The notes under the pieces: generated by a model | The model's input: the letters and a program-made list of their open reading frames with translations, nothing else | Database searches by the model: none | What the model was told of the DNA's origin: nothing | In this document: piece after piece, positions 1 to 64,000 of the stretch | Numbering within the stretch: position 1 is the first letter of the stretch | Layout of the letters: the number at the start of each line of letters is the position of its first letter | Assembly: GCA_020853395.1 (NCBI GenBank) | Contig: JADYYY010000010.1 | Span: 434,001 to 498,000 of the forward strand | Source: Acidobacteriota bacterium | GTDB lineage: Bacteria > Acidobacteriota > Vicinamibacteria > Vicinamibacterales > SCN-69-37 | Reading direction: 5' to 3' | DNA length: 64,000 bases | Position numbers and translations under genes: made by a program

Positions 1-1280
1 GCCGAGCGGCGGGCGACTCGACTGTACCGAATCGCGGACCAGCTCTGCTCGGTGCGCCGGCGCTTGTCTTCGTTGCGCAGGTCGGACGTGTCCACGTTCG
101 CGGCGGCCTCGACCTGCTCGCGCTTGAGCGCCGCCGCCAGCTCGGTCGCCGGCATGGTGCCGTACTGGACGTTCCCCTTCTTGCCACCGAACGCGGACCC
201 GGGATCGCCGCTCTCGCCGTTCTGCATCATCATCCCGGTGGCGCCTTGGGCGGCCGCCGGATCACGCGTCGGCACCTTGGCGCTGGCCTGCCCGCTGCTC
301 GCCTCGCCCGATTCGCCGAGGGCAGCCTGCTCGCTCTTCGTCGACTCGCCGGCGGCCTGCTGCTCGGCCGAAGGCGCCTGCTCGTTCGACCGCGCCTGCT
401 CGTTGGCCATCCGCGAGGCCGTGTTCTCGCGGGCCCACTGGACGTCGGTCGTGCTGGTGGGTGCCGGTGCCGCATCGGGCGCGCCGCCATGCGTACCTTC
501 CTGCTGCCGTCGTCGTGCGTCCTCGACGGCCTCGGCGACGAGCTCCTGCACGTCCGGCGGTGCGTTCGTGAAGCCGGGAAGCTGCTTGATGCGGGCGAGC
601 GCGTCGGCCGCCTTCAGCGTGCCGGCCTCGACCTGCGCGAGCAGGTCGAAGATCTGTGCCTGCAGCTCCGGCGGCAGCAAGGCGAGGTCTTCAGCCGGCA
701 GCGCGGCAGCGGCGTTCGAGGCCGAGGCGGCGAGCCGCGGCGCCGCGGGCCAGGACGGAACGCCGGCGGGAAGCGCGAACGCGGCGACGACGAGCGCCAG
801 CGTCGCGATCCATGCCCGGCGCGCGCGCACGGGAGGATAGACGTCGCCCCAGGTGATGCCGCCGAACTGCGAGGCGGCCCGGTCGAGATGGAACCGCACC
901 CAGTCGTCGGCGCGCTCACGCACGGCGAACCAGTGCGCGCTCCGCAGCTCGCCGCGAAGATCCGCATCACGATCGATCCGCGCCGCGACCTCGTCGGTGA
1001 GCGGCCTCGCCCGTCGTCCGGCCCAAAAGACGGCCGCCGCCGCGATCAGGACCGCAACGGCGGCGCCTGCGACGACGACGAACGGCCAGTGGACGAAGTA
1101 GCTCACGACCGAGACGAGGAACAGCGCGCCGGCGAGCAGCGGCGCCACACGCGACACCAGGGTCGCGGCCTCACGCCGCCGGCGCACGCGATCGGCAGAC
1201 GCGACGACGTCTCGAACGACCTCAGCAGAAGGGGTGATCTGGCTCACGGCTGCGCGAGTGATGGACCAACGATATCGCAT
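1..1280 (-). CDS. Membrane protein of unknown function, 3' end beyond the window (partial)
   Basis: An open frame runs from an ATG at 1280 to the left edge without a stop, giving at least 426 residues. The first 80 or so residues hold two hydrophobic segments (about 35-50 and 55-72), and a third lies near residues 130-150. After it comes a region rich in Ala, Glu and Gln, suggesting an extracytoplasmic coiled or low-complexity domain with an acidic, helical middle. An alternative in-frame GTG lies at 1247; neither start has a clear Shine-Dalgarno. The architecture (two N-terminal helices, one more, then a Gln/Glu-rich stretch) resembles large DUF4175-like membrane proteins found beside MoxR/DUF58 genes in many phyla, but that is only a resemblance and the decisive neighbours lie outside the window. 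Confidence 0.6.
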   Translation of the reverse strand, partial: MRYRWSITRAAVSQITPSAEVVRDVVASADRVRRRREAATLVSRVAPLLAGALFLVSVVSYFVHWPFVVVAGAAVAVLIAAAAVFWAGRRARPLTDEVAARIDRDADLRGELRSAHWFAVRERADDWVRFHLDRAASQFGGITWGDVYPPVRARRAWIATLALVVAAFALPAGVPSWPAAPRLAASASNAAAALPAEDLALLPPELQAQIFDLLAQVEAGTLKAADALARIKQLPGFTNAPPDVQELVAEAVEDARRRQQEGTHGGAPDAAPAPTSTTDVQWARENTASRMANEQARSNEQAPSAEQQAAGESTKSEQAALGESGEASSGQASAKVPTRDPAAAQGATGMMMQNGESGDPGSAFGGKKGNVQYGTMPATELAAALKREQVEAAANVDTSDLRNEDKRRRTEQSWSAIRYSRVARRS

Positions 1281-1640
1281 TTTGGCTGGGCCGACGGCTG
1301 ACCGGTCGCCGGCGACTCGGTGGCTCGGAAGCACCACGTCAGCCGCGAGCCGACGGCGGTGTTGGGCCGGGTCACTCCGGCCAGGCGCGCCGGCGTCGCT
1401 GGCGCCGGCATTGGACGTATCGTTTCTCGCTGACGTCGCGATGATCTGGACGACCTTCTTCTGGCTGGAGTGACCGGACGACTTCCTCGTCGTCCAAGGG
1501 CCGCCAGTGGGTTCTCATGCGTTCGCGCGCGTCTGCGTGGGTCGGGTCGGCGCCGATGCTTGGAGCATTACCCTCACGGATCTCTCAAGGGCCTGAGCCT
1601 TCGCGAATCTGCTCAAACGGTGCTTACGAACGCCGCGGAA
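1281..1640. other. Stretch without a recognisable gene
   Basis: These 360 bases hold only short frames without a plausible start or protein-like composition. One perfect 7-bp inverted repeat (1476-1482 with 1489-1495, six-base loop) is visible but has no T-run. No tRNA, riboswitch or repeat could be recognised. Confidence 0.5.
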
Positions 1641-1724
1641 TCACCTGATGACGGCAGTACGCGATCGCTTCCGTGTCCACAAACAGCCGAGCAGGACCAC
1701 CACCCCAAAGGCAATCGGGATCAT
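1641..1724 (-). CDS. Putative 27-residue single-span membrane peptide
   Basis: The start codon overlaps the stop of the preceding 47-residue ORF as ATGA (1721-1724), the classical arrangement for translational coupling. The peptide begins with a run of about 15 hydrophobic residues (MIPIAFGVVVLLGCLW) and ends in a cluster of Arg and Lys, as expected for a small inner-membrane peptide with a cytoplasmic basic tail. No family was recognised. Being so short it could be chance, but the coupling and clean hydrophobic-then-basic pattern make it worth keeping. It could also be a fragment of a longer decayed gene. Confidence 0.4.
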   Translation of the reverse strand: MIPIAFGVVVLLGCLWTRKRSRTAVIR

Positions 1725-1864
1725 TTGGGTCCGATTGGCAGTCTGTCGCGAATCTCGCGCAGCGTCTCGAGTTCCTTGTAGCGAAAGACGTAGTAGACGA
1801 CCGTGGACACGAGACCGATACACGCGAATCCGAGCCCGACGTAACGGAAGAGGTCGGTGTCCAT
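1721..1864 (-). CDS. Putative 47-residue single-span membrane protein
   Basis: The frame encodes an acidic N-terminus (MDTDLF), one transmembrane segment at about residues 8-27, and a charged amphipathic C-terminal helix (RYKELETLREIRDRL) that looks able to form a coiled coil. It begins with ATG eight bases downstream of a TAGAAT -10-like hexamer, an arrangement shared by several other genes here and suggestive of a leaderless transcript. Its stop overlaps the start of a second small membrane ORF. It matches no family I know. The overall plan (one membrane helix plus a short charged helix) is common among small stress or membrane-complex subunits, but no function can be given. Confidence 0.5.
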   Translation of the reverse strand: MDTDLFRYVGLGFACIGLVSTVVYYVFRYKELETLREIRDRLPIGPK

Positions 1865-1872
1865 ACGCGGCT

Positions 1873-1878
1873 ATTCTA
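1873..1878 (-). promoter_or_regulatory. -10 hexamer TAGAAT for the small membrane ORFs
   Basis: TAGAAT on the minus strand ends eight bases before the ATG at 1864. No good -35 is seen. A transcript starting at the usual distance would begin at or within a base or two of the start codon. Confidence 0.4.
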
Positions 1879-1978
1879 CCGGTCAGTTCGGTTCGTGATC
1901 CTATACGGCGTGACGATCAGGTCGCGCGTTGCTCGAAGCGGGGGGACCGAACCGCAGGTAGCGCGGTCGAAGATGCCG

Positions 1979-2290
1979 CTACCGTGCGCCCTGGGCCGCC
2001 GGTCGGCCGTCGGTCCCGTCCGCATGTCGGAGGAACACGCCTCGGCCGTCCACCACACCTGGACAGCGCGCGAGCGGACCGTCGCACGAGAAGTAGGCGC
2101 TGTTCGGTTTGCCCACCCGAGACAGGTCTCCCCACGTACAGCCCCGGATACACACGAGGTTCACCCGACCGGGACCCGGGGCGTCGATCTCCAGCTCGAA
2201 GTCCGCATAGGACGATTGCGCGCGGCCGAACGACCATCCGCCGAGCACGAGGGCTGCTGCCAGAACAACACGACTGATTACGCGGCGCAT
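1979..2290 (-). CDS. Small secreted Cys-containing protein of unknown function
   Basis: The 103-residue product starts with a typical signal peptide (basic start, hydrophobic core, Ala-rich cleavage region ending near residue 25). The mature part contains four cysteines in two pairs (CIRGC near residue 47 and CDGPLARC near residue 69), which could form two disulfides in the periplasm. GAGGTGA lies a few bases upstream of the ATG and supports the start. It lies downstream of lpdA on the same strand but about 75 bases away, so co-transcription is possible but not shown. Short secreted proteins with this Cys pattern are, from memory, frequent in Vicinamibacteria; no function is known to me. Confidence 0.7.
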   Translation of the reverse strand: MRRVISRVVLAAALVLGGWSFGRAQSSYADFELEIDAPGPGRVNLVCIRGCTWGDLSRVGKPNSAYFSCDGPLARCPGVVDGRGVFLRHADGTDGRPAAQGAR

Positions 2291-2364
2291 AGGTCACCTC
2301 ACGTCGATGAGCGCCAGCGATGAGCGCCAGCACCCCGCTCGCTCGGCCGCGCCCGCCGCGCGGT

Positions 2365-3792
2365 CTACGGCCGCGGCCGCTTCGGGCGGTACACGTGGGT
2401 GGAGTGGCCGAAGAACACCTCGGCGGACTCCATCAGCGTCTCGGAGAGGGTCGGATGCGGATGGATCGTGAGCTTCAGGTCCGTCGCGAGCGCGGCCATC
2501 TCGACCGCGAGCGCGCCTTCGGCGATGAGCTCGCCGGCTCCCGATCCGACCAGGCCGACGCCGAGCACCCGTTCGGACGTGGGATCGATGACGAGCTTCG
2601 TCAGACCATCCGGCCGGTCGATCGCGACCGCGCGGCCGAGCGCCGCCCACGGAAACTTCGCGACCTCGACCTGGCGGCCCTGCTTCTTCGCTTCCGTCTC
2701 CGTGAGGCCGCACCAGGCGAGTTCGGGGTCCGTGAAGACGACGGCCGGAATCGCCTGCGGCTCGAAGACGGCCTTGTGCCCGAGCGCCGACTCGACGGCG
2801 ACCCGCGCCTCGTGCGACGCCTTGTGCGCGAGCATCGGCTCGCCGACGACATCGCCGATCGCGAAGATGTTCGGCTCGTGCGTGCGCATGGACGCGTCCA
2901 CGGTGATGAACCCGCGATCGCCAACCTGGACGGCGGTCTTCTCCAGCCCGGGCACGGCCGAGTTGGGCTTCCGGCCGACGGACACGAGCACGCGGTCGAA
3001 CGTCTGCTCCCTGTCGGCCGCGTCCAGCCCGTCGCCGTCGATCGTGACGCGCACGGCGCTGCCGGTGTCCTTCATCTCGACGACGCGCGCGTTGAGCAGG
3101 ATCTTGTGCAGCGTCTGCTCGAGCCGGCGCTGAAGGACGGCCACGAGATCGCGATCCGCGCCCGGCAGGAGCCCGGCCGTCATCTCGACGACCGTCACCT
3201 TCGTGCCGAGCGCGGCGTACACGGACCCGAGCTCGAGACCGATGTAGCCGCCACCGACGACGAGAAGGCTGCCGGGAACCTCGGGCAGATCGAGCGCGCC
3301 GGTCGAGTCCATCACCCGCGGGCTGTCGATCGACAGCGCCGGCACGGCGGCCGGACGCGATCCGGTGGCGACGATCGCCTGCTCGAACGTCAACGTCTCG
3401 CTGCCGCCGCTCGCGAGCGCGATGTCGAGCGTGCGGGCGTCCTTGAACGCGGCACGGCCCTGGACGTAGGCGATCTTGCGCATCTTACTGACCTGCGCCA
3501 GCCCGCCCGTCATCTTCTGGACGACCTGATCCTTGAACCCGCGAAGCTTGGCGAGGTCGACCGCGGGGGCGCCGAACGACACGCCCCACGCCGCGGCATG
3601 CTTCGCCTCGCCGATGAGCTTGGCGACGTGCAGGAGCGCCTTCGAGGGGATGCACCCGCGGTAGAGGCAGACGCCGCCCGGATTCGGCTCGGTGTCGACG
3701 AGCGCCACCTGCATGCCCATGTCCGCGGCATAGAACGCCGCGGCGTAGCCGCCGGGCCCGGCGCCGATAACGACCAGTTGAGCTGAAGACAT
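2365..3792 (-). CDS. lpdA: Dihydrolipoyl dehydrogenase (E3 of pyruvate dehydrogenase)
   Basis: The 475-residue flavoprotein reoxidises dihydrolipoamide on E2 and passes electrons to NAD+. The N-terminus has the FAD-binding GAGPGG (10-15), followed by the redox-active disulfide CLYRGC (Cys42 and Cys47). A second nucleotide fold ([10 protein letters not shown], about 185) binds NAD+, and the C-terminal HPHPTLSE supplies the catalytic His/Glu pair. I chose the ATG at 3792: a longer in-frame start exists upstream, but it would overlap aceF and adds low-complexity residues before the FAD motif. It is the last gene of aceE-aceF-lpdA, 13 bases after aceF, so it most likely serves pyruvate dehydrogenase, though E3 is commonly shared with other 2-oxoacid dehydrogenases. 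Confidence 0.97.
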
Positions 3793-3805
3793 AGCGACGC
3801 AGGCC

Positions 3806-5155
3806 TCAGAGCAGCATCGACAGCGGCTGCTCGATGGCCTCGACGATGAAGCGGAGGAAGCGCACGGCATCCGCGCCATCGATGACGCGGTGATCGTAAG
3901 AGAGGGAGAGCGGCATCATCTGGCGCGGCACGAACTGCCCGTCCTGCCAGACGGGCTCGATCGAGCCGCGCGAGACGCCGAGGATCGCCACTTCGGGATG
4001 GTTCACGAGCGGCGTGAACGCGGTGCCGCCGAGCCCGCCGAGGTTGCTGACGGAGAACACGCCGCCGCTCATCTCGTCGAGACCGAGCTTCTTCTGTTGG
4101 GCCCGCTGCGCCAGATCGGTCAGCTCGACCGCAATCTCGATCAGCCCCTTGTGGTTGACGTCGCGGATCACCGGCACGAGCAAACCGTTCGGCGTATCGA
4201 CGGCGACGCCGACGTGACGGTACTTGCGGAGGACGATGCTCTGCCGAGCCATGTCGACCGACGAGGCGAACTGCGGGAACCGGTCGAGCGCCGCCGCGAC
4301 GATCTTCACGAGGGCGACCGTGACGGTGAGCTTCGCGCCCGCCTTCTCGACGCGTGGTCCGAAGTGCTTGCGGAACGTCTCGAGCGCCGTCATGTCGGCC
4401 TTGTCGTGCTGCGTGACGTGTGGCGCCTGCCAGCCGATCGACAAGTGCTCCGCCGTCTTCCGGCGGATGTTCGACATCGGCACGATCTCGATCTCGCCCC
4501 ACTTGCCGAGATCGGGCAGCGCCGCGGCGCGCGCCGGCCCGCCGTTGGCGAAGACCTCGCGCACGTGCTGCCGGACGTCCTGCTGGCCGATGCGACCTCC
4601 TGGCCCGCTGCCGCTCACCTGGGCGATGTCCACGCCGAGCTCACGGGCATAACGGCGCACCGACGGCGCCGCAGGCACGAGCGTCGGGCCTTCCGGACGT
4701 TCCGCCGGCGCCGCAGGCCGGGCGGACATGATGTCGACGACCGACGCACGGGCCGCGGGGCGCGCCGGCTCGGCCTCATCGGCCGGCGCCACGGCCTGAG
4801 GTGGCGGCGCCGCGGCGGCTGCCGGTTGCGCAGGAGCCGGTGCGGGCGCCGGCGGCGCGTCGACAGCAGCGGCATTTGCCGCCTGCGCCGGCGGCGCGGT
4901 CTCAGCGGCCGCTCCCGTGTCGGCGTCGAGCGCGAGCACTGCCTGCCCCACTTTCACCTTGTCACCTGGCTTCACGCGCACTTCCGTGACGCGGCCGGCG
5001 ACGCTCGACGGCACCTCGATGGTGGCTTTGTCGGTTTCGAGCTCGAGCACGGGCTGATCCTGCGCCACGACGTCGCCGACGTTGACGAGCACGCGGACGA
5101 CGTCCCCCTTCTCGACGTTCTCCCCGAGCTCGGGAAGCCTGAACTCAACTGGCAT
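3806..5155 (-). CDS. aceF: Dihydrolipoamide acetyltransferase (E2 of pyruvate dehydrogenase)
   Basis: This 449-residue core subunit transfers the acetyl group from lipoamide to CoA. There is one lipoyl domain (about 1-78) with the lipoylated Lys43 in [10 protein letters not shown]. It is followed by a long Ala/Pro-rich flexible linker (about 80-150), a peripheral subunit-binding domain (about 160-200) and the catalytic domain, with the active-site DHRVIDG at 421-427. Only one lipoyl domain is present, against three in Escherichia coli AceF; single-lipoyl E2s are common elsewhere. It lies between aceE (54-base gap) and lpdA (13-base gap), all on the minus strand, and is almost certainly co-transcribed with them. 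Confidence 0.96.
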
Positions 5156-5209
5156 GCCGTCTCCTACAGAGGATCCGCGAGCGACGCTCCATGAACGCCA
5201 GCGCCGCGA

Positions 5210-7885
5210 TCAAATCGTCATGGGATCGACTTTGTCGGGGTCGATCTCGAGATCCTTGAACGCCTGCCGGACCACCTTGGCGTCGATCTCTTTCTCCCGC
5301 GCGAGCAGCGACAAGGTGGTCGCGGCGATGTGGCGGGCATCCACTTCGAAGAAGTCACGCAGCGACGCGCGATCTTCGCTGCGGCCGAAGCCGTCGGTGC
5401 CGAGCACGGCCATCGGACGCCCCACCCACTGCGCGATCATCGCGGGCTGGCTCTTGAGGTAATCGGAGGCGGCGACGACGACACCGGGCTGCCCCGCGAG
5501 ACACTGGGCGACGTACGGCACGCGGGGCGTCTCCCCAGGATGCCGCAGATTCCAGCGATCGGCCTGCTGCGCGTCGCGGTAGAGCTGGTTGTAGCTCGTC
5601 GCGCTCCAGACGTCGGCGGCGACGCCGTACTTCTCGAGGATGCGCTGGGCCATGACGGTTTCGTTCAGGATCGTGCCGCTCCCGACCAACTGCGCCTTCG
5701 CCTTGGCCTTCGGCGTCTCGGACGCTTTGAGACGATAGAGCCCCTTGAGGATGCCGTCCCGCGCGCCCTCGGGCATCGGCGGCATCTCGTACTGCTCGTT
5801 CATCACGGTGAGGTAGTAGAAGATGGCCTCGCCATCCCCGTACATCCGCTTGATGCCGTCCTCGACGATCACCGCCAGCTCGTAGGCGTACGCCGGGTCG
5901 TACGCCCTGCACGTCGGCACCGAGAGCGCGAGCACATGGGAGTGGCCGTCCTGATGCTGCAGGCCTTCGCCGGCGAGCGTCGTGCGCCCCGCGGTGCCGC
6001 CGACCAGGAACCCGCGCGTCCGCGCGTCGGCCGCGGCCCAGATGAAGTCGCCGACGCGCTGGAACCCGAACATCGAGTAGTAGATGAAGAAGGGGATCGT
6101 GTTCACGCCGTGCGTCGCGTAGGCGGTGCCGGCGGCGATGAACGACGAGATCGAGCCGGCCTCGGTGATGCCCTCCTCGAGGATCTGCCCGTCCTTCGCT
6201 TCCTTGTAGTACAGCAGCGTGTCCATGTCGACCGGCTCGTAGACCTGGCCGATGCTGGAATAGATGCCGACGGCGCGGAAGAGCGACTCCATGCCGAACG
6301 TGCGAGCCTCGTCCGGGACGATTGGCACGACGAGCTTGCCGATGTCCTTGTCGCGCAAGAGCTTCGCCAGCAGGCGCACGAACACCATCGTCGTGGACGC
6401 CTTGCGCCCTTCGGTGCCCTTCGCGAACTCCTCGAAGACGCCGTCGAGCGCCGGCTGGATGCGCGGCGCACGCACGCTCCGCTTCGGCAGCGCGCCGCCC
6501 AGCGCGGCGCGGCGCTCCCGCATGTAGCGCAGCTCGGGGCTGTTCTCGTCGGGGCGGAAGAACGGCGCCTCGGCCACGCGTTCGTCGGGCACGGGGATGC
6601 CGAACCGATCCCGGAACGTGTGGAGATCGGCCTCGTTCATCTTCTTCTGCTGATGGGTGATGTTCTTCCCCTCGCCGGCCTCGCCCATGCCGTAGCCCTT
6701 GATCGTGCGGGCGAGGATCACGGTCGGTCCTCCCTTGTGGTTCACCGCCGCGCGATAGGCGTTGTACACCTTCAGCGGGTCGTGGCCGCCGAGCCGGAGA
6801 CTCTTCAATTGGTCGTCGGACAGATGGCGCACCATCTCGAGCAGGCGCGGATCCGCTCCCCAGAAGTGCTTCCGGAGGTAGGCGCCATCCTCGACGACGT
6901 ACCGCTGGTACTCGCCGTCGACGATCTCGCCCATGCGCTTGACGAGCAGCCCTTCGGTGTCGCGCGCGATCAGCTCGTCCCAGTCGCCCCCCCAGATCAC
7001 CTTGATGACGTTCCACCCTGCCCCACGGAACATCGCTTCCAGTTCCTGGATGATCTGGTGGTTGCCCCGCACCGGGCCGTCGAGGCGCTGCAGATTGCAG
7101 TTGACGACGAAGATGAGGTTGTCGAGCTTCTCCCGCGCGGCGAGCGAGATCGAGCCGAGCGTCTCGGGCTCGTCGGTCTCGCCGTCGCCGAGAAACGCCC
7201 ACACCTTCTGATCGGAGGGCGCCTTGAGCCCGCGGTTCTCCAGATAGCGGATGAACCGGGCCTGGTAGATCGAGGTGAGCGGCCCGATGCCCATCGACAC
7301 GGTCGGGTACTGCCAGAAGTCCGGCATCAGCCAGGGGTGCGGATACGACGAGAGCCCGCCTCCGGGCCTGAGCTCGCGGCGGAAGTTCCGGAGCTGGTCT
7401 TCGCTCATCCGGCCTTCCACGAACGCGCGCGCGTAGAAGCCGGGCGCGGCGTGCCCCTGGAAGAACACGACGTCCGGCTCGCGGCCATCGTCGCCGCCGC
7501 GGAAGAAGTGATTGAATCCGACCTCGTAGAGCGTCGCCGCCGAGGCGTAGGTCGAGATGTGGCCGCCGATGCCGTCCGACTCGCGGTTCGCCCGCACGAC
7601 CATCGCGAGCGCGTTCCAACGAACGAGGCTCTTGATCCGCCGCTCGAGCACCCGATCGCCCGGCACGGGCACCTGCTCGCTCGGCGCAATCGTGTTGACG
7701 TACGGCGTCGTCGCGCTGAACGGCGGACGGACGCCGGACGATCGGGCCCGAGCCGTCAGCGCGTCGAGCAGACGGATGACGCGGGTCTTGTCGCCCTCGT
7801 GGACGACGTAATCGAGCGACTCCAGCCATTCCCGCGTCTCGATGGCCTCGAGCGCGGCCGCGTCCGTCGGAGACAGATTCTTCAT
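5210..7885 (-). CDS. aceE: Pyruvate dehydrogenase E1 component, homodimeric type
   Basis: The 891-residue thiamine-diphosphate enzyme decarboxylates pyruvate and acetylates lipoyl-E2. Length and sequence fit the single-chain (alpha2) AceE family rather than the two-subunit PdhA/PdhB type. The ThDP-binding motif is visible as GDGETDEPE followed by VVNCN about 25 residues later, and His-rich N-terminal segments (HISTYAS, FQGHAAPG) are typical of the family. A much longer in-frame reading exists upstream, but it crosses the neighbouring gene and lacks protein-like composition. The ATG at 7885 begins the conserved N-terminus. A TACAAT -10-like hexamer lies 33 bases upstream. It is the first gene of the aceE-aceF-lpdA operon. 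Confidence 0.96.
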   Translation of the reverse strand: MKNLSPTDAAALEAIETREWLESLDYVVHEGDKTRVIRLLDALTARARSSGVRPPFSATTPYVNTIAPSEQVPVPGDRVLERRIKSLVRWNALAMVVRANRESDGIGGHISTYASAATLYEVGFNHFFRGGDDGREPDVVFFQGHAAPGFYARAFVEGRMSEDQLRNFRRELRPGGGLSSYPHPWLMPDFWQYPTVSMGIGPLTSIYQARFIRYLENRGLKAPSDQKVWAFLGDGETDEPETLGSISLAAREKLDNLIFVVNCNLQRLDGPVRGNHQIIQELEAMFRGAGWNVIKVIWGGDWDELIARDTEGLLVKRMGEIVDGEYQRYVVEDGAYLRKHFWGADPRLLEMVRHLSDDQLKSLRLGGHDPLKVYNAYRAAVNHKGGPTVILARTIKGYGMGEAGEGKNITHQQKKMNEADLHTFRDRFGIPVPDERVAEAPFFRPDENSPELRYMRERRAALGGALPKRSVRAPRIQPALDGVFEEFAKGTEGRKASTTMVFVRLLAKLLRDKDIGKLVVPIVPDEARTFGMESLFRAVGIYSSIGQVYEPVDMDTLLYYKEAKDGQILEEGITEAGSISSFIAAGTAYATHGVNTIPFFIYYSMFGFQRVGDFIWAAADARTRGFLVGGTAGRTTLAGEGLQHQDGHSHVLALSVPTCRAYDPAYAYELAVIVEDGIKRMYGDGEAIFYYLTVMNEQYEMPPMPEGARDGILKGLYRLKASETPKAKAKAQLVGSGTILNETVMAQRILEKYGVAADVWSATSYNQLYRDAQQADRWNLRHPGETPRVPYVAQCLAGQPGVVVAASDYLKSQPAMIAQWVGRPMAVLGTDGFGRSEDRASLRDFFEVDARHIAATTLSLLAREKEIDAKVVRQAFKDLEIDPDKVDPMTI

Positions 7886-7918
7886 ATGCCGAGCATCCTG
7901 TCGTTGACCCCGCCGCTC

Positions 7919-7924
7919 ATTGTA
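7919..7924 (-). promoter_or_regulatory. -10 hexamer TACAAT upstream of aceE
   Basis: TACAAT on the minus strand, 33 bases before the aceE ATG, in the only gene-free stretch upstream of the operon (7886-8058). No convincing -35 is seen. Confidence 0.35.
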
Positions 7925-8058
7925 CTGCCTCGACTCATGGGGAAGATACCTGCTCCGGGCGCCGAATCGCCGACGCGCATGAGGGGCATCAGCAACCAAC
8001 ATGCTGCACGGAATGGCGAACGCGATCGCCGGCGACGCCTCGCGGAGCCCCCACGCGG

Positions 8059-8847
8059 TTACGCGCGCTCGTCCCTGACGATTGCGACCGCCTGATCTGG
8101 CCGGTCGCTGATCAGCCCCGACACGCCCCACGCGATCAGCCGACGCATCTCGTCGGGATCGTCGACGATCCACGCCTGAACGGGCAGACCGGCGCGCAGG
8201 AACGTGCGCACGAACGAGCGACGGAGCACCTGCCGGCCGCGGAACCGGACCGGTACCTGGAACAGCCGATAGCCGCTGGTGCGTGGGGGCAGCAGGAAGT
8301 ACGAGCGGCGGATCGCCGCCTGCACTTCCTGCATCGATGCGCTCGTCGGGATGCCGGGCGCGCGCCGGCGGACGGCGTCGAGCACGCGGTGACTGAACCC
8401 GGCGAGGACGACCCGATCGGCCGCGCCCGCTGCGGTGACGACGTCGATCACCGGTTCGACGGCGCGCGGATCGTCCCCCTTGATCTCGACGATCACCGGG
8501 ACGGCCGTCGCGCGAGCGAGCAACGTGGCCAGCCGCGGCACGCCCGTCGCGCCGCGAAAGGGCGTGGTGCCCGCGGTGGCGAAGCGCCAGCCGGCGTCCA
8601 CGCGCTCGAGCTCGTCCGCGCTCATCGCCGACACGGGCCCGCGCGCGTCCGTCGTCCGATCCAGCGTGTCGTCGTGCACGACCACCGGCTCGCCGTCGCG
8701 CGCCAGCCGCACGTCGCACTCGAGCGCGTCGGCGCCGAGCGCCAGCGCGTGTTCGAACGCCAGCATCGTGTTCTCGGGACGCAGCAGCGAGCCGCCGCGG
8801 TGGGCGATGGCCATGGGACGCAGTGGGACGAGCAGCCGATCGATCAC
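8059..8847 (-). CDS. ugpQ: Glycerophosphodiester phosphodiesterase
   Basis: The 262-residue protein is a GDPD-family TIM barrel that hydrolyses glycerophosphodiesters to glycerol 3-phosphate and an alcohol. Signature residues are present: AHRGG with PENT (about 14-26), the metal-binding ECD (about 43-45) and [11 protein letters not shown] (about 54-64), plus a later EIKGD. No signal peptide is seen, so it probably acts in the cytoplasm on products of phospholipid turnover. Translation starts at a GTG (8847); an in-frame ATG at 8814 directly before AHRGG is possible. It diverges from the AAA+/VWA pair and lies upstream of the aceE operon on the same strand. The symbol is by family only. Confidence 0.88.
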
Positions 8848-8881
8848 CCGTACAGTTCAGCACTGTTCGCAGGGAGCGCGC

Positions 8882-8887
8882 TACTAT
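8882..8887 (+). promoter_or_regulatory. -10 hexamer TACTAT, six bases before the AAA+ ATPase start
   Basis: TACTAT is followed by GCAGGT and then the ATG at 8894. The spacing predicts transcription beginning at or next to the start codon. There is no Shine-Dalgarno at a workable distance. Confidence 0.45.
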
Positions 8888-8893
8888 GCAGGT

Positions 8894-10417
8894 ATGGCTC
8901 TGGCTTCTTCGTTGGGTGCTCTCCAAGACGCGGTGGCGGTTGGCCGGGTCCGCCATCGTTCGGTGAAAGACGAGCTGCGTGCGAACCTGATCGCACAGTT
9001 GCGCGCCGGCCGCCAGTTGTTTCCCGGCATCGTCGGCTATGACGACACCGTCATCCCGCAAGTCGTGAACGCGATTCTGTCGCGGCACAACTTCATCCTG
9101 CTGGGCCTGCGCGGACAGGCCAAGACGCGGCTCCTCCGGGCGCTGACCGGCCTGCTCGACGAGCTCATCCCCGTCGTCCCGGGCTGCGAGCTCCACGACG
9201 ACCCGCTCGCGCCGCTGTGCGCCGAGTGCCGCGCCCGCGTCTCGACCGAAGGGCGCGACCTGCCGATCGGCTGGCTGCCGCGCGAGCACCGCTACGTCGA
9301 GAAGCTCGCGACGCCGGACGTGACGATTGCCGACATGATCGGCGACGTCGATCCGATCAAGGCCGCCCGCAGCGGCCGGCTGCTCGGCGACGAGCTGACG
9401 ATGCACTACGGCCTGCTGCCTCGCGCCAACCGGGGCATCTTCGCGATCAACGAGCTGCCGGATCTGGCCAGCAAGGTCCAGGTCGGCCTGTTCAACATCC
9501 TGCAGGAAGGCGACGTGCAGATTAAGGGCTACCCGGTGCGTCTCCGGCTCGACGTCCTGCTCGTGTTCAGCGCGAACCCCGAGGACTACACGGCCCGCGG
9601 CAAGATCATCACGCCGCTCAAGGATCGGATTGGCTCCGAGATCCGGACGCACTATCCGCGATCACGCCACGACGCGCAGCAGATCACCGCACAGGAAGCG
9701 TGGGTGGATCGTGGCATCGAGGGCCCCGGCGCCCTGCCCGTGGAGGTACCGTCGTTCGTGCGGGAGGTGATCGAGGAGGTCGCCTTCCAGGCGCGCGCCG
9801 ATCAGAAAGTGGACAAGCGATCGGGCGTCAGCCAGCGGCTGCCGATCACGGCGCTCGAGAACGTCGTGTCGAACGCCGAACGGCGCGCCCTGCTGAACGC
9901 CGAGCCGGTCGCCGTGCCGCGCGTCAGCGACATCTACGCGGCGATGCCCTCGCTGACGGGCAAGCTCGAGCTCGAGTACGAGGGAGAGCTCAAGGGCGCC
10001 GAACAGGTGGCCCGCGACCTCATTCGGCAGGCCGTCGCCACCGTGTTCGACGGCAGCTCGACGACGGTCAACACGTCGCCCGTCATCAAGTGGTTCGATC
10101 GCGGCGGCACGCTGGACCTGTCCGACGTGTCGTCCGCATCGGACCTGCTGGCGGCCGTCGCCGCCATCGACGGCCTCGCGGAGGTGGCCGCCGCGCTCGG
10201 CGGCCGGCCGCGCGATCCCGAGCCGCTGCGTGCCGCGGTCGCCGACTTCGTGCTCGAAGGGCTGTGCGCGCTGAAGAAGATCAGCCGCAGCGAGGACGGT
10301 CACCTGCACGGCACGCCGTCGCCCGCGCGCGCCCGCGGCGACGCGCGGCAGATCGACGACCTGCTCGCCGAAGACGACGAGCCGGCGTCCAAGGGCCGCA
10401 AGAAGTACTACAACTAG
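8894..10417 (+). CDS. AAA+ ATPase of the MoxR / magnesium-chelatase ChlI-like group
   Basis: The 507-residue protein has a Walker A at 71-78 (GLRGQAKT) and a Walker B-like segment IFAINELPD at 182-190, in which the usual Asp is Asn186 while Glu187 is kept. Sensor 1 fits the segment VFSANPEDY. Between the Walker motifs sits an insertion with Cys98, His101, Cys109 and Cys112 that could bind a metal. Such ATPases act with VWA-domain partners in metal insertion or complex remodelling. Here the partner is the next gene, two bases downstream. The ATG at 8894 was chosen because the long upstream extension lies over the divergent GDPD gene and a -10 sits six bases before this ATG. The substrate is unknown. 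Confidence 0.85.
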
Positions 10418-10419
10418 CC

Positions 10420-11679
10420 ATGAAGTACCGCTACAGCAAGTTCGTCGAGGACCTGCTCGACTCGATCGACTTCGAGTCGCTCGTCTCGCAGTTGTCCGAT
10501 CTGCTCCTCTCGAGCGGGTTCAACAACCCGTGGGATCCGCAGAACGACGACGACCGGACCATGCAGGCGCTGCACGACGCGATCCTCGACGCGCTGCTCA
10601 ACGGCGGCGCGCTCTCCGAGGAGATGCTGCAGCGGCTGACCGGCGAACAGGCGAGCCGGCCAGGCGAGTTCGGCGGACGCGATCAGATCGAGGAGCTCAT
10701 CCAGCGCATCATGGAGCGGCTCACGAGCGAAGGCTACGTCAGCGTCACGGGCCAGCCGCCTCCGCAGCGGCTCGAAGGAAGCGGCGGCGGTGCCGATGGA
10801 CAGACGCGCTTCGAGGTGACCGACAAAGCCATCGACTTCCTGGGCTACAAAGCCCTCCGCGACCTGCTCGGTTCGATGGGCCGGAGCAGCGTCGGACGCC
10901 ACGACACGCGCGAACTGGCCACGGGCGTGGAGGCCGGCGGCCCGCCGCGCGAGTACGCGTTCGGCGACACGATGAACCTCGACGCCTCGGCGACCGTGCT
11001 CAACGCCATCCGGCGCACGGGCTATCAGCCCGGATCGCCCAGCGGCCTCGACGTGGACTACGGCGACCTGATGGTGACCCAGGGCGACTACCAGAGCTCC
11101 TGCGCGACGGTGATCCTCCTCGACTGCAGCCACAGCATGGTGCTGTACGGCGAAGATCGCTTCACGCCGGCCAAGCGCGTGGCGCTGGCGCTGTCCAACC
11201 TGATTCGGCACCAGTACCCGGGCGACGCGCTGAACGTCGTGCTCTTCCACGACTCGGCCGAAGAGGTACCGCTCAGCCAGCTCGGCCGCGTGCGCGTCGG
11301 TCCGTACTACACGAACACCCGCGAGGGGCTGCGGCTCGCCCGCCGCGTGCTCGATCGGCAGCGCAAGGACATGCGGCAGATCATCATGATCACGGACGGC
11401 AAACCTTCGGCGGTGACCCGGCCCGACGGGCGGATCTACCGCAACGCGTTCGGCCTCGACCCGTTCGTGCTGCGGGAGACGTTCGCGGAAGTCGCCGCGT
11501 GCCGGCGCTCGGGCATCATGATCAACACCTTCATGCTGGCCCGCGACTACGATCTCGTGGCGTTCGTCCGCCGCGTCGCGCGCGTCTGCCGCGGCAAGGC
11601 GTACTTCACGACGCCGTACACGCTCGGCCAGTACGTGCTGCAGGACTACATGAAGAACAAGACCCGCACGGTCCACTGA
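10420..11679 (+). CDS. VWA-domain protein, partner of the upstream AAA+ ATPase
   Basis: This 419-residue cytoplasmic protein (no signal peptide or membrane helix) has a helical N-terminal half of about 220 residues and a C-terminal von Willebrand A domain. The metal-ion-dependent adhesion site reads DCSHS at 235-239, with the supporting Thr (YYTNTREG) and Asp (ITDGKPS) further on. It starts two bases after the ATPase stop, so the two are co-expressed. Pairing of a MoxR/ChlI-type ATPase with a VWA protein is the arrangement of magnesium and cobalt chelatases and of CoxD/CoxE, MoxR/VWA and RavA/ViaA modules. Which client this pair acts on is not shown by the neighbours. Confidence 0.85.
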
Positions 11680-11698
11680 CCGGCGAGCGGGATCCGGC

Positions 11699-11715
11699 CC
11701 GGCCGCTACGGCCGG
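11699..11715. terminator. GC-rich hairpin between convergent genes
   Basis: A perfect 7-bp stem (11699-11705 with 11709-11715) encloses a three-base loop that is exactly the stop codon (TAG, read on the minus strand) of the secreted protein gene. There is no T-run, so it may act as a weak or Rho-assisted terminator for the convergent VWA gene or stabilise the minus-strand mRNA end. Confidence 0.4.
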
Positions 11716-12296
11716 TACTGCACGCGGACGTTGCTGACGATCGCCACGGGCCGGCCCGGCGTGTCGTAGGTTTCCCCGCTGGCCCGCGTCATCACTCTGA
11801 GACGCACGCCGACGATGCCGACCGTCGTCACGCCGGCGGGAATCGTGATCCGGATGGACTCGCTCGGCCCCGGGGCGACCGCAATCACGCCGCCGGGGCG
11901 CGTGCCGCCGCCGATCTGATCGAACAGATCGGCCGGCGTGCGGAACTCCCCGATGACCGCCGCGCGCGACAGCACGTCGCCGGTCGGCTGTACGATGGCC
12001 ACCATCGCTTCGTGGCGCGCGAACGTCAGCGCGCCGGGCACGATGATCGCCGGCACCGTGAAGCGATTGTGCAGCTCGAACAGCAGCGTGGCGGCGCCCG
12101 AGTGCCGCGGAATCGTGATCGCGATGCTGTCGGCCGGCGCCGCGCCGATCAGCACGTCGCAGAACGTGCGCGTCGTCTTGACGCCGGTGCCGAGCTCAGC
12201 GGCGCACGTCGCCGCGGTGCTCGTCCGGACGCTGCCCTGAGCCGGCAGCCCGGCGACGACGCTCGCGACCATCACTGCCGTCCACACGACCCGCAT
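11706..12296 (-). CDS. Secreted protein of unknown function
   Basis: The product (196 residues from the chosen ATG) starts with a signal peptide (MRVVWTAVMVASVVAGLPAQG) and continues as a beta-rich, Gly/Thr/Val-rich chain without recognisable catalytic motifs. Two cysteines (near 31 and 46) could pair in the periplasm. Two ATGs are available, at 12302 and 12296. I prefer 12296 because a TATACT -10-like hexamer lies eight bases before it, matching the spacing seen at other genes in the window, while 12302 would be only two bases from the hexamer. It converges with the VWA gene. No family was recognised. Confidence 0.65.
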   Translation of the reverse strand: MRVVWTAVMVASVVAGLPAQGSVRTSTAATCAAELGTGVKTTRTFCDVLIGAAPADSIAITIPRHSGAATLLFELHNRFTVPAIIVPGALTFARHEAMVAIVQPTGDVLSRAAVIGEFRTPADLFDQIGGGTRPGGVIAVAPGPSESIRITIPAGVTTVGIVGVRLRVMTRASGETYDTPGRPVAIVSNVRVQYRP

Positions 12297-12304
12297 GCTC
12301 ATCG

Positions 12305-12310
12305 AGTATA
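12305..12310 (-). promoter_or_regulatory. -10 hexamer TATACT before the secreted protein gene
   Basis: TATACT on the minus strand, eight bases before the ATG at 12296. No Shine-Dalgarno lies between. Confidence 0.45.
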
Positions 12311-12354
12311 GCGAAGCGATTCTCGCGACGACCGCGCCAGCGCGCGGCCACCGC

Positions 12355-12957
12355 TCACTCGTCGCCGTCGACGACGCTGGCTTCGGTCAGCCGCCGCTCG
12401 TAGGACGGCGCCTGCCGGCGATGGATGAGCTCCAGGAACTCGTGGCGCGTCCGGGCGTCGGCATGGAACACGCCCAGCATCGCGCTCGTCGTCGTCACCG
12501 CGTTCTGCTTCTCGACGCCGCGCATCGCCATGCAGAGGTGCGTCGCTTCCATGACGACCGCGACGCCGAGCGGCCGGACACGCGCCCGGATCGTCTCGGC
12601 GATCTGCAAGGTGAGCCGCTCCTGGACCTGGAGCCGGCGGGCGAAGACGTCGACCAGACGCGGCATCTTGCTCAGGCCCATCACCTTGCCGTCCGGAATG
12701 TAGGCGATGTGACACTTGCCGAAGAACGGCAGCAGGTGATGCTCGCAGAGGCTGTAGAAGTCGATGTCGCGCACGATCACCATCTCGTTGTACTCGACGG
12801 TGAACAGCGCGTTGTTGATGATGCTGTCGAGGTCGGCCGTGTATCCGCTCGTCAGGAAGCGCAAGGACTGCGCGACGCGCCGTGGGGTTTCGACGAGCCC
12901 TTCACGCGACGGGTCCTCGCCGAGCTCCGACAGCAGCCGCCGGATGATCTCCTCCAT
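12355..12957 (-). CDS. folE: GTP cyclohydrolase I (type IA)
   Basis: The 200-residue enzyme converts GTP to 7,8-dihydroneopterin triphosphate, the first step of folate (and tetrahydropterin) synthesis. Zinc and active-site residues are present in CEHHLLPF (about 71-78) and HLCMAMRG (about 140-147). Length is normal for bacterial FolE. A TACAAT hexamer ends six bases before the ATG with no Shine-Dalgarno, so the mRNA is probably leaderless. The gene stands alone between two unrelated genes on the same strand. Confidence 0.96.
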
Positions 12958-12963
12958 CCGAGG

Positions 12964-12969
12964 ATTGTA
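12964..12969 (-). promoter_or_regulatory. -10 hexamer TACAAT, six bases before folE
   Basis: TACAAT on the minus strand followed by CCTCGG and the folE ATG. The spacing predicts a transcript with essentially no 5' leader. Confidence 0.5.
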
Positions 12970-13011
12970 CTTCGGCCGGAAGTCCGATCGGCCGCCGAGC
13001 CAGCCGGCGTG

Positions 13012-14004
13012 TCAGCGCCGGCCGCCGAGATTCGGCTGCGCCGCCGCGACGCCGCTCCGCAGCGCGTCCAGCGCTTCGGGCGGCACGGTAAAGGACACGT
13101 CGAGATTCGAACCCGTGCCGCGGGCCTGAACCGACTGCAGCACACTGTCGAGCCGCTGATCGCTTCCGGCCATGACGCGGGCGATCGCCAGCGCGCCGTT
13201 GACGACGCTCCGCAACGACTCGCCCGCTTCCGCGTCGCGAGTCTCGGCGCGCAGCCGGCAGTTCATCGCCTGGTCGATCGCCGCGGTCAGCGAGAACCAC
13301 TGCACGCCGTCGAGCTGAGCGCGCATGGCGCCGGGCAGGCCGGCGCGCGCGGGCATCGCATCCAGCCGTCCGACGAGCCACGCATCGCCGTCGTCGGCGA
13401 CGTCCTGCACGACGCTCATGACTGCTGTGTTGGCGGCGATGGATTCGTGGCGCTCGGCGCCCTCGATGGCGCGTTTGAGCGCGGTGAGCTGGCCGAGCCC
13501 CACGAGCCCGGGTTCGAGAAACGCCACCGCGGGCTCGTCACCCGCCGGCCCGGCCGTCCCGGCCGGATGCAGCGAGGTCAGGAGCCGCTTGCCCCGGAAC
13601 TGTTCGACGGTGGCGCCGTGCTGGGCGGCCACCGATTCGATGTGGTCTTCGTTGAACCGGCCGCGAACCAGCACGACCGGCCCGCCTCCGGCGCTCGCAG
13701 GATCGAGCCCGGCGACGATCGAGTCGATGTCGCGCTCCAGATCGATGCCCGTGTCTTCGAGCAGCCGCGCCTTCTCGTGGCCGGACGGCATCATCGCGCG
13801 AAGACGCTGGTGGAACTCCGAGTGCACGATGTGGCGCAAATCGGCGTAGCCGACCGCGGTAACGCCGGCAGGGATGTACGCGAAGTCACTGGAGGGGACG
13901 GCCCGGCTGCCCGGCTCACCGTAGTAGGCGACCAACCCGGTTCCGAGCCCAATCGCCACAACGAGCCCTGAACCGAGCAGGAAATACCGGGTCCGCGGTG
14001 TCAT
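13012..14004 (-). CDS. Membrane-anchored protein of unknown function
   Basis: The 330-residue protein has one N-terminal transmembrane segment or uncleaved signal (about 6-27) and a large extracytoplasmic domain without known catalytic motifs. The domain contains segments reading like a periplasmic alpha/beta fold (VVLVRGRFNEDHI, LLTSLHPAG, VAFLEPGLVGLG). Similar single-span proteins of about this length are, from memory, often annotated as hypothetical in Acidobacteriota. GAGGA precedes the ATG and a perfect TATAAT lies 18 bases upstream, so it is transcribed independently of the ABC genes. No function can be assigned. Confidence 0.8.
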   Translation of the reverse strand: MTPRTRYFLLGSGLVVAIGLGTGLVAYYGEPGSRAVPSSDFAYIPAGVTAVGYADLRHIVHSEFHQRLRAMMPSGHEKARLLEDTGIDLERDIDSIVAGLDPASAGGGPVVLVRGRFNEDHIESVAAQHGATVEQFRGKRLLTSLHPAGTAGPAGDEPAVAFLEPGLVGLGQLTALKRAIEGAERHESIAANTAVMSVVQDVADDGDAWLVGRLDAMPARAGLPGAMRAQLDGVQWFSLTAAIDQAMNCRLRAETRDAEAGESLRSVVNGALAIARVMAGSDQRLDSVLQSVQARGTGSNLDVSFTVPPEALDALRSGVAAAQPNLGGRR

Positions 14005-14022
14005 AGGAGAGATCCTCTTTCA

Positions 14023-14028
14023 ATTATA
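14023..14028 (-). promoter_or_regulatory. -10 hexamer TATAAT upstream of the membrane-anchored protein
   Basis: A perfect TATAAT on the minus strand 18 bases before the ATG at 14004, with a Shine-Dalgarno-like GAGGA in the leader. Confidence 0.55.
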
Positions 14029-14066
14029 CGGACGCGCGGGGCCCAGGTTCGGCGCCGGCTGGCCCC

Positions 14067-14903
14067 TCACTGCTCGAGCACGTACTCACGGCGGGCGACC
14101 GTCCGCGCCGCGAGCCACAAGCACACGACGGCGATCGTGGCCAGCCAGACGAGGCATTCGGTCAGCGATGGCGGGCGCGCCACGACAACCTGCAGCAGCG
14201 ACACCAGCGAGTCGGAAGGCATCGCATGGGGCACCAGCCCTTGAAGGTAGTGGGCCACCGTGAACCGGCCGAAGGCGCCCGGCAAGGCGAGCGCGATCGA
14301 CTCCCAGCCGAAGACGAACACGAGGCCGACGACGAGCGGCCGCTTCACCGTGGCGCCGACGAGCGCGAACAGCGCGCCGTACACGGCCAGGCCCGCGGCG
14401 AGGATCCCGAGGTCCTCGAGGACGTCCACGATGCCGCCGCCGAGCGATCCGCCAAGCGGGACGACGAGCAGCCAGACGAGCACGACCGCGGGCAGCACGA
14501 CCGCGATGGTGCAAACGAGATACGCCAGATACTTGCCGAGAAGGACCGCCTCACGCCGGATCGGCCGGATGAACAGATAGGTGAGGGTCTTCTCCTCGAC
14601 CTCGTCGGCAATGAGCGACGTGCCGTAGAAGACCGCCAGCACCGGCACGCCGAACCGCACGAAGAACGCCCAGACGATCAGCCCGAAGATCGTCGGGCCG
14701 TCGACAACCACACGGTTGAGCCGCGGGAGCGAGCCGCCCGCCTCGACGAGCAGCCGCACCGCGGCCGCCACGATCACGGGCAGTCCGACGACGAGCGCCA
14801 TGAAGATCGTCCGGCGCGACCACAGCATCTCGCCGATCGTCAGATCGAAGACGCGCAGCGACGACGTCAACAGGCCCGGCGTGGAGGAAGAAGGTCGGCT
14901 CAC
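14067..14903 (-). CDS. ABC-2 type exporter permease (second pair)
   Basis: The 278-residue protein has about six hydrophobic segments, a long amphipathic N-terminus and the layout of ABC-2 family exporters such as NatB/CcmB-like permeases. It starts with GTG, seven bases after the stop of the second ATP-binding subunit, which is its likely partner. Together with the two upstream genes it forms the last unit of a four-gene ABC array (ATPase, permease, ATPase, permease). The substrate is unknown; exporters of this type move lipids, drugs, peptides or ions. Confidence 0.85.
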   Translation of the reverse strand: MSRPSSSTPGLLTSSLRVFDLTIGEMLWSRRTIFMALVVGLPVIVAAAVRLLVEAGGSLPRLNRVVVDGPTIFGLIVWAFFVRFGVPVLAVFYGTSLIADEVEEKTLTYLFIRPIRREAVLLGKYLAYLVCTIAVVLPAVVLVWLLVVPLGGSLGGGIVDVLEDLGILAAGLAVYGALFALVGATVKRPLVVGLVFVFGWESIALALPGAFGRFTVAHYLQGLVPHAMPSDSLVSLLQVVVARPPSLTECLVWLATIAVVCLWLAARTVARREYVLEQ

Positions 14904-14910
14904 CGCGCCC

Positions 14911-15837
14911 TCAGCTCTTCACCAGGTACTTGAAGACGGCCTGGAGGTTGTCGTCGGGCGACGTCACGGCGTCGACCGCGCCGCACTCCCCGCTGGCGAC
15001 GAGCGCGGTCAGCCGGTCGTAGAACGCATCGGGCGTCCCGGTCTCGACCACGACGGCGCCCGGCTCGAAACGCAGGCTGATCACGTCGGCGTGCGCGAGG
15101 AACTCCCGCGCGAGCCTCCGCGGGTCGTCCGCGCGCACGTAGACCGTGTGCGGGTGCGCGTCGATCAGTTCACGGATCTGGTGCACGTTGCCTTCGGCGA
15201 GGATCCGCCCGTTGTTGACGAGCAGGATGTTCGTCGTCATCGACTCGATCTCGTGCAGGATGTGGCTCGAGACGATCACGCTCTTTCCCTGGCGCGCCCA
15301 GTCGCGAATCTGCCTGATCGTGCGCCGCCGGCCGAGCGGGTCCATGCCCGACAGCGGCTCGTCGAGAATCAGCAGGTCGGGATCATGTGCAAGCGCCTGC
15401 GCGAGCTTCACCCGCTGCCGCATGCCCTTGCTGTAGGCACCGATCCGCTTGTCGGCGACATCGAGCAGGTCGACCGCGCCGAGCGCGCGCTCCGCGGCGT
15501 CGCGTGCCGTTCGCTCGCCCGTCCCGTGAAGGCGCAGCAGCGCGCTGACCCACTGCCGGCCCGTCATGCGCTCATAGAACCGATCCTGCTCCGGGCAGAA
15601 CCCCACGCGGAGGAACATCGCCGGATTGCCCCAGGCCGGCTCGCCCAGCACCGACAGCCGCCCCTGGCTGGGGCGCAGTTGGCCGGTCATGAGCTTCATG
15701 AGCGTGCTCTTGCCCGCGCCATTCGGCCCGAGCAGGCCGGTGATGCCGGGCGGCACCGTCACCGTGACGTCGTTGAGCCCGATCACCTGACCGTACCATT
15801 TCGAGACGTGCTCGGCGACGAGGACGGGCGCACTCAC
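14911..15837 (-). CDS. ABC transporter ATP-binding subunit (second pair)
   Basis: The 308-residue ATPase has Walker A (GPNGAGKST), a family signature reading YSKGMRQR in place of the canonical LSGGQ, Walker B with catalytic Glu (LLILDEPLSG) and the switch His (SSHIL). After the nucleotide-binding domain there is a C-terminal extension of about 80 residues typical of ABC-2 exporter ATPases. The start is the GTG at 15837, overlapping the stop of the previous permease as GTGA; no useful ATG is available. It pairs with the permease immediately downstream. Confidence 0.93.
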   Translation of the reverse strand: MSAPVLVAEHVSKWYGQVIGLNDVTVTVPPGITGLLGPNGAGKSTLMKLMTGQLRPSQGRLSVLGEPAWGNPAMFLRVGFCPEQDRFYERMTGRQWVSALLRLHGTGERTARDAAERALGAVDLLDVADKRIGAYSKGMRQRVKLAQALAHDPDLLILDEPLSGMDPLGRRRTIRQIRDWARQGKSVIVSSHILHEIESMTTNILLVNNGRILAEGNVHQIRELIDAHPHTVYVRADDPRRLAREFLAHADVISLRFEPGAVVVETGTPDAFYDRLTALVASGECGAVDAVTSPDDNLQAVFKYLVKS

Positions 15838-16679
15838 GACACGACCTCGACGCCGCGCACCTGACGATCGAGCACCGACAGCGACAGCACGACGAGGCCG
15901 GCCAGCACGATGACCGAGACGAGCACCGGCGTGTCGTAGCGGGCCGGCTGGCGGAAGATCGCGTCGTTGATGACGTCGAAGTTCCGCGGCAGCGAGACCC
16001 ACGCGACGCGCGTGGACCCGGTAATCGCCCGCAGCAGCACGTACAACGCCTGCGAAAGGAACACGACGCCCGCGTAGGCCATCGCGACGAAGCGCGTGCT
16101 GCGAGAGGCCGACGACAGCGCCAGAATCGTCACCGACCACACCAGCACCTGCACGGACGTCGCCACCACGACAGCCGGCAGCAACCCGGGGTTCGCGCGC
16201 ACGAACTCGAGGTTGCCCGAGAGCACCGCCTGCATGAGCACCAGCATCACGGCGGGTATCATCGTCGTCGCGACGAGGTACGACACGACGATCGCGAGCT
16301 TGCCCGCGACGTACTCGGCGCGCAGGAGCGGCCTGGCGAGGTAGACCTGCAAGGCATTGGCTTGTTTGTCGCGCGCGATCAGCCCCGCACCCACGAACAC
16401 CGTGATGAAGAACACGAAGACGTCCTGGCCCTCGATGAAGCGCTGGAAGAGCCGCCGATCGACCGGCAGCACCTGGGCCGCCTGCGGATAGGTCACGACC
16501 GCGTAGATCTGGATCGTGCGCACGAGAAACGGCAGCCAGGCGAGCGCGAGCAGGCCGATGAACACCCGGCGCGAGAGCACGGCACGCATCCCAGTCCGGG
16601 CGATGACCGTCCACGCGCGCCCGAGCGGCAGGCGCGTCCCGCCGTATCGCCGATAGCTCTGATCGTGAACCGGCGTCAT
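15834..16679 (-). CDS. ABC-2 type exporter permease (first pair)
   Basis: The 281-residue permease has about six membrane segments. An early conserved cytosolic stretch (ARDKQANALQ) typical of ABC-2 exporters such as those of the CcmB/NatB group follows the second helix. Its ATG overlaps the upstream ATPase stop (ATGA) and its own stop overlaps the GTG of the next ATPase, so the set is translationally coupled. The longer frame upstream of the ATG overlaps the ATPase gene and was rejected. Confidence 0.88.
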   Translation of the reverse strand: MTPVHDQSYRRYGGTRLPLGRAWTVIARTGMRAVLSRRVFIGLLALAWLPFLVRTIQIYAVVTYPQAAQVLPVDRRLFQRFIEGQDVFVFFITVFVGAGLIARDKQANALQVYLARPLLRAEYVAGKLAIVVSYLVATTMIPAVMLVLMQAVLSGNLEFVRANPGLLPAVVVATSVQVLVWSVTILALSSASRSTRFVAMAYAGVVFLSQALYVLLRAITGSTRVAWVSLPRNFDVINDAIFRQPARYDTPVLVSVIVLAGLVVLSLSVLDRQVRGVEVVS

Positions 16680-17623
16680 CGCTCTCCAAGCGCGCGGGCG
16701 AACACGTCCTCGAGCGTCGGGACGCTGGGCCGCAGATGGCGCACCTGCACGCCAGCCTGCCGAGCGAGCGCGCACAGCCGCCGCTGATCGTCACCCGAGA
16801 GGCCGGACTCGCCCGGCACGAACACGCGCATCGTGTCGTCGTCGGCGTCGTGGCACTCGAGGCCGGATTGCTGGAGGCGCGCCGCGAACGCGGCAGGATC
16901 GCCTTTGATCCGCAGTTCGTACACGCGGCCCGGCGGTCCCTTGAGCGTGGCGATCGACCCGGCCGCCGCGAGCCTGCCCTTGTCGAGCACCGCGACGTAG
17001 TCACACGCGTACTCGACGTCGGGCAGCAGATGTGACGACAGGAGCAGGCTCACGCCCTTGTTGCGAGCGAGATCCCGGACGAGGTCGAGCATCTCGTCGC
17101 GGCCTTTCGGGTCCATGCCGTTGGTCGGCTCGTCGAGGAACAACAGGTCGGGATCGTGGACCAACGCCTGCGCGAGCTTGATTCGCTGCTTCATCCCGGT
17201 CGAGTACGTCTCCACGTTGCGGTAGCGCGCCTCGCCCAAGCCGACGTAGTAGAGGACCTCGTGCGCGCGCTGGACGGCGTCGCCCCGCGGCAGGCCGGCC
17301 AATTCGCCGCAGTAGGCGACGAAGCCCACCGCAGTCATGCCGGGGATGTGCGCATCGCTCTCCGGCATGTAGCCGATTCGCGCGCGAATCTCGAGCGGCC
17401 GCTCGGCGACGTCCACGCCGAGCACCTGCAGCCGCCCCGACGTAGGGACGACGAACCCCAGCAGCGCCTTCAGCAGCGTGCTCTTGCCTGCACCATTGGG
17501 CCCGAGCAGGCCGACTGCGCCCGGTGGCAGGTCAACGCTGACGTCGCGCAGGGCGGCAGTACGCCCGTAGGACACGCTCACGTGCGCGAGGGTGACGGAG
17601 GACGTCGCGGTGGGGGTCGGCAC
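16676..17623 (-). CDS. ABC transporter ATP-binding subunit (first pair)
   Basis: The protein (315 residues from the chosen GTG) carries Walker A (GPNGAGKST), the signature YSTGMKQR, Walker B (LLFLDEPTNGMD) and the switch His (SSHLL). It has the C-terminal extension seen in exporter ATPases. Start choice is uncertain: GTGs at 17623 and 17656 are both in frame and neither has a clear Shine-Dalgarno. The nucleotide-binding domain begins about 10 residues after the first. It shares organisation and motif variants with the other ATPase of this cluster, which suggests an old duplication of an ATPase-permease pair. Confidence 0.92.
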   Translation of the reverse strand: MPTPTATSSVTLAHVSVSYGRTAALRDVSVDLPPGAVGLLGPNGAGKSTLLKALLGFVVPTSGRLQVLGVDVAERPLEIRARIGYMPESDAHIPGMTAVGFVAYCGELAGLPRGDAVQRAHEVLYYVGLGEARYRNVETYSTGMKQRIKLAQALVHDPDLLFLDEPTNGMDPKGRDEMLDLVRDLARNKGVSLLLSSHLLPDVEYACDYVAVLDKGRLAAAGSIATLKGPPGRVYELRIKGDPAAFAARLQQSGLECHDADDDTMRVFVPGESGLSGDDQRRLCALARQAGVQVRHLRPSVPTLEDVFARALGER

Positions 17624-17721
17624 AGAAGGCGCTGATCGGGACCTGGGCGGCCTCACCGTTAGACGACAGGTCGAGGCTCGAATGTTCTGCGATGCTGCGG
17701 GCCGGTGTCGCGGCCGAGGTC

Positions 17722-18555
17722 CTACCGCGCGGCGCCCGGCAGCATGCCGCCGACGCCGAAGGCCGGCGGCGGCACTTCCGTGAAGCCGGCCGGCACCTCG
17801 AAGGTATCGGCCGGCACGTCCACCTCGCGAATGGCCGTGACGACGGACTCCAGTTCCTGTGGCCCGAACAGCTCGCTGCGCAGCACGGAGCGCATCAGGA
17901 AGCCGGCGTTCGCCACCCCGTCGATCCCGAGCGAGCCGGCGAGGGCGCTCAGCGCACCCGAAGGTCGCGCGTACCGCTTGTGCGCGTCGGAGAACCACGC
18001 GTCCCCTGCCATGGTCAGCTCCGCGGGCAGCCCCGGGAGAGCGGCGCCCCCCGCGGGAAGCGGCATCCGGATCTCGACGTCGGCGTGCTCGGCGCGGACG
18101 CCAGCGATCGTGGCGAACGTGCCCGTGCGTTGCACCCTGACATCGGGCGTGATGCCGCCAGCCGTGCCGTCGAGCTTCGGCGCTTTCCAGAACGTCCGCG
18201 CCGGCGGGTTGACGACGATCGTGCTGCCGTCGGGCCGGACGATGACGGCACCGCCGGCCGGCACGATGGCGAAGGCACGGGGATAGTCGACGCGTGTACC
18301 CCGGTCCCCCACGGTCACGGTCATCTCGGTGCCCCCCGGCGGCGCAATCATCCCGAGCACGAGGCTGCTCAGCATCGTGAAGAGCGGGTTGGGAGCGGCG
18401 GCCGGCTTCACCGTCGAGGCGTGTGCCTCCGTCTTCAGCGTGTACTGCAGATCCGCCCGAAGCGGTGCGACAGACAAAGCCCCGAGCACGAGCGCCGCCG
18501 AGATCCCTCGCACACGCCGCCTGGTGGCTGCCGCCGCTGTCCGACGTCCGATCAT
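17722..18555 (-). CDS. Secreted protein of unknown function coupled to a Nudix gene
   Basis: The 277-residue protein begins with an Arg-rich signal peptide (cleavage probably after the Ala-rich stretch near residue 33). A beta-rich mature domain with repeated TVTVGDRG- and VIVRPDGS-like strands follows; the layout recalls DUF4412-type periplasmic domains, but this is tentative. A strong AGGGGGG lies upstream of the ATG, and the start overlaps the Nudix stop (ATGA), so the two are co-translated. There is no lipobox. The relation to the Nudix enzyme is unclear. Confidence 0.75.
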   Translation of the reverse strand: MIGRRTAAAATRRRVRGISAALVLGALSVAPLRADLQYTLKTEAHASTVKPAAAPNPLFTMLSSLVLGMIAPPGGTEMTVTVGDRGTRVDYPRAFAIVPAGGAVIVRPDGSTIVVNPPARTFWKAPKLDGTAGGITPDVRVQRTGTFATIAGVRAEHADVEIRMPLPAGGAALPGLPAELTMAGDAWFSDAHKRYARPSGALSALAGSLGIDGVANAGFLMRSVLRSELFGPQELESVVTAIREVDVPADTFEVPAGFTEVPPPAFGVGGMLPGAAR

Positions 18556-19037
18556 TTGAAATGCCCCCCTGCAGTGTACATCTCGACCGCCCGGCGGATT
18601 ACTGCAGTCGCCGCCCGGCTCAAGGCATAGGCGTCGAGCTTCGTCGTCTCCACCAGCCTCGCATCGTCCACATCGTCGCCCGGCGTGAGGACGCCGTCGA
18701 GGACCCGGCACAGGTAGTCCACGATCACGTAGTGGTACTCGAGGCGCCCGTCCTCGTCCGTCGACACGTGATCGACGACGTCGACGAGCGGACCGACGTC
18801 GACCGTGAGACCAGTCTCCTCGCGTGCTTCCCGCCGGACGCCGTCGCGCAGCGATTCGCCCAGATCGAGAGCGCCCCCCGGCAGCGTCCAGCGTCCCACG
18901 AGTGGAGGATGGCCTCGCCTGACGAGCACGACGCCGTCGCCGGCGAGGATCACCGCGCCCACGCAGGCGATCGGACGATCGGGATAGCGGCGATCGCGCG
19001 GCGGTCGTTCGTCGGAGCGGTCGCGGTCGGTGGCCAC
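18552..19037 (-). CDS. Nudix hydrolase
   Basis: The 161-residue protein contains a complete Nudix box (from GGALDLGES to REAREETGL, about 54-76), with the conserved Glu residues for Mg2+. Nudix enzymes hydrolyse nucleoside diphosphates linked to another moiety; the substrate (for example ADP-ribose, oxidised nucleotides or NADH) cannot be read from the sequence. It lies nine bases after tsaD and overlaps the next gene as ATGA, within a nucleoside-metabolism neighbourhood. Confidence 0.93.
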   Translation of the reverse strand: MATDRDRSDERPPRDRRYPDRPIACVGAVILAGDGVVLVRRGHPPLVGRWTLPGGALDLGESLRDGVRREAREETGLTVDVGPLVDVVDHVSTDEDGRLEYHYVIVDYLCRVLDGVLTPGDDVDDARLVETTKLDAYALSRAATAVIRRAVEMYTAGGHFK

Positions 19038-19046
19038 GCGATCGAG

Positions 19047-20168
19047 TCAGAAGATCGGCAGCGATGCGGCGGCGTTGAAGTCCGCGGGCGCGGGCGCGCC
19101 CAGCTCGAGCTTTCTCAACCCTGCGGCGGCGATCATCGCCGCGTTGTCGGTGGAGAGCGAGAGCCTCGGCACGAAGACGGGGACGCCTTCCCGCTCTCCT
19201 CTTGCCTGCGCGTCGCGCCGGAGCTGGCTGTTGGCCGACACGCCACCAGAAATGCCCACGCTCCGCGCGCCGCATTCGCGGGCGGCCTCGAACGTGCGAT
19301 CGAGCAACGTGGCGACGACGACGCGCTGGAAGCTGGCCGCGATGTCGGCCACGTCCTGTTGCGACAGCGCGGAGCCGGCGTCGGCGTCGGATCCGGGTAC
19401 TCCAGCGGCCACGCCGCGGAGCTGCAGGTGCCGGAGAACCGCCGTCTTCAACCCCGAGAAGCTGAACTCCGGAAGCGTGCGCGGCGCTCCAGCGTCGGCC
19501 GTCACGAGATCCGGCGGCGCCGCATTGCGATCCGCGTGCGTGAAGCGAGGCCGCGGCAGGTCGACGGCAGAGGGATTGCCGTCGCGCGCCAGCCGATCGA
19601 TCACGGGGCCACCTGGATAGCCGAGGCCGAGCAGCTTGGCGACCTTGTCGTAGGCCTCTCCGGCCGCGTCGTCTCTCGTCCGTCCGATCAGCCGGTAGCG
19701 GCCAGGCTCCGGCACGAGATAGAGGCTCGTGTGCCCACCCGAGACGACGAGCACCAGTGCCGGCAAGGGCAGCGGCCCGTGGTCGAGAAACAGCGACTCG
19801 ATGTGCCCGGCCAGATGGTGCACCGGCACGACTGGCTTCCCGAGCGCGGCCGCCATCGCTTTCGCGAACGAGACGCCGACGAGCAGGGCGCCGACGAGAC
19901 CCGGCCCTTGCGTCACGGCGATCGCGTCGATGTCGGCGAGCGAGCGTTCCCCCTGCTCGAGCGCCCGCTCCACGACGCCGCAGATATCACGGACGTGCTG
20001 ACGGGAGGCGATCTCCGGCACGACGCCTCCCCACTCGCGGTGGATGTCGGCCTGCGACGCGATCACGTTCGATCGGATCCGCCACGGCCGGTCGGCATCT
20101 CCCGTGGACTCGACGATCGCGGCCGCCGTCTCGTCGCACGACGTCTCGATGCCGAGCACCGCCGTCAC
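19047..20168 (-). CDS. tsaD: tRNA N6-adenosine threonylcarbamoyltransferase
   Basis: The 373-residue enzyme installs threonylcarbamoyl on A37 of ANN-decoding tRNAs (t6A). The family motifs are seen: GIETSCDET at the start, HHLAGHIES (about 110, Fe/Zn ligands), SGGHTSLY and the C-terminal STDNAAMIA. It has no upstream ATG; the GTG at 20168 overlaps the mtnA stop and immediately precedes the conserved start, so it was chosen. A longer reading extends into mtnA and was rejected. Partners TsaB, TsaC and TsaE are not in the window. Confidence 0.96.
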
Positions 20169-21235
20169 ACGGCGTCCCCGACCTCGCGTCGCGTCCCGGC
20201 GAAGAGCGCCGGCAGGCTCTCGGCGAACGGCGGCCGCGCAATGCCTTTCTCGGTGATGATGCCGGCGATGAGGTGAGCCGGCGTCACGTCGAATGCCGGG
20301 TTCCACACCGACGCGCCCTCGGGCACGACCCTAGCCGGGCCCGCGTGCGTCATCTCGCGCGCGGGCCGTTCTTCGATGGGAATGCGATCGCCGCTCGGTG
20401 TCCCCAGATCGATGGTGGACAGCGGGGCGGCGACGTAGAACGGCACGTCGTGCGCCCTGGCCAGGAGCGCGACCGTATAGGTGCCGATCTTGTTGGCGGC
20501 ATCGCCGTTCGCCGCGATGCGGTCTGCACCGACGACGACGACGTCGACCTGGCCGCGTCGCATCAGGGGCCCGGCCATGCTCTCGGCGATGACGGTCGTC
20601 GGCACACCGTCGCGCACCAGTTCCCAGGCGGTCAGCCGCGCGCCTTGCAGGAAGGGCCGGGTCTCGTCGGCATACACCTGCGTGATCCTGCCTCGCTCGG
20701 CAGCGGCGCGGATGACGCCGAGCGCGGTGCCGTAGCCTGCCGTCGCGAGCGCGCCGGCATTGCAGTGAGTCAGCACGCGGCCGGTCGGCGGCACGATGTC
20801 GGCGCCGAATCGCCCCATGTCGCGGCAGCTCTGGACGTCTTCGTCGTGGATGGCGAGCGCCTCCCGCTCCAGGCGGGACGCAAGCTCCTCGACCGACTGG
20901 CCGGCCTGCGCCCCCTCGGCGAATGCCGCCTTCATGCGGTCGATCGCCCAGAACAGGTTGACGGCGGTCGGACGGGTCCGGGCCATCAGCTCGCACTGCT
21001 TGTTGAACTCGACGGCCAACTGCCGCGTGCCCTGCGCCCGGCTCTTGCGCACGCCGAGCGCGAGGCCCATCGCGGCGGCGACGCCGATGGCCGGCGCGCC
21101 GCGGATGACCATCGTCTTGATCGCGCGGGCGACCTCGGCGGGCGTCCGGCAGTGTACGTAACGTTCCTCGCCGGGCAGCTTGCGCTGATCGACCATCACG
21201 ACGGCGTCACGCTGCCACTCGATCGTCGGGAGCAT
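20165..21235 (-). CDS. mtnA: Methylthioribose-1-phosphate isomerase
   Basis: The 356-residue enzyme isomerises 5-methylthioribose 1-phosphate to 5-methylthioribulose 1-phosphate in methionine salvage. It belongs to the eIF2B-like fold: the RGAPAIG loop near residue 46, the catalytic Cys in HCNAGALAT (about 160), and the Asp in ADRIAANGD (about 240). Immediately upstream is a purine nucleoside phosphorylase, which could supply the ribose 1-phosphate product. The promoter is the clearest in the window: TTGAGA, 17 bases, TATCAT, then six bases to the ATG. The -35 lies on the punA stop codon. Confidence 0.95.
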
Positions 21236-21241
21236 CGACCG

Positions 21242-21270
21242 ATGATAAGGAAACCGCGGGGCCTTCTCAA
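21242..21270 (-). promoter_or_regulatory. Complete promoter of mtnA (TTGAGA-17-TATCAT) predicting a leaderless mRNA
   Basis: On the minus strand TTGAGA (21270-21265) is followed by a 17-base spacer and TATCAT (21247-21242), then CGGTCG and the ATG. The -35 overlaps the stop codon of punA, so mtnA has its own promoter embedded at the end of the previous gene. Confidence 0.6.
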
Positions 21271-22088
21271 ATCCGGCCGATGATGCCTTCGAGCAAGGCG
21301 ACGAACTCGGCGCGGACGCGGCTCGTCGTCTCGAGCACTTCCTCCTCGGTGACGGGATGGACGGTCATGCCTGCCGCCATGTTCGAGATGCAGGAGATGG
21401 CCAGCACCTCGATGCCCATGTGGCGCGCCGCGAGCGCTTCGGCCACCGTCGACATCCCGACGGCGTCGGCGCCGAGCGTGCGGAACGCCTTGATCTCGGC
21501 AGGCGTCTCGTAGCTCGGCCCCGTGACGCCGATGTAGGTGCCGTGCTCGAGCGCCAAGCCCATCGCCTGTGCCGTGTCCTGAGCGATGCGACGCAAGCGC
21601 ACCGAGTACACCTGCGACATGTCGGGAAACCGCCGGCCGAACCGTTCGTCGTTCGGACCGATCAATGGGTTGGCACCGGTGAAATTGACGTGGTCCTCGA
21701 CGAGCATCAGAGCGCCGCGGCTGAAGCGCGGGTTGATGCCGCCGGCCGCGTTCGTCAGGATGAGCGTCGTCACGCCGAGACGGCCGAGCGCGCGGACCGC
21801 GAACGTCACGGCCGGCATGTCGAGCCCCTCGTACGCGTGCACGCGGCCGGCGAGCGCCAGCACGCGCCGGCCCGCGACGGTGCCGGCGACGGCGAACCCC
21901 GGATGTCCCACGACGCGCGAGACGGGCCAGCCCGGAATCCGCTCGTACGGGATGCGGGTGCCGCCGCGGACGTTCTCGGCGAACGAGGACAGCCCCGACC
22001 CGAGCACGACGGCGACCGATGGCGGCTCGCCGAGCCGCCCGCGGAGCCAGGCCGCGGCCGCCTCGACGCGATCGAAGTACGTGGCCAT
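21267..22088 (-). CDS. punA: Purine nucleoside phosphorylase (trimeric type)
   Basis: The 273-residue enzyme cleaves purine nucleosides with phosphate to the base and ribose 1-phosphate. Motifs of the trimeric PNP/MTAP family are present: VLGSGLS near residue 29, NAAGGIN (about 114), GPSYETPAE (about 190) and GMSTVAE followed by SCISNMAAG. The Asn in SNMAAG is the position that in trimeric PNPs recognises 6-oxopurines, so inosine/guanosine are more likely substrates than methylthioadenosine; the nearby mtnA makes this worth testing. The ATG at 22088 is seven bases after the nupC stop; a 21-residue N-terminal extension lacks conservation. Confidence 0.95.
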
Positions 22089-22095
22089 GTCCCCG

Positions 22096-23355
22096 CTACA
22101 ACAGTATCGCGGCGATGCAGGCCGATGCGAAGTTCGCGAGCGTCCCGGCAATCATCGCGCGCACGCCGAGCAGGGCCAGCTCCTGCCGGCGATCCGGGAT
22201 CAGCGATCCGATGCCGCCGATCTGAATCCCGATGGATCCGATGTTCGCGAACCCGCAGAGGGCGAAGGTCGCCACCGTGAACGACCGCGGATCGAGCGAC
22301 GCCTTCAACGGGCCGAGCTGCGCGTAGGCGATGAACTCGTTGAGCACCATGCGGGTGCCGAGCAGGTTGCCGATGACGGGCGCATCGCGCCACGGCACCC
22401 CCAGACACCAGGCCACGGGCGCGAGCAGCCAACCGAACACGAGCTGCAGGCTGAAGTCCGGCCGGCCGACGAAACCGCCCGCCCATCCGAGCAGCGCGTT
22501 CGCGAGCGCGACGAGCGCCACGAACGAGATCAGCATGGCCACGACGTTCAGCGCGAGCCACAACCCTTCGGAGCTGCCGCGCCCGGCCGCGTCGATCACG
22601 TTCACGTCGTTCGAGATCCGCCCCAGCCGCACGGTGCCGAGCGTGTCCGGCCTGCCGGTCTCTGGCACGAACATCTTCGCCAACACGATCGTGCCTGGCG
22701 CCGTCATGATCACGGCGGTCAGCAGATGCCGCGGTTCCATGCCGAACGCGATGTAGGCGACCATCAGCGCACCGGAGATGTGCGCCATGCCGGACGTCAT
22801 GATGGTCATCAGCTCGGACACGGTCGCACGCGCGAGGTAGGGCCGAATCGTCAGCGGCGCTTCCGACTGGCCCATGAAGAGGCTGGCGGCGACGTTGACC
22901 GACTCGGCGCCGCTCGTGCCGAGCAGCCGATGCATCACGACGGCGAACAGCCCGACGACGATCTGCATGAGGCCGAGGTGATAGAGCACCGCGAAGAGTG
23001 CGGCGACGAAGATGATCGCGGGCGCGATCTGGAACGCGAAGATCGTCCCGTACTGCGCGCCGTCCGGTCCGAGCGCCGCCGTCATCAGCCGCTGCCAGAC
23101 CGGCTGGTCGCCGATCGGGCCGAAGACGAACGACGAACCGACCATCGAGTAGCCGAGCAGCCGGCGGATCCGGTCGCCGATCACTTCGAGCACCGCCTGG
23201 CCGGCCGACGTCCGGAGCACGATCAGCGCGAACAGGAACTGCAGCCCCATGCCCCACGCAATCGCGCGCAACCGAATCGCCCGCCGATTCGACGACCAGG
23301 CGTACGCGACGAGCCCGATGAGGAGGAGTCCGAGGACGGGCTGCAGGCGGGCCAT
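22096..23355 (-). CDS. nupC: Concentrative nucleoside transporter (CNT family)
   Basis: The 419-residue inner-membrane protein has about ten hydrophobic segments and the CNT signatures GQSEAPL and NEFIAY, which in this family bind nucleoside and sodium or protons. It imports nucleosides for the phosphorylase encoded next. Its start is an ATG at 23355 after a leader of about 55 bases. The upstream region has overlapping -10 elements on both strands, shared with the divergent membrane protein gene at 23433. Confidence 0.95.
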   Translation of the reverse strand: MARLQPVLGLLLIGLVAYAWSSNRRAIRLRAIAWGMGLQFLFALIVLRTSAGQAVLEVIGDRIRRLLGYSMVGSSFVFGPIGDQPVWQRLMTAALGPDGAQYGTIFAFQIAPAIIFVAALFAVLYHLGLMQIVVGLFAVVMHRLLGTSGAESVNVAASLFMGQSEAPLTIRPYLARATVSELMTIMTSGMAHISGALMVAYIAFGMEPRHLLTAVIMTAPGTIVLAKMFVPETGRPDTLGTVRLGRISNDVNVIDAAGRGSSEGLWLALNVVAMLISFVALVALANALLGWAGGFVGRPDFSLQLVFGWLLAPVAWCLGVPWRDAPVIGNLLGTRMVLNEFIAYAQLGPLKASLDPRSFTVATFALCGFANIGSIGIQIGGIGSLIPDRRQELALLGVRAMIAGTLANFASACIAAILL

Positions 23356-23416
23356 GGGTCAGTCCAGTCCGGTCCATCCCCGACGAAGCCGCGGATCGCG
23401 CCGAAATGGCGGGCCA

Positions 23417-23424
23417 AGTATAGT
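23417..23424. promoter_or_regulatory. Overlapping divergent -10 elements
   Basis: The eight bases AGTATAGT read TATAGT on the plus strand (23419-23424) and TATACT on the minus strand (23422-23417). The two -10 hexamers share four base pairs. The plus one lies eight bases before the TTG of the 149-residue membrane protein; the minus one serves nupC. Confidence 0.5.
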
Positions 23425-23432
23425 GGGAATCG

Positions 23433-23882
23433 TTGAACGACACCGTGCGGGTGGTGCTCGTGGCCGCAATCCTGTCGGCAGCGGCCGTGGCCGCCCTGGC
23501 ATGGCGGGTGTTCCGTGAGGACGCGGCGTCGCCGGAACGTTTGATCGGCGAGCTGCGCCTGTCGCGGTGGGTGGCCGTGCTGTTGAGCGCCCTCGGCGCC
23601 TTGACGGCCGGCATGGCGATGACGGCGCCCGCAGCGCCGGTGGGCAACCTGGACGCCGCGGTCGGCCTGCTGCTCGTCGGGCTGGCGGGACTGCTCCTGC
23701 AGCGCGAACCGCCCGAAGGTCTCCTGATCGCCGCCGTTGGCTGTGCGCTGTTCGCACTCTGGAACGTCGCCCATCGTCCGGGCTGGCTTCCGGATGGCGA
23801 AGGCATGGGCGGGTATCGCGCCGCGGCCGCGCTCTACGCCGTGTGGCTCGGTGCCGTGAGCTATGGGGCGCGGCGCCGATGA
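23433..23882 (+). CDS. Membrane protein of unknown function
   Basis: The 149-residue protein has four hydrophobic segments (about 5-23, 45-65, 72-88 and 98-112, approximately) with little outside the membrane. The start is a TTG, chosen because the frame opens there eight bases after a TATAGT hexamer; the GTG at 23445, four codons later, would also serve. No family was recognised. It diverges from nupC and precedes the phosphatase gene by 43 bases. Confidence 0.6.
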   Translation: MNDTVRVVLVAAILSAAAVAALAWRVFREDAASPERLIGELRLSRWVAVLLSALGALTAGMAMTAPAAPVGNLDAAVGLLLVGLAGLLLQREPPEGLLIAAVGCALFALWNVAHRPGWLPDGEGMGGYRAAAALYAVWLGAVSYGARRR

Positions 23883-23897
23883 GTGCCCGCACGCTGA

Positions 23898-23903
23898 TAG
23901 AAT
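23898..23903 (+). promoter_or_regulatory. -10 hexamer TAGAAT upstream of the phosphatase operon
   Basis: TAGAAT lies 22 bases before the GTG at 23926; a GGAG at 23916-23919 lies six bases before that GTG. The unit downstream is a chain of overlapping genes, so this would be the operon promoter. Confidence 0.45.
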
Positions 23904-23925
23904 CTCGCTTCCCTCGGAGTCCCTC

Positions 23926-25596
23926 GTGAGATCACCGATGCGCCTCTTCCTTCCCGCTGGCGCCGCGCTCGTGGCTGCTGTGCTCTCGTGGCCGTCGCTA
24001 TCGGCGCAGGCGCCGGGAGCGGCGACCCCTGCGGTTCCCGCGCCTCCCCGCCTCGTCGTCGTCGTCGCCGTCGATCAGATGCGGGCCGACTACGTCTCGA
24101 TGTACGGCGCGCACTGGAAGGCGGGCCTGCACGAGATCTTCAACAACGGCGCGTACTTCGTCGACGCCGCGTACCCGTACGGCGGGACGAAGACGTGCGC
24201 CGGCCACTCGTCGATCGGCACCGGCACGGTGCCGGCGACACACGGGATGATCGACAACGAGTGGTACGACGTCGAAACCCGCGCGTTCGTGACGTGCACC
24301 GAGGACGCCACCGCGCAGTCGATGCGCTTTCCGATCGGCTCGGGGAACGAGCACCACAGCGGCGCGAGGCTGCTCGTGCCGACGCTGGCCGAACAGGTCG
24401 CCGAGCAGCGGCACGGCCGCGTCGTCTCGGTCGCCGGCAAGGCCCGATCGGCGATCGGCCTGGGCGGGCACGGCGGCCCGAACGCGGTGATCGTCTGGCA
24501 GGAAGACAGCGGATCGTGGGCGACCTCGTCGCGGCTCGCGCGCGTCCGTTCGCCGGAGATCGTCCGCTTCGTCCGCGCACGGCCCGCGTTCTCGCTCGGC
24601 GACCAGACCTGGGGACGGTTCCTGCCCGAGGCCTCGTACCGCTTCGAAGACGCCGCCCCGGGCGAGCCTGCCGACAACACCTTCCCCCACCTGTTCGCCG
24701 ATCCGATTCGAACGGCCCGGACGACGCAGACGATCGAGGACTTCTGGGCGCGCACGCCGGCGCTCGACAACTACATCGGCGCGCTGGCGAGCTCGCTCGT
24801 CGCCGATCTCGGGCTGGGACAGCGTCCGGCGGCGACCGACGTGCTGACCGTGGGATTCTCGGCGCTGGACCTCGTCGGTCACACCTACGGTCCGCGAAGC
24901 CACGAGGTCCAGGACGTGCTCGCGCGGCTCGACCAGACGATCGGCCAACTGCTGTCGCTGCTCGATCGCGCCGTCGGCCGGGACCGCTACGTGCTCGCCC
25001 TCTCCGCCGACCACGGCGTTGCGCCGTTGCCGGAGCAGGCGGCCGCTGGAACGGACGCCGGCCGAATCACCAGCCTGCTTCCGACGGGACGGGCGATCGA
25101 CGGCGCGCTGCGCGCCGCGCTCGGGCCGGGCCGATACGTCGAGGCCATCTCCAGCACGTCCTTCTACTTCCGGCCGGGCGTGCTCGACCGGATCAAAGCG
25201 ACGCCGGCGGCCGCCAATGCCGTGCAGTCGGTCCTGCTCGGCACGAAGGGCGTGCAGGCGATGTACTGGTCGTGGGACCTTGCGTCAGCGACGCCGACAA
25301 CCGATCCGGTGCTCGCGATGATGCGCAAGAGCTACATGGCGCGCCGCTCAGGCGATCTCGTCATCGTGCTGAAGCCCTTGTGGGTGCTCGGCACCGAAGC
25401 CAACCACGGCTCACCGCACGACTACGACACACACGTGCCGGTCGCCTTCTACGGCGCCGGCGTGAAGGCCGGACGCTACGGCGGCCCCGCGACCCCGATC
25501 GACATCGCACCGACGCTGGCCCGGCTCGCGGGCATACGGCTCGCCCGCACCGACGGGCAGGTGCTGAGCGACGCGCTGACCAGACCGCAGCCGTGA
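23926..25596 (+). CDS. Secreted alkaline phosphatase-superfamily enzyme
   Basis: The 556-residue protein has a signal peptide (to about residue 29) and an alkaline phosphatase/phosphodiesterase fold. It has the metal-binding AVDQMRAD, the nucleophile-bearing GGTKTCAGHS (Thr expected), and later DLVGHTYGP, SADHGVAPLP and HGSPHDYDTHVP. The pattern fits PafA-like periplasmic monoesterases, in which a Thr is the nucleophile, so it probably releases phosphate outside the cytoplasmic membrane. The GTG at 23926 has a GGAG at ideal spacing; an ATG four codons later (23938) is the alternative. Its stop overlaps the start of the ATL gene. Confidence 0.88.
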   Translation: MRSPMRLFLPAGAALVAAVLSWPSLSAQAPGAATPAVPAPPRLVVVVAVDQMRADYVSMYGAHWKAGLHEIFNNGAYFVDAAYPYGGTKTCAGHSSIGTGTVPATHGMIDNEWYDVETRAFVTCTEDATAQSMRFPIGSGNEHHSGARLLVPTLAEQVAEQRHGRVVSVAGKARSAIGLGGHGGPNAVIVWQEDSGSWATSSRLARVRSPEIVRFVRARPAFSLGDQTWGRFLPEASYRFEDAAPGEPADNTFPHLFADPIRTARTTQTIEDFWARTPALDNYIGALASSLVADLGLGQRPAATDVLTVGFSALDLVGHTYGPRSHEVQDVLARLDQTIGQLLSLLDRAVGRDRYVLALSADHGVAPLPEQAAAGTDAGRITSLLPTGRAIDGALRAALGPGRYVEAISSTSFYFRPGVLDRIKATPAAANAVQSVLLGTKGVQAMYWSWDLASATPTTDPVLAMMRKSYMARRSGDLVIVLKPLWVLGTEANHGSPHDYDTHVPVAFYGAGVKAGRYGGPATPIDIAPTLARLAGIRLARTDGQVLSDALTRPQP

Positions 25597-25976
25597 ACGC
25601 CGGACGGTCGCAGTTCGCTTCCCGCGTTCTGCGACTCGTCAGCCTCATCCCGCCCGGACGGGTCGCGACGTACGGCGACCTGGCACGGCTGGCAGGCCGT
25701 CCCCGCGCGGCGCGAGCCGTGGGCGCCCTGATGCGGGCGGCTCCGCGCGACGATCTGCCGTATCACCGCGTAGTCGCCGCCGGCGGCCGGCTCGGCGGCT
25801 ACGGCGGACGCGAGGCGTTCAAGCGCGACCTGCTCAGAGCCGAGGGCGTCCCTGTCGTCGGCCAGCGCATCCGCCAGTTCGAGCAACACCGTTGGAAAGG
25901 GCAAAGGAAAGAGGGAAAAGGGCAAAAGATGGGGCCAACGGCGGCCAGCAACGTGCCGGCGGCGGATGCCGTCTAA
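25593..25976 (+). CDS. Alkyltransferase-like (ATL) protein with Tyr at the acceptor site
   Basis: The 127-residue protein is a single-domain member of the MGMT family. The helix-turn-helix region (RVATYGDLA, GRPRAARAVG) and the C-terminal GGYGG and LLRAEGV are typical. The active-site motif, normally PCHRV, reads PYHRV at 56-60. Without the Cys it cannot accept alkyl groups. ATL proteins with Trp or another residue there bind O6-alkylguanine and hand lesions to nucleotide excision repair. The gene starts with GTG overlapping the phosphatase stop and ends inside the sigma factor gene. The last 25 residues are a Lys/Gln/Gly-rich tail encoded partly by a polypurine tract, not part of the domain. 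Confidence 0.87.
   Translation: MNAGRSQFASRVLRLVSLIPPGRVATYGDLARLAGRPRAARAVGALMRAAPRDDLPYHRVVAAGGRLGGYGGREAFKRDLLRAEGVPVVGQRIRQFEQHRWKGQRKEGKGQKMGPTAASNVPAADAV
25894..25934 (+). repeat. Polypurine tract with repeated GGGCAAA units
   Basis: About 40 bases are almost all A and G, in a genome where such runs are rare. They contain two GGGCAAA(R) units and at least four runs of three or more G on the plus strand, so a G-quadruplex is possible. The tract lies within the C-terminal tail of the ATL gene. Confidence 0.6.
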
Positions 25977-26556
25977 GTCAGAGAACGTGCCCGTTTCGAC
26001 TTACGCAGATCGTGCGCTCGCCGATCGGTGTCGCGCGCAGGTGCCCGGGGCATTCGAGGAGGTGTACCGGGCGTACGCGCCGCGGATGTTCGGTCTGATC
26101 TGCCGGATGACCGGGCGCAGCCACGCGGAGGATCTGCTGCAGGAGACGTTTCTGACGGCACACCGCAAGCTCGGCAGCTACCGAGGCGACGCGGCGCTCG
26201 GTACCTGGCTGTTCCGCGTCGCGACCAACGTCTGCCTCGACCATCTGCGGAGCCGGGGCTACCGTTCGGGCAGGCTGATGGACGAGTTGCCGGACGAAGT
26301 CCAGGACGAGCGCCGCCCCGAGAGCGCGGTGCTCGGCGTCATCGATCGGCTGGATCTCGAGCGCGCCGTCTCCGCGCTGCCGCCCGGCGCCCGCACCGTG
26401 TTCGTGCTGCACGACGTGGAAGGGTTCGAGCACCGGGAAATCGCCGCCATGTTGGACATCTCGGAAGGGACGTCGAAGTCGCAGTTGCACCGTGCCCGGC
26501 TGCGGCTCCGCGATCTGCTGGCGTCGCCGGCCGTCCCGGGAGAGCGGAGGGCGTGA
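25966..26556 (+). CDS. ECF-family RNA polymerase sigma factor
   Basis: The 196-residue protein has region 2 (about 24-95, including EDLLQETFL and the DNA-melting WLFRVATNVCLDHLR) and region 4 (about 125-185, ending in the recognition helix-turn-helix SEGTSKSQLHRAR). No sigma 3 region is present, as in ECF factors. It begins 11 bases inside the ATL gene and overlaps the next gene, a zinc-finger anti-sigma factor, which is the standard ECF arrangement. Its target promoters are unknown; the downstream genes probably belong to its own autoregulated unit. Confidence 0.95.
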   Translation: MPSKSENVPVSTYADRALADRCRAQVPGAFEEVYRAYAPRMFGLICRMTGRSHAEDLLQETFLTAHRKLGSYRGDAALGTWLFRVATNVCLDHLRSRGYRSGRLMDELPDEVQDERRPESAVLGVIDRLDLERAVSALPPGARTVFVLHDVEGFEHREIAAMLDISEGTSKSQLHRARLRLRDLLASPAVPGERRA

Positions 26557-27275
26557 TGCGGACGTGCCGCGACATCGAACCGCTCCTCAGCCTCCTCGTC
26601 GACGGCCTGCTGGCCGACGACGCGCAGGCGGAGGTCCGGGCCCACGTTCGCGAGTGCCCCGCGTGCCGCGGCCTGTTGACGGATCTCGAGCGGCTGCGCT
26701 CGACGGCGAGGTCGCTCGGTCCGATCGCCCCGGCATCGGCGGCGTGGCACCGGATCGAGGATCGACTCAAAGTCGACGCAACCGTCCCGGACGCACCGGT
26801 CCTCGCGTCGGGCCGGCGGGCCTTGCTGCAGTGGTTCGGCCTCGCCGCGGCGCTGCTGCTCGTCACGGCGGTGGTGTACGTCGCGCGCGGGCGGGTGGCA
26901 CCAGCCGATCAGTCGGCCGACGGCACGGCCACCACGGTGGACGGCGTCGCCGCCGAAGTGGGACGGGCAACCGCCTCGTACGAGCGCGCCATCCGCGAAC
27001 TGGAGACGGCGGCGGCCACGACCGACGACGGCATGGCGCCCGCCGTCGTCGCGGTCGTCCGCACGAACATGGGAGCGATCGACACCGCGATTGCGGACAG
27101 CCAGGCCGCCCTGGAGGAGAACCCCGAGAGCGAGTCGGCGCGCACCAGTCTCTTCGAAGCGCTGCGGCGCAAGATCGCGCTGCTGCAGACGACCGTGACC
27201 TTGATCAACGACATGCGGGCCGGCAACGAGGAAGGCGCGGCCCAGGCCGCCGAACAGCTCGGAAAACAATCATGA
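26556..27275 (+). CDS. Membrane-bound zinc anti-sigma factor
   Basis: The 239-residue protein begins with a ZAS-type zinc finger (HVRECPAC, about 29-36: His-x3-Cys-x2-Cys). A transmembrane segment at about 90-107 follows, then an extracytoplasmic helical domain. It should bind the adjacent ECF factor in the cytoplasm and release it on an envelope signal sensed outside. The C-terminal half, rich in Ala/Glu/Thr, is helical and may interact with the DUF4097 protein encoded next, but this is inference. Its ATG shares one base with the sigma stop and its stop overlaps the next start. Confidence 0.88.
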   Translation: MRTCRDIEPLLSLLVDGLLADDAQAEVRAHVRECPACRGLLTDLERLRSTARSLGPIAPASAAWHRIEDRLKVDATVPDAPVLASGRRALLQWFGLAAALLLVTAVVYVARGRVAPADQSADGTATTVDGVAAEVGRATASYERAIRELETAAATTDDGMAPAVVAVVRTNMGAIDTAIADSQAALEENPESESARTSLFEALRRKIALLQTTVTLINDMRAGNEEGAAQAAEQLGKQS

Positions 27276-28324
27276 CCTACAGAATCTCTTCTCCGTTCGC
27301 CGCCGGACCCGCCGTCGCCATCGCGGGCCTCCTCTTCGCCGCGCTGCCGGCCGGTGCGCAGCCCGATCCGGCGCGATCGTGGCGGGATCGGCTGGCGCCG
27401 GCGTGGGACGCCGGCGCGCTCGCCGCACAGGGACGTGACGCACGGAGCGAGCGCGTCGATCGCAGCACGCGCACGATCGCGCTGGGCACGTCCGGATCGC
27501 TCGAGCTGAAGAACGTGTCGGGCGACATCAGCATCACGGCCGGATCGGGCCGCGACGTGACGCTCGACATCACCCGCCGCTCGCGCGGCCGCGACGACGC
27601 CGAAGCGGCGCTCGGGCTGCAGCAGGTCCAGGTCAACGTGGATCATCGAGGCGAGCGGGCGACCGTCGAAGTGATGTACCCCCACGAGCGGGACCGCGGG
27701 CGCGCCCGCTATCAGGTCAACGTGTCGTTCGTCGTCACCGTGCCGGCCGGCACGCGCGTCACGGCGCGCAGCGTCTCGGGCAACGTCTCCGTGAAGGGCG
27801 TCGCGGGCGACCTGGCGGTCGAGACCGTCAGTGGCAACATCGACGTCGCGAACGCGCGGCAGCTCTCCACGGCGAAGTCGGTCTCGGGCAACGTGGTGTT
27901 GAGCAACGTCGAGAGCAGCCGGGCGCTGTCGGCCGGAACGGTCAGCGGCGGCGTGCAGCTCTCGCACGTGCGCGCGAACCGCATCGCGGTGGACGTCGTG
28001 AGCGGTGACATCCGCACCGAGGACGTAACGTGCGCCAGCGCGCAGTTGAAGACGCTCTCGGGGACGGTGGACTACGTCGGCCGGTTCGAGCCGGGCGGAC
28101 GCTACGAGTTCAACAGCCACTCGGGATCCGTGCGGATCACGGCGGCCGGGCCGGTTGGATTCGAGCTGCAGGCGACGACGTTCAGCGGCCGGATCCGCCC
28201 GGAAGGCCTGTCGCTGCAGGCCATGACGATGAACCGCGGGGCGCTCCGCGCCACTGTCGGCGACGGCTCGGCCGTCGTCGTGGCGCAGACGTTCAGCGGC
28301 GACGTCGTGATTACGAAACGGTGA
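27272..28324 (+). CDS. DUF4097-family secreted protein
   Basis: The 350-residue protein has a signal peptide (to about residue 29) and a long beta-helix-like domain. The repeated strands (SGNVSVKGV, SGNIDVANA, SGNVVLSNV, SGGVQLSHV, SGDIRTEDV, SGTVDYVG) form a right-handed solenoid of about seven turns, typical of DUF4097. Such proteins often follow sigma/anti-sigma genes and are thought to act as extracytoplasmic sensors or adhesins; no activity is proven for this one. Its ATG overlaps the anti-sigma stop and it ends 6 bases before the convergent gene. Confidence 0.85.
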   Translation: MTYRISSPFAAGPAVAIAGLLFAALPAGAQPDPARSWRDRLAPAWDAGALAAQGRDARSERVDRSTRTIALGTSGSLELKNVSGDISITAGSGRDVTLDITRRSRGRDDAEAALGLQQVQVNVDHRGERATVEVMYPHERDRGRARYQVNVSFVVTVPAGTRVTARSVSGNVSVKGVAGDLAVETVSGNIDVANARQLSTAKSVSGNVVLSNVESSRALSAGTVSGGVQLSHVRANRIAVDVVSGDIRTEDVTCASAQLKTLSGTVDYVGRFEPGGRYEFNSHSGSVRITAAGPVGFELQATTFSGRIRPEGLSLQAMTMNRGALRATVGDGSAVVVAQTFSGDVVITKR

Positions 28325-28330
28325 ACGCGC

Positions 28331-28762
28331 CTACTTGCCCGGCGCGAGGCCGAGGTGCACGAGGTACTGGGTCCCGCCGATGTTCGCCCAGACACGCAGG
28401 TACTCGGCGCCTCTGAGCAGTTGCACGCGGGCGGCGCCAGGCGCGGGCGGCGCGCTCTCCGCGACGTCCTTCAGCTCCGCCGGCCGGACGACGCTCGCGA
28501 GCTCCCGGCCCTTGACGGCGCCGCTCTGCACGAACTCCACCCAGCGCGTGCTCTCCTGCGACTGCCCGACCACCGGCTCGATCGGATCGTTCGCAAGGCG
28601 CAACGTGTAAGTGCCGGCCGGCAACGGCTGGCCATCGGCCAGAACCGCACGGGGAAGCCTCACCGACCCGACCGTGCCCGACTGCGCGCCCAAGGACGTG
28701 GCCCCCAGGCTCGCACCCACTGCCGCGACGACCGCCCACCTGATCAGATGTCCGACCGACAT
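28331..28762 (-). CDS. Small secreted protein of unknown function
   Basis: The 143-residue product has a signal peptide (to about residue 27) followed by a beta-rich domain containing GTYTLRLAND and LLRGAEYLRVWANIGG. The start at 28762 has a strong GGGGAGG and a TATACT -10 20 bases upstream. It follows RNase G on the same strand but has its own promoter. No family recognised. Confidence 0.7.
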   Translation of the reverse strand: MSVGHLIRWAVVAAVGASLGATSLGAQSGTVGSVRLPRAVLADGQPLPAGTYTLRLANDPIEPVVGQSQESTRWVEFVQSGAVKGRELASVVRPAELKDVAESAPPAPGAARVQLLRGAEYLRVWANIGGTQYLVHLGLAPGK

Positions 28763-28782
28763 GCTGGCCTCCCCACCACCGC

Positions 28783-28788
28783 AGTATA
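28783..28788 (-). promoter_or_regulatory. -10 hexamer TATACT for the small secreted protein
   Basis: TATACT on the minus strand, 20 bases before the ATG at 28762, with GGGGAGG in between acting as the Shine-Dalgarno. Confidence 0.5.
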
Positions 28789-28818
28789 AGGCCGCGCCGG
28801 CCGCCGGCGGCACGGCGG

Positions 28819-30462
28819 TTAGATGGCCATCAGATCGAACTGCTCGTGGTGCAACTGCTCGTCGGCGCGGACCGTGACGCGGCGGCCGACCGCTTCTTCC
28901 AGCTCGTGAAAGACGCTGCGGCTCTCGTCCTTGAAGGCGCGGGCGATCTCCGGATTCACGCGGAGGACCAGGCTGTAGCCGTCGAGCTCGTGGCGGACCT
29001 TCTTGATCTCGGTCAGGATGTCGTAGCAGATCGTGGCGCTCGCCTTGATCGTCCCGGTCCCGGAGCAGTACGGACACGGCTCGGTGAGCATCCGCTCGAG
29101 GCTGCTCTTCACCCGCTTGCGCGTGATGATGATGAGCCCGAAATCCGAGACCTGCACCGACTTCGACGGCGCCCGATCCTTGCGGAGCTCCTGCTCGACC
29201 GCCTGCGCGACCTTCTGGCGGTTCTTCTTCTCCTCCATGTCGATGAAGTCGAGCACGATGATGCCGCCGAGATCGCGGAGCCGGATCTGGCGCACGATCT
29301 CGCGAACGGCTTCGAGGTTGGTCTTGACGATCGTGTCCTCGAGCCGGCCCGCGGACTTCTTGCCCACGTACCTGCCGGTGTTCACGTCGATCGCGACGAG
29401 CGCCTCGGTCTGGTTGATGACGATGTAGCCGCCCGACTTGAGCCAGACCTTGCTGCGGAGCGCCTTGTCGATCTCGCTCTGCACGCCGTACTCGTCGAAG
29501 ATCGGGTAGTCCTTGCTGTAGTGCTTCACGCGCCCGACCATGCCGGGCATGATGCGCTGCACGAACGCCACCACCCGCCGGTACTCCTCGGCATCGTCGA
29601 TCCGGATGGCCGAGAACTGGTCGTTGAGCAGGTCGCGCAGCAGCTTCGTGACGAGGCTCTCCTCGCGGAACAGCACGGCCGGCGTGCGTTCGCCGTCGCG
29701 CCGGCGCTGAATCTCGGCCCAGACCTGCTGGAAGTAGGTGAGGTCGGTGAGCAGATCGTCCTCGGAGCGGTTGGCCGCCGCGGTCCGGATGATGCAGCCG
29801 CCCGGCAGCCCGGACTGCTCGCGAAAGCGCTGCACGACGCCGCGCAGCCGGCGGCGCTCGTCGCGCGATTCGATCTTGCGGGACACGCCGATGTGATCGA
29901 CCGTCGGCATGTAGACGAGGAAACGCCCCGGAAGGCTCAGGTGCGACGTGATCCGCGCGCCCTTGGTGCCGAGGGGCTCCTTGACGACCTGGACGACGAC
30001 CTCCTGCCCTTCCTTGAGCAGGTCTTCGATCTTGGCCGTGGGGGGCGTTCGCTCGCGGCCGCGGCGATCGCGGCTGGTGGGTCTGGTCGAGTCCGGCCCG
30101 TCAGGGGACGTCTCGACGGCGACCGCGGCCTCCGTGTCGAGGTCTGGAGACACGGCATCGCCTTCCTCGGCGCCTGCCACCTCGGCGGCCGCGACGGCCG
30201 CCGGCTCGTCGTCGTCCTCGAGCGATTCTTCAGTCGGGCTGATGACGTCCGAGACGTAGAGGAACGCGTCGCGCTCGAGCCCGAGGTTGACGAAGGCCGA
30301 CTGCATGCCCGGCAGGACCTTCGAGACGCGTCCCTTGTAGATGTTGCCGACCACGCCGCGCGAATGTTCCCGCTCGATGAAGACTTCGACGACCTGATCG
30401 TCCTCGAGGATGGCCACCCGTGTCTCGTGGCGCGTCGAGGAGATCACCATCTCCTTGTTCAT
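28819..30462 (-). CDS. rng: Ribonuclease G/E family endoribonuclease
   Basis: The 547-residue enzyme has the RNase E/G catalytic plan: an N-terminal S1 domain, the DNase-I-like catalytic segments with the metal-binding Asp in VAIDVNTG and LDFIDM, and the Zn-link CPYCSGTG. The S1 domain is interrupted by a 65-residue low-complexity acidic insert (about 75-142) absent from E. coli RNase G. The ATG at 30462 has GGAG upstream; a longer reading adds 11 residues. It lies downstream of rodA in the mre cluster, as RNase G often does, and processes rRNA and mRNA 5' ends. Confidence 0.94.
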   Translation of the reverse strand: MNKEMVISSTRHETRVAILEDDQVVEVFIEREHSRGVVGNIYKGRVSKVLPGMQSAFVNLGLERDAFLYVSDVISPTEESLEDDDEPAAVAAAEVAGAEEGDAVSPDLDTEAAVAVETSPDGPDSTRPTSRDRRGRERTPPTAKIEDLLKEGQEVVVQVVKEPLGTKGARITSHLSLPGRFLVYMPTVDHIGVSRKIESRDERRRLRGVVQRFREQSGLPGGCIIRTAAANRSEDDLLTDLTYFQQVWAEIQRRRDGERTPAVLFREESLVTKLLRDLLNDQFSAIRIDDAEEYRRVVAFVQRIMPGMVGRVKHYSKDYPIFDEYGVQSEIDKALRSKVWLKSGGYIVINQTEALVAIDVNTGRYVGKKSAGRLEDTIVKTNLEAVREIVRQIRLRDLGGIIVLDFIDMEEKKNRQKVAQAVEQELRKDRAPSKSVQVSDFGLIIITRKRVKSSLERMLTEPCPYCSGTGTIKASATICYDILTEIKKVRHELDGYSLVLRVNPEIARAFKDESRSVFHELEEAVGRRVTVRADEQLHHEQFDLMAI

Positions 30463-30674
30463 GCGCGTAGCTCCAGCGGCGCCGCGCGCGTGCACCGACC
30501 CCGCCCGTCATCCTGCGGATCGGTCCAGCCGGCGCGCACACCGCGGCGGTGCACAGCAGCATCAACTGGAGGGCGAGCAGATCGACAAGCGGGGTGATCA
30601 CGTGCGTGGCCCGTAACTCCGCGTGAGGCCGAGAGAGCCCCACGACAAACGGCCAGCCAGCGGTCATGCGGCCG

Positions 30675-31778
30675 CTAGTTGGTGAAGCGCCTCATCCGGA
30701 CGTTCAGGATGAGGCCGAAACTGGCGAGCGTGGCGACGAGCGACGACCCGCCGTAACTCATGAGCGGCAGCGTCAGGCCCTTGACGGGCGCCAGCCCTGC
30801 CGACATGGTGATGTTGTACACCACCTGGAAGGCGAACCCCGAAAGAATGCCGATGACGAGGAAGGCCCCCACGCGATCTTTCGCGACCTTGGCCGCCTCG
30901 AGCGACCGGAGGATGACGAACAGGTAGAGCCCCAGCGCGACGAGCACGCCGAGAAACCCGTGCTCCTCGGCGTGCACCGAGAAGACGAAGTCGTTGTCGG
31001 CGACCGGCAGAAAGCCGTTGCGGCCCTGGGTCCCCTGCTGAAAGCCCTTTCCGTAGAAGCCGCCGGACCCGACGGTGATCTTGGCCTGGAGCTGCTGGTA
31101 CCCGGCACCGCGTGGATCCTTCGAGGGATCGAGGAACGTCTCGATCCGCTCGCGCTGGTACGCCTTCAGCCCGTAGTTCCAGACCACCGGCGACAGCAGC
31201 ACGCAGACGGCGCCGGCCACCGCCACCCAGCGGAGCGGCAGCCCGGCCAGGAAGACCACGCCGATGTACACGGGCAGGAGCGTGACGGCGGTGCCGAGAT
31301 CCGGCTGCCGCACGATCAACAGCACCGGCACGGCAACGAGCGCCCCCGAGGCGAGCAGCTCGGTCCACGACCGCGCGGTCCGGCGATAGTCGCCGTAGAA
31401 CATCGCCAGAACCAGGGCCACGACGATCCGGGCGAACTCGGACGGCTGCAGGTTGACGCCGCCGAACGCAATCCAGCGGCGCGATCCGCCCGCGACGACG
31501 CCGAAGAACGAGACGTAGATCAGCGACAGCACGAGCGCGCCATAGAGCAGCAGCGACCGCTGCGCGAGGCTGCGATAGTCGATGACGAGACAGATGACGA
31601 AGGCCACCATCGCGACGGGCACGGCATAGAGCTGCGCCCAGAACCTGGCGCCGGGCCGCGCCAGCCGCACGTCCCACGTCACGCTGTAGATCGTGGCCAG
31701 GCTCATCACGATGATCGCGAGGATCGCGCCGATGAGCGGCCAGTCGATGTGGGGAATCAGGCGGCGGTCAACGATCAT
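30675..31778 (-). CDS. rodA: Rod-shape peptidoglycan glycosyltransferase
   Basis: The 367-residue SEDS-family polymerase has about ten membrane helices. The conserved periplasmic loop (from RQPDLGTA to GRNGFLPVADNDFVF) carries the catalytic Asp in the NDFVFS area, and the C-terminal PLMSYGGSS is typical. It polymerises lipid II with PBP2, which is encoded 33 bases upstream, and acts in the elongasome with MreBCD. Confidence 0.96.
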   Translation of the reverse strand: MIVDRRLIPHIDWPLIGAILAIIVMSLATIYSVTWDVRLARPGARFWAQLYAVPVAMVAFVICLVIDYRSLAQRSLLLYGALVLSLIYVSFFGVVAGGSRRWIAFGGVNLQPSEFARIVVALVLAMFYGDYRRTARSWTELLASGALVAVPVLLIVRQPDLGTAVTLLPVYIGVVFLAGLPLRWVAVAGAVCVLLSPVVWNYGLKAYQRERIETFLDPSKDPRGAGYQQLQAKITVGSGGFYGKGFQQGTQGRNGFLPVADNDFVFSVHAEEHGFLGVLVALGLYLFVILRSLEAAKVAKDRVGAFLVIGILSGFAFQVVYNITMSAGLAPVKGLTLPLMSYGGSSLVATLASFGLILNVRMRRFTN

Positions 31779-31811
31779 GGCCGTCCAGGTCGAGCGCAGG
31801 GATGAGCGCGA

Positions 31812-33833
31812 TCACGGGCGGTTCGCCTGCGGCGTGCCGTCGGAGAGCGCGGCGCGCGTGCCGGCCGGCACGGGCGTTTCGACAGCCGCAACCTCGCCGG
31901 GCGCCGGCGCGGGCTGTGCCGGCGCGGGCGGCGGAAGCACCGGAATCGGCTGGACGGGCGTGGGGTTCGGCACGAGCGCCGGCTTGACGGGCGGCAGCGG
32001 CAACCCGTCCCGCTTGGCGAAGAACGTCTCCAGCACGTGTCTCGCGATCGGCGTCGCCGTCGTGCCGCCGTGCCCGCCGTGCTCGACGAAGATCGCGCCG
32101 GCAATCTGCGGGTTGTCGCGCGGCGCGAAGAACACGAACCAGGCGTTGTCGCGCAGGTCCTTGTCCGTGCGGCCGCGGGCCGCCGCTCGCCCTTCGTTGG
32201 AGATCACCTGGGCAGTCCCGGTCTTGCCCGCCACGTCGCGGCCGGCGATGCGCGCCCCGCTGCCCGTCCCCGCTTCGTTGACGACCATCCAGAGACCGTT
32301 GCGGATCCGCTGGAGGTGATCGGGCTGGATCTGCAGATTCGACTTGGGTGCCGGCGTCGGCATCGGCGACCACGCACCGTCACGTTCGACCGCCTTGACG
32401 AGATGCGGCGTGACGAGCGTCCCGCCATTGGCGATCGTCGCGATCATCGTCGCCAGGCCGACGGGGGTGACGTTCACCGCGCCCTGCCCGATCGACACCG
32501 AGATCGTCTCGCCCGGGTACCACGGCTGCTTGCGCGCGCGCTCCGACCACGCCGTCGAGGCTACGAAGCTCTCCTGCTCGCCGGGCAGGTCGATCCCGGT
32601 CTTGCCGACCAGCCCGAGCCGCGCGGCGTAGTCGTGGATCGTGTCGATCTTCATGCGCGACCCGACGGTGTAGAAGAACACGTTGCACGACTTCTCGATC
32701 GCGTGGCTCAGGTCCATCAGCCCGTGTCCGCGGCCGTTGGGCAGGCTGCACTTGAACGATCGCCCGCCGAACTCGAAGTGGCCCGGGCAGTAGACGGTGA
32801 AGTCCGGCGGAATCGCGCCGGTCTCCAGCGCCGCCACCGACATCACGATCTTGAACGTCGATCCCGGCGAGTAGGTGCCCTGGATGAGCCGATTGGTAAT
32901 CGGCTTCAGCGGGTCGTTGATGAGCCGCGACCACGCCTGACCGTCGATGCCGACGGCGAACAGGTTGGGATCGAACGATGGCTGGCTCGTCATCGCGAGC
33001 AGCTCGCCGGTGCGCGGATCGAGGATCGCCGCCGCGCCGGCGTAGCCGCTCATCCGGAACGCATCCTCCACGGCCTTCTGGACGTCGTAGTCGATCGTCA
33101 GTTGCAGCCGGTGCCCGTCGGTCGGGTACTCCGTCTTCAGGTCGGCGATCTCGCGCCCGACGCTGTTCACGCGGACGAACCGGCTGCCGTCGACGCCCAT
33201 CAGCTCGGCGTTGTAGATGCGCTCCACGCCGGCCTGGCCGACGATGGCGCCAGCCTGCAGACCGCTCGACGCGAACTCCGACGACGCGAGCTGCGCTTCC
33301 TGAATCTCGCCGACGTAACCGAACAGGTGCGCCGCGAAGCCCTCGGGATACGTCCGCGTCGGCACCTGCTGGACCTCGACCTCCGGCAACTCGCGGCGGC
33401 GCGCCGCCACCGCGGCGACCTGCGCGAACGTCGCGTGCTCGACGACGGGAAGCGGCCGGAATGCCTGCTCCGACCGGCGCCGCTGGACGGCCTGGCGGAT
33501 CCGCGCGTCCGGCACGCCCGTGACGTCGGCGACCTTCCGGATGGTCTCGTCGAGGTTCCGGGTGCGCTCGCGCACGATCGCGATCGTGAACGAGCTGCGG
33601 TTCTCGACCAGCACCCGGCCCTGGCGGTCGAACAACACGCCCCGGGGGGCGCGCAACGGAATGGTCTTGAGGTGGTTGTTCGCCGCGATCTCCTCGTACT
33701 TGTCGTGCTGCGCGACCTGCAGCACCCAGAAGCTCACCGCCAGCGCACAGAAGACCAGGATGGCGCCGACACCCCAGGCCTGCAGGCGCGTCTCGCTCAT
33801 CCGCCGATCTTCGAAGCCGGCCGGGGTCAGCAT
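31812..33833 (-). CDS. mrdA: Penicillin-binding protein 2 (elongasome transpeptidase)
   Basis: The 673-residue protein has an N-terminal transmembrane anchor (about 21-40), a PBP dimerisation domain and a transpeptidase domain. The active site reads S325-T-F-K328, S382-C-N384 and KTGTAQV. It cross-links the strands made by RodA. The C-terminus has a proline-rich tail of about 70 residues (PVLPPPAPAQPAPAP) not found in most PBP2s. The ATG at 33833 has GAGG upstream; an ATG 11 codons later is possible. It lies between mreD (16-base gap) and rodA. Confidence 0.96.
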   Translation of the reverse strand: MLTPAGFEDRRMSETRLQAWGVGAILVFCALAVSFWVLQVAQHDKYEEIAANNHLKTIPLRAPRGVLFDRQGRVLVENRSSFTIAIVRERTRNLDETIRKVADVTGVPDARIRQAVQRRRSEQAFRPLPVVEHATFAQVAAVAARRRELPEVEVQQVPTRTYPEGFAAHLFGYVGEIQEAQLASSEFASSGLQAGAIVGQAGVERIYNAELMGVDGSRFVRVNSVGREIADLKTEYPTDGHRLQLTIDYDVQKAVEDAFRMSGYAGAAAILDPRTGELLAMTSQPSFDPNLFAVGIDGQAWSRLINDPLKPITNRLIQGTYSPGSTFKIVMSVAALETGAIPPDFTVYCPGHFEFGGRSFKCSLPNGRGHGLMDLSHAIEKSCNVFFYTVGSRMKIDTIHDYAARLGLVGKTGIDLPGEQESFVASTAWSERARKQPWYPGETISVSIGQGAVNVTPVGLATMIATIANGGTLVTPHLVKAVERDGAWSPMPTPAPKSNLQIQPDHLQRIRNGLWMVVNEAGTGSGARIAGRDVAGKTGTAQVISNEGRAAARGRTDKDLRDNAWFVFFAPRDNPQIAGAIFVEHGGHGGTTATPIARHVLETFFAKRDGLPLPPVKPALVPNPTPVQPIPVLPPPAPAQPAPAPGEVAAVETPVPAGTRAALSDGTPQANRP

Positions 33834-33849
33834 GTCGATCGTCCTCGTC

Positions 33850-34371
33850 TCACCACTGCCGGCGGCTCAGGCTCGACCGCCGGTTCACGCGCTGCCGCTC
33901 GACGGCGGCCGGAAGCATGTGAATCGCGTAGAACACCAGCAGCGCCGCGGCGGCGTTGAGCCCGGTCTCAGCAAGAATAGCGCCCCACGACACGGCCGGC
34001 CAGTGCTGGTCGATCAGGCCCCGCAGCATCAGGATCATGGCCCGATGCACCACGGTCGCGAAGGCGACGATGATCATCCGCGCGTGCGATCGGACGAGCA
34101 CGAACTGCGCGCCGACGACCCCGGCGGCCCAGCCGACCAGCGTCTTGGCCAACGCCCCGACGCCGATGATGTCGCCCGAGAGCAGGTCCTGCAGCAGGCC
34201 GCCGACGGTGCCGGCGAGAATCCCGGCGACCGGCCCCCACTCCAGAGCCGCGAACACCGCGCCGACCAGCACGAGGTCGAACACCACCACGCCCCCGACG
34301 GTGAACCTCGCGAGCGCGACCTGCAGGAACGTGGCGCCGACGACCGTCAGCAGCACCGCGGTGAGCTTCAC
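33850..34371 (-). CDS. mreD: Rod-shape-determining membrane protein MreD
   Basis: The 173-residue protein has about five hydrophobic segments, the size and place of MreD, and starts at an ATG that overlaps the mreC stop (ATGA). It stabilises the MreBC complex at the membrane. Sequence conservation of MreD is low, so the assignment leans on position between mreC and mrdA. Confidence 0.9.
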   Translation of the reverse strand: MKLTAVLLTVVGATFLQVALARFTVGGVVVFDLVLVGAVFAALEWGPVAGILAGTVGGLLQDLLSGDIIGVGALAKTLVGWAAGVVGAQFVLVRSHARMIIVAFATVVHRAMILMLRGLIDQHWPAVSWGAILAETGLNAAAALLVFYAIHMLPAAVERQRVNRRSSLSRRQW

Positions 34372-35195
34372 TCGGGCGACTCCGTCGCCGGCCGGCTTAT
34401 CGGCACGACGAGGACGAGATCCAGATGGGAGAAATCGACCGCAGGCGTGATCAGGACCTCGCGCTCGCCTCCGGAGGGCCGGGTCACGCGCTCGACGGTG
34501 CCGACGAGGAACCCCTGGGGAAACACGCCGTCCTGGCCCGACGTCACCACTCGCTCCCCGGCCTGCACGTCAGCGGCGGCCGGGACGTATTCCGCCCGAA
34601 ACAGGTCCCCGGCGCCGCCGACGACGATGGCGCCGCTGCCCGAGCGTTCGAACGTGACCGCGACGGCCGCGAGCCGATCGGTCAGCAACTGGACGGTGGC
34701 GGCGCCTGCCGAGATCGGCGCGATCACGCGCCCGACGACGCCGCGCGTGGCAATCACGGGCAAATCCGGCCGCAAGCCATCGCCGGCGCCGCGATCGATC
34801 GTCACCGTGAAGGTGCCGGGCGATGGGTTCGCGCCGATGACGCGCGCGGCCAGCGTCGGCACGATGACGCTCTGCTTCAGCCCGAGCAGCGCCTCGAGCG
34901 CTTGCGCGCGCGCGGCCAGCGCCTGGCGTTGCTGCAGCTCACCCTGCAGCTCGAGGAGGCGGCGGCGCAGCTCGTCGCGCTCGCGGGCGGCGCCGTGGAC
35001 GGCCAGATAGTTCGTCCAGGTGCCGCGCACGCCGTCGACCGCCGCGGTCATCGCCTGCTGCACGCGCGCGTACGCGGCGAAGACCACGCTCTCGAGCACG
35101 GGAACGCCGCTCTTCGACTGCACCTGCGCCGAGATCAGCAGCACGTGCCCGAGGCAGATCACGATCAGCAACGACAGGGTCTGACGATGGATCAC
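34368..35195 (-). CDS. mreC: Rod-shape-determining protein MreC
   Basis: The 275-residue bitopic protein has one membrane segment (about 8-25), a coiled coil (about 70-110, rich in Leu, Gln, Arg and Glu) and a beta-rich periplasmic domain with ATRGVVGRV, LLTDRLAAV and VTSGQDGVFPQG, as in MreC. The GTG at 35195 has GAGG upstream; the longer reading continues over mreB in another frame and was rejected. It links MreB inside to PBP2 outside. Confidence 0.92.
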   Translation of the reverse strand: MIHRQTLSLLIVICLGHVLLISAQVQSKSGVPVLESVVFAAYARVQQAMTAAVDGVRGTWTNYLAVHGAARERDELRRRLLELQGELQQRQALAARAQALEALLGLKQSVIVPTLAARVIGANPSPGTFTVTIDRGAGDGLRPDLPVIATRGVVGRVIAPISAGAATVQLLTDRLAAVAVTFERSGSGAIVVGGAGDLFRAEYVPAAADVQAGERVVTSGQDGVFPQGFLVGTVERVTRPSGGEREVLITPAVDFSHLDLVLVVPISRPATESPE

Positions 35196-35254
35196 CTGGC
35201 GGCCTCGGGGCCCATGGGCCGAAGAATACGCCGGAACGGCGCGGGCCGGCCTCG

Positions 35255-36280
35255 CTAGTCGAGGGAGATCTTCCGCAGCAGCTCGAAATTCGACAGCATC
35301 TTGCCGGCGCCGAGCACGACCGTCGACAGCGGATCCTCGGCCATGGCGACCGGCAGCCCGGTCTCCTCGCGCAGCCGCTTGTCGAGGTTCTTCAGGAGCG
35401 AGCCGCCGCCGGTCAGCACGATGCCTCGATCGACGATATCGGCCGACAGCTCCGGCGGCGTGCGCTCGAGCGCCACCCGCACGGCGTCCACGATGACGTT
35501 CACCGTTTCGGCCAGGGCCTCGCGGATCTCCTCGTCGGAAATCGTGATCGTCTTCGGCACGCCCTCGATCAGGTGCCGGCCCTTGATCTCCATGGTGATC
35601 CGCTCGTCGAGCGGGAACGCCGAGCCGAGCTCCATCTTGATCGCCTCGGCCGTCCGCTCGCCGATGAGCAGGTTGTACGTCTTCTTGATGTACTGGATGA
35701 TCGCATCGTCCATCTCGTTGCCGGCGACGCGAATGGCCTTGCTGTAGACGATGCCGGCGAGCGAGATGACGGCGATGTCGGTCGTGCCGCCGCCGATGTC
35801 GACGACCATGTTGCCGGACGCCTCTTCGATCGGCATCCCGGCGCCGATCGCGGCCGCCATCGCTTCCTCGACGAGGTAGACCTCGCTCGCCTTCGCGCGA
35901 TAGGCGCTGTCCTTGACCGCCCGCTTCTCCACCTGCGTGATCTCGGAGGGCACGCCGATGACGATGCGCGGGCGCACCCACATGGTGCGGTTATGGGCCT
36001 TCTTGATGAAGTGCGCGAGCATCTTCTCGGTCACTTCGAAGTCGGCGATGACGCCGTCCTTCATCGGCTTGATCGCGACGATGTTGCCGGGCGTGCGCCC
36101 GAGCATCTCCTTCGCTTCCTTGCCGACGGCCTCGATGCGTCCGGTGACCTTGTTGATCGCGACGATCGAGGGCTCGTTGACGACGATGCCCTTGCCGCGC
36201 GCGTAGACGCATGTGTTGGCGGTGCCGAGGTCGATGGCGAGGTCGCTCGAGAAGAGCGCAAAGAGCGAGCGAAGGTTCAA
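35255..36280 (-). CDS. mreB: Rod-shape-determining actin homologue MreB
   Basis: The 341-residue protein has the actin-fold nucleotide motifs: DLGTANT near residue 17, the phosphate-2 loop DIGGGTTD (about 165-172) and the adenosine motif LTGGGSLL (about 288-295). It directs lateral wall synthesis. The start codon is TTG at 36280 with AGGAG at ideal spacing, and it overlaps the stop of the upstream GGDEF gene (TTGA), so translation of the two is coupled. The TTG is supported by the conserved N-terminus that starts right there. Confidence 0.97.
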   Translation of the reverse strand: MNLRSLFALFSSDLAIDLGTANTCVYARGKGIVVNEPSIVAINKVTGRIEAVGKEAKEMLGRTPGNIVAIKPMKDGVIADFEVTEKMLAHFIKKAHNRTMWVRPRIVIGVPSEITQVEKRAVKDSAYRAKASEVYLVEEAMAAAIGAGMPIEEASGNMVVDIGGGTTDIAVISLAGIVYSKAIRVAGNEMDDAIIQYIKKTYNLLIGERTAEAIKMELGSAFPLDERITMEIKGRHLIEGVPKTITISDEEIREALAETVNVIVDAVRVALERTPPELSADIVDRGIVLTGGGSLLKNLDKRLREETGLPVAMAEDPLSTVVLGAGKMLSNFELLRKISLD

Positions 36281-37752
36281 CGAGGCTCCTGTTCCTCGGT
36301 GGGGACGCGGACGGCGCCCGAGTCGCTGCCCGCGATGTGGATGCCGTTCTTGCCGGAGCTCTTCACCTTGTACATCGCGGCGTCGGCGGCCTGCAGGAGG
36401 CCTTCGGCCGAGTCCGCGACGTCCGGAAGCGTCGCCACGCCGATGGACGCGGTCAGCCGGCTGCCCGACGTACGATCGGCGAGGAAATTGAAGCGCTGGA
36501 TACGGTCACGAAGACGCCGCGCCACCGAGTGCGCCCCTTCGAGGCCCGTTTCCGGCAACAGTATCGCAAATTCGTCGCCGCCGAAGCGGGCGACGATGTC
36601 GGTCTCACGGGCGCTCGATCGGATGACCTCGGCGGCCTCGACGAGCGCGCGGCTGCCGAGCAGGTGCCCGTGCGCGTCGTTGATCCGCTTGAAGCCGTCG
36701 AGATCGACGAAGAGCAGCGAGAGCGGCCAGCCGCTGCGCATCGCCCGTTTCGTTTCCTTCCGCAGCAGGTCGTTCAGGTATCGCGAGTTGAAGAGCTGCG
36801 TCAGATCGTCGGTGACCGAGAGCGCCTCGGCCCGCACGATCCGCAGGGCGTGCGCGAGCGCGTACGCGGCGGGCTCGAGCAGGCGGACGAAGGCATCGTT
36901 GAGCGCCGACGACATCTCCGGCAACCGGCGCGCCCTGCCGGCATCGAGCCCCGCGAGCACGCCGACGACCGTCCCTTGAACGACCAGCGGCCAGCCCACG
37001 ACGGAGGCCTCGACGCGCTTGGCCTGGTCGCTGGCGGGGTTCGCGCGCTCATCGAGGTAGGTCGTGACGCGCACCGACGGCTGTCCCGTTCGCACGACGA
37101 GCTCGGCCAGCGACTGCACGACCGCGTCTCTGCCTTCCGAGCCCGCCTCGCCGATCAGGCGCGGCTGCCCGTCGGGCTCGACGATGTACACCTGCCATTC
37201 GGTCAACGGCAGCCACTCGTTGGCGTGCTCCACGAGCGTCTTGGCGACCTCGACCGGCTCGGTCGACAGGTTGACCGCGCGCATGATGCCGGCGATCGCG
37301 TCGGGACGCGCCGCCAGGTTGATGATCCGCGGCGACGCGCTGTCGATCCGATCGGCGAGATCGAGCAGCGGTCCGAGCCCGAGCGCCCGCTCGACGTCGT
37401 CGAGCTGGAACGGCCAGACGAGATGCTGCCGGAATCCGAGCACGCGCGACAGATCGGCGAGCCCGGCGTGGCGGGTCAAGCTGAACGAGACCGCAGGCAG
37501 GCTGTCGATGAGCGCCGACACGAGCCGCTGCGATCCATCCTCGAGCGACAGCTCCCAGAGCAGGCCCGCGACGTCGTTGGGAACGGTCCAGAGCGCGCCG
37601 GCCTGGAGGAACTCGAAGCGCGCGCCCGTCGATTGCAGTGCGGTGAGACGCTCGATCGAGTCCTCGCCGCGGTGGTACACCGCGAGCACGACGGCGCCGT
37701 CCGGCGCAGTGTGCTCAGGCGCGGAGGATCTGCGCGGGAGTCGCTCGGGCAT
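36277..37752 (-). CDS. GAF-GGDEF protein, putative diguanylate cyclase
   Basis: The 491-residue protein has an N-terminal region of about 110 residues resembling a degenerate receiver or sensor domain, then a GAF-like domain (about 145-290). The GGDEF domain (about 310-470) has the active-site GGDEF at 391-395, preceded by the inhibitory I-site RETD at 382-385, five residues before it, as in product-inhibited diguanylate cyclases. It should make cyclic di-GMP from GTP. The start at 37752 follows a TATAGT -10 by 44 bases; a longer TTG-started reading adds 12 residues. Its stop overlaps the mreB start, linking a second-messenger enzyme to the cell-shape operon. Confidence 0.85.
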   Translation of the reverse strand: MPERLPRRSSAPEHTAPDGAVVLAVYHRGEDSIERLTALQSTGARFEFLQAGALWTVPNDVAGLLWELSLEDGSQRLVSALIDSLPAVSFSLTRHAGLADLSRVLGFRQHLVWPFQLDDVERALGLGPLLDLADRIDSASPRIINLAARPDAIAGIMRAVNLSTEPVEVAKTLVEHANEWLPLTEWQVYIVEPDGQPRLIGEAGSEGRDAVVQSLAELVVRTGQPSVRVTTYLDERANPASDQAKRVEASVVGWPLVVQGTVVGVLAGLDAGRARRLPEMSSALNDAFVRLLEPAAYALAHALRIVRAEALSVTDDLTQLFNSRYLNDLLRKETKRAMRSGWPLSLLFVDLDGFKRINDAHGHLLGSRALVEAAEVIRSSARETDIVARFGGDEFAILLPETGLEGAHSVARRLRDRIQRFNFLADRTSGSRLTASIGVATLPDVADSAEGLLQAADAAMYKVKSSGKNGIHIAGSDSGAVRVPTEEQEPR

Positions 37753-37796
37753 GTGGCGGCATGACGGCGGGCCGCGTCCGCCCGCCAAACGCCGAA

Positions 37797-37802
37797 ACTA
37801 TA
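37797..37802 (-). promoter_or_regulatory. -10 hexamer TATAGT upstream of the GGDEF-mre operon
   Basis: TATAGT on the minus strand, 44 bases before the ATG at 37752, in the 269-base divergent gap with ppiD. The likely promoter of the whole GGDEF-mreBCD-mrdA-rodA unit. Confidence 0.45.
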
Positions 37803-37839
37803 GCACGCCGTCTCGCGTGCTCATGCGCCGCCCGCGGCC

Positions 37840-37867
37840 AATATCTCGCGTGATTGCGAGGAATATT
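37840..37867. promoter_or_regulatory. AT-rich imperfect inverted repeat in the divergent gap
   Basis: AATATCTCGC (37840-37849) and GCGAGGAATATT (37856-37867) form an imperfect palindrome with a six-base centre and one bulged base. Such an AT-rich dyad stands out in this GC-rich region and lies about 38 bases upstream of the minus-strand -10, between it and the ppiD promoter. It could be an operator or a hairpin. Confidence 0.4.
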
Positions 37868-37983
37868 TTCGCGGCGCGCGGCCGCGCACGCGCGAACAGT
37901 TTTCGTCACCGCCGTATCCGAAGTGCGACACGTTGCGGGCCGGCGACGCGGCGCGCGGCCGAGGGACGACAGGGTTGTCATGA

Positions 37984-37989
37984 GATAAT
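37984..37989 (+). promoter_or_regulatory. -10-like GATAAT upstream of ppiD
   Basis: GATAAT lies 32 bases before the ppiD ATG; AAGGAG at 38005-38010 is the Shine-Dalgarno, 11 bases from the ATG. Confidence 0.4.
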
Positions 37990-38021
37990 CCACGGTCGTA
38001 ACCGAAGGAGAGACCCCAGCG

Positions 38022-39935
38022 ATGACGATGCTCGACCGGATGCGGCGCCACAGAGCCTGGCTCAAGTGGAGCCTCGGCATAGTCGTGGCGACCTTCGTCC
38101 TGCTCTACATCCCGCAGTTCCTCGGCAACCCGGTCGCCGGCACCAATGCCGAGGTGATCGCGACCGTCGACGGCCGGGAGATCTCCGCCGGCACGTACCG
38201 GATTCAGTACCTCCAGCAGGTCTCTCAGATCCGCGCGCAATACGGCGCGGAGATCACCGATCAGCTCCTCAACCAGCTCGGCGTCGGCCCGCGCATCGTG
38301 CAGCGGCTCGTCAACGACGAAGCCATGATGGTCGAAGCGGAGCGCCTCGGCATCACGGTGACGGACGGCGAGCTGAAGGAACGGCTCGTGCGGCTCCCGA
38401 TGTTCCAGGAGAACGGACAGTTCGTCGGCGAGGCGGCCTATCGGCAGATGCTCGCCAACGCGCGCCCGGTGCTGCGCCCCGCGGACTTCGAGCGCGACCT
38501 GCGTCGATCGCTCGTCGCCGAGAAGTTGCAGGCGGCCGTCACCGGCTGGCTGCGCGTCTCCGACGCTGACGTGGAGCAGGAGTTCCGCCGCCGCAACGAG
38601 AAGGTGAAGCTCAACGTCGCGGTCTTCACCGCCGACAAGCTCGCCGCCGCGGTCCAGCCGACCGACGCCGAGCTCCAGGAGCACTTCTCCGCCAACCAGG
38701 AACGCTACCGCGTGCCCGAGAAGCGCCGCGTCCGGTACCTCGCCGTGGACGCCGAGACCTTGCGCGGCAAGATGACCGTCACGCCCGCCGAAGTCGAGGC
38801 GCGCTACAAGGAAAGCCTCCAGACCTACTCGACGCCGGAACAGGTCCGCGCGAGCCACATCCTCTTCAAGACGGACGGCAAGGACGAGGCGGCCGTGCGC
38901 AAGACCGCCGAAGGCGTGCTGGCCAAGGCCAAAGCGGGCGCCGACTTCGCCGCGCTGGCCAAGCAGTACTCCGAGGACGAGGGGTCGAAAGCGTCGGGCG
39001 GCGATCTCCAGTTCTTCAGCCGGGGCGCGATGGTCAAGGAGTTCGAGGACGCGGCCTGGGCGCTGAAGGATGGCGAGATCAGCGGCCTGGTGAAGTCGCC
39101 GTTCGGCTTCCACATCATCAAGGGCATGGGCAAGAAGGCCGCGACGACCAAGACGCTCGACGAAGTGCGCAGCCAGATCGAGGACGGGATCAAGTTCGAG
39201 AAGGCCCGCGCCGAGGCGAGCCGGCTCGTCGCCGAGATCGGGCCGCAGCTCCAGACGCCCGCCGATCTCGATCGCGTGGCCAAGGAGCGCGGGTTGACCG
39301 TCGGCGATTCCGGGCTCTTCGCCCGCGACGAACCGCTCGCCGGCATCGGCTTCGCGCCAGCGGTGGCGGCTGAAGCGTTCACTCTCGACGCCGGCAAAGT
39401 GAGCGCCGCGCTGAGCACGAACAACGGCTACGCTTTCATCACCGTCACGGAAGTGAAACCGTCCTCCGTGCCGGCATTGAGCGAGGTGCGCGAGAAAGTG
39501 CTGGCCGACGTGGCCCGGGCCAAGGCGGTCGAGCTCGCCAGACAGCGCGCGGCGGCGCTGACCTCGGCGAAGACGAACTTCCAGTCGGCCGCCAAGGCCG
39601 CGGGAGCGGCGGTGAGCACGACGGACGCGATCGCACGGGGCGCGGTGCTGCCGGTCGTCGGCGTCAGCGACGCCGTCGACCGCGCGGCCTTCGCGCTGAA
39701 GCCCGGCGAGGTGAGCCAGCCGATCGCGACCGACGAGGCCGTCGTCGTCGTCCAACTCGTCGACCGGCAGGACGTCTCGCCCACCGTGCTCGAGGCCGAA
39801 CGCGAATCGATCCGCGGCGAGCTGGCCGACCAGCGCGGCGGCGCCTTCTTCGAGGCCTACATGGCGAAGGCGAAAGCGCGGATGAACATCCAGTACAACG
39901 ATGCCGCGCTGCGCGCGCTGACCGGTAACAGTTGA
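38022..39935 (+). CDS. ppiD: PpiD-like peptidyl-prolyl isomerase and chaperone
   Basis: The 637-residue periplasmic protein is anchored by one N-terminal membrane segment (about 15-33). Chaperone (SurA_N-like) regions flank a parvulin rotamase domain (about 275-375, RASHILF to FGFHIIKG); a second degenerate rotamase-like repeat may follow. This is the architecture of PpiD/SurA-type chaperones that fold outer-membrane or secreted proteins. A promoter-like GATAAT and a Shine-Dalgarno support the start. It diverges from the GGDEF gene. Confidence 0.92.
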
Positions 39936-39953
39936 GCGGTACGCGCTACCCGA

Positions 39954-40562
39954 TCACGGCCTGGTGAACGCCTCGAGCGAGGTGAGCATCTCGGCGACGC
40001 GTTCGGTCCAGACGCGCTGGCGGGCGGGCACCAGGCCGTATCCGGTCTCGTCGTCGTAACGCTGCTGCGCGGCGGCTTCTTCCTTGACGAAGCGGTCGAC
40101 CGCCGCATCCACCTGCGCGTCGCTCAGGCCGCAGGCATCGTAGAGCCCGGCGAAGTACTTCCGCATCCGCCGCGCATGGACCTCCGTGAGATCGAAGTGC
40201 GTCTGCTCGTGCTGGAGCACGCGGACGCTCTCGCGCGGGCTCGCGAGCACATCGGCCTTCACCCACGACTCGTCGGGGACGAACACCGCCTTGACGTCGA
40301 ACGTGAAGGTCTTCCCGTGGCAGCGCGATTCGTACCGGAGCAGATAGACCGTCCGGGCGCCTTCCATGCCGCCGGCCGGCGCGGTGCCACGGAACTCCGC
40401 CCAAGTCAGCGGCCGTGCCGCCGACCACGCCCGATCCGGCGAGGCGACGGGCTGCGGCGGGGCCTGGCCGGCCAGACGCTCGGCCGGTGCGGCCGCGGTG
40501 CCGATCGCGTGCCCCGCGGTCAGCACCAGAAGACCCGCCGCCACGAGGGCTTGCCTGATCAC
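39954..40562 (-). CDS. DUF922-family secreted protein with an HExxH-like motif
   Basis: The 202-residue protein has a signal peptide and a DUF922-type domain with HEQTHFD (about 118-124), an HExxH zinc-protease-like motif, followed by a Glu five residues on. These proteins look like small periplasmic metallopeptidases, but activity is not proven. It starts with GTG, six bases after the sppA stop, with GAGGT between, so the two are co-transcribed, suggesting a role in peptide turnover with SppA. Confidence 0.8.
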   Translation of the reverse strand: MIRQALVAAGLLVLTAGHAIGTAAAPAERLAGQAPPQPVASPDRAWSAARPLTWAEFRGTAPAGGMEGARTVYLLRYESRCHGKTFTFDVKAVFVPDESWVKADVLASPRESVRVLQHEQTHFDLTEVHARRMRKYFAGLYDACGLSDAQVDAAVDRFVKEEAAAQQRYDDETGYGLVPARQRVWTERVAEMLTSLEAFTRP

Positions 40563-40568
40563 CCGACC

Positions 40569-42311
40569 TCAGTGCACGAAGACGTTCGGCAGGATCGCGA
40601 GCGGCTCGCCGCGGCGGAAGAGATTGAGCATCGACGTGGCGGACTGGATCATCCGCACGTCGGGCCGCCGGAACAGCGCGTCCACGGCCGCCGACGCGCC
40701 GCCGGAGACGCCGAACGGATTCGAGATCAGGTCGTACAACGTGCGCCGCGGGGGGTAGATCACGAGGTCCACGTCCTTCGCCGCGTCGAGCTTCGCGCGC
40801 TGCTTCGCGAGCCGGACCGCGTCAGCGAGCCCGCCGAGCTCGTCCACCAGGCCGATCTCCCGGGCCTGACGCCCCGTCCAGACCCGTCCCTGAGCCACCG
40901 CATCGATCTTGGTCGTCGCCTGGCGACGGCCGTCGGCCACGCGCTTGAGGAACAGCTCGTAGGTCGCCTGGAGCTGATCCTCGACCCGCCGGCGCTCTTC
41001 CGGTGAGAACGGCCGGAACGGCGAGTTCATCTGGGCGAACGTCCCGTCGCTGACGGCATCGACGCCGATCCCGATCTTGTCGAGCGTGCCGCGCAGCACG
41101 AACTTCCCGGTCAGCACGCCGATCGATCCGGTCAGCGTGCCGGGGTCGGCAACGATCGCGTCGGCGGCGGCGGCCATGTAGTAGCCGCCCGACGCCGCGA
41201 CGTCGCCCATCGAGACGATCACGGGCTTCACGTCGCGGGTCAGCATGATCTCGCGCCAGATGACCTCGGAGGCGATCGCCGATCCGCCGGGGCTGTCGAT
41301 GCGGATGATCACCGCGCGGATGCCCGGGTCGACGCGCACCTTGCGCAGCCACTGATTGAACGTGTCGGAGCCGATGACGGCGCCCGAGGGCGCGTCGAAC
41401 GAGCTCTTGCCGCTCGCGATCGTCCCGATCGCGTACAAGAGCGCGATCCTGCCGCCGACCTCGCGCCGCTCGCCGGCCGGCGCGCCCTTGCCGTACTGCT
41501 CGCCGTCGATCGACTGCGTGCCCAGCATCGGCCCGCGGTCGTCGAGCTGATCCTCGTAGCCCAGCTCGTCGACGAGCCGCGCCTTGACGGCGCCCTCGCC
41601 CATGTACGGCCCGCGCTCGAGGGCGCTCCGCGCCTCGGCCTCGGAGAGCGTCCGCCCCTGCGCGACGGCCCGCACGATCTGCTCGTACCAGTCGCGGTTG
41701 AGCGACTGGCTCATCTCGCGATGCGCCGGCGTGAACCCGCGTTCGGTGAACGTGTTCGACGCCGTCTTGTACTCGCCGACGTGGAGCAGGTCGGGATAGA
41801 CGCCGATCTTGTCGAGCGCCTGTCTGAAGAAGAGCTCGTACGACGCCAGCCCGGTCACGTCGAGCTGGCCGGCCGGCATGAGCACGATGCGATCGGCGGC
41901 GGACGCGAGGTAGTACTCGGCCGCGCCGGCCGACTCGAGGAACGCGGTCACCGGCTTCTTCGAGGTCTTGAAGTCCTCGATCGCCGCGCGCACTTCCTGC
42001 AACTGCGCCCACAGCGCGCCGCTCGCGGACGGCCGGATGACGAGCGTCCGCACGCGCGCGTCGGCCTTGGCCTTGCGGATGACGTCGAGCGTGGCGCGCA
42101 ACGTCGACGAGCGCGGGATGATCTGACTCAGGACGTCGGGCGGATCGATTTCGCTGAACGGCGCGTCGAGGCGCAGCGACAACGTCGCCCGCTCGGGCAC
42201 CGACACTTGCGGCGTCGACAGCGCCGCGAGCACGAGCAGGCCGCCGCCCGAGACGAGGACCGCGATCGTGATGAAGGCGAGAACGAGCAACACTCCGCGG
42301 CGCCGCGACAC
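40569..42311 (-). CDS. sppA: Signal peptide peptidase SppA (67 kDa type)
   Basis: The 580-residue membrane-anchored serine protease has one N-terminal helix and the tandem crotonase-like repeats of long SppA. The catalytic Lys lies in GEYKTASN (about 205) in the first half and the nucleophile Ser in VAASGGYY (about 390) in the second, matching E. coli SppA. It degrades cleaved signal peptides. I chose the GTG at 42311, which has AGGAG at good spacing; the GTG at 42320 is three codons upstream. Confidence 0.93.
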   Translation of the reverse strand: MSRRRGVLLVLAFITIAVLVSGGGLLVLAALSTPQVSVPERATLSLRLDAPFSEIDPPDVLSQIIPRSSTLRATLDVIRKAKADARVRTLVIRPSASGALWAQLQEVRAAIEDFKTSKKPVTAFLESAGAAEYYLASAADRIVLMPAGQLDVTGLASYELFFRQALDKIGVYPDLLHVGEYKTASNTFTERGFTPAHREMSQSLNRDWYEQIVRAVAQGRTLSEAEARSALERGPYMGEGAVKARLVDELGYEDQLDDRGPMLGTQSIDGEQYGKGAPAGERREVGGRIALLYAIGTIASGKSSFDAPSGAVIGSDTFNQWLRKVRVDPGIRAVIIRIDSPGGSAIASEVIWREIMLTRDVKPVIVSMGDVAASGGYYMAAAADAIVADPGTLTGSIGVLTGKFVLRGTLDKIGIGVDAVSDGTFAQMNSPFRPFSPEERRRVEDQLQATYELFLKRVADGRRQATTKIDAVAQGRVWTGRQAREIGLVDELGGLADAVRLAKQRAKLDAAKDVDLVIYPPRRTLYDLISNPFGVSGGASAAVDALFRRPDVRMIQSATSMLNLFRRGEPLAILPNVFVH

Positions 42312-42330
42312 TCGGACCACTCCTGTCCGC

Positions 42331-42336
42331 AGTATA
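42331..42336 (-). promoter_or_regulatory. -10 hexamer TATACT upstream of sppA
   Basis: TATACT on the minus strand, 19 bases before the chosen GTG at 42311, with AGGAG between. The promoter is inside the gap after the SMP-30 gene. Confidence 0.5.
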
Positions 42337-42362
42337 GCGTCAGGCGCCGCGCCGGCCCCGGG

Positions 42363-43229
42363 TCAGCCGGCGAAACGATACGGCAATCGTCCGCGAGTGC
42401 CCGGCCGGCAGCGGAAGAGCCGGCCCGCCAGCGGCTGGTCGGCACGTTCGCCCGCGCTCAATCCCGTCCGGGCGGTCGTCACGTAGAGGTCCCCGAGATC
42501 GGATCCCGCGAAGGCGCATTTCGTGACGAGCGCGACGGGCAGCGCAACGATCCGGTCGAGCGCACCATCCGGGGCGTAGCGCCTGAGCGCACCGCCCTGC
42601 CACAGCGCCACCCAGACGTATCCCTCTGCGTCGACGACGAGCCCGTCGGGCCGGCCGTCGTCCGGCGCGATGATCGCGAACGGGCGGCGGGCGCCGGGCT
42701 CCCCGTTGCCGTCGACGTCGAATTGGTCGACTCGCCCGGTCCGTGTGTCCACGTAGTACATGATGCGAAGGTCCGGGCTCCAGTCGATGCCGTTCGAGGT
42801 CGTCACGGGCTCGAGGATCGTGTGGACGCGGCCGTCGGCATCGAGCCGATAGAGCGCCCCGCGTTCGCGCTCATGCCGCAGGCTGAGCGTGCCGGCCCAG
42901 AACCGTCCCCACGGGTCCACCGCCCCATCGTTCATCCGCACGTCGTCGCGGCCGGGCGCCGCATCGGCCATCGGCGTCACGCGGCCGGAGTCCGGATCGA
43001 GACGCGAGAACCCGCGGCCGGCGGCGATCAGCCAGTCGCCGCGCGTCGAGCAGACGACCGCCCCGACCGGCTGGCCCACGTCGTACACGCGCGCTCGGCC
43101 GGACCCCGGGTCGAGCGCGTGCACGTGCCCCTGCATGATGTCGACGAACAGCAGGCGCTGTCGGACGGCGTCCCACAGCGGGCCTTCAGCGAGGTCGAAC
43201 GGCCCGATTGGAACCGGCTCGATCGTCAT
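42363..43229 (-). CDS. SMP-30/gluconolactonase-family protein
   Basis: The 288-residue protein is a six-bladed beta-propeller of the SMP-30/gluconolactonase/LRE family. Metal-ligand regions are visible: EGPLWD (Glu near residue 15), RMNDGAVDPWGRFWAGT (Asn and Asp near 98), SNGIDWSPD (near 145) and RPDGLVVD (Asp near 193). Such enzymes hydrolyse sugar lactones. Its ATG shares one base with the MscS stop (TGATG), so it is coupled to the channel gene; why is unclear. Confidence 0.9.
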   Translation of the reverse strand: MTIEPVPIGPFDLAEGPLWDAVRQRLLFVDIMQGHVHALDPGSGRARVYDVGQPVGAVVCSTRGDWLIAAGRGFSRLDPDSGRVTPMADAAPGRDDVRMNDGAVDPWGRFWAGTLSLRHERERGALYRLDADGRVHTILEPVTTSNGIDWSPDLRIMYYVDTRTGRVDQFDVDGNGEPGARRPFAIIAPDDGRPDGLVVDAEGYVWVALWQGGALRRYAPDGALDRIVALPVALVTKCAFAGSDLGDLYVTTARTGLSAGERADQPLAGRLFRCRPGTRGRLPYRFAG

Positions 43230-44293
43230 CAGGACTGGCGGCCCGCTGGCGGTTCACGCTCGGGAGCCACGAGCAACGGCTGGGCGACGAGCCCCACGGC
43301 CGGGATCATGACGCCTTCGGCCGCGTAACGCGCCTGAACGCGCTTCAGGAACTCGTGCTTGAGGAGGAACTGGTCCGCGAACGCGACCGCACGCAGCCCG
43401 ACCGAGAAGCCGATGCCCGCCGGGCCGAAGGTGTGGAATCGGACGGCGGGCTCCGCCGTCCGCACGGCGCCCGGCACCTCACGCATGACCTCGCGCGCGA
43501 CGTCGAGGGTGATCCGCTCGATGGCCGCGAGGTCCGAGGCGGGATGCACCTGGAGATCCACGGACATCCCGAACTCCGGATCCGAGTAGCTCGTCACGAT
43601 GGACTGCGCGAGCTTCGCGTTGGGCACGATCACGATCGGATTGCCCAGCGTGCGGATCGTCGTCGTGCGCCAGTTGAAGTCCAGGACGTGGCCCTCGACG
43701 CCGTCCGAGAGCCTGACGTAGTCGCCGATCCGGACCTGGCCCGACACGCTCATCGCGATGCCGGCGAAGAAGTTCGACAGCGGATCCTGGAGCGCCAGCG
43801 CCACGGCGAGACCGGAAACGCCGAGCGCGGTCAGGTACGGTGTGATGTTGATGCCGAACGAGCCGATGATGACGAGCGCGCCCAGCACGATCACGACCGT
43901 GCGGACGACGTTCTGCGTCAACGCCGACACCGGCGCGTTCGGCGTCACCCGCGGGCCGTACGCCCACACCAGCCGGCCGGCGACCGTCGCGGCCGCGATG
44001 GTGGCGGACGCAATCGCGATCGCGCGCAGGATCGTGACGGCGAGCACCTCGCGCTCGACCGGCAGCCGCCATCGAGGCAGCACGACGTAGAGCCCGATGA
44101 GCACGCACCAGAACGGCAGGCGCCGCCCGATCTCGTCCACGAGCGCGTCGTCCCAGTCGCCGTGCGTGCGCCGCACGACGCGCGCGAGGCGGCCGGTGAG
44201 GAGCGCGTTGCCGAGGTGTCCGACGAGGTAGCCCACCACGACCGCGCCGGCCGTCCACAACAGTGCGTTCAGCCACTCGGGCCAGTCAACCAT
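43229..44293 (-). CDS. Small-conductance mechanosensitive channel (MscS family)
   Basis: The 354-residue protein has four or five membrane helices (about 10-30, 58-74, 86-107, 129-150 and 157-175). The pore-lining TM3 with Gly/Ala spacing (LAVALALQDPLSNF) is followed by the beta domain that has GDYVRLSDGVEG and VPNAKLAQS. It should gate on membrane tension and release solutes on osmotic downshock. It lies 19 bases after the VWA gene and is coupled to the SMP-30 gene. Confidence 0.93.
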   Translation of the reverse strand: MVDWPEWLNALLWTAGAVVVGYLVGHLGNALLTGRLARVVRRTHGDWDDALVDEIGRRLPFWCVLIGLYVVLPRWRLPVEREVLAVTILRAIAIASATIAAATVAGRLVWAYGPRVTPNAPVSALTQNVVRTVVIVLGALVIIGSFGINITPYLTALGVSGLAVALALQDPLSNFFAGIAMSVSGQVRIGDYVRLSDGVEGHVLDFNWRTTTIRTLGNPIVIVPNAKLAQSIVTSYSDPEFGMSVDLQVHPASDLAAIERITLDVAREVMREVPGAVRTAEPAVRFHTFGPAGIGFSVGLRAVAFADQFLLKHEFLKRVQARYAAEGVMIPAVGLVAQPLLVAPEREPPAGRQS

Positions 44294-44312
44294 GCCGCGA
44301 TCGTCTCTCCCG

Positions 44313-46325
44313 TCATCGCTGATCGGGGGCCGTATAGCCGCCCCGCGACTCGACGATCAGCCCCTGGCGCTTCGGCCGGATCTCCACCTTCCGCCATGCG
44401 CCGTCACGGGTGCGGTTGGTCGAGTCGTAGCTCAGGATGTACCGGCGGCGCAGATTCTCAAGGATACGCCGGTACTCCTGTTCGAGCGCAGCGACGTCGG
44501 ACGGGAAATACGACTCGCCGGCCGACGCCTCCGCGAGCCGCTCGAGCACGTCGCGATCGACGCGCGGGCCGAGACCGATCGTGTACACCGTCGTATCGAC
44601 GGCGCCCAGCATCTGGAGCACCTGATCGAAGGTGTGCGTGCTGCCGGGCGCGGTGCCGGGATTGTTCTCGTCGCGCCCATCGGTCATGACGACGAGCGCG
44701 GTGCGGCCCTCGGTGTGCTTGAGCCGAGCGAGCCCTTCGAAGACGGCGTCGTAGAGGGCGGTGCCGCCGTCGGCCGCATAGCGGCCGATCGCGCCGAGGC
44801 TCGCCGCCCGCGCGGCGGTGAGCTCGTGCGCCCACTCGACGCGATCCGCGAACGTCAGCACGGCGAGCTTGTCCTTGGCCGGCAGGGCTTCGACGAACGC
44901 TTTCGCCGCGCTCGTCACGGCCCCCGCGTCGCGGCGCATGCTGCCGCTCGAGTCGAGCGCGAGCACGACCGACACGGGCGCGAGCGCCTCCTCGAACGCG
45001 TTCACCTGCTGCGACACGCCGTCTTCGAGCACCTCGAAGTCCTCCGCCGTCACGTCGATGAACTCGCGGTTCAAATCCTTGATCGTCATCTCGATCTGCG
45101 GCCGGATCGGCGGTGGAGACGGCGCCCAGTAGCCGTTCCGCACTTTGACCGCGTGCGTCGGATCCCCGGTCGTCATCGCGATCGTGCGCCACGTCCCGTC
45201 CTGCCGGCTGTTGGTCGACGAGTAGGTCACGACGTAGCGTTGCTGGATGTCGTCGGCGATCAGGCTGTGCGTGTCGGCGAGCTGCGTGTTCCGGGCCGGG
45301 AAGAAGGCTTGCCCGCCGGTCTCGACCGCCAGCCGCCGCAGCAGGCCCTCGCCCTTGAGCGACACACCGGCCACGCCGCCGATGGCGATGACGTAGACGG
45401 TCGCCTTGGACGCCGCCACGGTCTGCAGGGCATCGTCGAAGGCGATTCGGCTGTTCTCGTCGTAGCCGTCGGTGATGAGCACGATGATGTGGCGGCCGTC
45501 GACGGACGACACCTGCCGCGCGGCCTCGCTGAGGCAGTCGAGGATCGCCGTGCCGCCGCTCGCCTGGATCGCCTGGATCGCGTCGGCCACGGTATCGCGA
45601 TCCAGCGTCGGCCCGGTGACGGCACCGAGCGTGCGGGAGAACGGCACGACGACGACGCGGTCGTGCGGGCGGAGGAAGCCGACGAACTGCGCGGCCGCGT
45701 TGCGGACGAACGGCATCCGGCGCGACATGCTCTGGCTGCTGTCCACGAGCAGGGTGTAGACGGCCGGCAGCGTATCGGGCACCGCGAGGTCGACGAGCTG
45801 CGCGATGCCGTCCTCGGTGACGTGGAAGTCCTCGGCCGTGAGCCCGTTGATCGGGCGCCCCTTCCGATCGAGCACCAGGGGCTCGAGCAGGACGCTCGAC
45901 ACCTCGGTGATCTCGTACATCTCCTGGGCTTTCAACTGCACGCGGTCCTCCGCGTGCCGGCCGAGCGAATCGGTGACGTCGGCGACGATCACCCGATCTT
46001 CGAACGGGTTCCTGTCGACCCACTCCACGGCGTAGGGCGGCCCGTCGGTGTCCTCGCCGACGAGCTTGCCGTCGACCGTGAACCGGATCGGACCGATCTT
46101 CGCGCTGGCGTCGGTGACGACGCGCGCGACGATCCGGATGGGGCCCTCCATGCCCGTTCGGCCGAGCGGTGAGGTCAGGTGGATGCCGAGCCCGGGCCCT
46201 TCCTGCGCGGGCGCAGGGATCGAGAGCATCGCGAACGCGACGCCGACCAGGATCGGAAGACGAGGACCGCGCCGGCCCTCCGTCCGGCGGTTCGGACGGC
46301 GTTCGTCCCGTCGCGCTGCATTCAT
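44313..46325 (-). CDS. Secreted protein with two VWFA-related domains
   Basis: The 670-residue protein has an Arg-rich signal peptide (to about residue 40). It then has two homologous units. Each has an extension with the phrase TAEDFxVxEDG (about residues 137 and 383), followed by a von Willebrand A domain. The metal sites are VDSSQSM (about 165) and LDSSGSM (about 408). The domains carry the usual ITDGYDE and MTDGRDE. This is the VWFA-related family abundant in Acidobacteriota, here with an internal duplication. The ATG at 46325 was chosen; the much longer reading crosses the divergent gene. Role unknown, probably a surface or periplasmic binding protein. Confidence 0.88.
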   Translation of the reverse strand: MNAARRDERRPNRRTEGRRGPRLPILVGVAFAMLSIPAPAQEGPGLGIHLTSPLGRTGMEGPIRIVARVVTDASAKIGPIRFTVDGKLVGEDTDGPPYAVEWVDRNPFEDRVIVADVTDSLGRHAEDRVQLKAQEMYEITEVSSVLLEPLVLDRKGRPINGLTAEDFHVTEDGIAQLVDLAVPDTLPAVYTLLVDSSQSMSRRMPFVRNAAAQFVGFLRPHDRVVVVPFSRTLGAVTGPTLDRDTVADAIQAIQASGGTAILDCLSEAARQVSSVDGRHIIVLITDGYDENSRIAFDDALQTVAASKATVYVIAIGGVAGVSLKGEGLLRRLAVETGGQAFFPARNTQLADTHSLIADDIQQRYVVTYSSTNSRQDGTWRTIAMTTGDPTHAVKVRNGYWAPSPPPIRPQIEMTIKDLNREFIDVTAEDFEVLEDGVSQQVNAFEEALAPVSVVLALDSSGSMRRDAGAVTSAAKAFVEALPAKDKLAVLTFADRVEWAHELTAARAASLGAIGRYAADGGTALYDAVFEGLARLKHTEGRTALVVMTDGRDENNPGTAPGSTHTFDQVLQMLGAVDTTVYTIGLGPRVDRDVLERLAEASAGESYFPSDVAALEQEYRRILENLRRRYILSYDSTNRTRDGAWRKVEIRPKRQGLIVESRGGYTAPDQR

Positions 46326-46358
46326 CAGATCTGGAAGCCTCGGACCCGAACCGTCTCC

Positions 46359-46364
46359 TATAAT
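46359..46364. promoter_or_regulatory. Perfect -10 TATAAT in the 60-base divergent gap
   Basis: TATAAT on the plus strand lies 21 bases before the GTG of the DUF192 gene. The same bases offer a weaker -10 (GATTAT) on the minus strand toward the VWA gene, so it may fire in both directions. Confidence 0.5.
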
Positions 46365-46385
46365 CCGGACCGGTCCAGGTCCTCC

Positions 46386-46781
46386 GTGAGCGCCCCTCAC
46401 TTCCTCCAATCGGCCATGGGCCGCGCCGCTGAACCCCACGCGCTCTGGACCGCCGATCGCGCGCGGATCGTGGCGACCTCGGTCGAGCTGGCCACCGACT
46501 CCGCGTCGCGCAACCGCGGCCTGCTCGGGCGCGACGGGCTCGCCGACGGCGTGGCGCTCGTGATCGCGCCGTGCTGGGCGGTGCACACGATCGGCATGCG
46601 CTTCCCGATCGACATCGTCCACGTTGCGCGCGACGGGCGGATCGTCAAAGTGCGCCGCTCCGTGCAGCCGTGGCGCATGAGCGCGGCGCTCGGGGCGTTC
46701 GCGACGATCGAGATGGCCGTCGGGGCGATCGGCCGCGCCGGGCTCGAACCCGGCATGCGGCTCATCGTCAGGGGAGCGTGA
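46386..46781 (+). CDS. DUF192-family protein
   Basis: The 131-residue protein has the DUF192 signature: a beta strand with VELATDSASRNRGLLGR, then APCWAVHTIGMRFPIDIV and a short C-terminal VGAIGRAGLEPG. Members are small cytoplasmic or exported beta-barrel proteins of unknown role. No clear signal peptide is present here. GTG at 46386 or ATG at 46416 may be the start; neither has a good Shine-Dalgarno, and the GTG is closer to the -10. Confidence 0.82.
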   Translation: MSAPHFLQSAMGRAAEPHALWTADRARIVATSVELATDSASRNRGLLGRDGLADGVALVIAPCWAVHTIGMRFPIDIVHVARDGRIVKVRRSVQPWRMSAALGAFATIEMAVGAIGRAGLEPGMRLIVRGA

Positions 46782-46850
46782 GGCGCCTGGTCGGAAGATG
46801 GGGAGGTGCGTAGACGGTACGCGACCTCGACCTCAGGCCGTCTCGGGCAG

Positions 46851-48290
46851 TCAGGCGCTCAGCCTGAACAACAGCGCGGCAATCAAGGTCGGCACCGCGG
46901 CGCCGGCGAGCAAGCGATGCGGCGCGACGGACCCGCCGAAGAACCGGCTGAGCAGCGCCTGTCCGGCAGGATTCGGGGCATTGGCGATGACGGTCAGGCC
47001 GCCGCCCGTGACGGCGCCTTGCACCACCGCGATCTTCAGGGCGTCGTGGAAGCCTGGCGCGAGCGTGGCCAGGTAGGTGATGAGGGCGTTGTCGTTGAAC
47101 GCCGTCAGCACCGTGGCGCCGAGGAACAGCGGGAATTCGGCCAGGCTCGACAGCACTGGCGCGATCCACCAGCCCTGCAGGCCGCCGTGGATCACGAGGC
47201 CGCCGAGAAAGAACCCGACGAGCAGCGGTGCGCGCAACTCGAGCCGGCTTTGAAACACGGCCGTCGCCTTCGCGAACCCGAGGAAGAACAGGAACCCGCC
47301 GACGAAGAGCGCCGGCTCGTGCGCCGTGAACACCGTCCAGCCCATGAACGCCACGTGGACGGCCGTGATCCACGCGGGCACTGGCAGCAGCGTTTGGGCC
47401 CTCCGCGGCGCCGCCTCGTCGGGTTCTTCGAGATCGAGCGTCGCGAGGCGCCGATTGAGCGCCAGCAGTTCGCGCCGGAACAGCAGGAAGTAGAGCGCGG
47501 TGGACGCGACGATCGCCGCGAACGCCCCGGCGCCGAAGTGCACGAGCATGAAGGGCGTATCCCAAGCCCACACGCGGGCGACCATCAGCACGGGCGGCGC
47601 CGAGAAGTGCGTGAGCGTGCCGCCAATCGAGACGTTGACGAAGAGCAGCCCGAGCGTCGCGTACTTCAGCGCCGGCGTGGGATCGAGATCGTAGAATTGG
47701 CGCGCGAGGAGCAGCGCGCAGATCGTCATCGCCGCCGGCTCGGTGATGAACGATCCGAGCAGCGGACCGAGGACGAGAATCGTCGCCCACCATGCCGCGG
47801 GCCCTCCCCCGCCGAGGTTGGCGATCCGCCGCAGCAGGCGTTCGGCCAGCCCCACGATCGGCCTCGTGGACGCGAGCGCCATGATGACGACGACGAACAT
47901 CGGCTCGGTGTAGGTGACACCGTGCGCGACGTAGTCACGGGCGGCGTCCCAGCCCTTGGCGTACGCCGCGGCGGCCAGCAGCACGGCCGCCCACAGGCCG
48001 AACACGACCTCGACCTCGCCGGCAAGGTGCAGCAGCTCGGCCAGCACGCTCGGATGCGCCGAGCGGCCCGCGGCCCGTTCGGCTTCGTCGTGGGCGCGCT
48101 GCACGCGGTGCGCGAGCCCGCTGAGCCGGGACGCGGCGAACGTGTGCAGGATGGCGACGACGAAGATCGCGGTCGCAATCAGGTTGAAGGGATCCGCCGC
48201 GATGCGCGCGCCGAGCGTCTCGAGCAACGCGCGCCCGCGATCGTCGTACGCGTCGAGCGGCAGCGGAAACGACGTAGCGGCGGCAGGCAC
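46851..48290 (-). CDS. Putative Na+/H+ antiporter (Na_H_antiport_3-like)
   Basis: The 479-residue inner-membrane protein has about 11 hydrophobic helices, with AGEVEVVFGLW, FVNVSIGGTLTHFSAPPV and TAFNDNALITYLA as the charged/polar conserved segments expected for a family of putative sodium/proton antiporters. It starts with GTG four bases after the stop of the upstream secreted-protein gene, so the two are co-transcribed. Ion specificity is not shown by the sequence. Confidence 0.78.
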   Translation of the reverse strand: MPAAATSFPLPLDAYDDRGRALLETLGARIAADPFNLIATAIFVVAILHTFAASRLSGLAHRVQRAHDEAERAAGRSAHPSVLAELLHLAGEVEVVFGLWAAVLLAAAAYAKGWDAARDYVAHGVTYTEPMFVVVIMALASTRPIVGLAERLLRRIANLGGGGPAAWWATILVLGPLLGSFITEPAAMTICALLLARQFYDLDPTPALKYATLGLLFVNVSIGGTLTHFSAPPVLMVARVWAWDTPFMLVHFGAGAFAAIVASTALYFLLFRRELLALNRRLATLDLEEPDEAAPRRAQTLLPVPAWITAVHVAFMGWTVFTAHEPALFVGGFLFFLGFAKATAVFQSRLELRAPLLVGFFLGGLVIHGGLQGWWIAPVLSSLAEFPLFLGATVLTAFNDNALITYLATLAPGFHDALKIAVVQGAVTGGGLTVIANAPNPAGQALLSRFFGGSVAPHRLLAGAAVPTLIAALLFRLSA

Positions 48291-48294
48291 CGCG

Positions 48295-49239
48295 TCAGCG
48301 TACTACGCCGCGTGCGGTCCTCGGCGCCAGCGCGGGCCGCGCCGGACGGGCCGCGCCGCGACGCCAGAATCGGCCGGCGTTCCAGACGGCGCCGGCCTGG
48401 ATGGCGCGTGGCTGCACGCCGGCGGCTGGCAGCACGCCGCTCACGTCGAATGCGAGCCATGGGCGCGCGGTCACCGTCAGGCCGGCGAGCACACCGGCGG
48501 CGCGCGAGCGCCGGCGGTCCTGCGCGACGTCATGGATACCGAAAATCTCGGCGCCCCACGCGAGCGGACCGGCGATCGGTCCGCCGCCAGCAGCCGCCCA
48601 CATCGTTTCGGACGTCCACGCGTCGGCCGCGTCGCCGCGCGCGCGCCGCGCGTACCCGACGTTCAAATCGAGCGAGACGCCGCGCACGGTGATGCTCGAG
48701 ATCAGGACGAGGCCGGCACCCGGCGACGCGTCCGCGGCGTGCAACGCCGGAACCTGCACCGACGGCAGCAGCGCAACAGCACCAAACAGCGGCACGTCGT
48801 CAGCGAGGCGCCACTTCAGGGAGAGCGCGACCGACTCGGCGGTGAACCCGTCGCCGCCCGCCACGTGCGTCGGCATCATCGAGATCGCGAACTGCACGGC
48901 CGGCGCGACGCCGAGCTTGACGTTCAGCGGCAGGCTCATGTCGAGGAAGACGCCGTGCGACGACTCGCGGCCGGCGCCGAACTCGAGCTCGAGCCAGCCG
49001 GGCGCGACGGTGGCGGCGTGCGTGGCGACGCTCGGCCGTTCGGGCTGGACCGCGTGCGGATCGGGGGGTTGCGCCGACACGACGGGCGGCGCGCAGAAGG
49101 CCGCGGCCAACAAGCAGAGCCGCACGATACGGCCGCGACCGGGAGGTCGGGCGAAGAGGAGCGCCGGCGGCCGCTGCGGCGGCCGGTTCCGCTCGACCGC
49201 GATCGCTGGCGGATTCGGCCGTGGCGTCTTCTCGCTCAT
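48295..49239 (-). CDS. Secreted, probably outer-membrane beta-barrel protein
   Basis: The 314-residue protein has a long basic N-terminus followed by a signal-peptide-like stretch (RLCLLAAAFCAPPVVSA, about 40-56). The rest is rich in alternating hydrophobic residues and aromatic-ended strands, as in small outer-membrane beta-barrels of the phenol MetA-like type. The signal peptide would fit better with the GTG at 49125, so the start is uncertain; I kept the ATG at 49239. It precedes the antiporter by four bases. The family is only a guess. Confidence 0.65.
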   Translation of the reverse strand: MSEKTPRPNPPAIAVERNRPPQRPPALLFARPPGRGRIVRLCLLAAAFCAPPVVSAQPPDPHAVQPERPSVATHAATVAPGWLELEFGAGRESSHGVFLDMSLPLNVKLGVAPAVQFAISMMPTHVAGGDGFTAESVALSLKWRLADDVPLFGAVALLPSVQVPALHAADASPGAGLVLISSITVRGVSLDLNVGYARRARGDAADAWTSETMWAAAGGGPIAGPLAWGAEIFGIHDVAQDRRRSRAAGVLAGLTVTARPWLAFDVSGVLPAAGVQPRAIQAGAVWNAGRFWRRGAARPARPALAPRTARGVVR

Positions 49240-49312
49240 CGGCCTAGTCTGCCCCAGTCTGGGACGTCGCACGTCGGTCGAGGGGGCATGGTAGTCTTCT
49301 GCCGTTCCTAGC

Positions 49313-49344
49313 GGGGCTTCAGCCGATCGTCAATCAGAAGCCCC
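49313..49344. terminator. Hairpin without T-run in the gap before the VOC gene
   Basis: GGGGCTTC (49313-49320) and GAAGCCCC (49337-49344) pair perfectly around a 16-base loop. There is no T-run directly after the stem. It could be a transcript-stabilising hairpin or a weak terminator. Confidence 0.35.
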
Positions 49345-49452
49345 TACCTGCCGCCCCTTTTCGCAGGACTGCAGACGTAGGCGGACGCGAACACGAGGAA
49401 GAAGTGTGCGCGGCGCCGGGCTGCGCGCCACCTTGCGCACGAGGGAGTGGTC

Positions 49453-49821
49453 ATGTTTCTCGGACTGAGAACCGTCATCTATCACGCGCCGAATCTGGCC
49501 GCGGCGAAGGCGTGGTACACGTCGGCGTTCGGCGTCGCGCCGTACTTCGACCAGCCGTTCTACGTGGGCTTCGAGATCGGCGGCTACGAGCTGGGCCTCG
49601 ATCCGGACGTCGCGCACGTCACGGTCGGCGACAACGCCGTCGCCTACTGGGGCGTGCCGGACATCGCCGAGGCGCACGCGCACCTGCTGGCGCACGGCGC
49701 CGCGCCACGACACCCAATCCAGGAGGTCGGCGAGGGGATCAAGGTCGCGACGGTCGCCGATCCGTTCGGCAACGTGATCGGGATCATCGAGAATCCCCAC
49801 TTCAGGGCCGCAGTGCAGTGA
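49453..49821 (+). CDS. VOC/glyoxalase-family protein
   Basis: The 122-residue protein shows the VOC fold pattern: an N-terminal strand (TVIYHAPNLAAAKAWY) and a C-terminal VADPFGNVIGIIENP. Members bind a metal and act on small carbonyl, dioxygenated or antibiotic substrates, or only bind ligands; which applies here is unknown. GAGGGAG precedes the ATG at 49453 by five bases; the GTG two codons upstream is less likely. A strong terminator follows. Confidence 0.87.
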   Translation: MFLGLRTVIYHAPNLAAAKAWYTSAFGVAPYFDQPFYVGFEIGGYELGLDPDVAHVTVGDNAVAYWGVPDIAEAHAHLLAHGAAPRHPIQEVGEGIKVATVADPFGNVIGIIENPHFRAAVQ

Positions 49822-49862
49822 GGTGGAGCACGGCGGTCGCGTTCTCTCGACGCTCACAACGG

Positions 49863-49890
49863 AAAAGCCCCGACGAAATCGGGGCTTTTT
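49863..49890. terminator. Bidirectional Rho-independent terminator
   Basis: The stem AAAGCCCCGA / TCGGGGCTTT around CGAAA is followed by a T-run on the plus strand and by a run of T on the minus strand. It ends the VOC gene from one side and the tRNA-Leu gene from the other. Confidence 0.85.
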
Positions 49891-49895
49891 CAAGC

Positions 49896-49982
49896 TGGTG
49901 CGGAAGAGAGGACTCGAACCTCCACGGGATTGCTCCCACAAGCTCCTGAGGCTTGCGCGTCTGCCAATTCCGCCACTTCCGC
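49896..49982 (-). tRNA. tRNA-Leu (anticodon CAG), CCA encoded
   Basis: The minus strand folds into a class II tRNA: acceptor stem GCGGAAG pairs with CTTCCGC, a discriminator A, and an encoded CCA (49898-49896). The D-arm has GGCGGAATTGGCAGACG, the anticodon stem is CAAGC/GCTTG with loop CTCAGGA, so the anticodon is CAG (reads CUG). A long variable arm (TGGGAGCAATCCCGT) and the T-arm with GGTTCGAGTCC follow. A TATACT hexamer lies 43 bases upstream, and a bidirectional terminator directly downstream. Confidence 0.97.
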
Positions 49983-50025
49983 GAACGTGCCGCGCCGCTG
50001 CCCGGGCGGGCAGCAGGAACGTCAC

Positions 50026-50031
50026 AGTATA
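50026..50031 (-). promoter_or_regulatory. -10 hexamer TATACT upstream of tRNA-Leu
   Basis: TATACT on the minus strand, 43 bases before the tRNA 5' end, in the gap shared with the divergent udk gene. The -35 is unclear. Confidence 0.4.
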
Positions 50032-50044
50032 CCAAGCACCGCAC

Positions 50045-50050
50045 TAGAAT
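50045..50050 (+). promoter_or_regulatory. -10 hexamer TAGAAT, seven bases before udk
   Basis: TAGAAT is followed by CCGCCCG and the udk ATG at 50058. A partly matching -35 (GTCACA) lies 18 bases upstream. No Shine-Dalgarno is present, so the mRNA is probably leaderless. Confidence 0.5.
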
Positions 50051-50057
50051 CCGCCCG

Positions 50058-50675
50058 ATGCCTCTGATCGTCGGCGTGGCGGGCGGGTCTGGCAGCGGCA
50101 AGACGACGCTCGTCGGCCGCCTGCTCGAACGGCTCGGCCCCGATGCCGTCGTCATCGTCCAGCACGATCGGTACTATCGCGATCTGTCGAACATCCCCTT
50201 CGACGATCGCGTCCAGCGGAACTTCGACCATCCGGACGCGCTGGACACGACGCTGCTCGTCACCCACCTCGAGCAGCTCCGTGGCGGCGCGCGCGCCGAG
50301 ATCCCAATCTACGACTTCGCCCGTCATGCTCGCACGCGTGAGGTGGAGGTCATCCACCCACGCCCCGCGATTGTCATCGAAGGAATCCTCGTGCTCTCGG
50401 ATGTCCGCCTGCGGTCGTTGATCGATTTGAAAGTGTTCGTGGACGTGGACAGGACGACTCGACTGCGGCGACGGGTCCAGCGGGACGTCGCGGAACGTGG
50501 GCGGTCGGTGGCGTCGGTGGAGGAGCAGTTCGCCGCGACCGTCGCGCCCATGCACGACACCTACGTCGAACCGGCGCGCCGGTACGCCGACGTGATCGTC
50601 GAACGCGGCGGCTTCAACGAGGTCGCGCTCGAACACCTCGTCGCGGCGATCAACGAACGGATCGACCTGGGTTGA
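50058..50675 (+). CDS. udk: Uridine kinase
   Basis: The 205-residue enzyme phosphorylates uridine and cytidine for pyrimidine salvage. It has the P-loop GGSGSGKTT at 10-18, HDRYYRD (near 35), the substrate loop YDFARH, and IEGILV. It ends with a normal C-terminus. The ATG at 50058 is the only start consistent with the P-loop; the upstream extension overlaps the tRNA gene on the other strand. Its promoter-like hexamer is seven bases before the ATG. Confidence 0.94.
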   Translation: MPLIVGVAGGSGSGKTTLVGRLLERLGPDAVVIVQHDRYYRDLSNIPFDDRVQRNFDHPDALDTTLLVTHLEQLRGGARAEIPIYDFARHARTREVEVIHPRPAIVIEGILVLSDVRLRSLIDLKVFVDVDRTTRLRRRVQRDVAERGRSVASVEEQFAATVAPMHDTYVEPARRYADVIVERGGFNEVALEHLVAAINERIDLG

Positions 50676-50794
50676 AGCGAGCGCACCGTGGCGGGCGAGT
50701 CCGGCGGAGCGACCGCAGGATCCGTGCGGTGAACCAGGGACCGCTGCAGCGTGACGGGAGAACCGGCACCCAGCAGCAGGCACACGGCGCTGAC

Positions 50795-52162
50795 TCAGAC
50801 CGGATCGTGCCAGCTCGCATCGCCGAGCAGCCGGTCAGCATCGGCCGGTCCCATGCTGCCGGGCGCGTAGAGCCGGACCGGCGCATGCGTGGTCAGCACG
50901 GGCTCGACGACCCGCCACGACGCCGAGACGGCGTCGGTTCGCGCGAAGAGCATCTGGTCGCCGCGCATCGCGTCGCCCAGCAGCCGCTGGTACGCCGGCA
51001 CGGTGTGGCTCGTGCTCCGGCACGCGTCGAGATGGACGGCCTCGCCGGCCATCGCGTCGCCCGGGCGCTTGGCGCGCGTGCCGAGCTCGATGACGACGTC
51101 CGGGCTCAACCGGAACCGTACGTGATTCGGCGCCGCGGCGACGACGTCCTCGAAGACGGCGAGCGGCGGACGCTCGAGCACGACCGTCACCTCCGTCGCG
51201 CTGCCGCGGAGCCGCTTGCCCGCGCGGATGTAGACAGGCACCCCCGCCCACCGCCACGAGTCGACGTGCAACCGGAGCGCGGCGTAGGTCTCGACGTCCG
51301 AATCGGGCGCCACGCCGTCCTCCTGGCGATAGCCGTCGTACTGGCCGCGCACGACCTCCGCCGGATCGAGCGGCCGCATGGCGGCGAACGCCAGCGCCTT
51401 CGCGTCGCGGATGGCCTCCGAATGGTGGCCGGCCGGCGGCTCCATCAAGAGCAGCGCCGCGACCTGCAGCAGGTGGTTCTGGACGACGTCGCGAATCGCG
51501 CCGAGCTCCTCGTAGAGCCGTCCACGGGCGCGAATGCCGTCTTCCTCGGCCATCGTGATTTCAATCCGCTCGACGTGATCGCGGTTCCAGATCGGCTCGA
51601 GGAACCGGTTGGCGAACCGGAAGTACAGGAGGTTCTGCACCGGTTCCTTCCCGAGGTAATGGTCGATGCGGAAGATCCTGGGCTCCTCGAAGTGCTGGTG
51701 CAGCACGCGATCGAGCTCGAGCGCCGACGCGAGATCGCGGCCGAACGGCTTCTCGAGCACGACGCGGGCGCCTTCGGTACAGCCGGCGCGCGCCAGGCCG
51801 TCGACGACGTCCGGGAAAGCGCTCGGCGCGATCGCCAGGTAGAACAGCGGATGCCGCGCACGGCCGAGCGCGCGGCGAAGCGCCGCGAACGTCTCAGGAT
51901 CCCGATAGTCGCCGCGCACGTAGCGCAGCCGATCGGCCAGCGAGCCGAAGCGCGGCTCGTCGAAGGCCCCGGCGGCTTCGAGGCTCGCCCGCGCCCGGCT
52001 CACGAGGTCGTCGCGGGTCCACTCGGACCGCGCCACGCCGATCACCGGCACCTCGAGCTGCCCGGCGTCGGCGAGCCCCTGCAGCGCCGGGAAGATGCTC
52101 TTGTAGACGAGGTCGCCGCTAACCCCGAAGATGACGAGCGCGTCGGACGAGAACGGCGGCAC
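50795..52162 (-). CDS. zwf: Glucose-6-phosphate dehydrogenase
   Basis: The 455-residue enzyme oxidises glucose 6-phosphate to 6-phosphoglucono-lactone with NADP+ (or NAD+), the first step of the oxidative pentose phosphate or Entner-Doudoroff route. It has the nucleotide motif [13 protein letters not shown] near the start and the substrate/catalytic segment RIDHYLGKE (about 162-170). The length is slightly shorter than usual (about 490). The start is a GTG with GGAGG at ideal spacing. 6-Phosphogluconolactonase and gnd are not in the window. Confidence 0.95.
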
Positions 52163-52179
52163 GGAGACCTCCGAGCCGA

Positions 52180-52205
52180 ATCATAGCGGACCTCTTTGCT
52201 AAGAT
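52180..52205. promoter_or_regulatory. Divergent -10 elements between zwf and the propeller gene
   Basis: On the minus strand TATGAT (52185-52180) lies 17 bases before the zwf GTG with GGAGG in between. On the plus strand TAAGAT (52200-52205) leads toward the Asp-box gene. The two -10s are 14 bases apart. Confidence 0.45.
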
Positions 52206-52236
52206 CGTCGCACTCGACGTGAGCGCACCCTCGACC

Positions 52237-55014
52237 ATGCGTGCCGCGATCGCGTTTGCCGCGCTGGCGCTCCTGGCGCCGCGCCTCGTGGCCCGCGATC
52301 AGGCCGGTGCCGATCCGTCCGTGCTGCAGGATCTGCGCTGGCGAAGCCTCGGGCCCTTCCGCGGGGGCTACGCGACGGCCGTGGCTGGCGTCGCGTCGCG
52401 ACCCTTCGTGCTCTATCTCGGGACGGCGGACGGCGGCGTCTGGCAGACGACCGACGCCGGCCGCACTTGGCAGCCGCTCTTCGACGAGCAGGCCGTCGGC
52501 TCGATCGGCGCCATCGCGGTCGCGCCATCGAACCCGCAGATCGTCTACGCCGGAACGGGCGCGCGCGCGGATCGCGATCGAGCCAACCGCGGCGGCGGCA
52601 TCTACCGCTCCGCCGATGGAGGCCGCACGTGGACGCGCCTCGGGTTGACGTCCACGCAGCACATCGCACGCATCGCGGTCGATCCGCGGGATGCCGACCG
52701 CGTGCTCGTCGCGGTCCTCGGGTCGCCGTCCTCAGCCGACGCCGAGCGCGGTGTCTTTCGATCCATCGACGGCGGGCGCACGTTCGCGCGCGTCCTGTCC
52801 GGCGGATCCGATACGGGCGCTGCGGACGTGGTGCTGGATCCCAGCGCGGCGTCGATCGCGTACGCGTCGTTGTGGCACGTTCGCCGGCGGCCGTGGGATG
52901 GCGAAGCCGTCAGCGGAAGCGAGTCGGGCGTGTACAAGTCCACCGACGAGGGCGTGACGTGGCGCAGGCTGGACACGCCCGCGGCAGCGTCCGGTCCGTT
53001 CACCGGCCGCCTGACATTGGCCGTCGCGCCGTCCGACAGCACGCGCGTGTTCGCGCTCGCTTCCGGCGGGCCGGGTGCCGGGCTCTACGTCTCGACCAAC
53101 GGCGGCGAGCGGTGGACCGCGGCCGGCGGCACGGCAGCGCTCGGCGCCAGTGAAGCTGGACGCGTCGTCGCCGCACGCGACCCGTCGGGCCGGTCGATCC
53201 TGTACGTCACGGGCGCGAGCGTGTGGCGCTCGACCGATCTGGGCGGCTCGTTCTCGCGCTGGATCGACGATGCCGGCGACGCCCGCTACGAGGATCTCTG
53301 GATCAACCCCCAGGCCGAATCGGTGGCGGCCGTGGCGGGCAGCCGCGGGGCGCTCGTGACGGTCAACGGCGGCGAATCCTGGAGCGAGCCCGACACGCAG
53401 CCGTTCGGCGAGTTCTCGAGCGTCGCGATCGACACGGTCTACCCGTTTCGTGCGTGCGGCTCGGACCCGGCCTCGGGAGCGGGCTGTCTCGCGCTTCGAG
53501 GCGACTCCGGGCGCGTGACGCGGCAGGACTGGCGCCCGATCGGTCCAGGCGACCGCGGCGTCGTCCGTCCGGATCCGAACGATCCCGACGTGCTGTACAG
53601 CGGCGGCCTGTCGCGGCACGATCGGAGGACCGGCCAGACGCAGGAAGTGGGGCCCGACATCGGCGAGCGCAACGGTCGACCGGCGCCGCCGGTGACCTTC
53701 GCGCCGGCCGACACGCGCGCGCTGCTCGTCGCCGGCGACGTCATCTGGAAATCGACGACCGCGGGTTACACGTGGACCGCCATCAGCCCGCCGCTGGCAA
53801 AAGACGTCGACGCCGGCGTCGGCCGCGTCCGCAGCCAGGTGGCCGCGCTCGCGCCGTCCCCTGTCGACGCGCGAACGATCTGGGCCGGGACGGACGGCGG
53901 CGCCGTCCATGTCACGCGCGATGGGGGCACGACGTGGCGCGACGTGACGCCCGCAGCCACACAGGACTGGTCGCGCGTCGCCGCGATCGAGCCGTCGCAC
54001 TTCGACGGCAATACGGCCTATGTGGCCGTCGATCGCCGGCGTCTCGGCGACGCCGCGCCTCACGTGCTGCGCACGCGCGATGGCGGCACGACGTGGACGG
54101 ACGTCGGCTCGTCGCTGCCCGCCGACGCGACGGCCTACGTTGTCCGCGAGGATCAATTCCGGCGCGGGCTGCTCTTCGCCGGCACCGCGCGGTCGGTGTT
54201 CGTCTCGTTCGACGACGGGGATCGGTGGCAACCGCTCCGCCTGAACCTGCCGCCGACGGCCGTGAAGGATCTGGCGATCCGCGAGTCCACGCTCGTCGCC
54301 GCGACGGGAGGCCGGGGCTTCTGGGCGCTCGACGATCTCTCGGTGCTCCGCCAGATCACCGCCGACATCGCTCGGGCCAGCGCGTTCCTGTTTCGTCCCG
54401 CCACGGCCTGGCGCACTGGTGCCGTGACGCCGAGCGAGCGCCCGGCCGAACCGGGCTCGGCCCCCAACCCGCCCACGGGCGCGTGGATCTTCTACTTGAT
54501 CGGCGCCTCGGTTTCGGAGCCGGTGACGCTCGAAATCATCGAGACGGCGACGAACGACGTGATCCGGCGGTTCTCCTCGGCCGACGCGCCCGCCGCGCTC
54601 GATGGTCGTCCCGGTTTGCACCATGTCGTCTGGGATCTGCGGTACACGCCGATCGAGGGGCGCGCGCCGATGGTCGTGCCGGGCGCCTACCAGGTGAGGC
54701 TGACCGCCGCCGGGCAGCCGCAACGGCAGGCGGTGCTCGTGCGGCTCGATCCGCGGCTGCGCACACCGCCCACCGAGCTGGCGGCCTTGCTCAAGCTCGG
54801 TCGGACGATTCACGCGAAGCGGGCCGAGCTCGTCGCGGCGTTGGAACGGACGGCCGACGCCGAGCGGCGCGGCGATCTCCGCCGGGCGCTCGACCGATTG
54901 AATCTGCTCTTCGACGTCGTCCAGCAGGCCGACGTGCGGCCGACCGCCGCCGTGGACGCCGCGATTGCGGCGGCCATGGAACAGGCCGCGACCGTGCTGG
55001 CGCCGCTTCCCTGA
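52237..55014 (+). CDS. Secreted Asp-box beta-propeller (sortilin/BNR-like) protein
   Basis: The 925-residue protein has a signal peptide (to about residue 22) and about eleven Asp-box repeats, each with S/T-x-D-x-G-x-T-W-like sequence (for example TTDAGRTW, SADGGRTW, STDEGVTW, RDGGTTW). They should fold into two or more beta-propellers. The last 200 residues are a separate domain (beta, then helical) with SGQVRLTAAGQP-like strands. This is the large VPS10/sortilin-type glycosyl-hydrolase-like family common in Acidobacteriota and Bacteroidota, with unproven glycan or protein binding. An in-frame GTG at 52219 is the alternative start. Confidence 0.86.
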   Translation: MRAAIAFAALALLAPRLVARDQAGADPSVLQDLRWRSLGPFRGGYATAVAGVASRPFVLYLGTADGGVWQTTDAGRTWQPLFDEQAVGSIGAIAVAPSNPQIVYAGTGARADRDRANRGGGIYRSADGGRTWTRLGLTSTQHIARIAVDPRDADRVLVAVLGSPSSADAERGVFRSIDGGRTFARVLSGGSDTGAADVVLDPSAASIAYASLWHVRRRPWDGEAVSGSESGVYKSTDEGVTWRRLDTPAAASGPFTGRLTLAVAPSDSTRVFALASGGPGAGLYVSTNGGERWTAAGGTAALGASEAGRVVAARDPSGRSILYVTGASVWRSTDLGGSFSRWIDDAGDARYEDLWINPQAESVAAVAGSRGALVTVNGGESWSEPDTQPFGEFSSVAIDTVYPFRACGSDPASGAGCLALRGDSGRVTRQDWRPIGPGDRGVVRPDPNDPDVLYSGGLSRHDRRTGQTQEVGPDIGERNGRPAPPVTFAPADTRALLVAGDVIWKSTTAGYTWTAISPPLAKDVDAGVGRVRSQVAALAPSPVDARTIWAGTDGGAVHVTRDGGTTWRDVTPAATQDWSRVAAIEPSHFDGNTAYVAVDRRRLGDAAPHVLRTRDGGTTWTDVGSSLPADATAYVVREDQFRRGLLFAGTARSVFVSFDDGDRWQPLRLNLPPTAVKDLAIRESTLVAATGGRGFWALDDLSVLRQITADIARASAFLFRPATAWRTGAVTPSERPAEPGSAPNPPTGAWIFYLIGASVSEPVTLEIIETATNDVIRRFSSADAPAALDGRPGLHHVVWDLRYTPIEGRAPMVVPGAYQVRLTAAGQPQRQAVLVRLDPRLRTPPTELAALLKLGRTIHAKRAELVAALERTADAERRGDLRRALDRLNLLFDVVQQADVRPTAAVDAAIAAAMEQAATVLAPLP

Positions 55015-55115
55015 CGTCCACCGTGTGCTCGCGCGACGCTTGCACGACGGGAATGAATCAGCGACGATGAGCGCCGCCTGAACGGTGCGCCGCAGTCGAC
55101 CGAGAACCAGGTCAA

Positions 55116-55131
55116 TTCAGGCCCCCCTGAA
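55116..55131 (+). promoter_or_regulatory. Hairpin abutting the Shine-Dalgarno of the PAP2 gene
   Basis: TTCAGG and CCTGAA pair around CCCC, ending one base before the GAGGAG ribosome-binding site. It could modulate translation initiation, or be chance. Confidence 0.3.
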
Positions 55132-55146
55132 GAGGAGAACGACGAC

Positions 55147-55920
55147 ATGCTCGGTGCCGCGTCGCTGCTCGCCGTCGGCCTGACGATTGCCGGCGCCGCG
55201 CAGGCGCCCGTGCCGGCGGCCGCCGCGCCTCCTCCCGATCGGCCGTTCACCGGCCTCATCGCCAACCTGGGCCACGACGTCGCGGCCCTGCCGTCAACCG
55301 CGACCGCCGCGGCGTTGGCGGTCGGCGGCGTCGGAGCACTCGTCACGCATCCGTCCGACGACAACGTGGCCGGTTGGATGGCCGCCAGGCCGCATGCGGC
55401 GTACACGTCGGTCGGTCGCGTCGCTGGCGACGGCTGGACGCAGGCGGGCATTGCGGTCGGCACGTACGTGCTCGGCGTCGCGGTGCACCACCGCCCGACG
55501 AGTCATCTCGGCGCGGACCTCATCCGCGGCCAGTTCCTGACCGGGCTCGTGACGCACGGGCTCAAGCTCGGCGTCGATCGCCGCCGCCCGAGCGGCGGCC
55601 CTCACTCGTTTCCGTCGGGTCACACCTCGTCGGCGTTCCTCACGGCAGCCGTCGTGGGCGAGCACTACGGCTGGCGCGCCGGCCTGCCGGCCTACGCGCT
55701 GGCGGGCTTCATCGGGTGGACGAGAGTACGTGACGACGCGCACTGGATGACCGACGTGATCGTGGGCGGGACGGTGGGCACGATCGTCGGACGGACGGTG
55801 GCCCGCGGCCATCGAGCGCAGAGCTGGACGGTCAGCATCTCGCCGGGCGCCGGCGGGTTCGCGGTGTCGATCGTCAGGATCCCGTCGGATCGGACGCGCG
55901 CCGCGCGGTCGTCGCGCTGA
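55147..55920 (+). CDS. PAP2-family phosphatase
   Basis: The 257-residue protein has a signal-like N-terminus, three or four hydrophobic segments and the three phosphatase motifs: KLGVDRRRP, PSGHTSSAF and RVRDDAHWMTD. PAP2 enzymes hydrolyse lipid phosphates such as phosphatidic acid or undecaprenyl pyrophosphate. GAGGAG precedes the ATG. Substrate not determined. Confidence 0.9.
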   Translation: MLGAASLLAVGLTIAGAAQAPVPAAAAPPPDRPFTGLIANLGHDVAALPSTATAAALAVGGVGALVTHPSDDNVAGWMAARPHAAYTSVGRVAGDGWTQAGIAVGTYVLGVAVHHRPTSHLGADLIRGQFLTGLVTHGLKLGVDRRRPSGGPHSFPSGHTSSAFLTAAVVGEHYGWRAGLPAYALAGFIGWTRVRDDAHWMTDVIVGGTVGTIVGRTVARGHRAQSWTVSISPGAGGFAVSIVRIPSDRTRAARSSR

Positions 55921-55922
55921 GT

Positions 55923-55949
55923 GCGCCGGATGAGCCGCCGTGCCGGCGC
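55923..55949. terminator. GC-rich dyad between convergent PAP2 and dut
   Basis: GCGCCGG (55923-55929) and CCGGCGC (55943-55949) pair around a 13-base loop in the 30 bases between the two gene ends. No T-run. Confidence 0.35.
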
Positions 55950-55950
55950 G

Positions 55951-56385
55951 CTACCGGGTGCCGGTGGCGCCGAAGCCGCCGCGCGTCTCGCGGCCGATCT
56001 CGCGCGTCTCCTGCCACGCGACCCGTACGAACGGCAGGACCACGCCTTGCGCGAGACGGTCGCCAGCCTCGACGGTCACGGGTCGCGACGTCACGTTGAT
56101 CACCTGGATTTTGATCTCGTCACCGGGCCCGCAGTAGTCCGAGTCCACGACGCCGACGCCGTTGGCGACCATCAGGCCGCGACGCAACGGCGTGCTGCTC
56201 CGGGCGAAGATCGCCAGGAAGTGGCCGGCCGGCACTTCGATGACGAGGCCGGTCGGCACGAGCGCCACTTCCCCAGGCCCGATCGTCATCCCGAGGCTGG
56301 ACGCGAGATCGAAGCCGGCCGCTCCGGCCGTCTGATAGCTCGGCAGCGCGAGGTCGTCGCGAAGTCGAGTTATGCGTACCTCCAT
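55951..56385 (-). CDS. dut: dUTP diphosphatase
   Basis: The 144-residue enzyme hydrolyses dUTP to dUMP, protecting DNA from uracil. All five motifs are seen: AGFDLAS, RSSTPLRRGL, GVVDSDYCGPGDEIK, GDRLAQGVV and the C-terminal RGGFGATG. A TATGCT -10-like hexamer is nine bases before the ATG, another candidate for a very short leader. Confidence 0.95.
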   Translation of the reverse strand: MEVRITRLRDDLALPSYQTAGAAGFDLASSLGMTIGPGEVALVPTGLVIEVPAGHFLAIFARSSTPLRRGLMVANGVGVVDSDYCGPGDEIKIQVINVTSRPVTVEAGDRLAQGVVLPFVRVAWQETREIGRETRGGFGATGTR

Positions 56386-56486
56386 GGTTGGCGTAGCATA
56401 TCGTGGCGGCGCGGCACCGATCGATTGACGGATGCCCCGGCGCCTTCTCGCCGAATCCTCGTTCATTTCGTGTCCCCGGCTGTCGC

Positions 56487-58634
56487 ATGAGTTTTCCTGA
56501 ACCTCTCGAGCTTCCTCTTCGTGTCAACCGGCTGCGCGAGCTCGCGCACGATCTCTGGTGGGCGTGGCACCCGGCGCGTGAGACGTTTCGCCGGCTCGAT
56601 TACCACCAGTGGCGCTACACCGGGCACAACCCGGTCCGCATGCTGGATCGGCTGAAGCCCGAGACGCTGGCGCGGGCGCTGCAGGATCCGGTCTTCCTGT
56701 CGTACTACGACTCGGCGATCACGGCGCTCGACGCGATGCGCGCGGCGACCACGACCTGGTGGCAGGAGCACATCGACCCGGACCGGAGCCACGTCGTGGC
56801 GTACTTCTGCGCCGAGTTCGCGCTCCACCAGTCGCTGCCGATCTATGCCGGCGGCCTCGGCGTCCTTGCCGGCGATCACTGCAAGGAGGCCAGCGACCTC
56901 GGGCTGCCGCTCGTCGGCGTCGGCTTCATGTATCCGCAGGGCTACTTCCGGCAGCGCGTGTCGCCCGAAGGCTGGCAGCAGGAGGTGTACGAGCGGCTCG
57001 ACTGGACGAGCGCGCCCGTCTCGCACGCGTACACGCCCGACGGCCACCCGTGCCTCGTCACGGTGCCGCTCGGCACCCGCACCGTGACGGTCCGCGTGTG
57101 GAACGTGACGCTCGGCCGCGTGCGGCTGGTGTTGCTCGACACCGATCTCGAGGACAACCAGCCGTGGGACCGCGAGCTGTCCGCACGGCTGTACGGCGGC
57201 GGGCAGGACACGCGGCTGCAGCAGGAAGTCGTGCTCGGTCTCGGCGGCGTGCTCGCGCTGCGAGCGCTCGGGCTCACGCCGGCCGTCTGGCACCTGAACG
57301 AAGGGCACGCCGCGTTCGTCGTGCTGCAGCGGCTCCGCGACTTCCTCGCCGCGGGCCGGTCCTGGGAGAACGCGCTCGACGAAGTGCGCCGCACGACGGT
57401 GTTCACGACGCACACGCCCGTACCGGCGGGCCACGACGCCTTCCCGTTCCATCTCGTCGAGCAGCAGCTCGCGCACTGCTGGGGCACGATGAACGGCCAC
57501 GCCAGCGAGTTCCTCGGCCTCGGCACGTACGACTCCGGCATGGGCTCGCAGTTCAACATGACGGCGCTGGCGATGCGGTCCGCCGGGTTCGTCAACGCCG
57601 TGAGCCAGCTCCACGGCGACGTCACGCGCGACATGTTCGCGCCGCTCTGGCCCGACGTACCGTCGCGGGAGCGGCCGGTGAACACCATCACGAACGGCGT
57701 GCACGTGCCGTCGTGGGTCGCGGCGACGATGGCGAAGCTGTTCGAGAAATACGTGAGCCCGGCCTGGCGCGAGCAGTACGACGACCGGACCATGTGGCAG
57801 CGCGTGCTCGACATTCCGGACGCCGAGCTGTGGGCCGCGCGCGAGGCGCTTCGCGCCTACCTGATCCAGTTCGCCCGTGAACGCGCGCGCACGCGCTGGG
57901 CCGACGAACAGGCCGCCGCGAACCGCATGATGGCGAGCGGCCTGCTGCTCGATCCGTCCGCGCTCACGATCGGCTTCGCCCGCCGGTTCACCGCCTACAA
58001 GCGTCCGGATCTGCTGTTCCGCGACCTGGATCGGCTGGCGCAGCTCGTCACCGCCCTCGACCGGCCCGTGCAGTTCGTCTTCGCGGGCAAGGCGCATCCG
58101 GCCGACGAAGCCGGCAAGCACCACCTCCAGCACGTGTTCAGAGAGGCCGTCAATCCGAGGTTCAGCGGCCGCATCGCCTTCGTCGACGATTACGATCTGC
58201 ACGTCGCGCACCTGCTCGTGCAGGGCTGCGACGTCTGGCTCAACACGCCTCGCCGGCCGCTCGAAGCCAGCGGCACGAGCGGCATGAAGGCGGCGATGAA
58301 CGGCGTCCTCCACCTGAGCATCGCCGACGGATGGTGGGCGGAAGGCTACAGCGGGCACAACGGCTGGCAGATCGTCGGGCGGGCGGCCTCGCCCGATCCC
58401 GGCGCGCAGGATGCGGCCGACGCCGAAGCGCTGTACGAGCTGCTCGAGCACGAGATCGTGCCGACGTTCTACGACCGGGACGCGGCGGGCGTGCCGCGGC
58501 GCTGGCTGGCGATGGTCAAGCAGGCGATCCTGACGATCACGCCGCGCTTCTCGGCGCGCCGCATGCTCAAGGAATACGCCGAACGCGCGTACGCCCCGGC
58601 CGTCAGGTCGCAGGCGCTGCAGGCGCAGGAGTAG
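56487..58634 (+). CDS. glgP: Alpha-glucan phosphorylase (GlgP family)
   Basis: The 715-residue enzyme releases glucose 1-phosphate from glycogen or maltodextrin. It is of the shorter alpha-glucan phosphorylase group, with an N-terminal domain ending in YFCAEFALH and IYAGGLG, and the pyridoxal-phosphate Lys expected in EASGTSGMKAAMNG (about 600). It diverges from dut; the 101-base gap has no clear promoter. Confidence 0.94.
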   Translation: MSFPEPLELPLRVNRLRELAHDLWWAWHPARETFRRLDYHQWRYTGHNPVRMLDRLKPETLARALQDPVFLSYYDSAITALDAMRAATTTWWQEHIDPDRSHVVAYFCAEFALHQSLPIYAGGLGVLAGDHCKEASDLGLPLVGVGFMYPQGYFRQRVSPEGWQQEVYERLDWTSAPVSHAYTPDGHPCLVTVPLGTRTVTVRVWNVTLGRVRLVLLDTDLEDNQPWDRELSARLYGGGQDTRLQQEVVLGLGGVLALRALGLTPAVWHLNEGHAAFVVLQRLRDFLAAGRSWENALDEVRRTTVFTTHTPVPAGHDAFPFHLVEQQLAHCWGTMNGHASEFLGLGTYDSGMGSQFNMTALAMRSAGFVNAVSQLHGDVTRDMFAPLWPDVPSRERPVNTITNGVHVPSWVAATMAKLFEKYVSPAWREQYDDRTMWQRVLDIPDAELWAAREALRAYLIQFARERARTRWADEQAAANRMMASGLLLDPSALTIGFARRFTAYKRPDLLFRDLDRLAQLVTALDRPVQFVFAGKAHPADEAGKHHLQHVFREAVNPRFSGRIAFVDDYDLHVAHLLVQGCDVWLNTPRRPLEASGTSGMKAAMNGVLHLSIADGWWAEGYSGHNGWQIVGRAASPDPGAQDAADAEALYELLEHEIVPTFYDRDAAGVPRRWLAMVKQAILTITPRFSARRMLKEYAERAYAPAVRSQALQAQE

Positions 58635-58640
58635 ACAGGC

Positions 58641-58670
58641 GGAGACGCCGCGATGCGGCGTCTCCGGTTT
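58641..58670 (+). terminator. Terminator hairpin after glgP
   Basis: A perfect 11-bp GC-rich stem (58641-58651 with 58655-58665) encloses GAT and is followed by GGTTT. The T-run is short, but it is the only strong hairpin at the gene end. Confidence 0.6.
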
Positions 58671-58672
58671 CA

Positions 58673-58678
58673 TATAAT
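58673..58678 (+). promoter_or_regulatory. Perfect -10 TATAAT, seven bases before the next ATG
   Basis: TATAAT is followed by TCCTCGA and the ATG at 58686. It lies directly after the glgP terminator. The spacing predicts a leaderless transcript. The clearest -10 of that type in the window. Confidence 0.6.
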
Positions 58679-58685
58679 TCCTCGA

Positions 58686-59144
58686 ATGGCCCGAAAGACC
58701 GCCGAACGTGTCCGCTGTGCGCTCTGTGGCGCGAAGGACGTCTCCGAACCCCGCGGCGACGAGCGCTACTGCCACGAGTGCTGGGACAAGAAGATCGCCG
58801 TCGAGGACATCGTCGCGCGCGAGTTCACGCTGAAGCGCTACATCCGCGCGCACAGCGCCGAGAAGTACCTCGTCTATCATTCGACGCAGAAACGCCCCGT
58901 CGGCCAGGTGCAGGTGATCGACGACGGCTTCGACCTCTTCCTGACGGTGCTGCTCTACCCGACGTTCGTCTGGGACGACGAGGCGTATCACCTGGAGAAC
59001 GACCCGGAGCACCGCAGCTTCGCCGAAATCCTCGTCGACGTGGTCGCCGCCGACGTCATCGAGCCGTGGGGCGGCGGCAAATGGCACCTCGAGGTCTTCC
59101 GATCCACGGCGTCCGAGCCGGACGACTGGAACGGCGAGATGTGA
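58686..59144 (+). CDS. Zinc-ribbon-containing protein of unknown function
   Basis: The 152-residue protein begins with a possible zinc ribbon: CALCG (Cys12 and Cys15) and CHEC (Cys31 and Cys34) spaced by 15 residues. The remaining 115 residues are a mixed alpha/beta domain with acidic and aromatic residues (LFLTVLLYPTFVWDDEAYHLE, split here) and a WGGGKWHLEVF end. No membrane segment. No family recognised. It stands between glgP and an M24 peptidase, each with its own signals. Confidence 0.7.
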   Translation: MARKTAERVRCALCGAKDVSEPRGDERYCHECWDKKIAVEDIVAREFTLKRYIRAHSAEKYLVYHSTQKRPVGQVQVIDDGFDLFLTVLLYPTFVWDDEAYHLENDPEHRSFAEILVDVVAADVIEPWGGGKWHLEVFRSTASEPDDWNGEM

Positions 59145-59234
59145 GGCCGCGGCCGGTTGCGAAAACTTTCCACGCGCCGCCGCCGTCCTAGTACGCAGCT
59201 TGGTGCCGATGGCACGGGAGCTGCTCATCCGCGC

Positions 59235-60416
59235 ATGCCGCTCGACATCGGGAAGGTGCAGGAGCAGTTGAGGACCGATGGGCTCGACGGCTGGCTCCTG
59301 TACGACTTCCACGGACAGAATGCCATCGCCGCGAAGCTCGCCGGGCTCGCCGGCCGGCACACCACGCGGCGGTGGTTCTATTTCATCCCAGCGGACGGGG
59401 CACCGAGAAAGCTCGTCCATGCCATCGAACCGGGAGTGCTGGATGAGCTTCCCGGCGAAGCCGAGACCTACGCCGGCCGCGAAGAGCTCGCGTCGCGTCT
59501 TCGCGCGCTGCTCGCGGGCGCGCCCGTCGTGGCGATGGAGTACTCGCCGGACAATGCCGTCCCCTACGTGTCGCGCGTCGACGCCGGGACGGTCGAGTTC
59601 ATCCGCGGTCTCGGCGTGCGCGTGGTCTCGTCCGGCGACCTGGTCGGCCGCTTCGAAGCCGCCTGGAACAACGAGGCGATCGCGTCACATCGCGCCGCCT
59701 CGGAGAAGCTCTATCGGGTGAAGGATCGGACGTTCGAGCTCCTGGAAGCCCGCCTGGGCGCTCGCGAACCGCTCCACGAGTTCGAAGTGCAGCAGACCAT
59801 GGCGGAGTGGATGCAGTCCGAAGGGTTGGTGACGGACGCGCTGCCCATCGTGGCCGTGGACGAACATACGGCAAATCCTCACTACTCACCCACCCGCGAC
59901 CAGAGCGGGCGCATCGGATCGGGCAGCCTCGTGCTGCTGGACCTGTGGGGCAAGCTGGATCGGCCTGGCGCCGTCTACGCCGATATCACCTGGATGGGAT
60001 ACTCGGGCGACGCGCCGGCCGAGATCCACACGGCGTTCGCGCTCGTCGTCGCCGGACGCGACGCGGCGGTCCGATTGGTGCAATCACGCGTGGAGGAGGG
60101 GCGGCCGGTCCGCGGTTGGGAGGTCGATCGGGCGGCTCGGCAGGTCATCGCCGACGGCGGATACGGTGCGGCGTTCATTCACCGGACCGGGCACAGCCTG
60201 GGCGAGGGCGTCCACGGAAACGGCGTGCACATGGACGACTTCGAGACGCACGACGACCGGCGGCTGCTGGAGGGGACGGGCTTCACGATCGAGCCCGGGA
60301 TCTACACGCCGGCGTTCGGCGTGCGGACGGAGATCAACGTGGTCGTCGGCGCCCGCACCGTCGAGGTGACCGGCCCGAGGCAGCACGAGCTCGTGAGGAT
60401 TGGAGTACGAACGTGA
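59235..60416 (+). CDS. M24-family Xaa-Pro peptidase-like protein
   Basis: The 393-residue protein has a creatinase-like N-terminal domain and an M24 pita-bread domain. Metal ligands are complete: Asp in LLDLWGK and YADITW, His in RTGHSLGEG, Glu in IEPGIYTP, and Glu in RTEINVVV. Length and ligand pattern fit Xaa-Pro aminopeptidases. The substrate may be proline-containing peptides. The ATG at 59235 was chosen over a longer reading with a basic extension. Confidence 0.9.
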   Translation: MPLDIGKVQEQLRTDGLDGWLLYDFHGQNAIAAKLAGLAGRHTTRRWFYFIPADGAPRKLVHAIEPGVLDELPGEAETYAGREELASRLRALLAGAPVVAMEYSPDNAVPYVSRVDAGTVEFIRGLGVRVVSSGDLVGRFEAAWNNEAIASHRAASEKLYRVKDRTFELLEARLGAREPLHEFEVQQTMAEWMQSEGLVTDALPIVAVDEHTANPHYSPTRDQSGRIGSGSLVLLDLWGKLDRPGAVYADITWMGYSGDAPAEIHTAFALVVAGRDAAVRLVQSRVEEGRPVRGWEVDRAARQVIADGGYGAAFIHRTGHSLGEGVHGNGVHMDDFETHDDRRLLEGTGFTIEPGIYTPAFGVRTEINVVVGARTVEVTGPRQHELVRIGVRT

Positions 60417-60510
60417 AGGACGCCCGCCGCCCGGCGACATCGATCGCGGGCGCCCGGCGTCGAAATTGAGGACAATGAGTACTCCGAAGGAAGGACGAAC
60501 GGAGCTTGAT

Positions 60511-62070
60511 ATGTCGAGGAACAAGTCAGCTTTCTTTTATGGCGTCTTGATCGCTCTCGTCTCGGTGGTCGGCGGCATGATCCTGGCGTCGCGCCTGGAT
60601 CTGGCGCCTGGGTCGTTCGCCAACCCGTTCTCGGTGCCGGTGGCCAACAGCGCCCCGCTGTCGGGCCCCGTGGACGCCACGACGTTCCGGAACATCGCCC
60701 GCGACTCGAGCCCGGCGGTGGTGAGCATCAAGGTCATCAGCAGCCGTCCGGCGGCCGACGATGACGAGGAGATGTTCGGGCTGCAGTTGCCGTTCCCGTT
60801 CGGCAACCGTCCGCCGCAGCAGCAGGGCCGTCCGCGCGAGATGCCGACCCAGGGCGACGGCAGCGGGTTCATCATCGACAAGGTCAACGGCTACGTCCTG
60901 ACGAACAACCACGTGGTCGAGAACGCCAAGTCGATTGAAGTCACGTTGTCGAGCATGGGCGAGAGCGACGAAGGCCTCGCGGCGAAGGTCATCGGCCGCG
61001 ACGAGCTGAGCGACACCGCGCTCATCCAGCTCACGACGGTGCCGAAGGACCTGCAGGAAGCCAAGTTCGGCGACTCCGACCAGATGGCGCCGGGCGACTG
61101 GGTCATGGCGATCGGCAACCCGTTCCGGCTGTCGAATACCGTGACGGTCGGCGTCATCAGCGCCGTGGGCCGGCACAACCGCGTCAGCAACGGACGGTTC
61201 GCCGACTTCATCCAGACGGACGCGGCGATCAATCCTGGCAACTCCGGCGGGCCCCTCTTGAACATCCGCGGCGAGGTCATCGGGATCAACACGATGATCT
61301 ACAGCACCGGCAACGTCCTCGGCCAATCGGGCGGCAACATCGGGCTCGGGTTCGCGATCCCGATCAACACGGTGCGCGACCTCCTGCCGCAGCTCCACAA
61401 GGGCAAGGTCACGCGTGGCCGCATCGGCGTGACGATCGACTCGCGCCCGCTCACGCGCGAGGACATCGAGGATCTCGGGCTGCCCGCGAAGGGCGGCGCC
61501 GTCGTCAGCCAGCTCCCGGATGGTCCTGCGCGGCGCGCCGGTCTCCGCGTCGGAGACGTGATCGTCGACTTCAACGGCCAGCCGGTGACGAGCAGCAACG
61601 ACCTCGTCAACCTCGTGACGCGCACCGCGCCGGGCACGACGGTGCCGGTCAAGGTGGTGCGCGACAAGAAGACGCAGACGCTGAACGTCACGGTCGAGGA
61701 ACTGGATCTCGCGCAGGAACAGGGCCTGGCCCAGCGCGCCCAACCGCGTGACGAGCGGGCCGAGCCGACCGATACGGAGTTCGGCATGTCGGTGCAACCG
61801 CTGCTGCAGCGCGAGCGGCGCGCGCTGCAGGTGCCGGCCGGACGTGGCGGCGCGGTCGTGAGCGAGGTGACGCCGTTCGGGCCGGCGGCCCAGGCGGGCG
61901 TGCGCGAAGGCGACGTCATCCTCGCCGTCCAAGGGCAGGCCGTGGACTCGGTGCAGGACGTGACCGGTGCCTTGTCGGCCGTGCAGAACGGCCGCACGGC
62001 GCGCCTGGTGATCTGGCGCGTCGAGGGAGGCCAGGGCCAGGAAGTGCTCGTCCAGCTTCGCAAGCGATAG
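60511..62070 (+). CDS. HtrA/DegP-type periplasmic serine protease with two PDZ domains
   Basis: The 519-residue protein has a signal anchor (about 6-27), then a trypsin-like domain with the triad His134, Asp168 and Ser245 (in GNSGGPLL). Two PDZ domains follow (about 320-410 and 440-519). It degrades or refolds damaged envelope proteins. The start at 60511 has GGAG upstream; an ATG at 60475 also has a Shine-Dalgarno and adds 12 residues. Neighbours do not suggest a special role. Confidence 0.93.
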   Translation: MSRNKSAFFYGVLIALVSVVGGMILASRLDLAPGSFANPFSVPVANSAPLSGPVDATTFRNIARDSSPAVVSIKVISSRPAADDDEEMFGLQLPFPFGNRPPQQQGRPREMPTQGDGSGFIIDKVNGYVLTNNHVVENAKSIEVTLSSMGESDEGLAAKVIGRDELSDTALIQLTTVPKDLQEAKFGDSDQMAPGDWVMAIGNPFRLSNTVTVGVISAVGRHNRVSNGRFADFIQTDAAINPGNSGGPLLNIRGEVIGINTMIYSTGNVLGQSGGNIGLGFAIPINTVRDLLPQLHKGKVTRGRIGVTIDSRPLTREDIEDLGLPAKGGAVVSQLPDGPARRAGLRVGDVIVDFNGQPVTSSNDLVNLVTRTAPGTTVPVKVVRDKKTQTLNVTVEELDLAQEQGLAQRAQPRDERAEPTDTEFGMSVQPLLQRERRALQVPAGRGGAVVSEVTPFGPAAQAGVREGDVILAVQGQAVDSVQDVTGALSAVQNGRTARLVIWRVEGGQGQEVLVQLRKR

Positions 62071-62085
62071 AGCGATAGAGTGATG

Positions 62086-62105
62086 GGCCCGGCGGATGCC
62101 GGGCC
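62086..62105 (+). promoter_or_regulatory. Hairpin three bases before the CYTH start
   Basis: GGCCCGGC and GCCGGGCC form an 8-bp stem with loop GGAT ending three bases before the ATG at 62109. It would cover the ribosome-binding region, so it may reduce translation initiation, or be the end of the htrA transcript. Confidence 0.35.
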
Positions 62106-62108
62106 GTC

Positions 62109-62666
62109 ATGATCGAGCAGGAAGTCAAGCTGTCGTTCCCGCACGTCGAGGCGGCGCGCCAGGCCATCGTCGAGGCCGGCGGCCGCCTCGTCGTGTCACG
62201 GCGGCTGGTGGACGACCGGCTGTTCGACCTTCCAGACGGGCGGCTGCGCCGACGCGGGATGACGTTGCGGACGCGGCGCGACGCGGCCGACGCGTATCTC
62301 ACCGTCAAAGGGCCGGTCCTGGCCGGGCCCGTCAAGTCGCGCGAAGAGCTAGAGACGCGCGTCGACGACGTGGACGTGCTCGAGGCGGCGCTGTCGGCGA
62401 TCGGCTTCGTGCGAACGTTTCGTGCACAGAAGTACCGCGAGGAATACGCGCTCCCCTCCGCGCGCCTGACCATCGATCAAGTCCCGTTCGGCGTCTTCGT
62501 CGAGATCGAGGGCACACCCGACGTCATCGCCCGCGTCGCGGGGTCGCTCGGCCGTACGCCGTCCGACTACCGGCTCGAGTCGTACCCGACGCTGTGGCGC
62601 CAGTGGTGTGCGGCCGCGGGCCGGCCCGAGGACGACATGCTGTTCGACGATTCGCGCAACGCATGA
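62109..62666 (+). CDS. CYTH-domain protein (possible triphosphatase or class IV adenylyl cyclase)
   Basis: The 185-residue protein starts with EQEVK (residues 3-7, the ExExK metal/phosphate motif of the CYTH fold), followed by alternating Arg/Lys and Glu strands lining a tunnel: RRRGMTLRTRR, LTVKGP and EIEGTPD. Members are inorganic or thiamine triphosphatases or class IV cyclases. Which applies is not decided by the sequence. It overlaps the next gene as ATGA. Confidence 0.85.
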   Translation: MIEQEVKLSFPHVEAARQAIVEAGGRLVVSRRLVDDRLFDLPDGRLRRRGMTLRTRRDAADAYLTVKGPVLAGPVKSREELETRVDDVDVLEAALSAIGFVRTFRAQKYREEYALPSARLTIDQVPFGVFVEIEGTPDVIARVAGSLGRTPSDYRLESYPTLWRQWCAAAGRPEDDMLFDDSRNA

Positions 62667-63577
62667 CGCTGCCGGCCCTGGTCCTCTCCGCCGGCCTCGG
62701 CACGCGGCTCGATCCGCTCACGCGTCTCGTCGCGAAACCGGCCGTGCCGCTCGGCGATCGCACGCTCGTCGAACGGGTGCTGAGCTGGCTGGCGACGCAG
62801 GGCATCCAGCAGGCCGTCCTCAACCTTCATCACAAGCCGGAGACCATCACGGCCGCGGTTGGCGACGGCGCGCACTTGGGCCTGACGGTGCGCTACTCGT
62901 GGGAGCAGCCGCTGCTCGGATCGGCCGGCGGTCCGCGGCATGCGCTGCCGCTCGTCGCTGCGGACGTCTTGCTCATCGTCAACGGCGACACCTTGTGCGA
63001 CGTCGACGTGCCGGCGCTCGTCGCCGCGCACGCCGCCTCGTCGGCGCGCGTGACGATGGCGGTGGTGCCGAACGTGCAGCCGGAGCAGTACAACGGCATC
63101 GCGGCGACGCCGCAGCACGAGGTCACCGGCTTCGTGCCTCGGGGCGAGCGCGCCGTGGGCAGTTGGCACTTCGTCGGCGTGCAGGTGGTGGACGCAGCCG
63201 TCTTCGCGGCGCTGCCCGACGGCGTCGCGGCCGACACCGTGCACGGCATCTATCGCGATCTCGTCGCCGGCAGTCCGGGCACCATTCGCGTCTGGCCGGC
63301 AGCGCGCCCGTTCATCGACGTCGGCACGCCGGCCGACTACCTGCGGACGGCCCTGCGATTCGGTGCGCCGACGGCGGCTGGCGACGCCGCCGGATCCGTC
63401 ATCTGGCCTGGCTGCACGATGGGCCGCGACGTCGTGCTCGACGAGTGCATCGTCGCCGGCGGCGTGCAGGTGCCCGACGGATTCCGCGCGCGCAGGTCGA
63501 TCGTGCTTCCCGCGGCGGTGTGCCGGCCAGACGACCGTGTCGACGTCCGCGACCAGCTCGCCGTCTTCCCGTTGTGA
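62663..63577 (+). CDS. Nucleotidyltransferase of the MurU / sugar-phosphate type
   Basis: The 304-residue protein has the nucleotidyltransferase signature GLGTRLDPLT, followed by AKPAVPLGDRTL, and the metal-binding Asp in VNGDTLCDVDV. The order with the downstream kinase (AmgK-type) strongly suggests MurNAc 1-phosphate uridylyltransferase (MurU), which makes UDP-MurNAc in peptidoglycan recycling, but a sugar-nucleotide synthase for another hexose is possible. It overlaps the CYTH gene by four bases. Confidence 0.82.
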   Translation: MTLPALVLSAGLGTRLDPLTRLVAKPAVPLGDRTLVERVLSWLATQGIQQAVLNLHHKPETITAAVGDGAHLGLTVRYSWEQPLLGSAGGPRHALPLVAADVLLIVNGDTLCDVDVPALVAAHAASSARVTMAVVPNVQPEQYNGIAATPQHEVTGFVPRGERAVGSWHFVGVQVVDAAVFAALPDGVAADTVHGIYRDLVAGSPGTIRVWPAARPFIDVGTPADYLRTALRFGAPTAAGDAAGSVIWPGCTMGRDVVLDECIVAGGVQVPDGFRARRSIVLPAAVCRPDDRVDVRDQLAVFPL

Positions 63578-63622
63578 GCACGAGACTCGGGTGCGCGAGA
63601 ACGGTTCGCGTAGACTGATTCG

Positions 63623-64000
63623 GTGACCGATGCGCACCTGCCCGCGGCCGTCGCGGACTACCTTCGCCGCCATCACGTGGAGTCGGCGGGCGTCGTGCCG
63701 CTCACGGGTGACGCCTCCGATCGCCGGTACTTCCGCGTGCTGCCCAGGACCGGCTCGTCGTACGTGCTCGCCGTGTACGCCGCGCCGTTCGACTTCGCGA
63801 CGCTGCCGTTCGTCAACGTCGCGACGCTCCTGGCCGAGATGCCGGTACCGATCCCGCACGTGCGCGGCGAAGCGTCCGATCTCGGCGTGCTGGCGCTCGA
63901 CGACCTCGGCGATCTCACGCTCCAGGCGAGCATCGGCGCGGCCAACGCCGACGAGCGGCTCGCGCTCTACCGGCAGGCTGTGTCGTACATCGAGATCTTC
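63623..64000 (+). CDS. AmgK-type sugar kinase / phosphotransferase (partial, cut by the window edge)
   Basis: The first 126 codons are present, starting at GTG (63623). The N-terminus matches COG3178-type phosphotransferases: LTGDASDRRYFRVLP, then YVLAVYAAP and ALDDLGD (the APH-fold ATP and lid segments). AmgK phosphorylates the anomeric carbon of MurNAc and GlcNAc, providing the substrate of MurU, which is encoded 45 bases upstream. The C-terminal catalytic part lies beyond the window. Confidence 0.8.
   Translation, partial: MTDAHLPAAVADYLRRHHVESAGVVPLTGDASDRRYFRVLPRTGSSYVLAVYAAPFDFATLPFVNVATLLAEMPVPIPHVRGEASDLGVLALDDLGDLTLQASIGAANADERLALYRQAVSYIEIF

Follow-up and report, generated by a model that had tools for sequence, protein, structure and literature searches.

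Our analysis of a genome of the Vicinamibacterales indicates that a distinct class of its genes is transcribed from sigma-70-type promoters whose -10 element lies 6–9 nucleotides (nt) before the start codon, an arrangement that would give leaderless mRNAs; we put the probability of this reading at a little above nine in ten. The Vicinamibacterales are soil Acidobacteriota, abundant and poorly cultured. The stretch of 64,000 nt analyzed here (the window; GC content 69.8%) comes from a nearly complete genome of 4.28 Mb. A positional peak of the -10 motif, a contrast in Shine-Dalgarno (SD) sequences and conservation of the layout in orthologues were all observed directly.

The preliminary description of the window had listed eight -10-like hexamers at close spacing before start codons, none with an SD sequence, and four at larger spacing, each with one. 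Read directly from the window, the hexamers and spacings of all twelve sites were found as described and on the correct strands, and every statement on SD sequences held. The close-spaced sites and associated features are as follows.

1873–1878, minus strand: -10-like TAGAAT, 8 nt before ATG 1864; a weak case
8882–8887, plus strand: -10 TACTAT, 6 nt before ATG 8894; gene 8894–10417, AAA+ chelatase-like ATPase
12305–12310, minus strand: -10 TATACT, 8 nt before ATG 12296 (gene 11706–12296)
12964–12969, minus strand: -10 TACAAT, 6 nt before ATG 12957; gene 12355–12957, folE (GTP cyclohydrolase I)
21242–21247, minus strand: -10 TATCAT, 6 nt before ATG 21235 of mtnA (20165–21235)
23419–23424, plus strand: -10-like TATAGT, 8 nt before TTG 23433; a weak case
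50045–50050, plus strand: -10 TAGAAT, 7 nt before ATG 50058 of the uridine kinase gene (50058–50675)
58640–58666, plus strand: terminator-like hairpin of 12 bp, which ends the upstream glucan phosphorylase gene and occupies the expected -35 place
58673–58678, plus strand: -10 TATAAT, 7 nt before ATG 58686; conserved in orthologues
58686–59144, plus strand: gene of a 152-amino-acid protein (P0001), predicted to be leaderless

The gene caller combined a 3-periodic coding model with a slight preference among start codons and used neither promoter nor SD motifs. A total of 1309 genes were obtained from 1.63 Mb of the source genome, among them 860 first genes (no co-directional gene closely upstream) and 427 operon-internal genes. 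As the null model, the 60 nt upstream of each first gene were shuffled with dinucleotides preserved (200 runs). The sharp genome-wide peak predicted for the distance from TANNNT to the start codon appeared in this sample at 6–8 nt, where 87 of the 860 first genes carry the motif against a shuffle mean of 8.3 (maximum 16). The peak is sharp and highest at 6 nt, and ten other 3-nt windows contain 9–20 matches each in the same genes. Without the window itself, 82 first genes remain at 6–8 nt, and other 3-nt windows average 15. The motif TANNNT is fixed at three positions only, and intergenic sequence has a higher AT content than coding sequence, both of which favour hexamers arising as chance matches just before starts; the excess over dinucleotide shuffles, the position-specific maximum at 6 nt and the conservation of this position in orthologues despite unrelated remaining upstream DNA make such an origin very improbable. 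A chance origin of the class was rejected by the shuffles, by the other 3-nt windows and by internal in-frame ATG/GTG codons, which are preceded likewise by TANNNT in 0.16% of cases (smaller sample).

The peak was also found in a second sample, 0.40 Mb of the complete 7.48 Mb genome of a relative from a different family of the same order, with 15 genes at 6–8 nt against 2.2 by shuffle (maximum 6). The same pipeline revealed no peak in Escherichia coli (2 against 5.0 expected), and on plasmid 2 of Deinococcus deserti it gave a peak at 5–8 nt, where 6 of the 73 first genes carry the motif and 1.1 would be expected.

Start calls are error-prone at high GC, and at 8894 and 23433 the start favoured by coding potential differed from that of the preliminary description, leaving room for genuine -10 boxes followed by an ordinary leader and a downstream initiation codon. 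In a control independent of called starts, any ATG/GTG 6–9 nt after TANNNT near a gene start was counted by frame; 131 first genes were found in frame against 11 and 7 in the two out-of-frame counts. Start codons at the exact distance are thus enriched in frame and not out of frame, and a start-call artefact was rejected by this test. Furthermore, for 58686, folE and mtnA the alignment of the orthologous proteins begins at residue 1, the orthologues of 8894 retain the upstream ATG together with its -10 element, and SD sequences are depleted in the class. Misplaced starts are therefore a very improbable account of the class, only slightly less so than chance matches.

In-frame counts at larger distances amount to about 8–16 per nt; chance may thus account for perhaps a third of the 131 in-frame cases, which leaves an excess of roughly 90 genes, about 10% of the first genes. 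The close-spaced layout would accordingly be used by at least about 10% of first genes, with about 15% as the upper figure; most other genes probably have leaders, often with an SD sequence. The proposal of widespread leaderless mRNAs is supported, with the qualification that the class is a minority, about 10–15% of first genes by the strict motif. As that motif recovers only 8% of D. deserti first genes, it under-counts, and 10–15% is a lower estimate.

Analysis of start codons revealed GTG in 32 of the 99 genes of the leaderless-like class (-10 at 6–9 nt), a share close to that in the other genes of this genome and to what is reported for Mycobacterium tuberculosis (PMC3898074). Before TTG there was little enrichment of a close -10 element. 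The -10 element lies at exactly 6 nt in 18 of the 32 GTG-start genes and in 23 of the 68 ATG-start genes of this class; the stronger preference of GTG for the exact 6-nt spacing is suggestive only (Fisher p = 0.049).

Within the hexamers, positions 4 and 5, which were not part of the selection, are occupied by adenine in 53% and 56% of cases against 16% in the background, as in sigma-70 promoters. At least four of six matches to a -35 TTGACA at 15–20 nt spacing were found in 26% of cases against 14% of controls; this weak signal is compatible with sigma-70 promoters and is not proof of them. The element stands close to the start codon and takes the place of the SD sequence, as would also an AU-rich ribosome-binding element of the kind found in Bacteroidetes, that is, a translation signal in place of a promoter. 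Such a signal should be needed equally in operon-internal genes, whereas TANNNT at 6–9 nt occurs in 99 of 860 first genes and in 8 of 427 operon-internal genes (Fisher p = 1e-10). The element moreover has the form of a -10 box (TAnAAT), and many orthologues of 58686 show a TGn extended -10 ahead of the hexamer. These features leave a translation signal with very little probability and favour a promoter. In the window, the operon-internal gene at 46851–48290 (minus strand, 4-nt gap) starts with GTG, and TACGCT lies 6 nt ahead of this codon; the hexamer may be a leaderless promoter inside the operon or a chance match.

Comparison of SD-like tetramers 4–20 nt before the start revealed frequencies of 8% in the leaderless-like class, 31% among the remaining first genes and 40% in operon-internal genes, against 16–17% in shuffles. 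The depletion in the 6–9 nt class relative to the remaining first genes is significant (Fisher p = 3e-7), and in SD-bearing first genes the -10 matches are few at 6–8 nt and peak broadly around 21–32 nt. The two-class pattern proposed for the window, with SD sequences depleted behind close -10 elements and enriched among the remaining first genes, is thus found across the 1.63 Mb sample. The 16S gene runs off its contig end, and the expected 3' tail (anti-SD) was not found there. The four leadered contrast genes of the window, whose SD sequences were verified, are as follows.

14023–14028, minus strand: TATAAT, 18 nt before ATG 14004, SD AGAGGA; within a probable ECF-type promoter (CGAAC, spacer, CGTATA)
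23898–23903, plus strand: TAGAAT, 22 nt before GTG 23926, SD CGGAG
28783–28788, minus strand: TATACT, 20 nt before ATG 28762, SD GGGGAGG
42331–42336, minus strand: TATACT, 19 nt before GTG 42311, SD AGGAG

These examples stand as a leadered contrast, with the reservation that 14004 probably does not have a sigma-70 promoter. Its orthologues keep the -10 element at about 17–24 nt together with an AGAGG-like SD sequence, and a GGAAC-like element followed after 15–19 nt by a CGTATA-like element was found in 25 of 30 sequences of this gene across the order against 0.08 by shuffle; the pattern was written after the sequences had been seen, so the exact ratio is optimistic, and the match is extensive. 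In the genome sample the pattern occurs in only 4 of the 860 first genes. The promoter motifs make an ECF-type promoter more likely than a sigma-70 one at 14004, which corrects one SD example of the four and leaves the two-class conclusion unaffected. The protein of this gene (13012–14004, minus strand) has an N-terminal hydrophobic stretch and matched no confident Pfam family.

Conservation was analyzed most extensively for the gene at 58686. Its product has zinc-ribbon-like CxxC motifs near the N-terminus; no confident Pfam or NCBIfam family was found for it, only a weak zinc-ribbon similarity. The protein is highly conserved across Vicinamibacterales (73–88% identity in the 80 orthologous loci fetched), and in a 60-genome phylum sample the gene was found within the order only, and in none of the 55 genomes outside it. 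Among the 79 loci with enough upstream DNA, 73 have TAnnnT 6–9 nt before the start, against 2.1 by shuffle (maximum 5). The remaining upstream DNA is unalignable, with a median ungapped identity of 29%. Adenine occupies positions 4 and 5 of the orthologous hexamers in 77% and 89% of cases, and the TGn extension is enriched. Perfect stems of at least 8 bp were found in 5 of 77 orthologous upstream regions against 1.2 by shuffle; given this low number, the hairpin at 58640–58666 is no general feature of the promoters of this gene.

The layout is also kept, to different degrees, at other close-spaced sites. In 20 of 29 folE orthologues the spacing of the hexamer is exactly 6 nt; the exceptions come mostly from a single genus of the same family, in which the layout has been lost. 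Among 30 folE loci outside the order, many with uncertain N-termini, no aligned start had TANNNT at 6–9 nt, and in folE the layout thus appears confined to Vicinamibacterales. The hexamer lies at 6–9 nt in 20 of 29 mtnA orthologues. For 8894, it lies 6–10 nt before the upstream ATG in 25 of 29 orthologues and at 5 nt in three more, with no out-of-frame placement among the 29; since the orthologues keep this ATG with its -10 element, the start is 8894 and not 8963, the choice of coding potential. The uridine kinase orthologues are mixed (7 of 20 at 6–9 nt) and their N-terminus is variable. The product of 11706–12296 is probably a secreted protein; the N-terminus of its orthologues is likewise variable, and by eye several have TATAMT 6–7 nt before a start codon. 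The two weak cases may be chance matches. The open reading frame at 1864 encodes only 47 amino acids and has a marginal coding score, and TTG 23433 is doubtful because coding potential favours the in-frame start 23445 and TTG starts are little enriched.

Transcription by RNA polymerase begins about 7 nt past the -10 element, so that an mRNA from a close-spaced promoter would begin at the start codon or within a few nt of it; predicted in this way from motif positions, leaders of 1–5 nt are indistinguishable from none. Translation would then proceed without SD contact, through recognition of the 5'-terminal start codon, a mode described in other bacteria (PMC9031893). At 58686, folE, mtnA and 8894 the -10 element would have stayed 6–9 nt from the ATG as all other upstream DNA was replaced, and purifying selection may thus maintain leaderlessness as a trait of particular genes throughout the order. 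We propose this reading tentatively, at somewhat less than even odds.

No map of transcription start sites (TSSs) and no study of leaderless genes was found for Vicinamibacterales in the open-licence literature. The three Acidobacteria genomes of an earlier survey reportedly belong to other classes, and Vicinamibacterales is not known to be among them. In that survey, leaderless genes were predicted in all three genomes, the only ones available for Acidobacteria at the time, with a mean of 13.3% of genes (9.7–19.4), and the signal shared by its TA-led genes was TANNNT about 10 nt before the start, without an SD sequence (Zheng et al. 2011; PMC3160421). Compared with that work, the present analysis concerns Vicinamibacterales and adds conservation at the level of orthologues; folE was seen outside the order at 30 loci only, and for phylum-wide extent we therefore rely on Zheng et al. 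2011. In Mycobacterium tuberculosis, about a quarter of primary TSSs lie at the start codon (Cortes et al. 2013; PMC3898074). That genome resembles the one analyzed here in its high GC, in the use of both ATG and GTG and in having SD genes as the complementary class, and differs in that its TSSs were mapped, while our lower strict-motif fraction (about 10–15% of first genes) comes from sequence only. Leaderless mRNAs are experimentally known in D. deserti, for up to about 60% of genes (reviewed in PMC9031893), and the -10 placement there is the same as here. Leaderless transcription was predicted in 21.6% of bacterial species (Lomsadze et al. 2018, cited in PMC9581028).

The phenomenon is therefore already known; new in this study are the lineage, the controls independent of start annotation and the conservation per gene across the order. 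The result adds Vicinamibacterales to the comparative study of leaderless translation. It also affects gene-start annotation, as SD-based callers will misplace starts of the leaderless class. What most merits further work is the conservation of the layout in individual genes, and with the orthologue sets one can ask whether selection favours leaderlessness in a particular gene. If it is indeed a selected, gene-specific trait, this would suggest a use of leaderless translation itself as a regulatory class.
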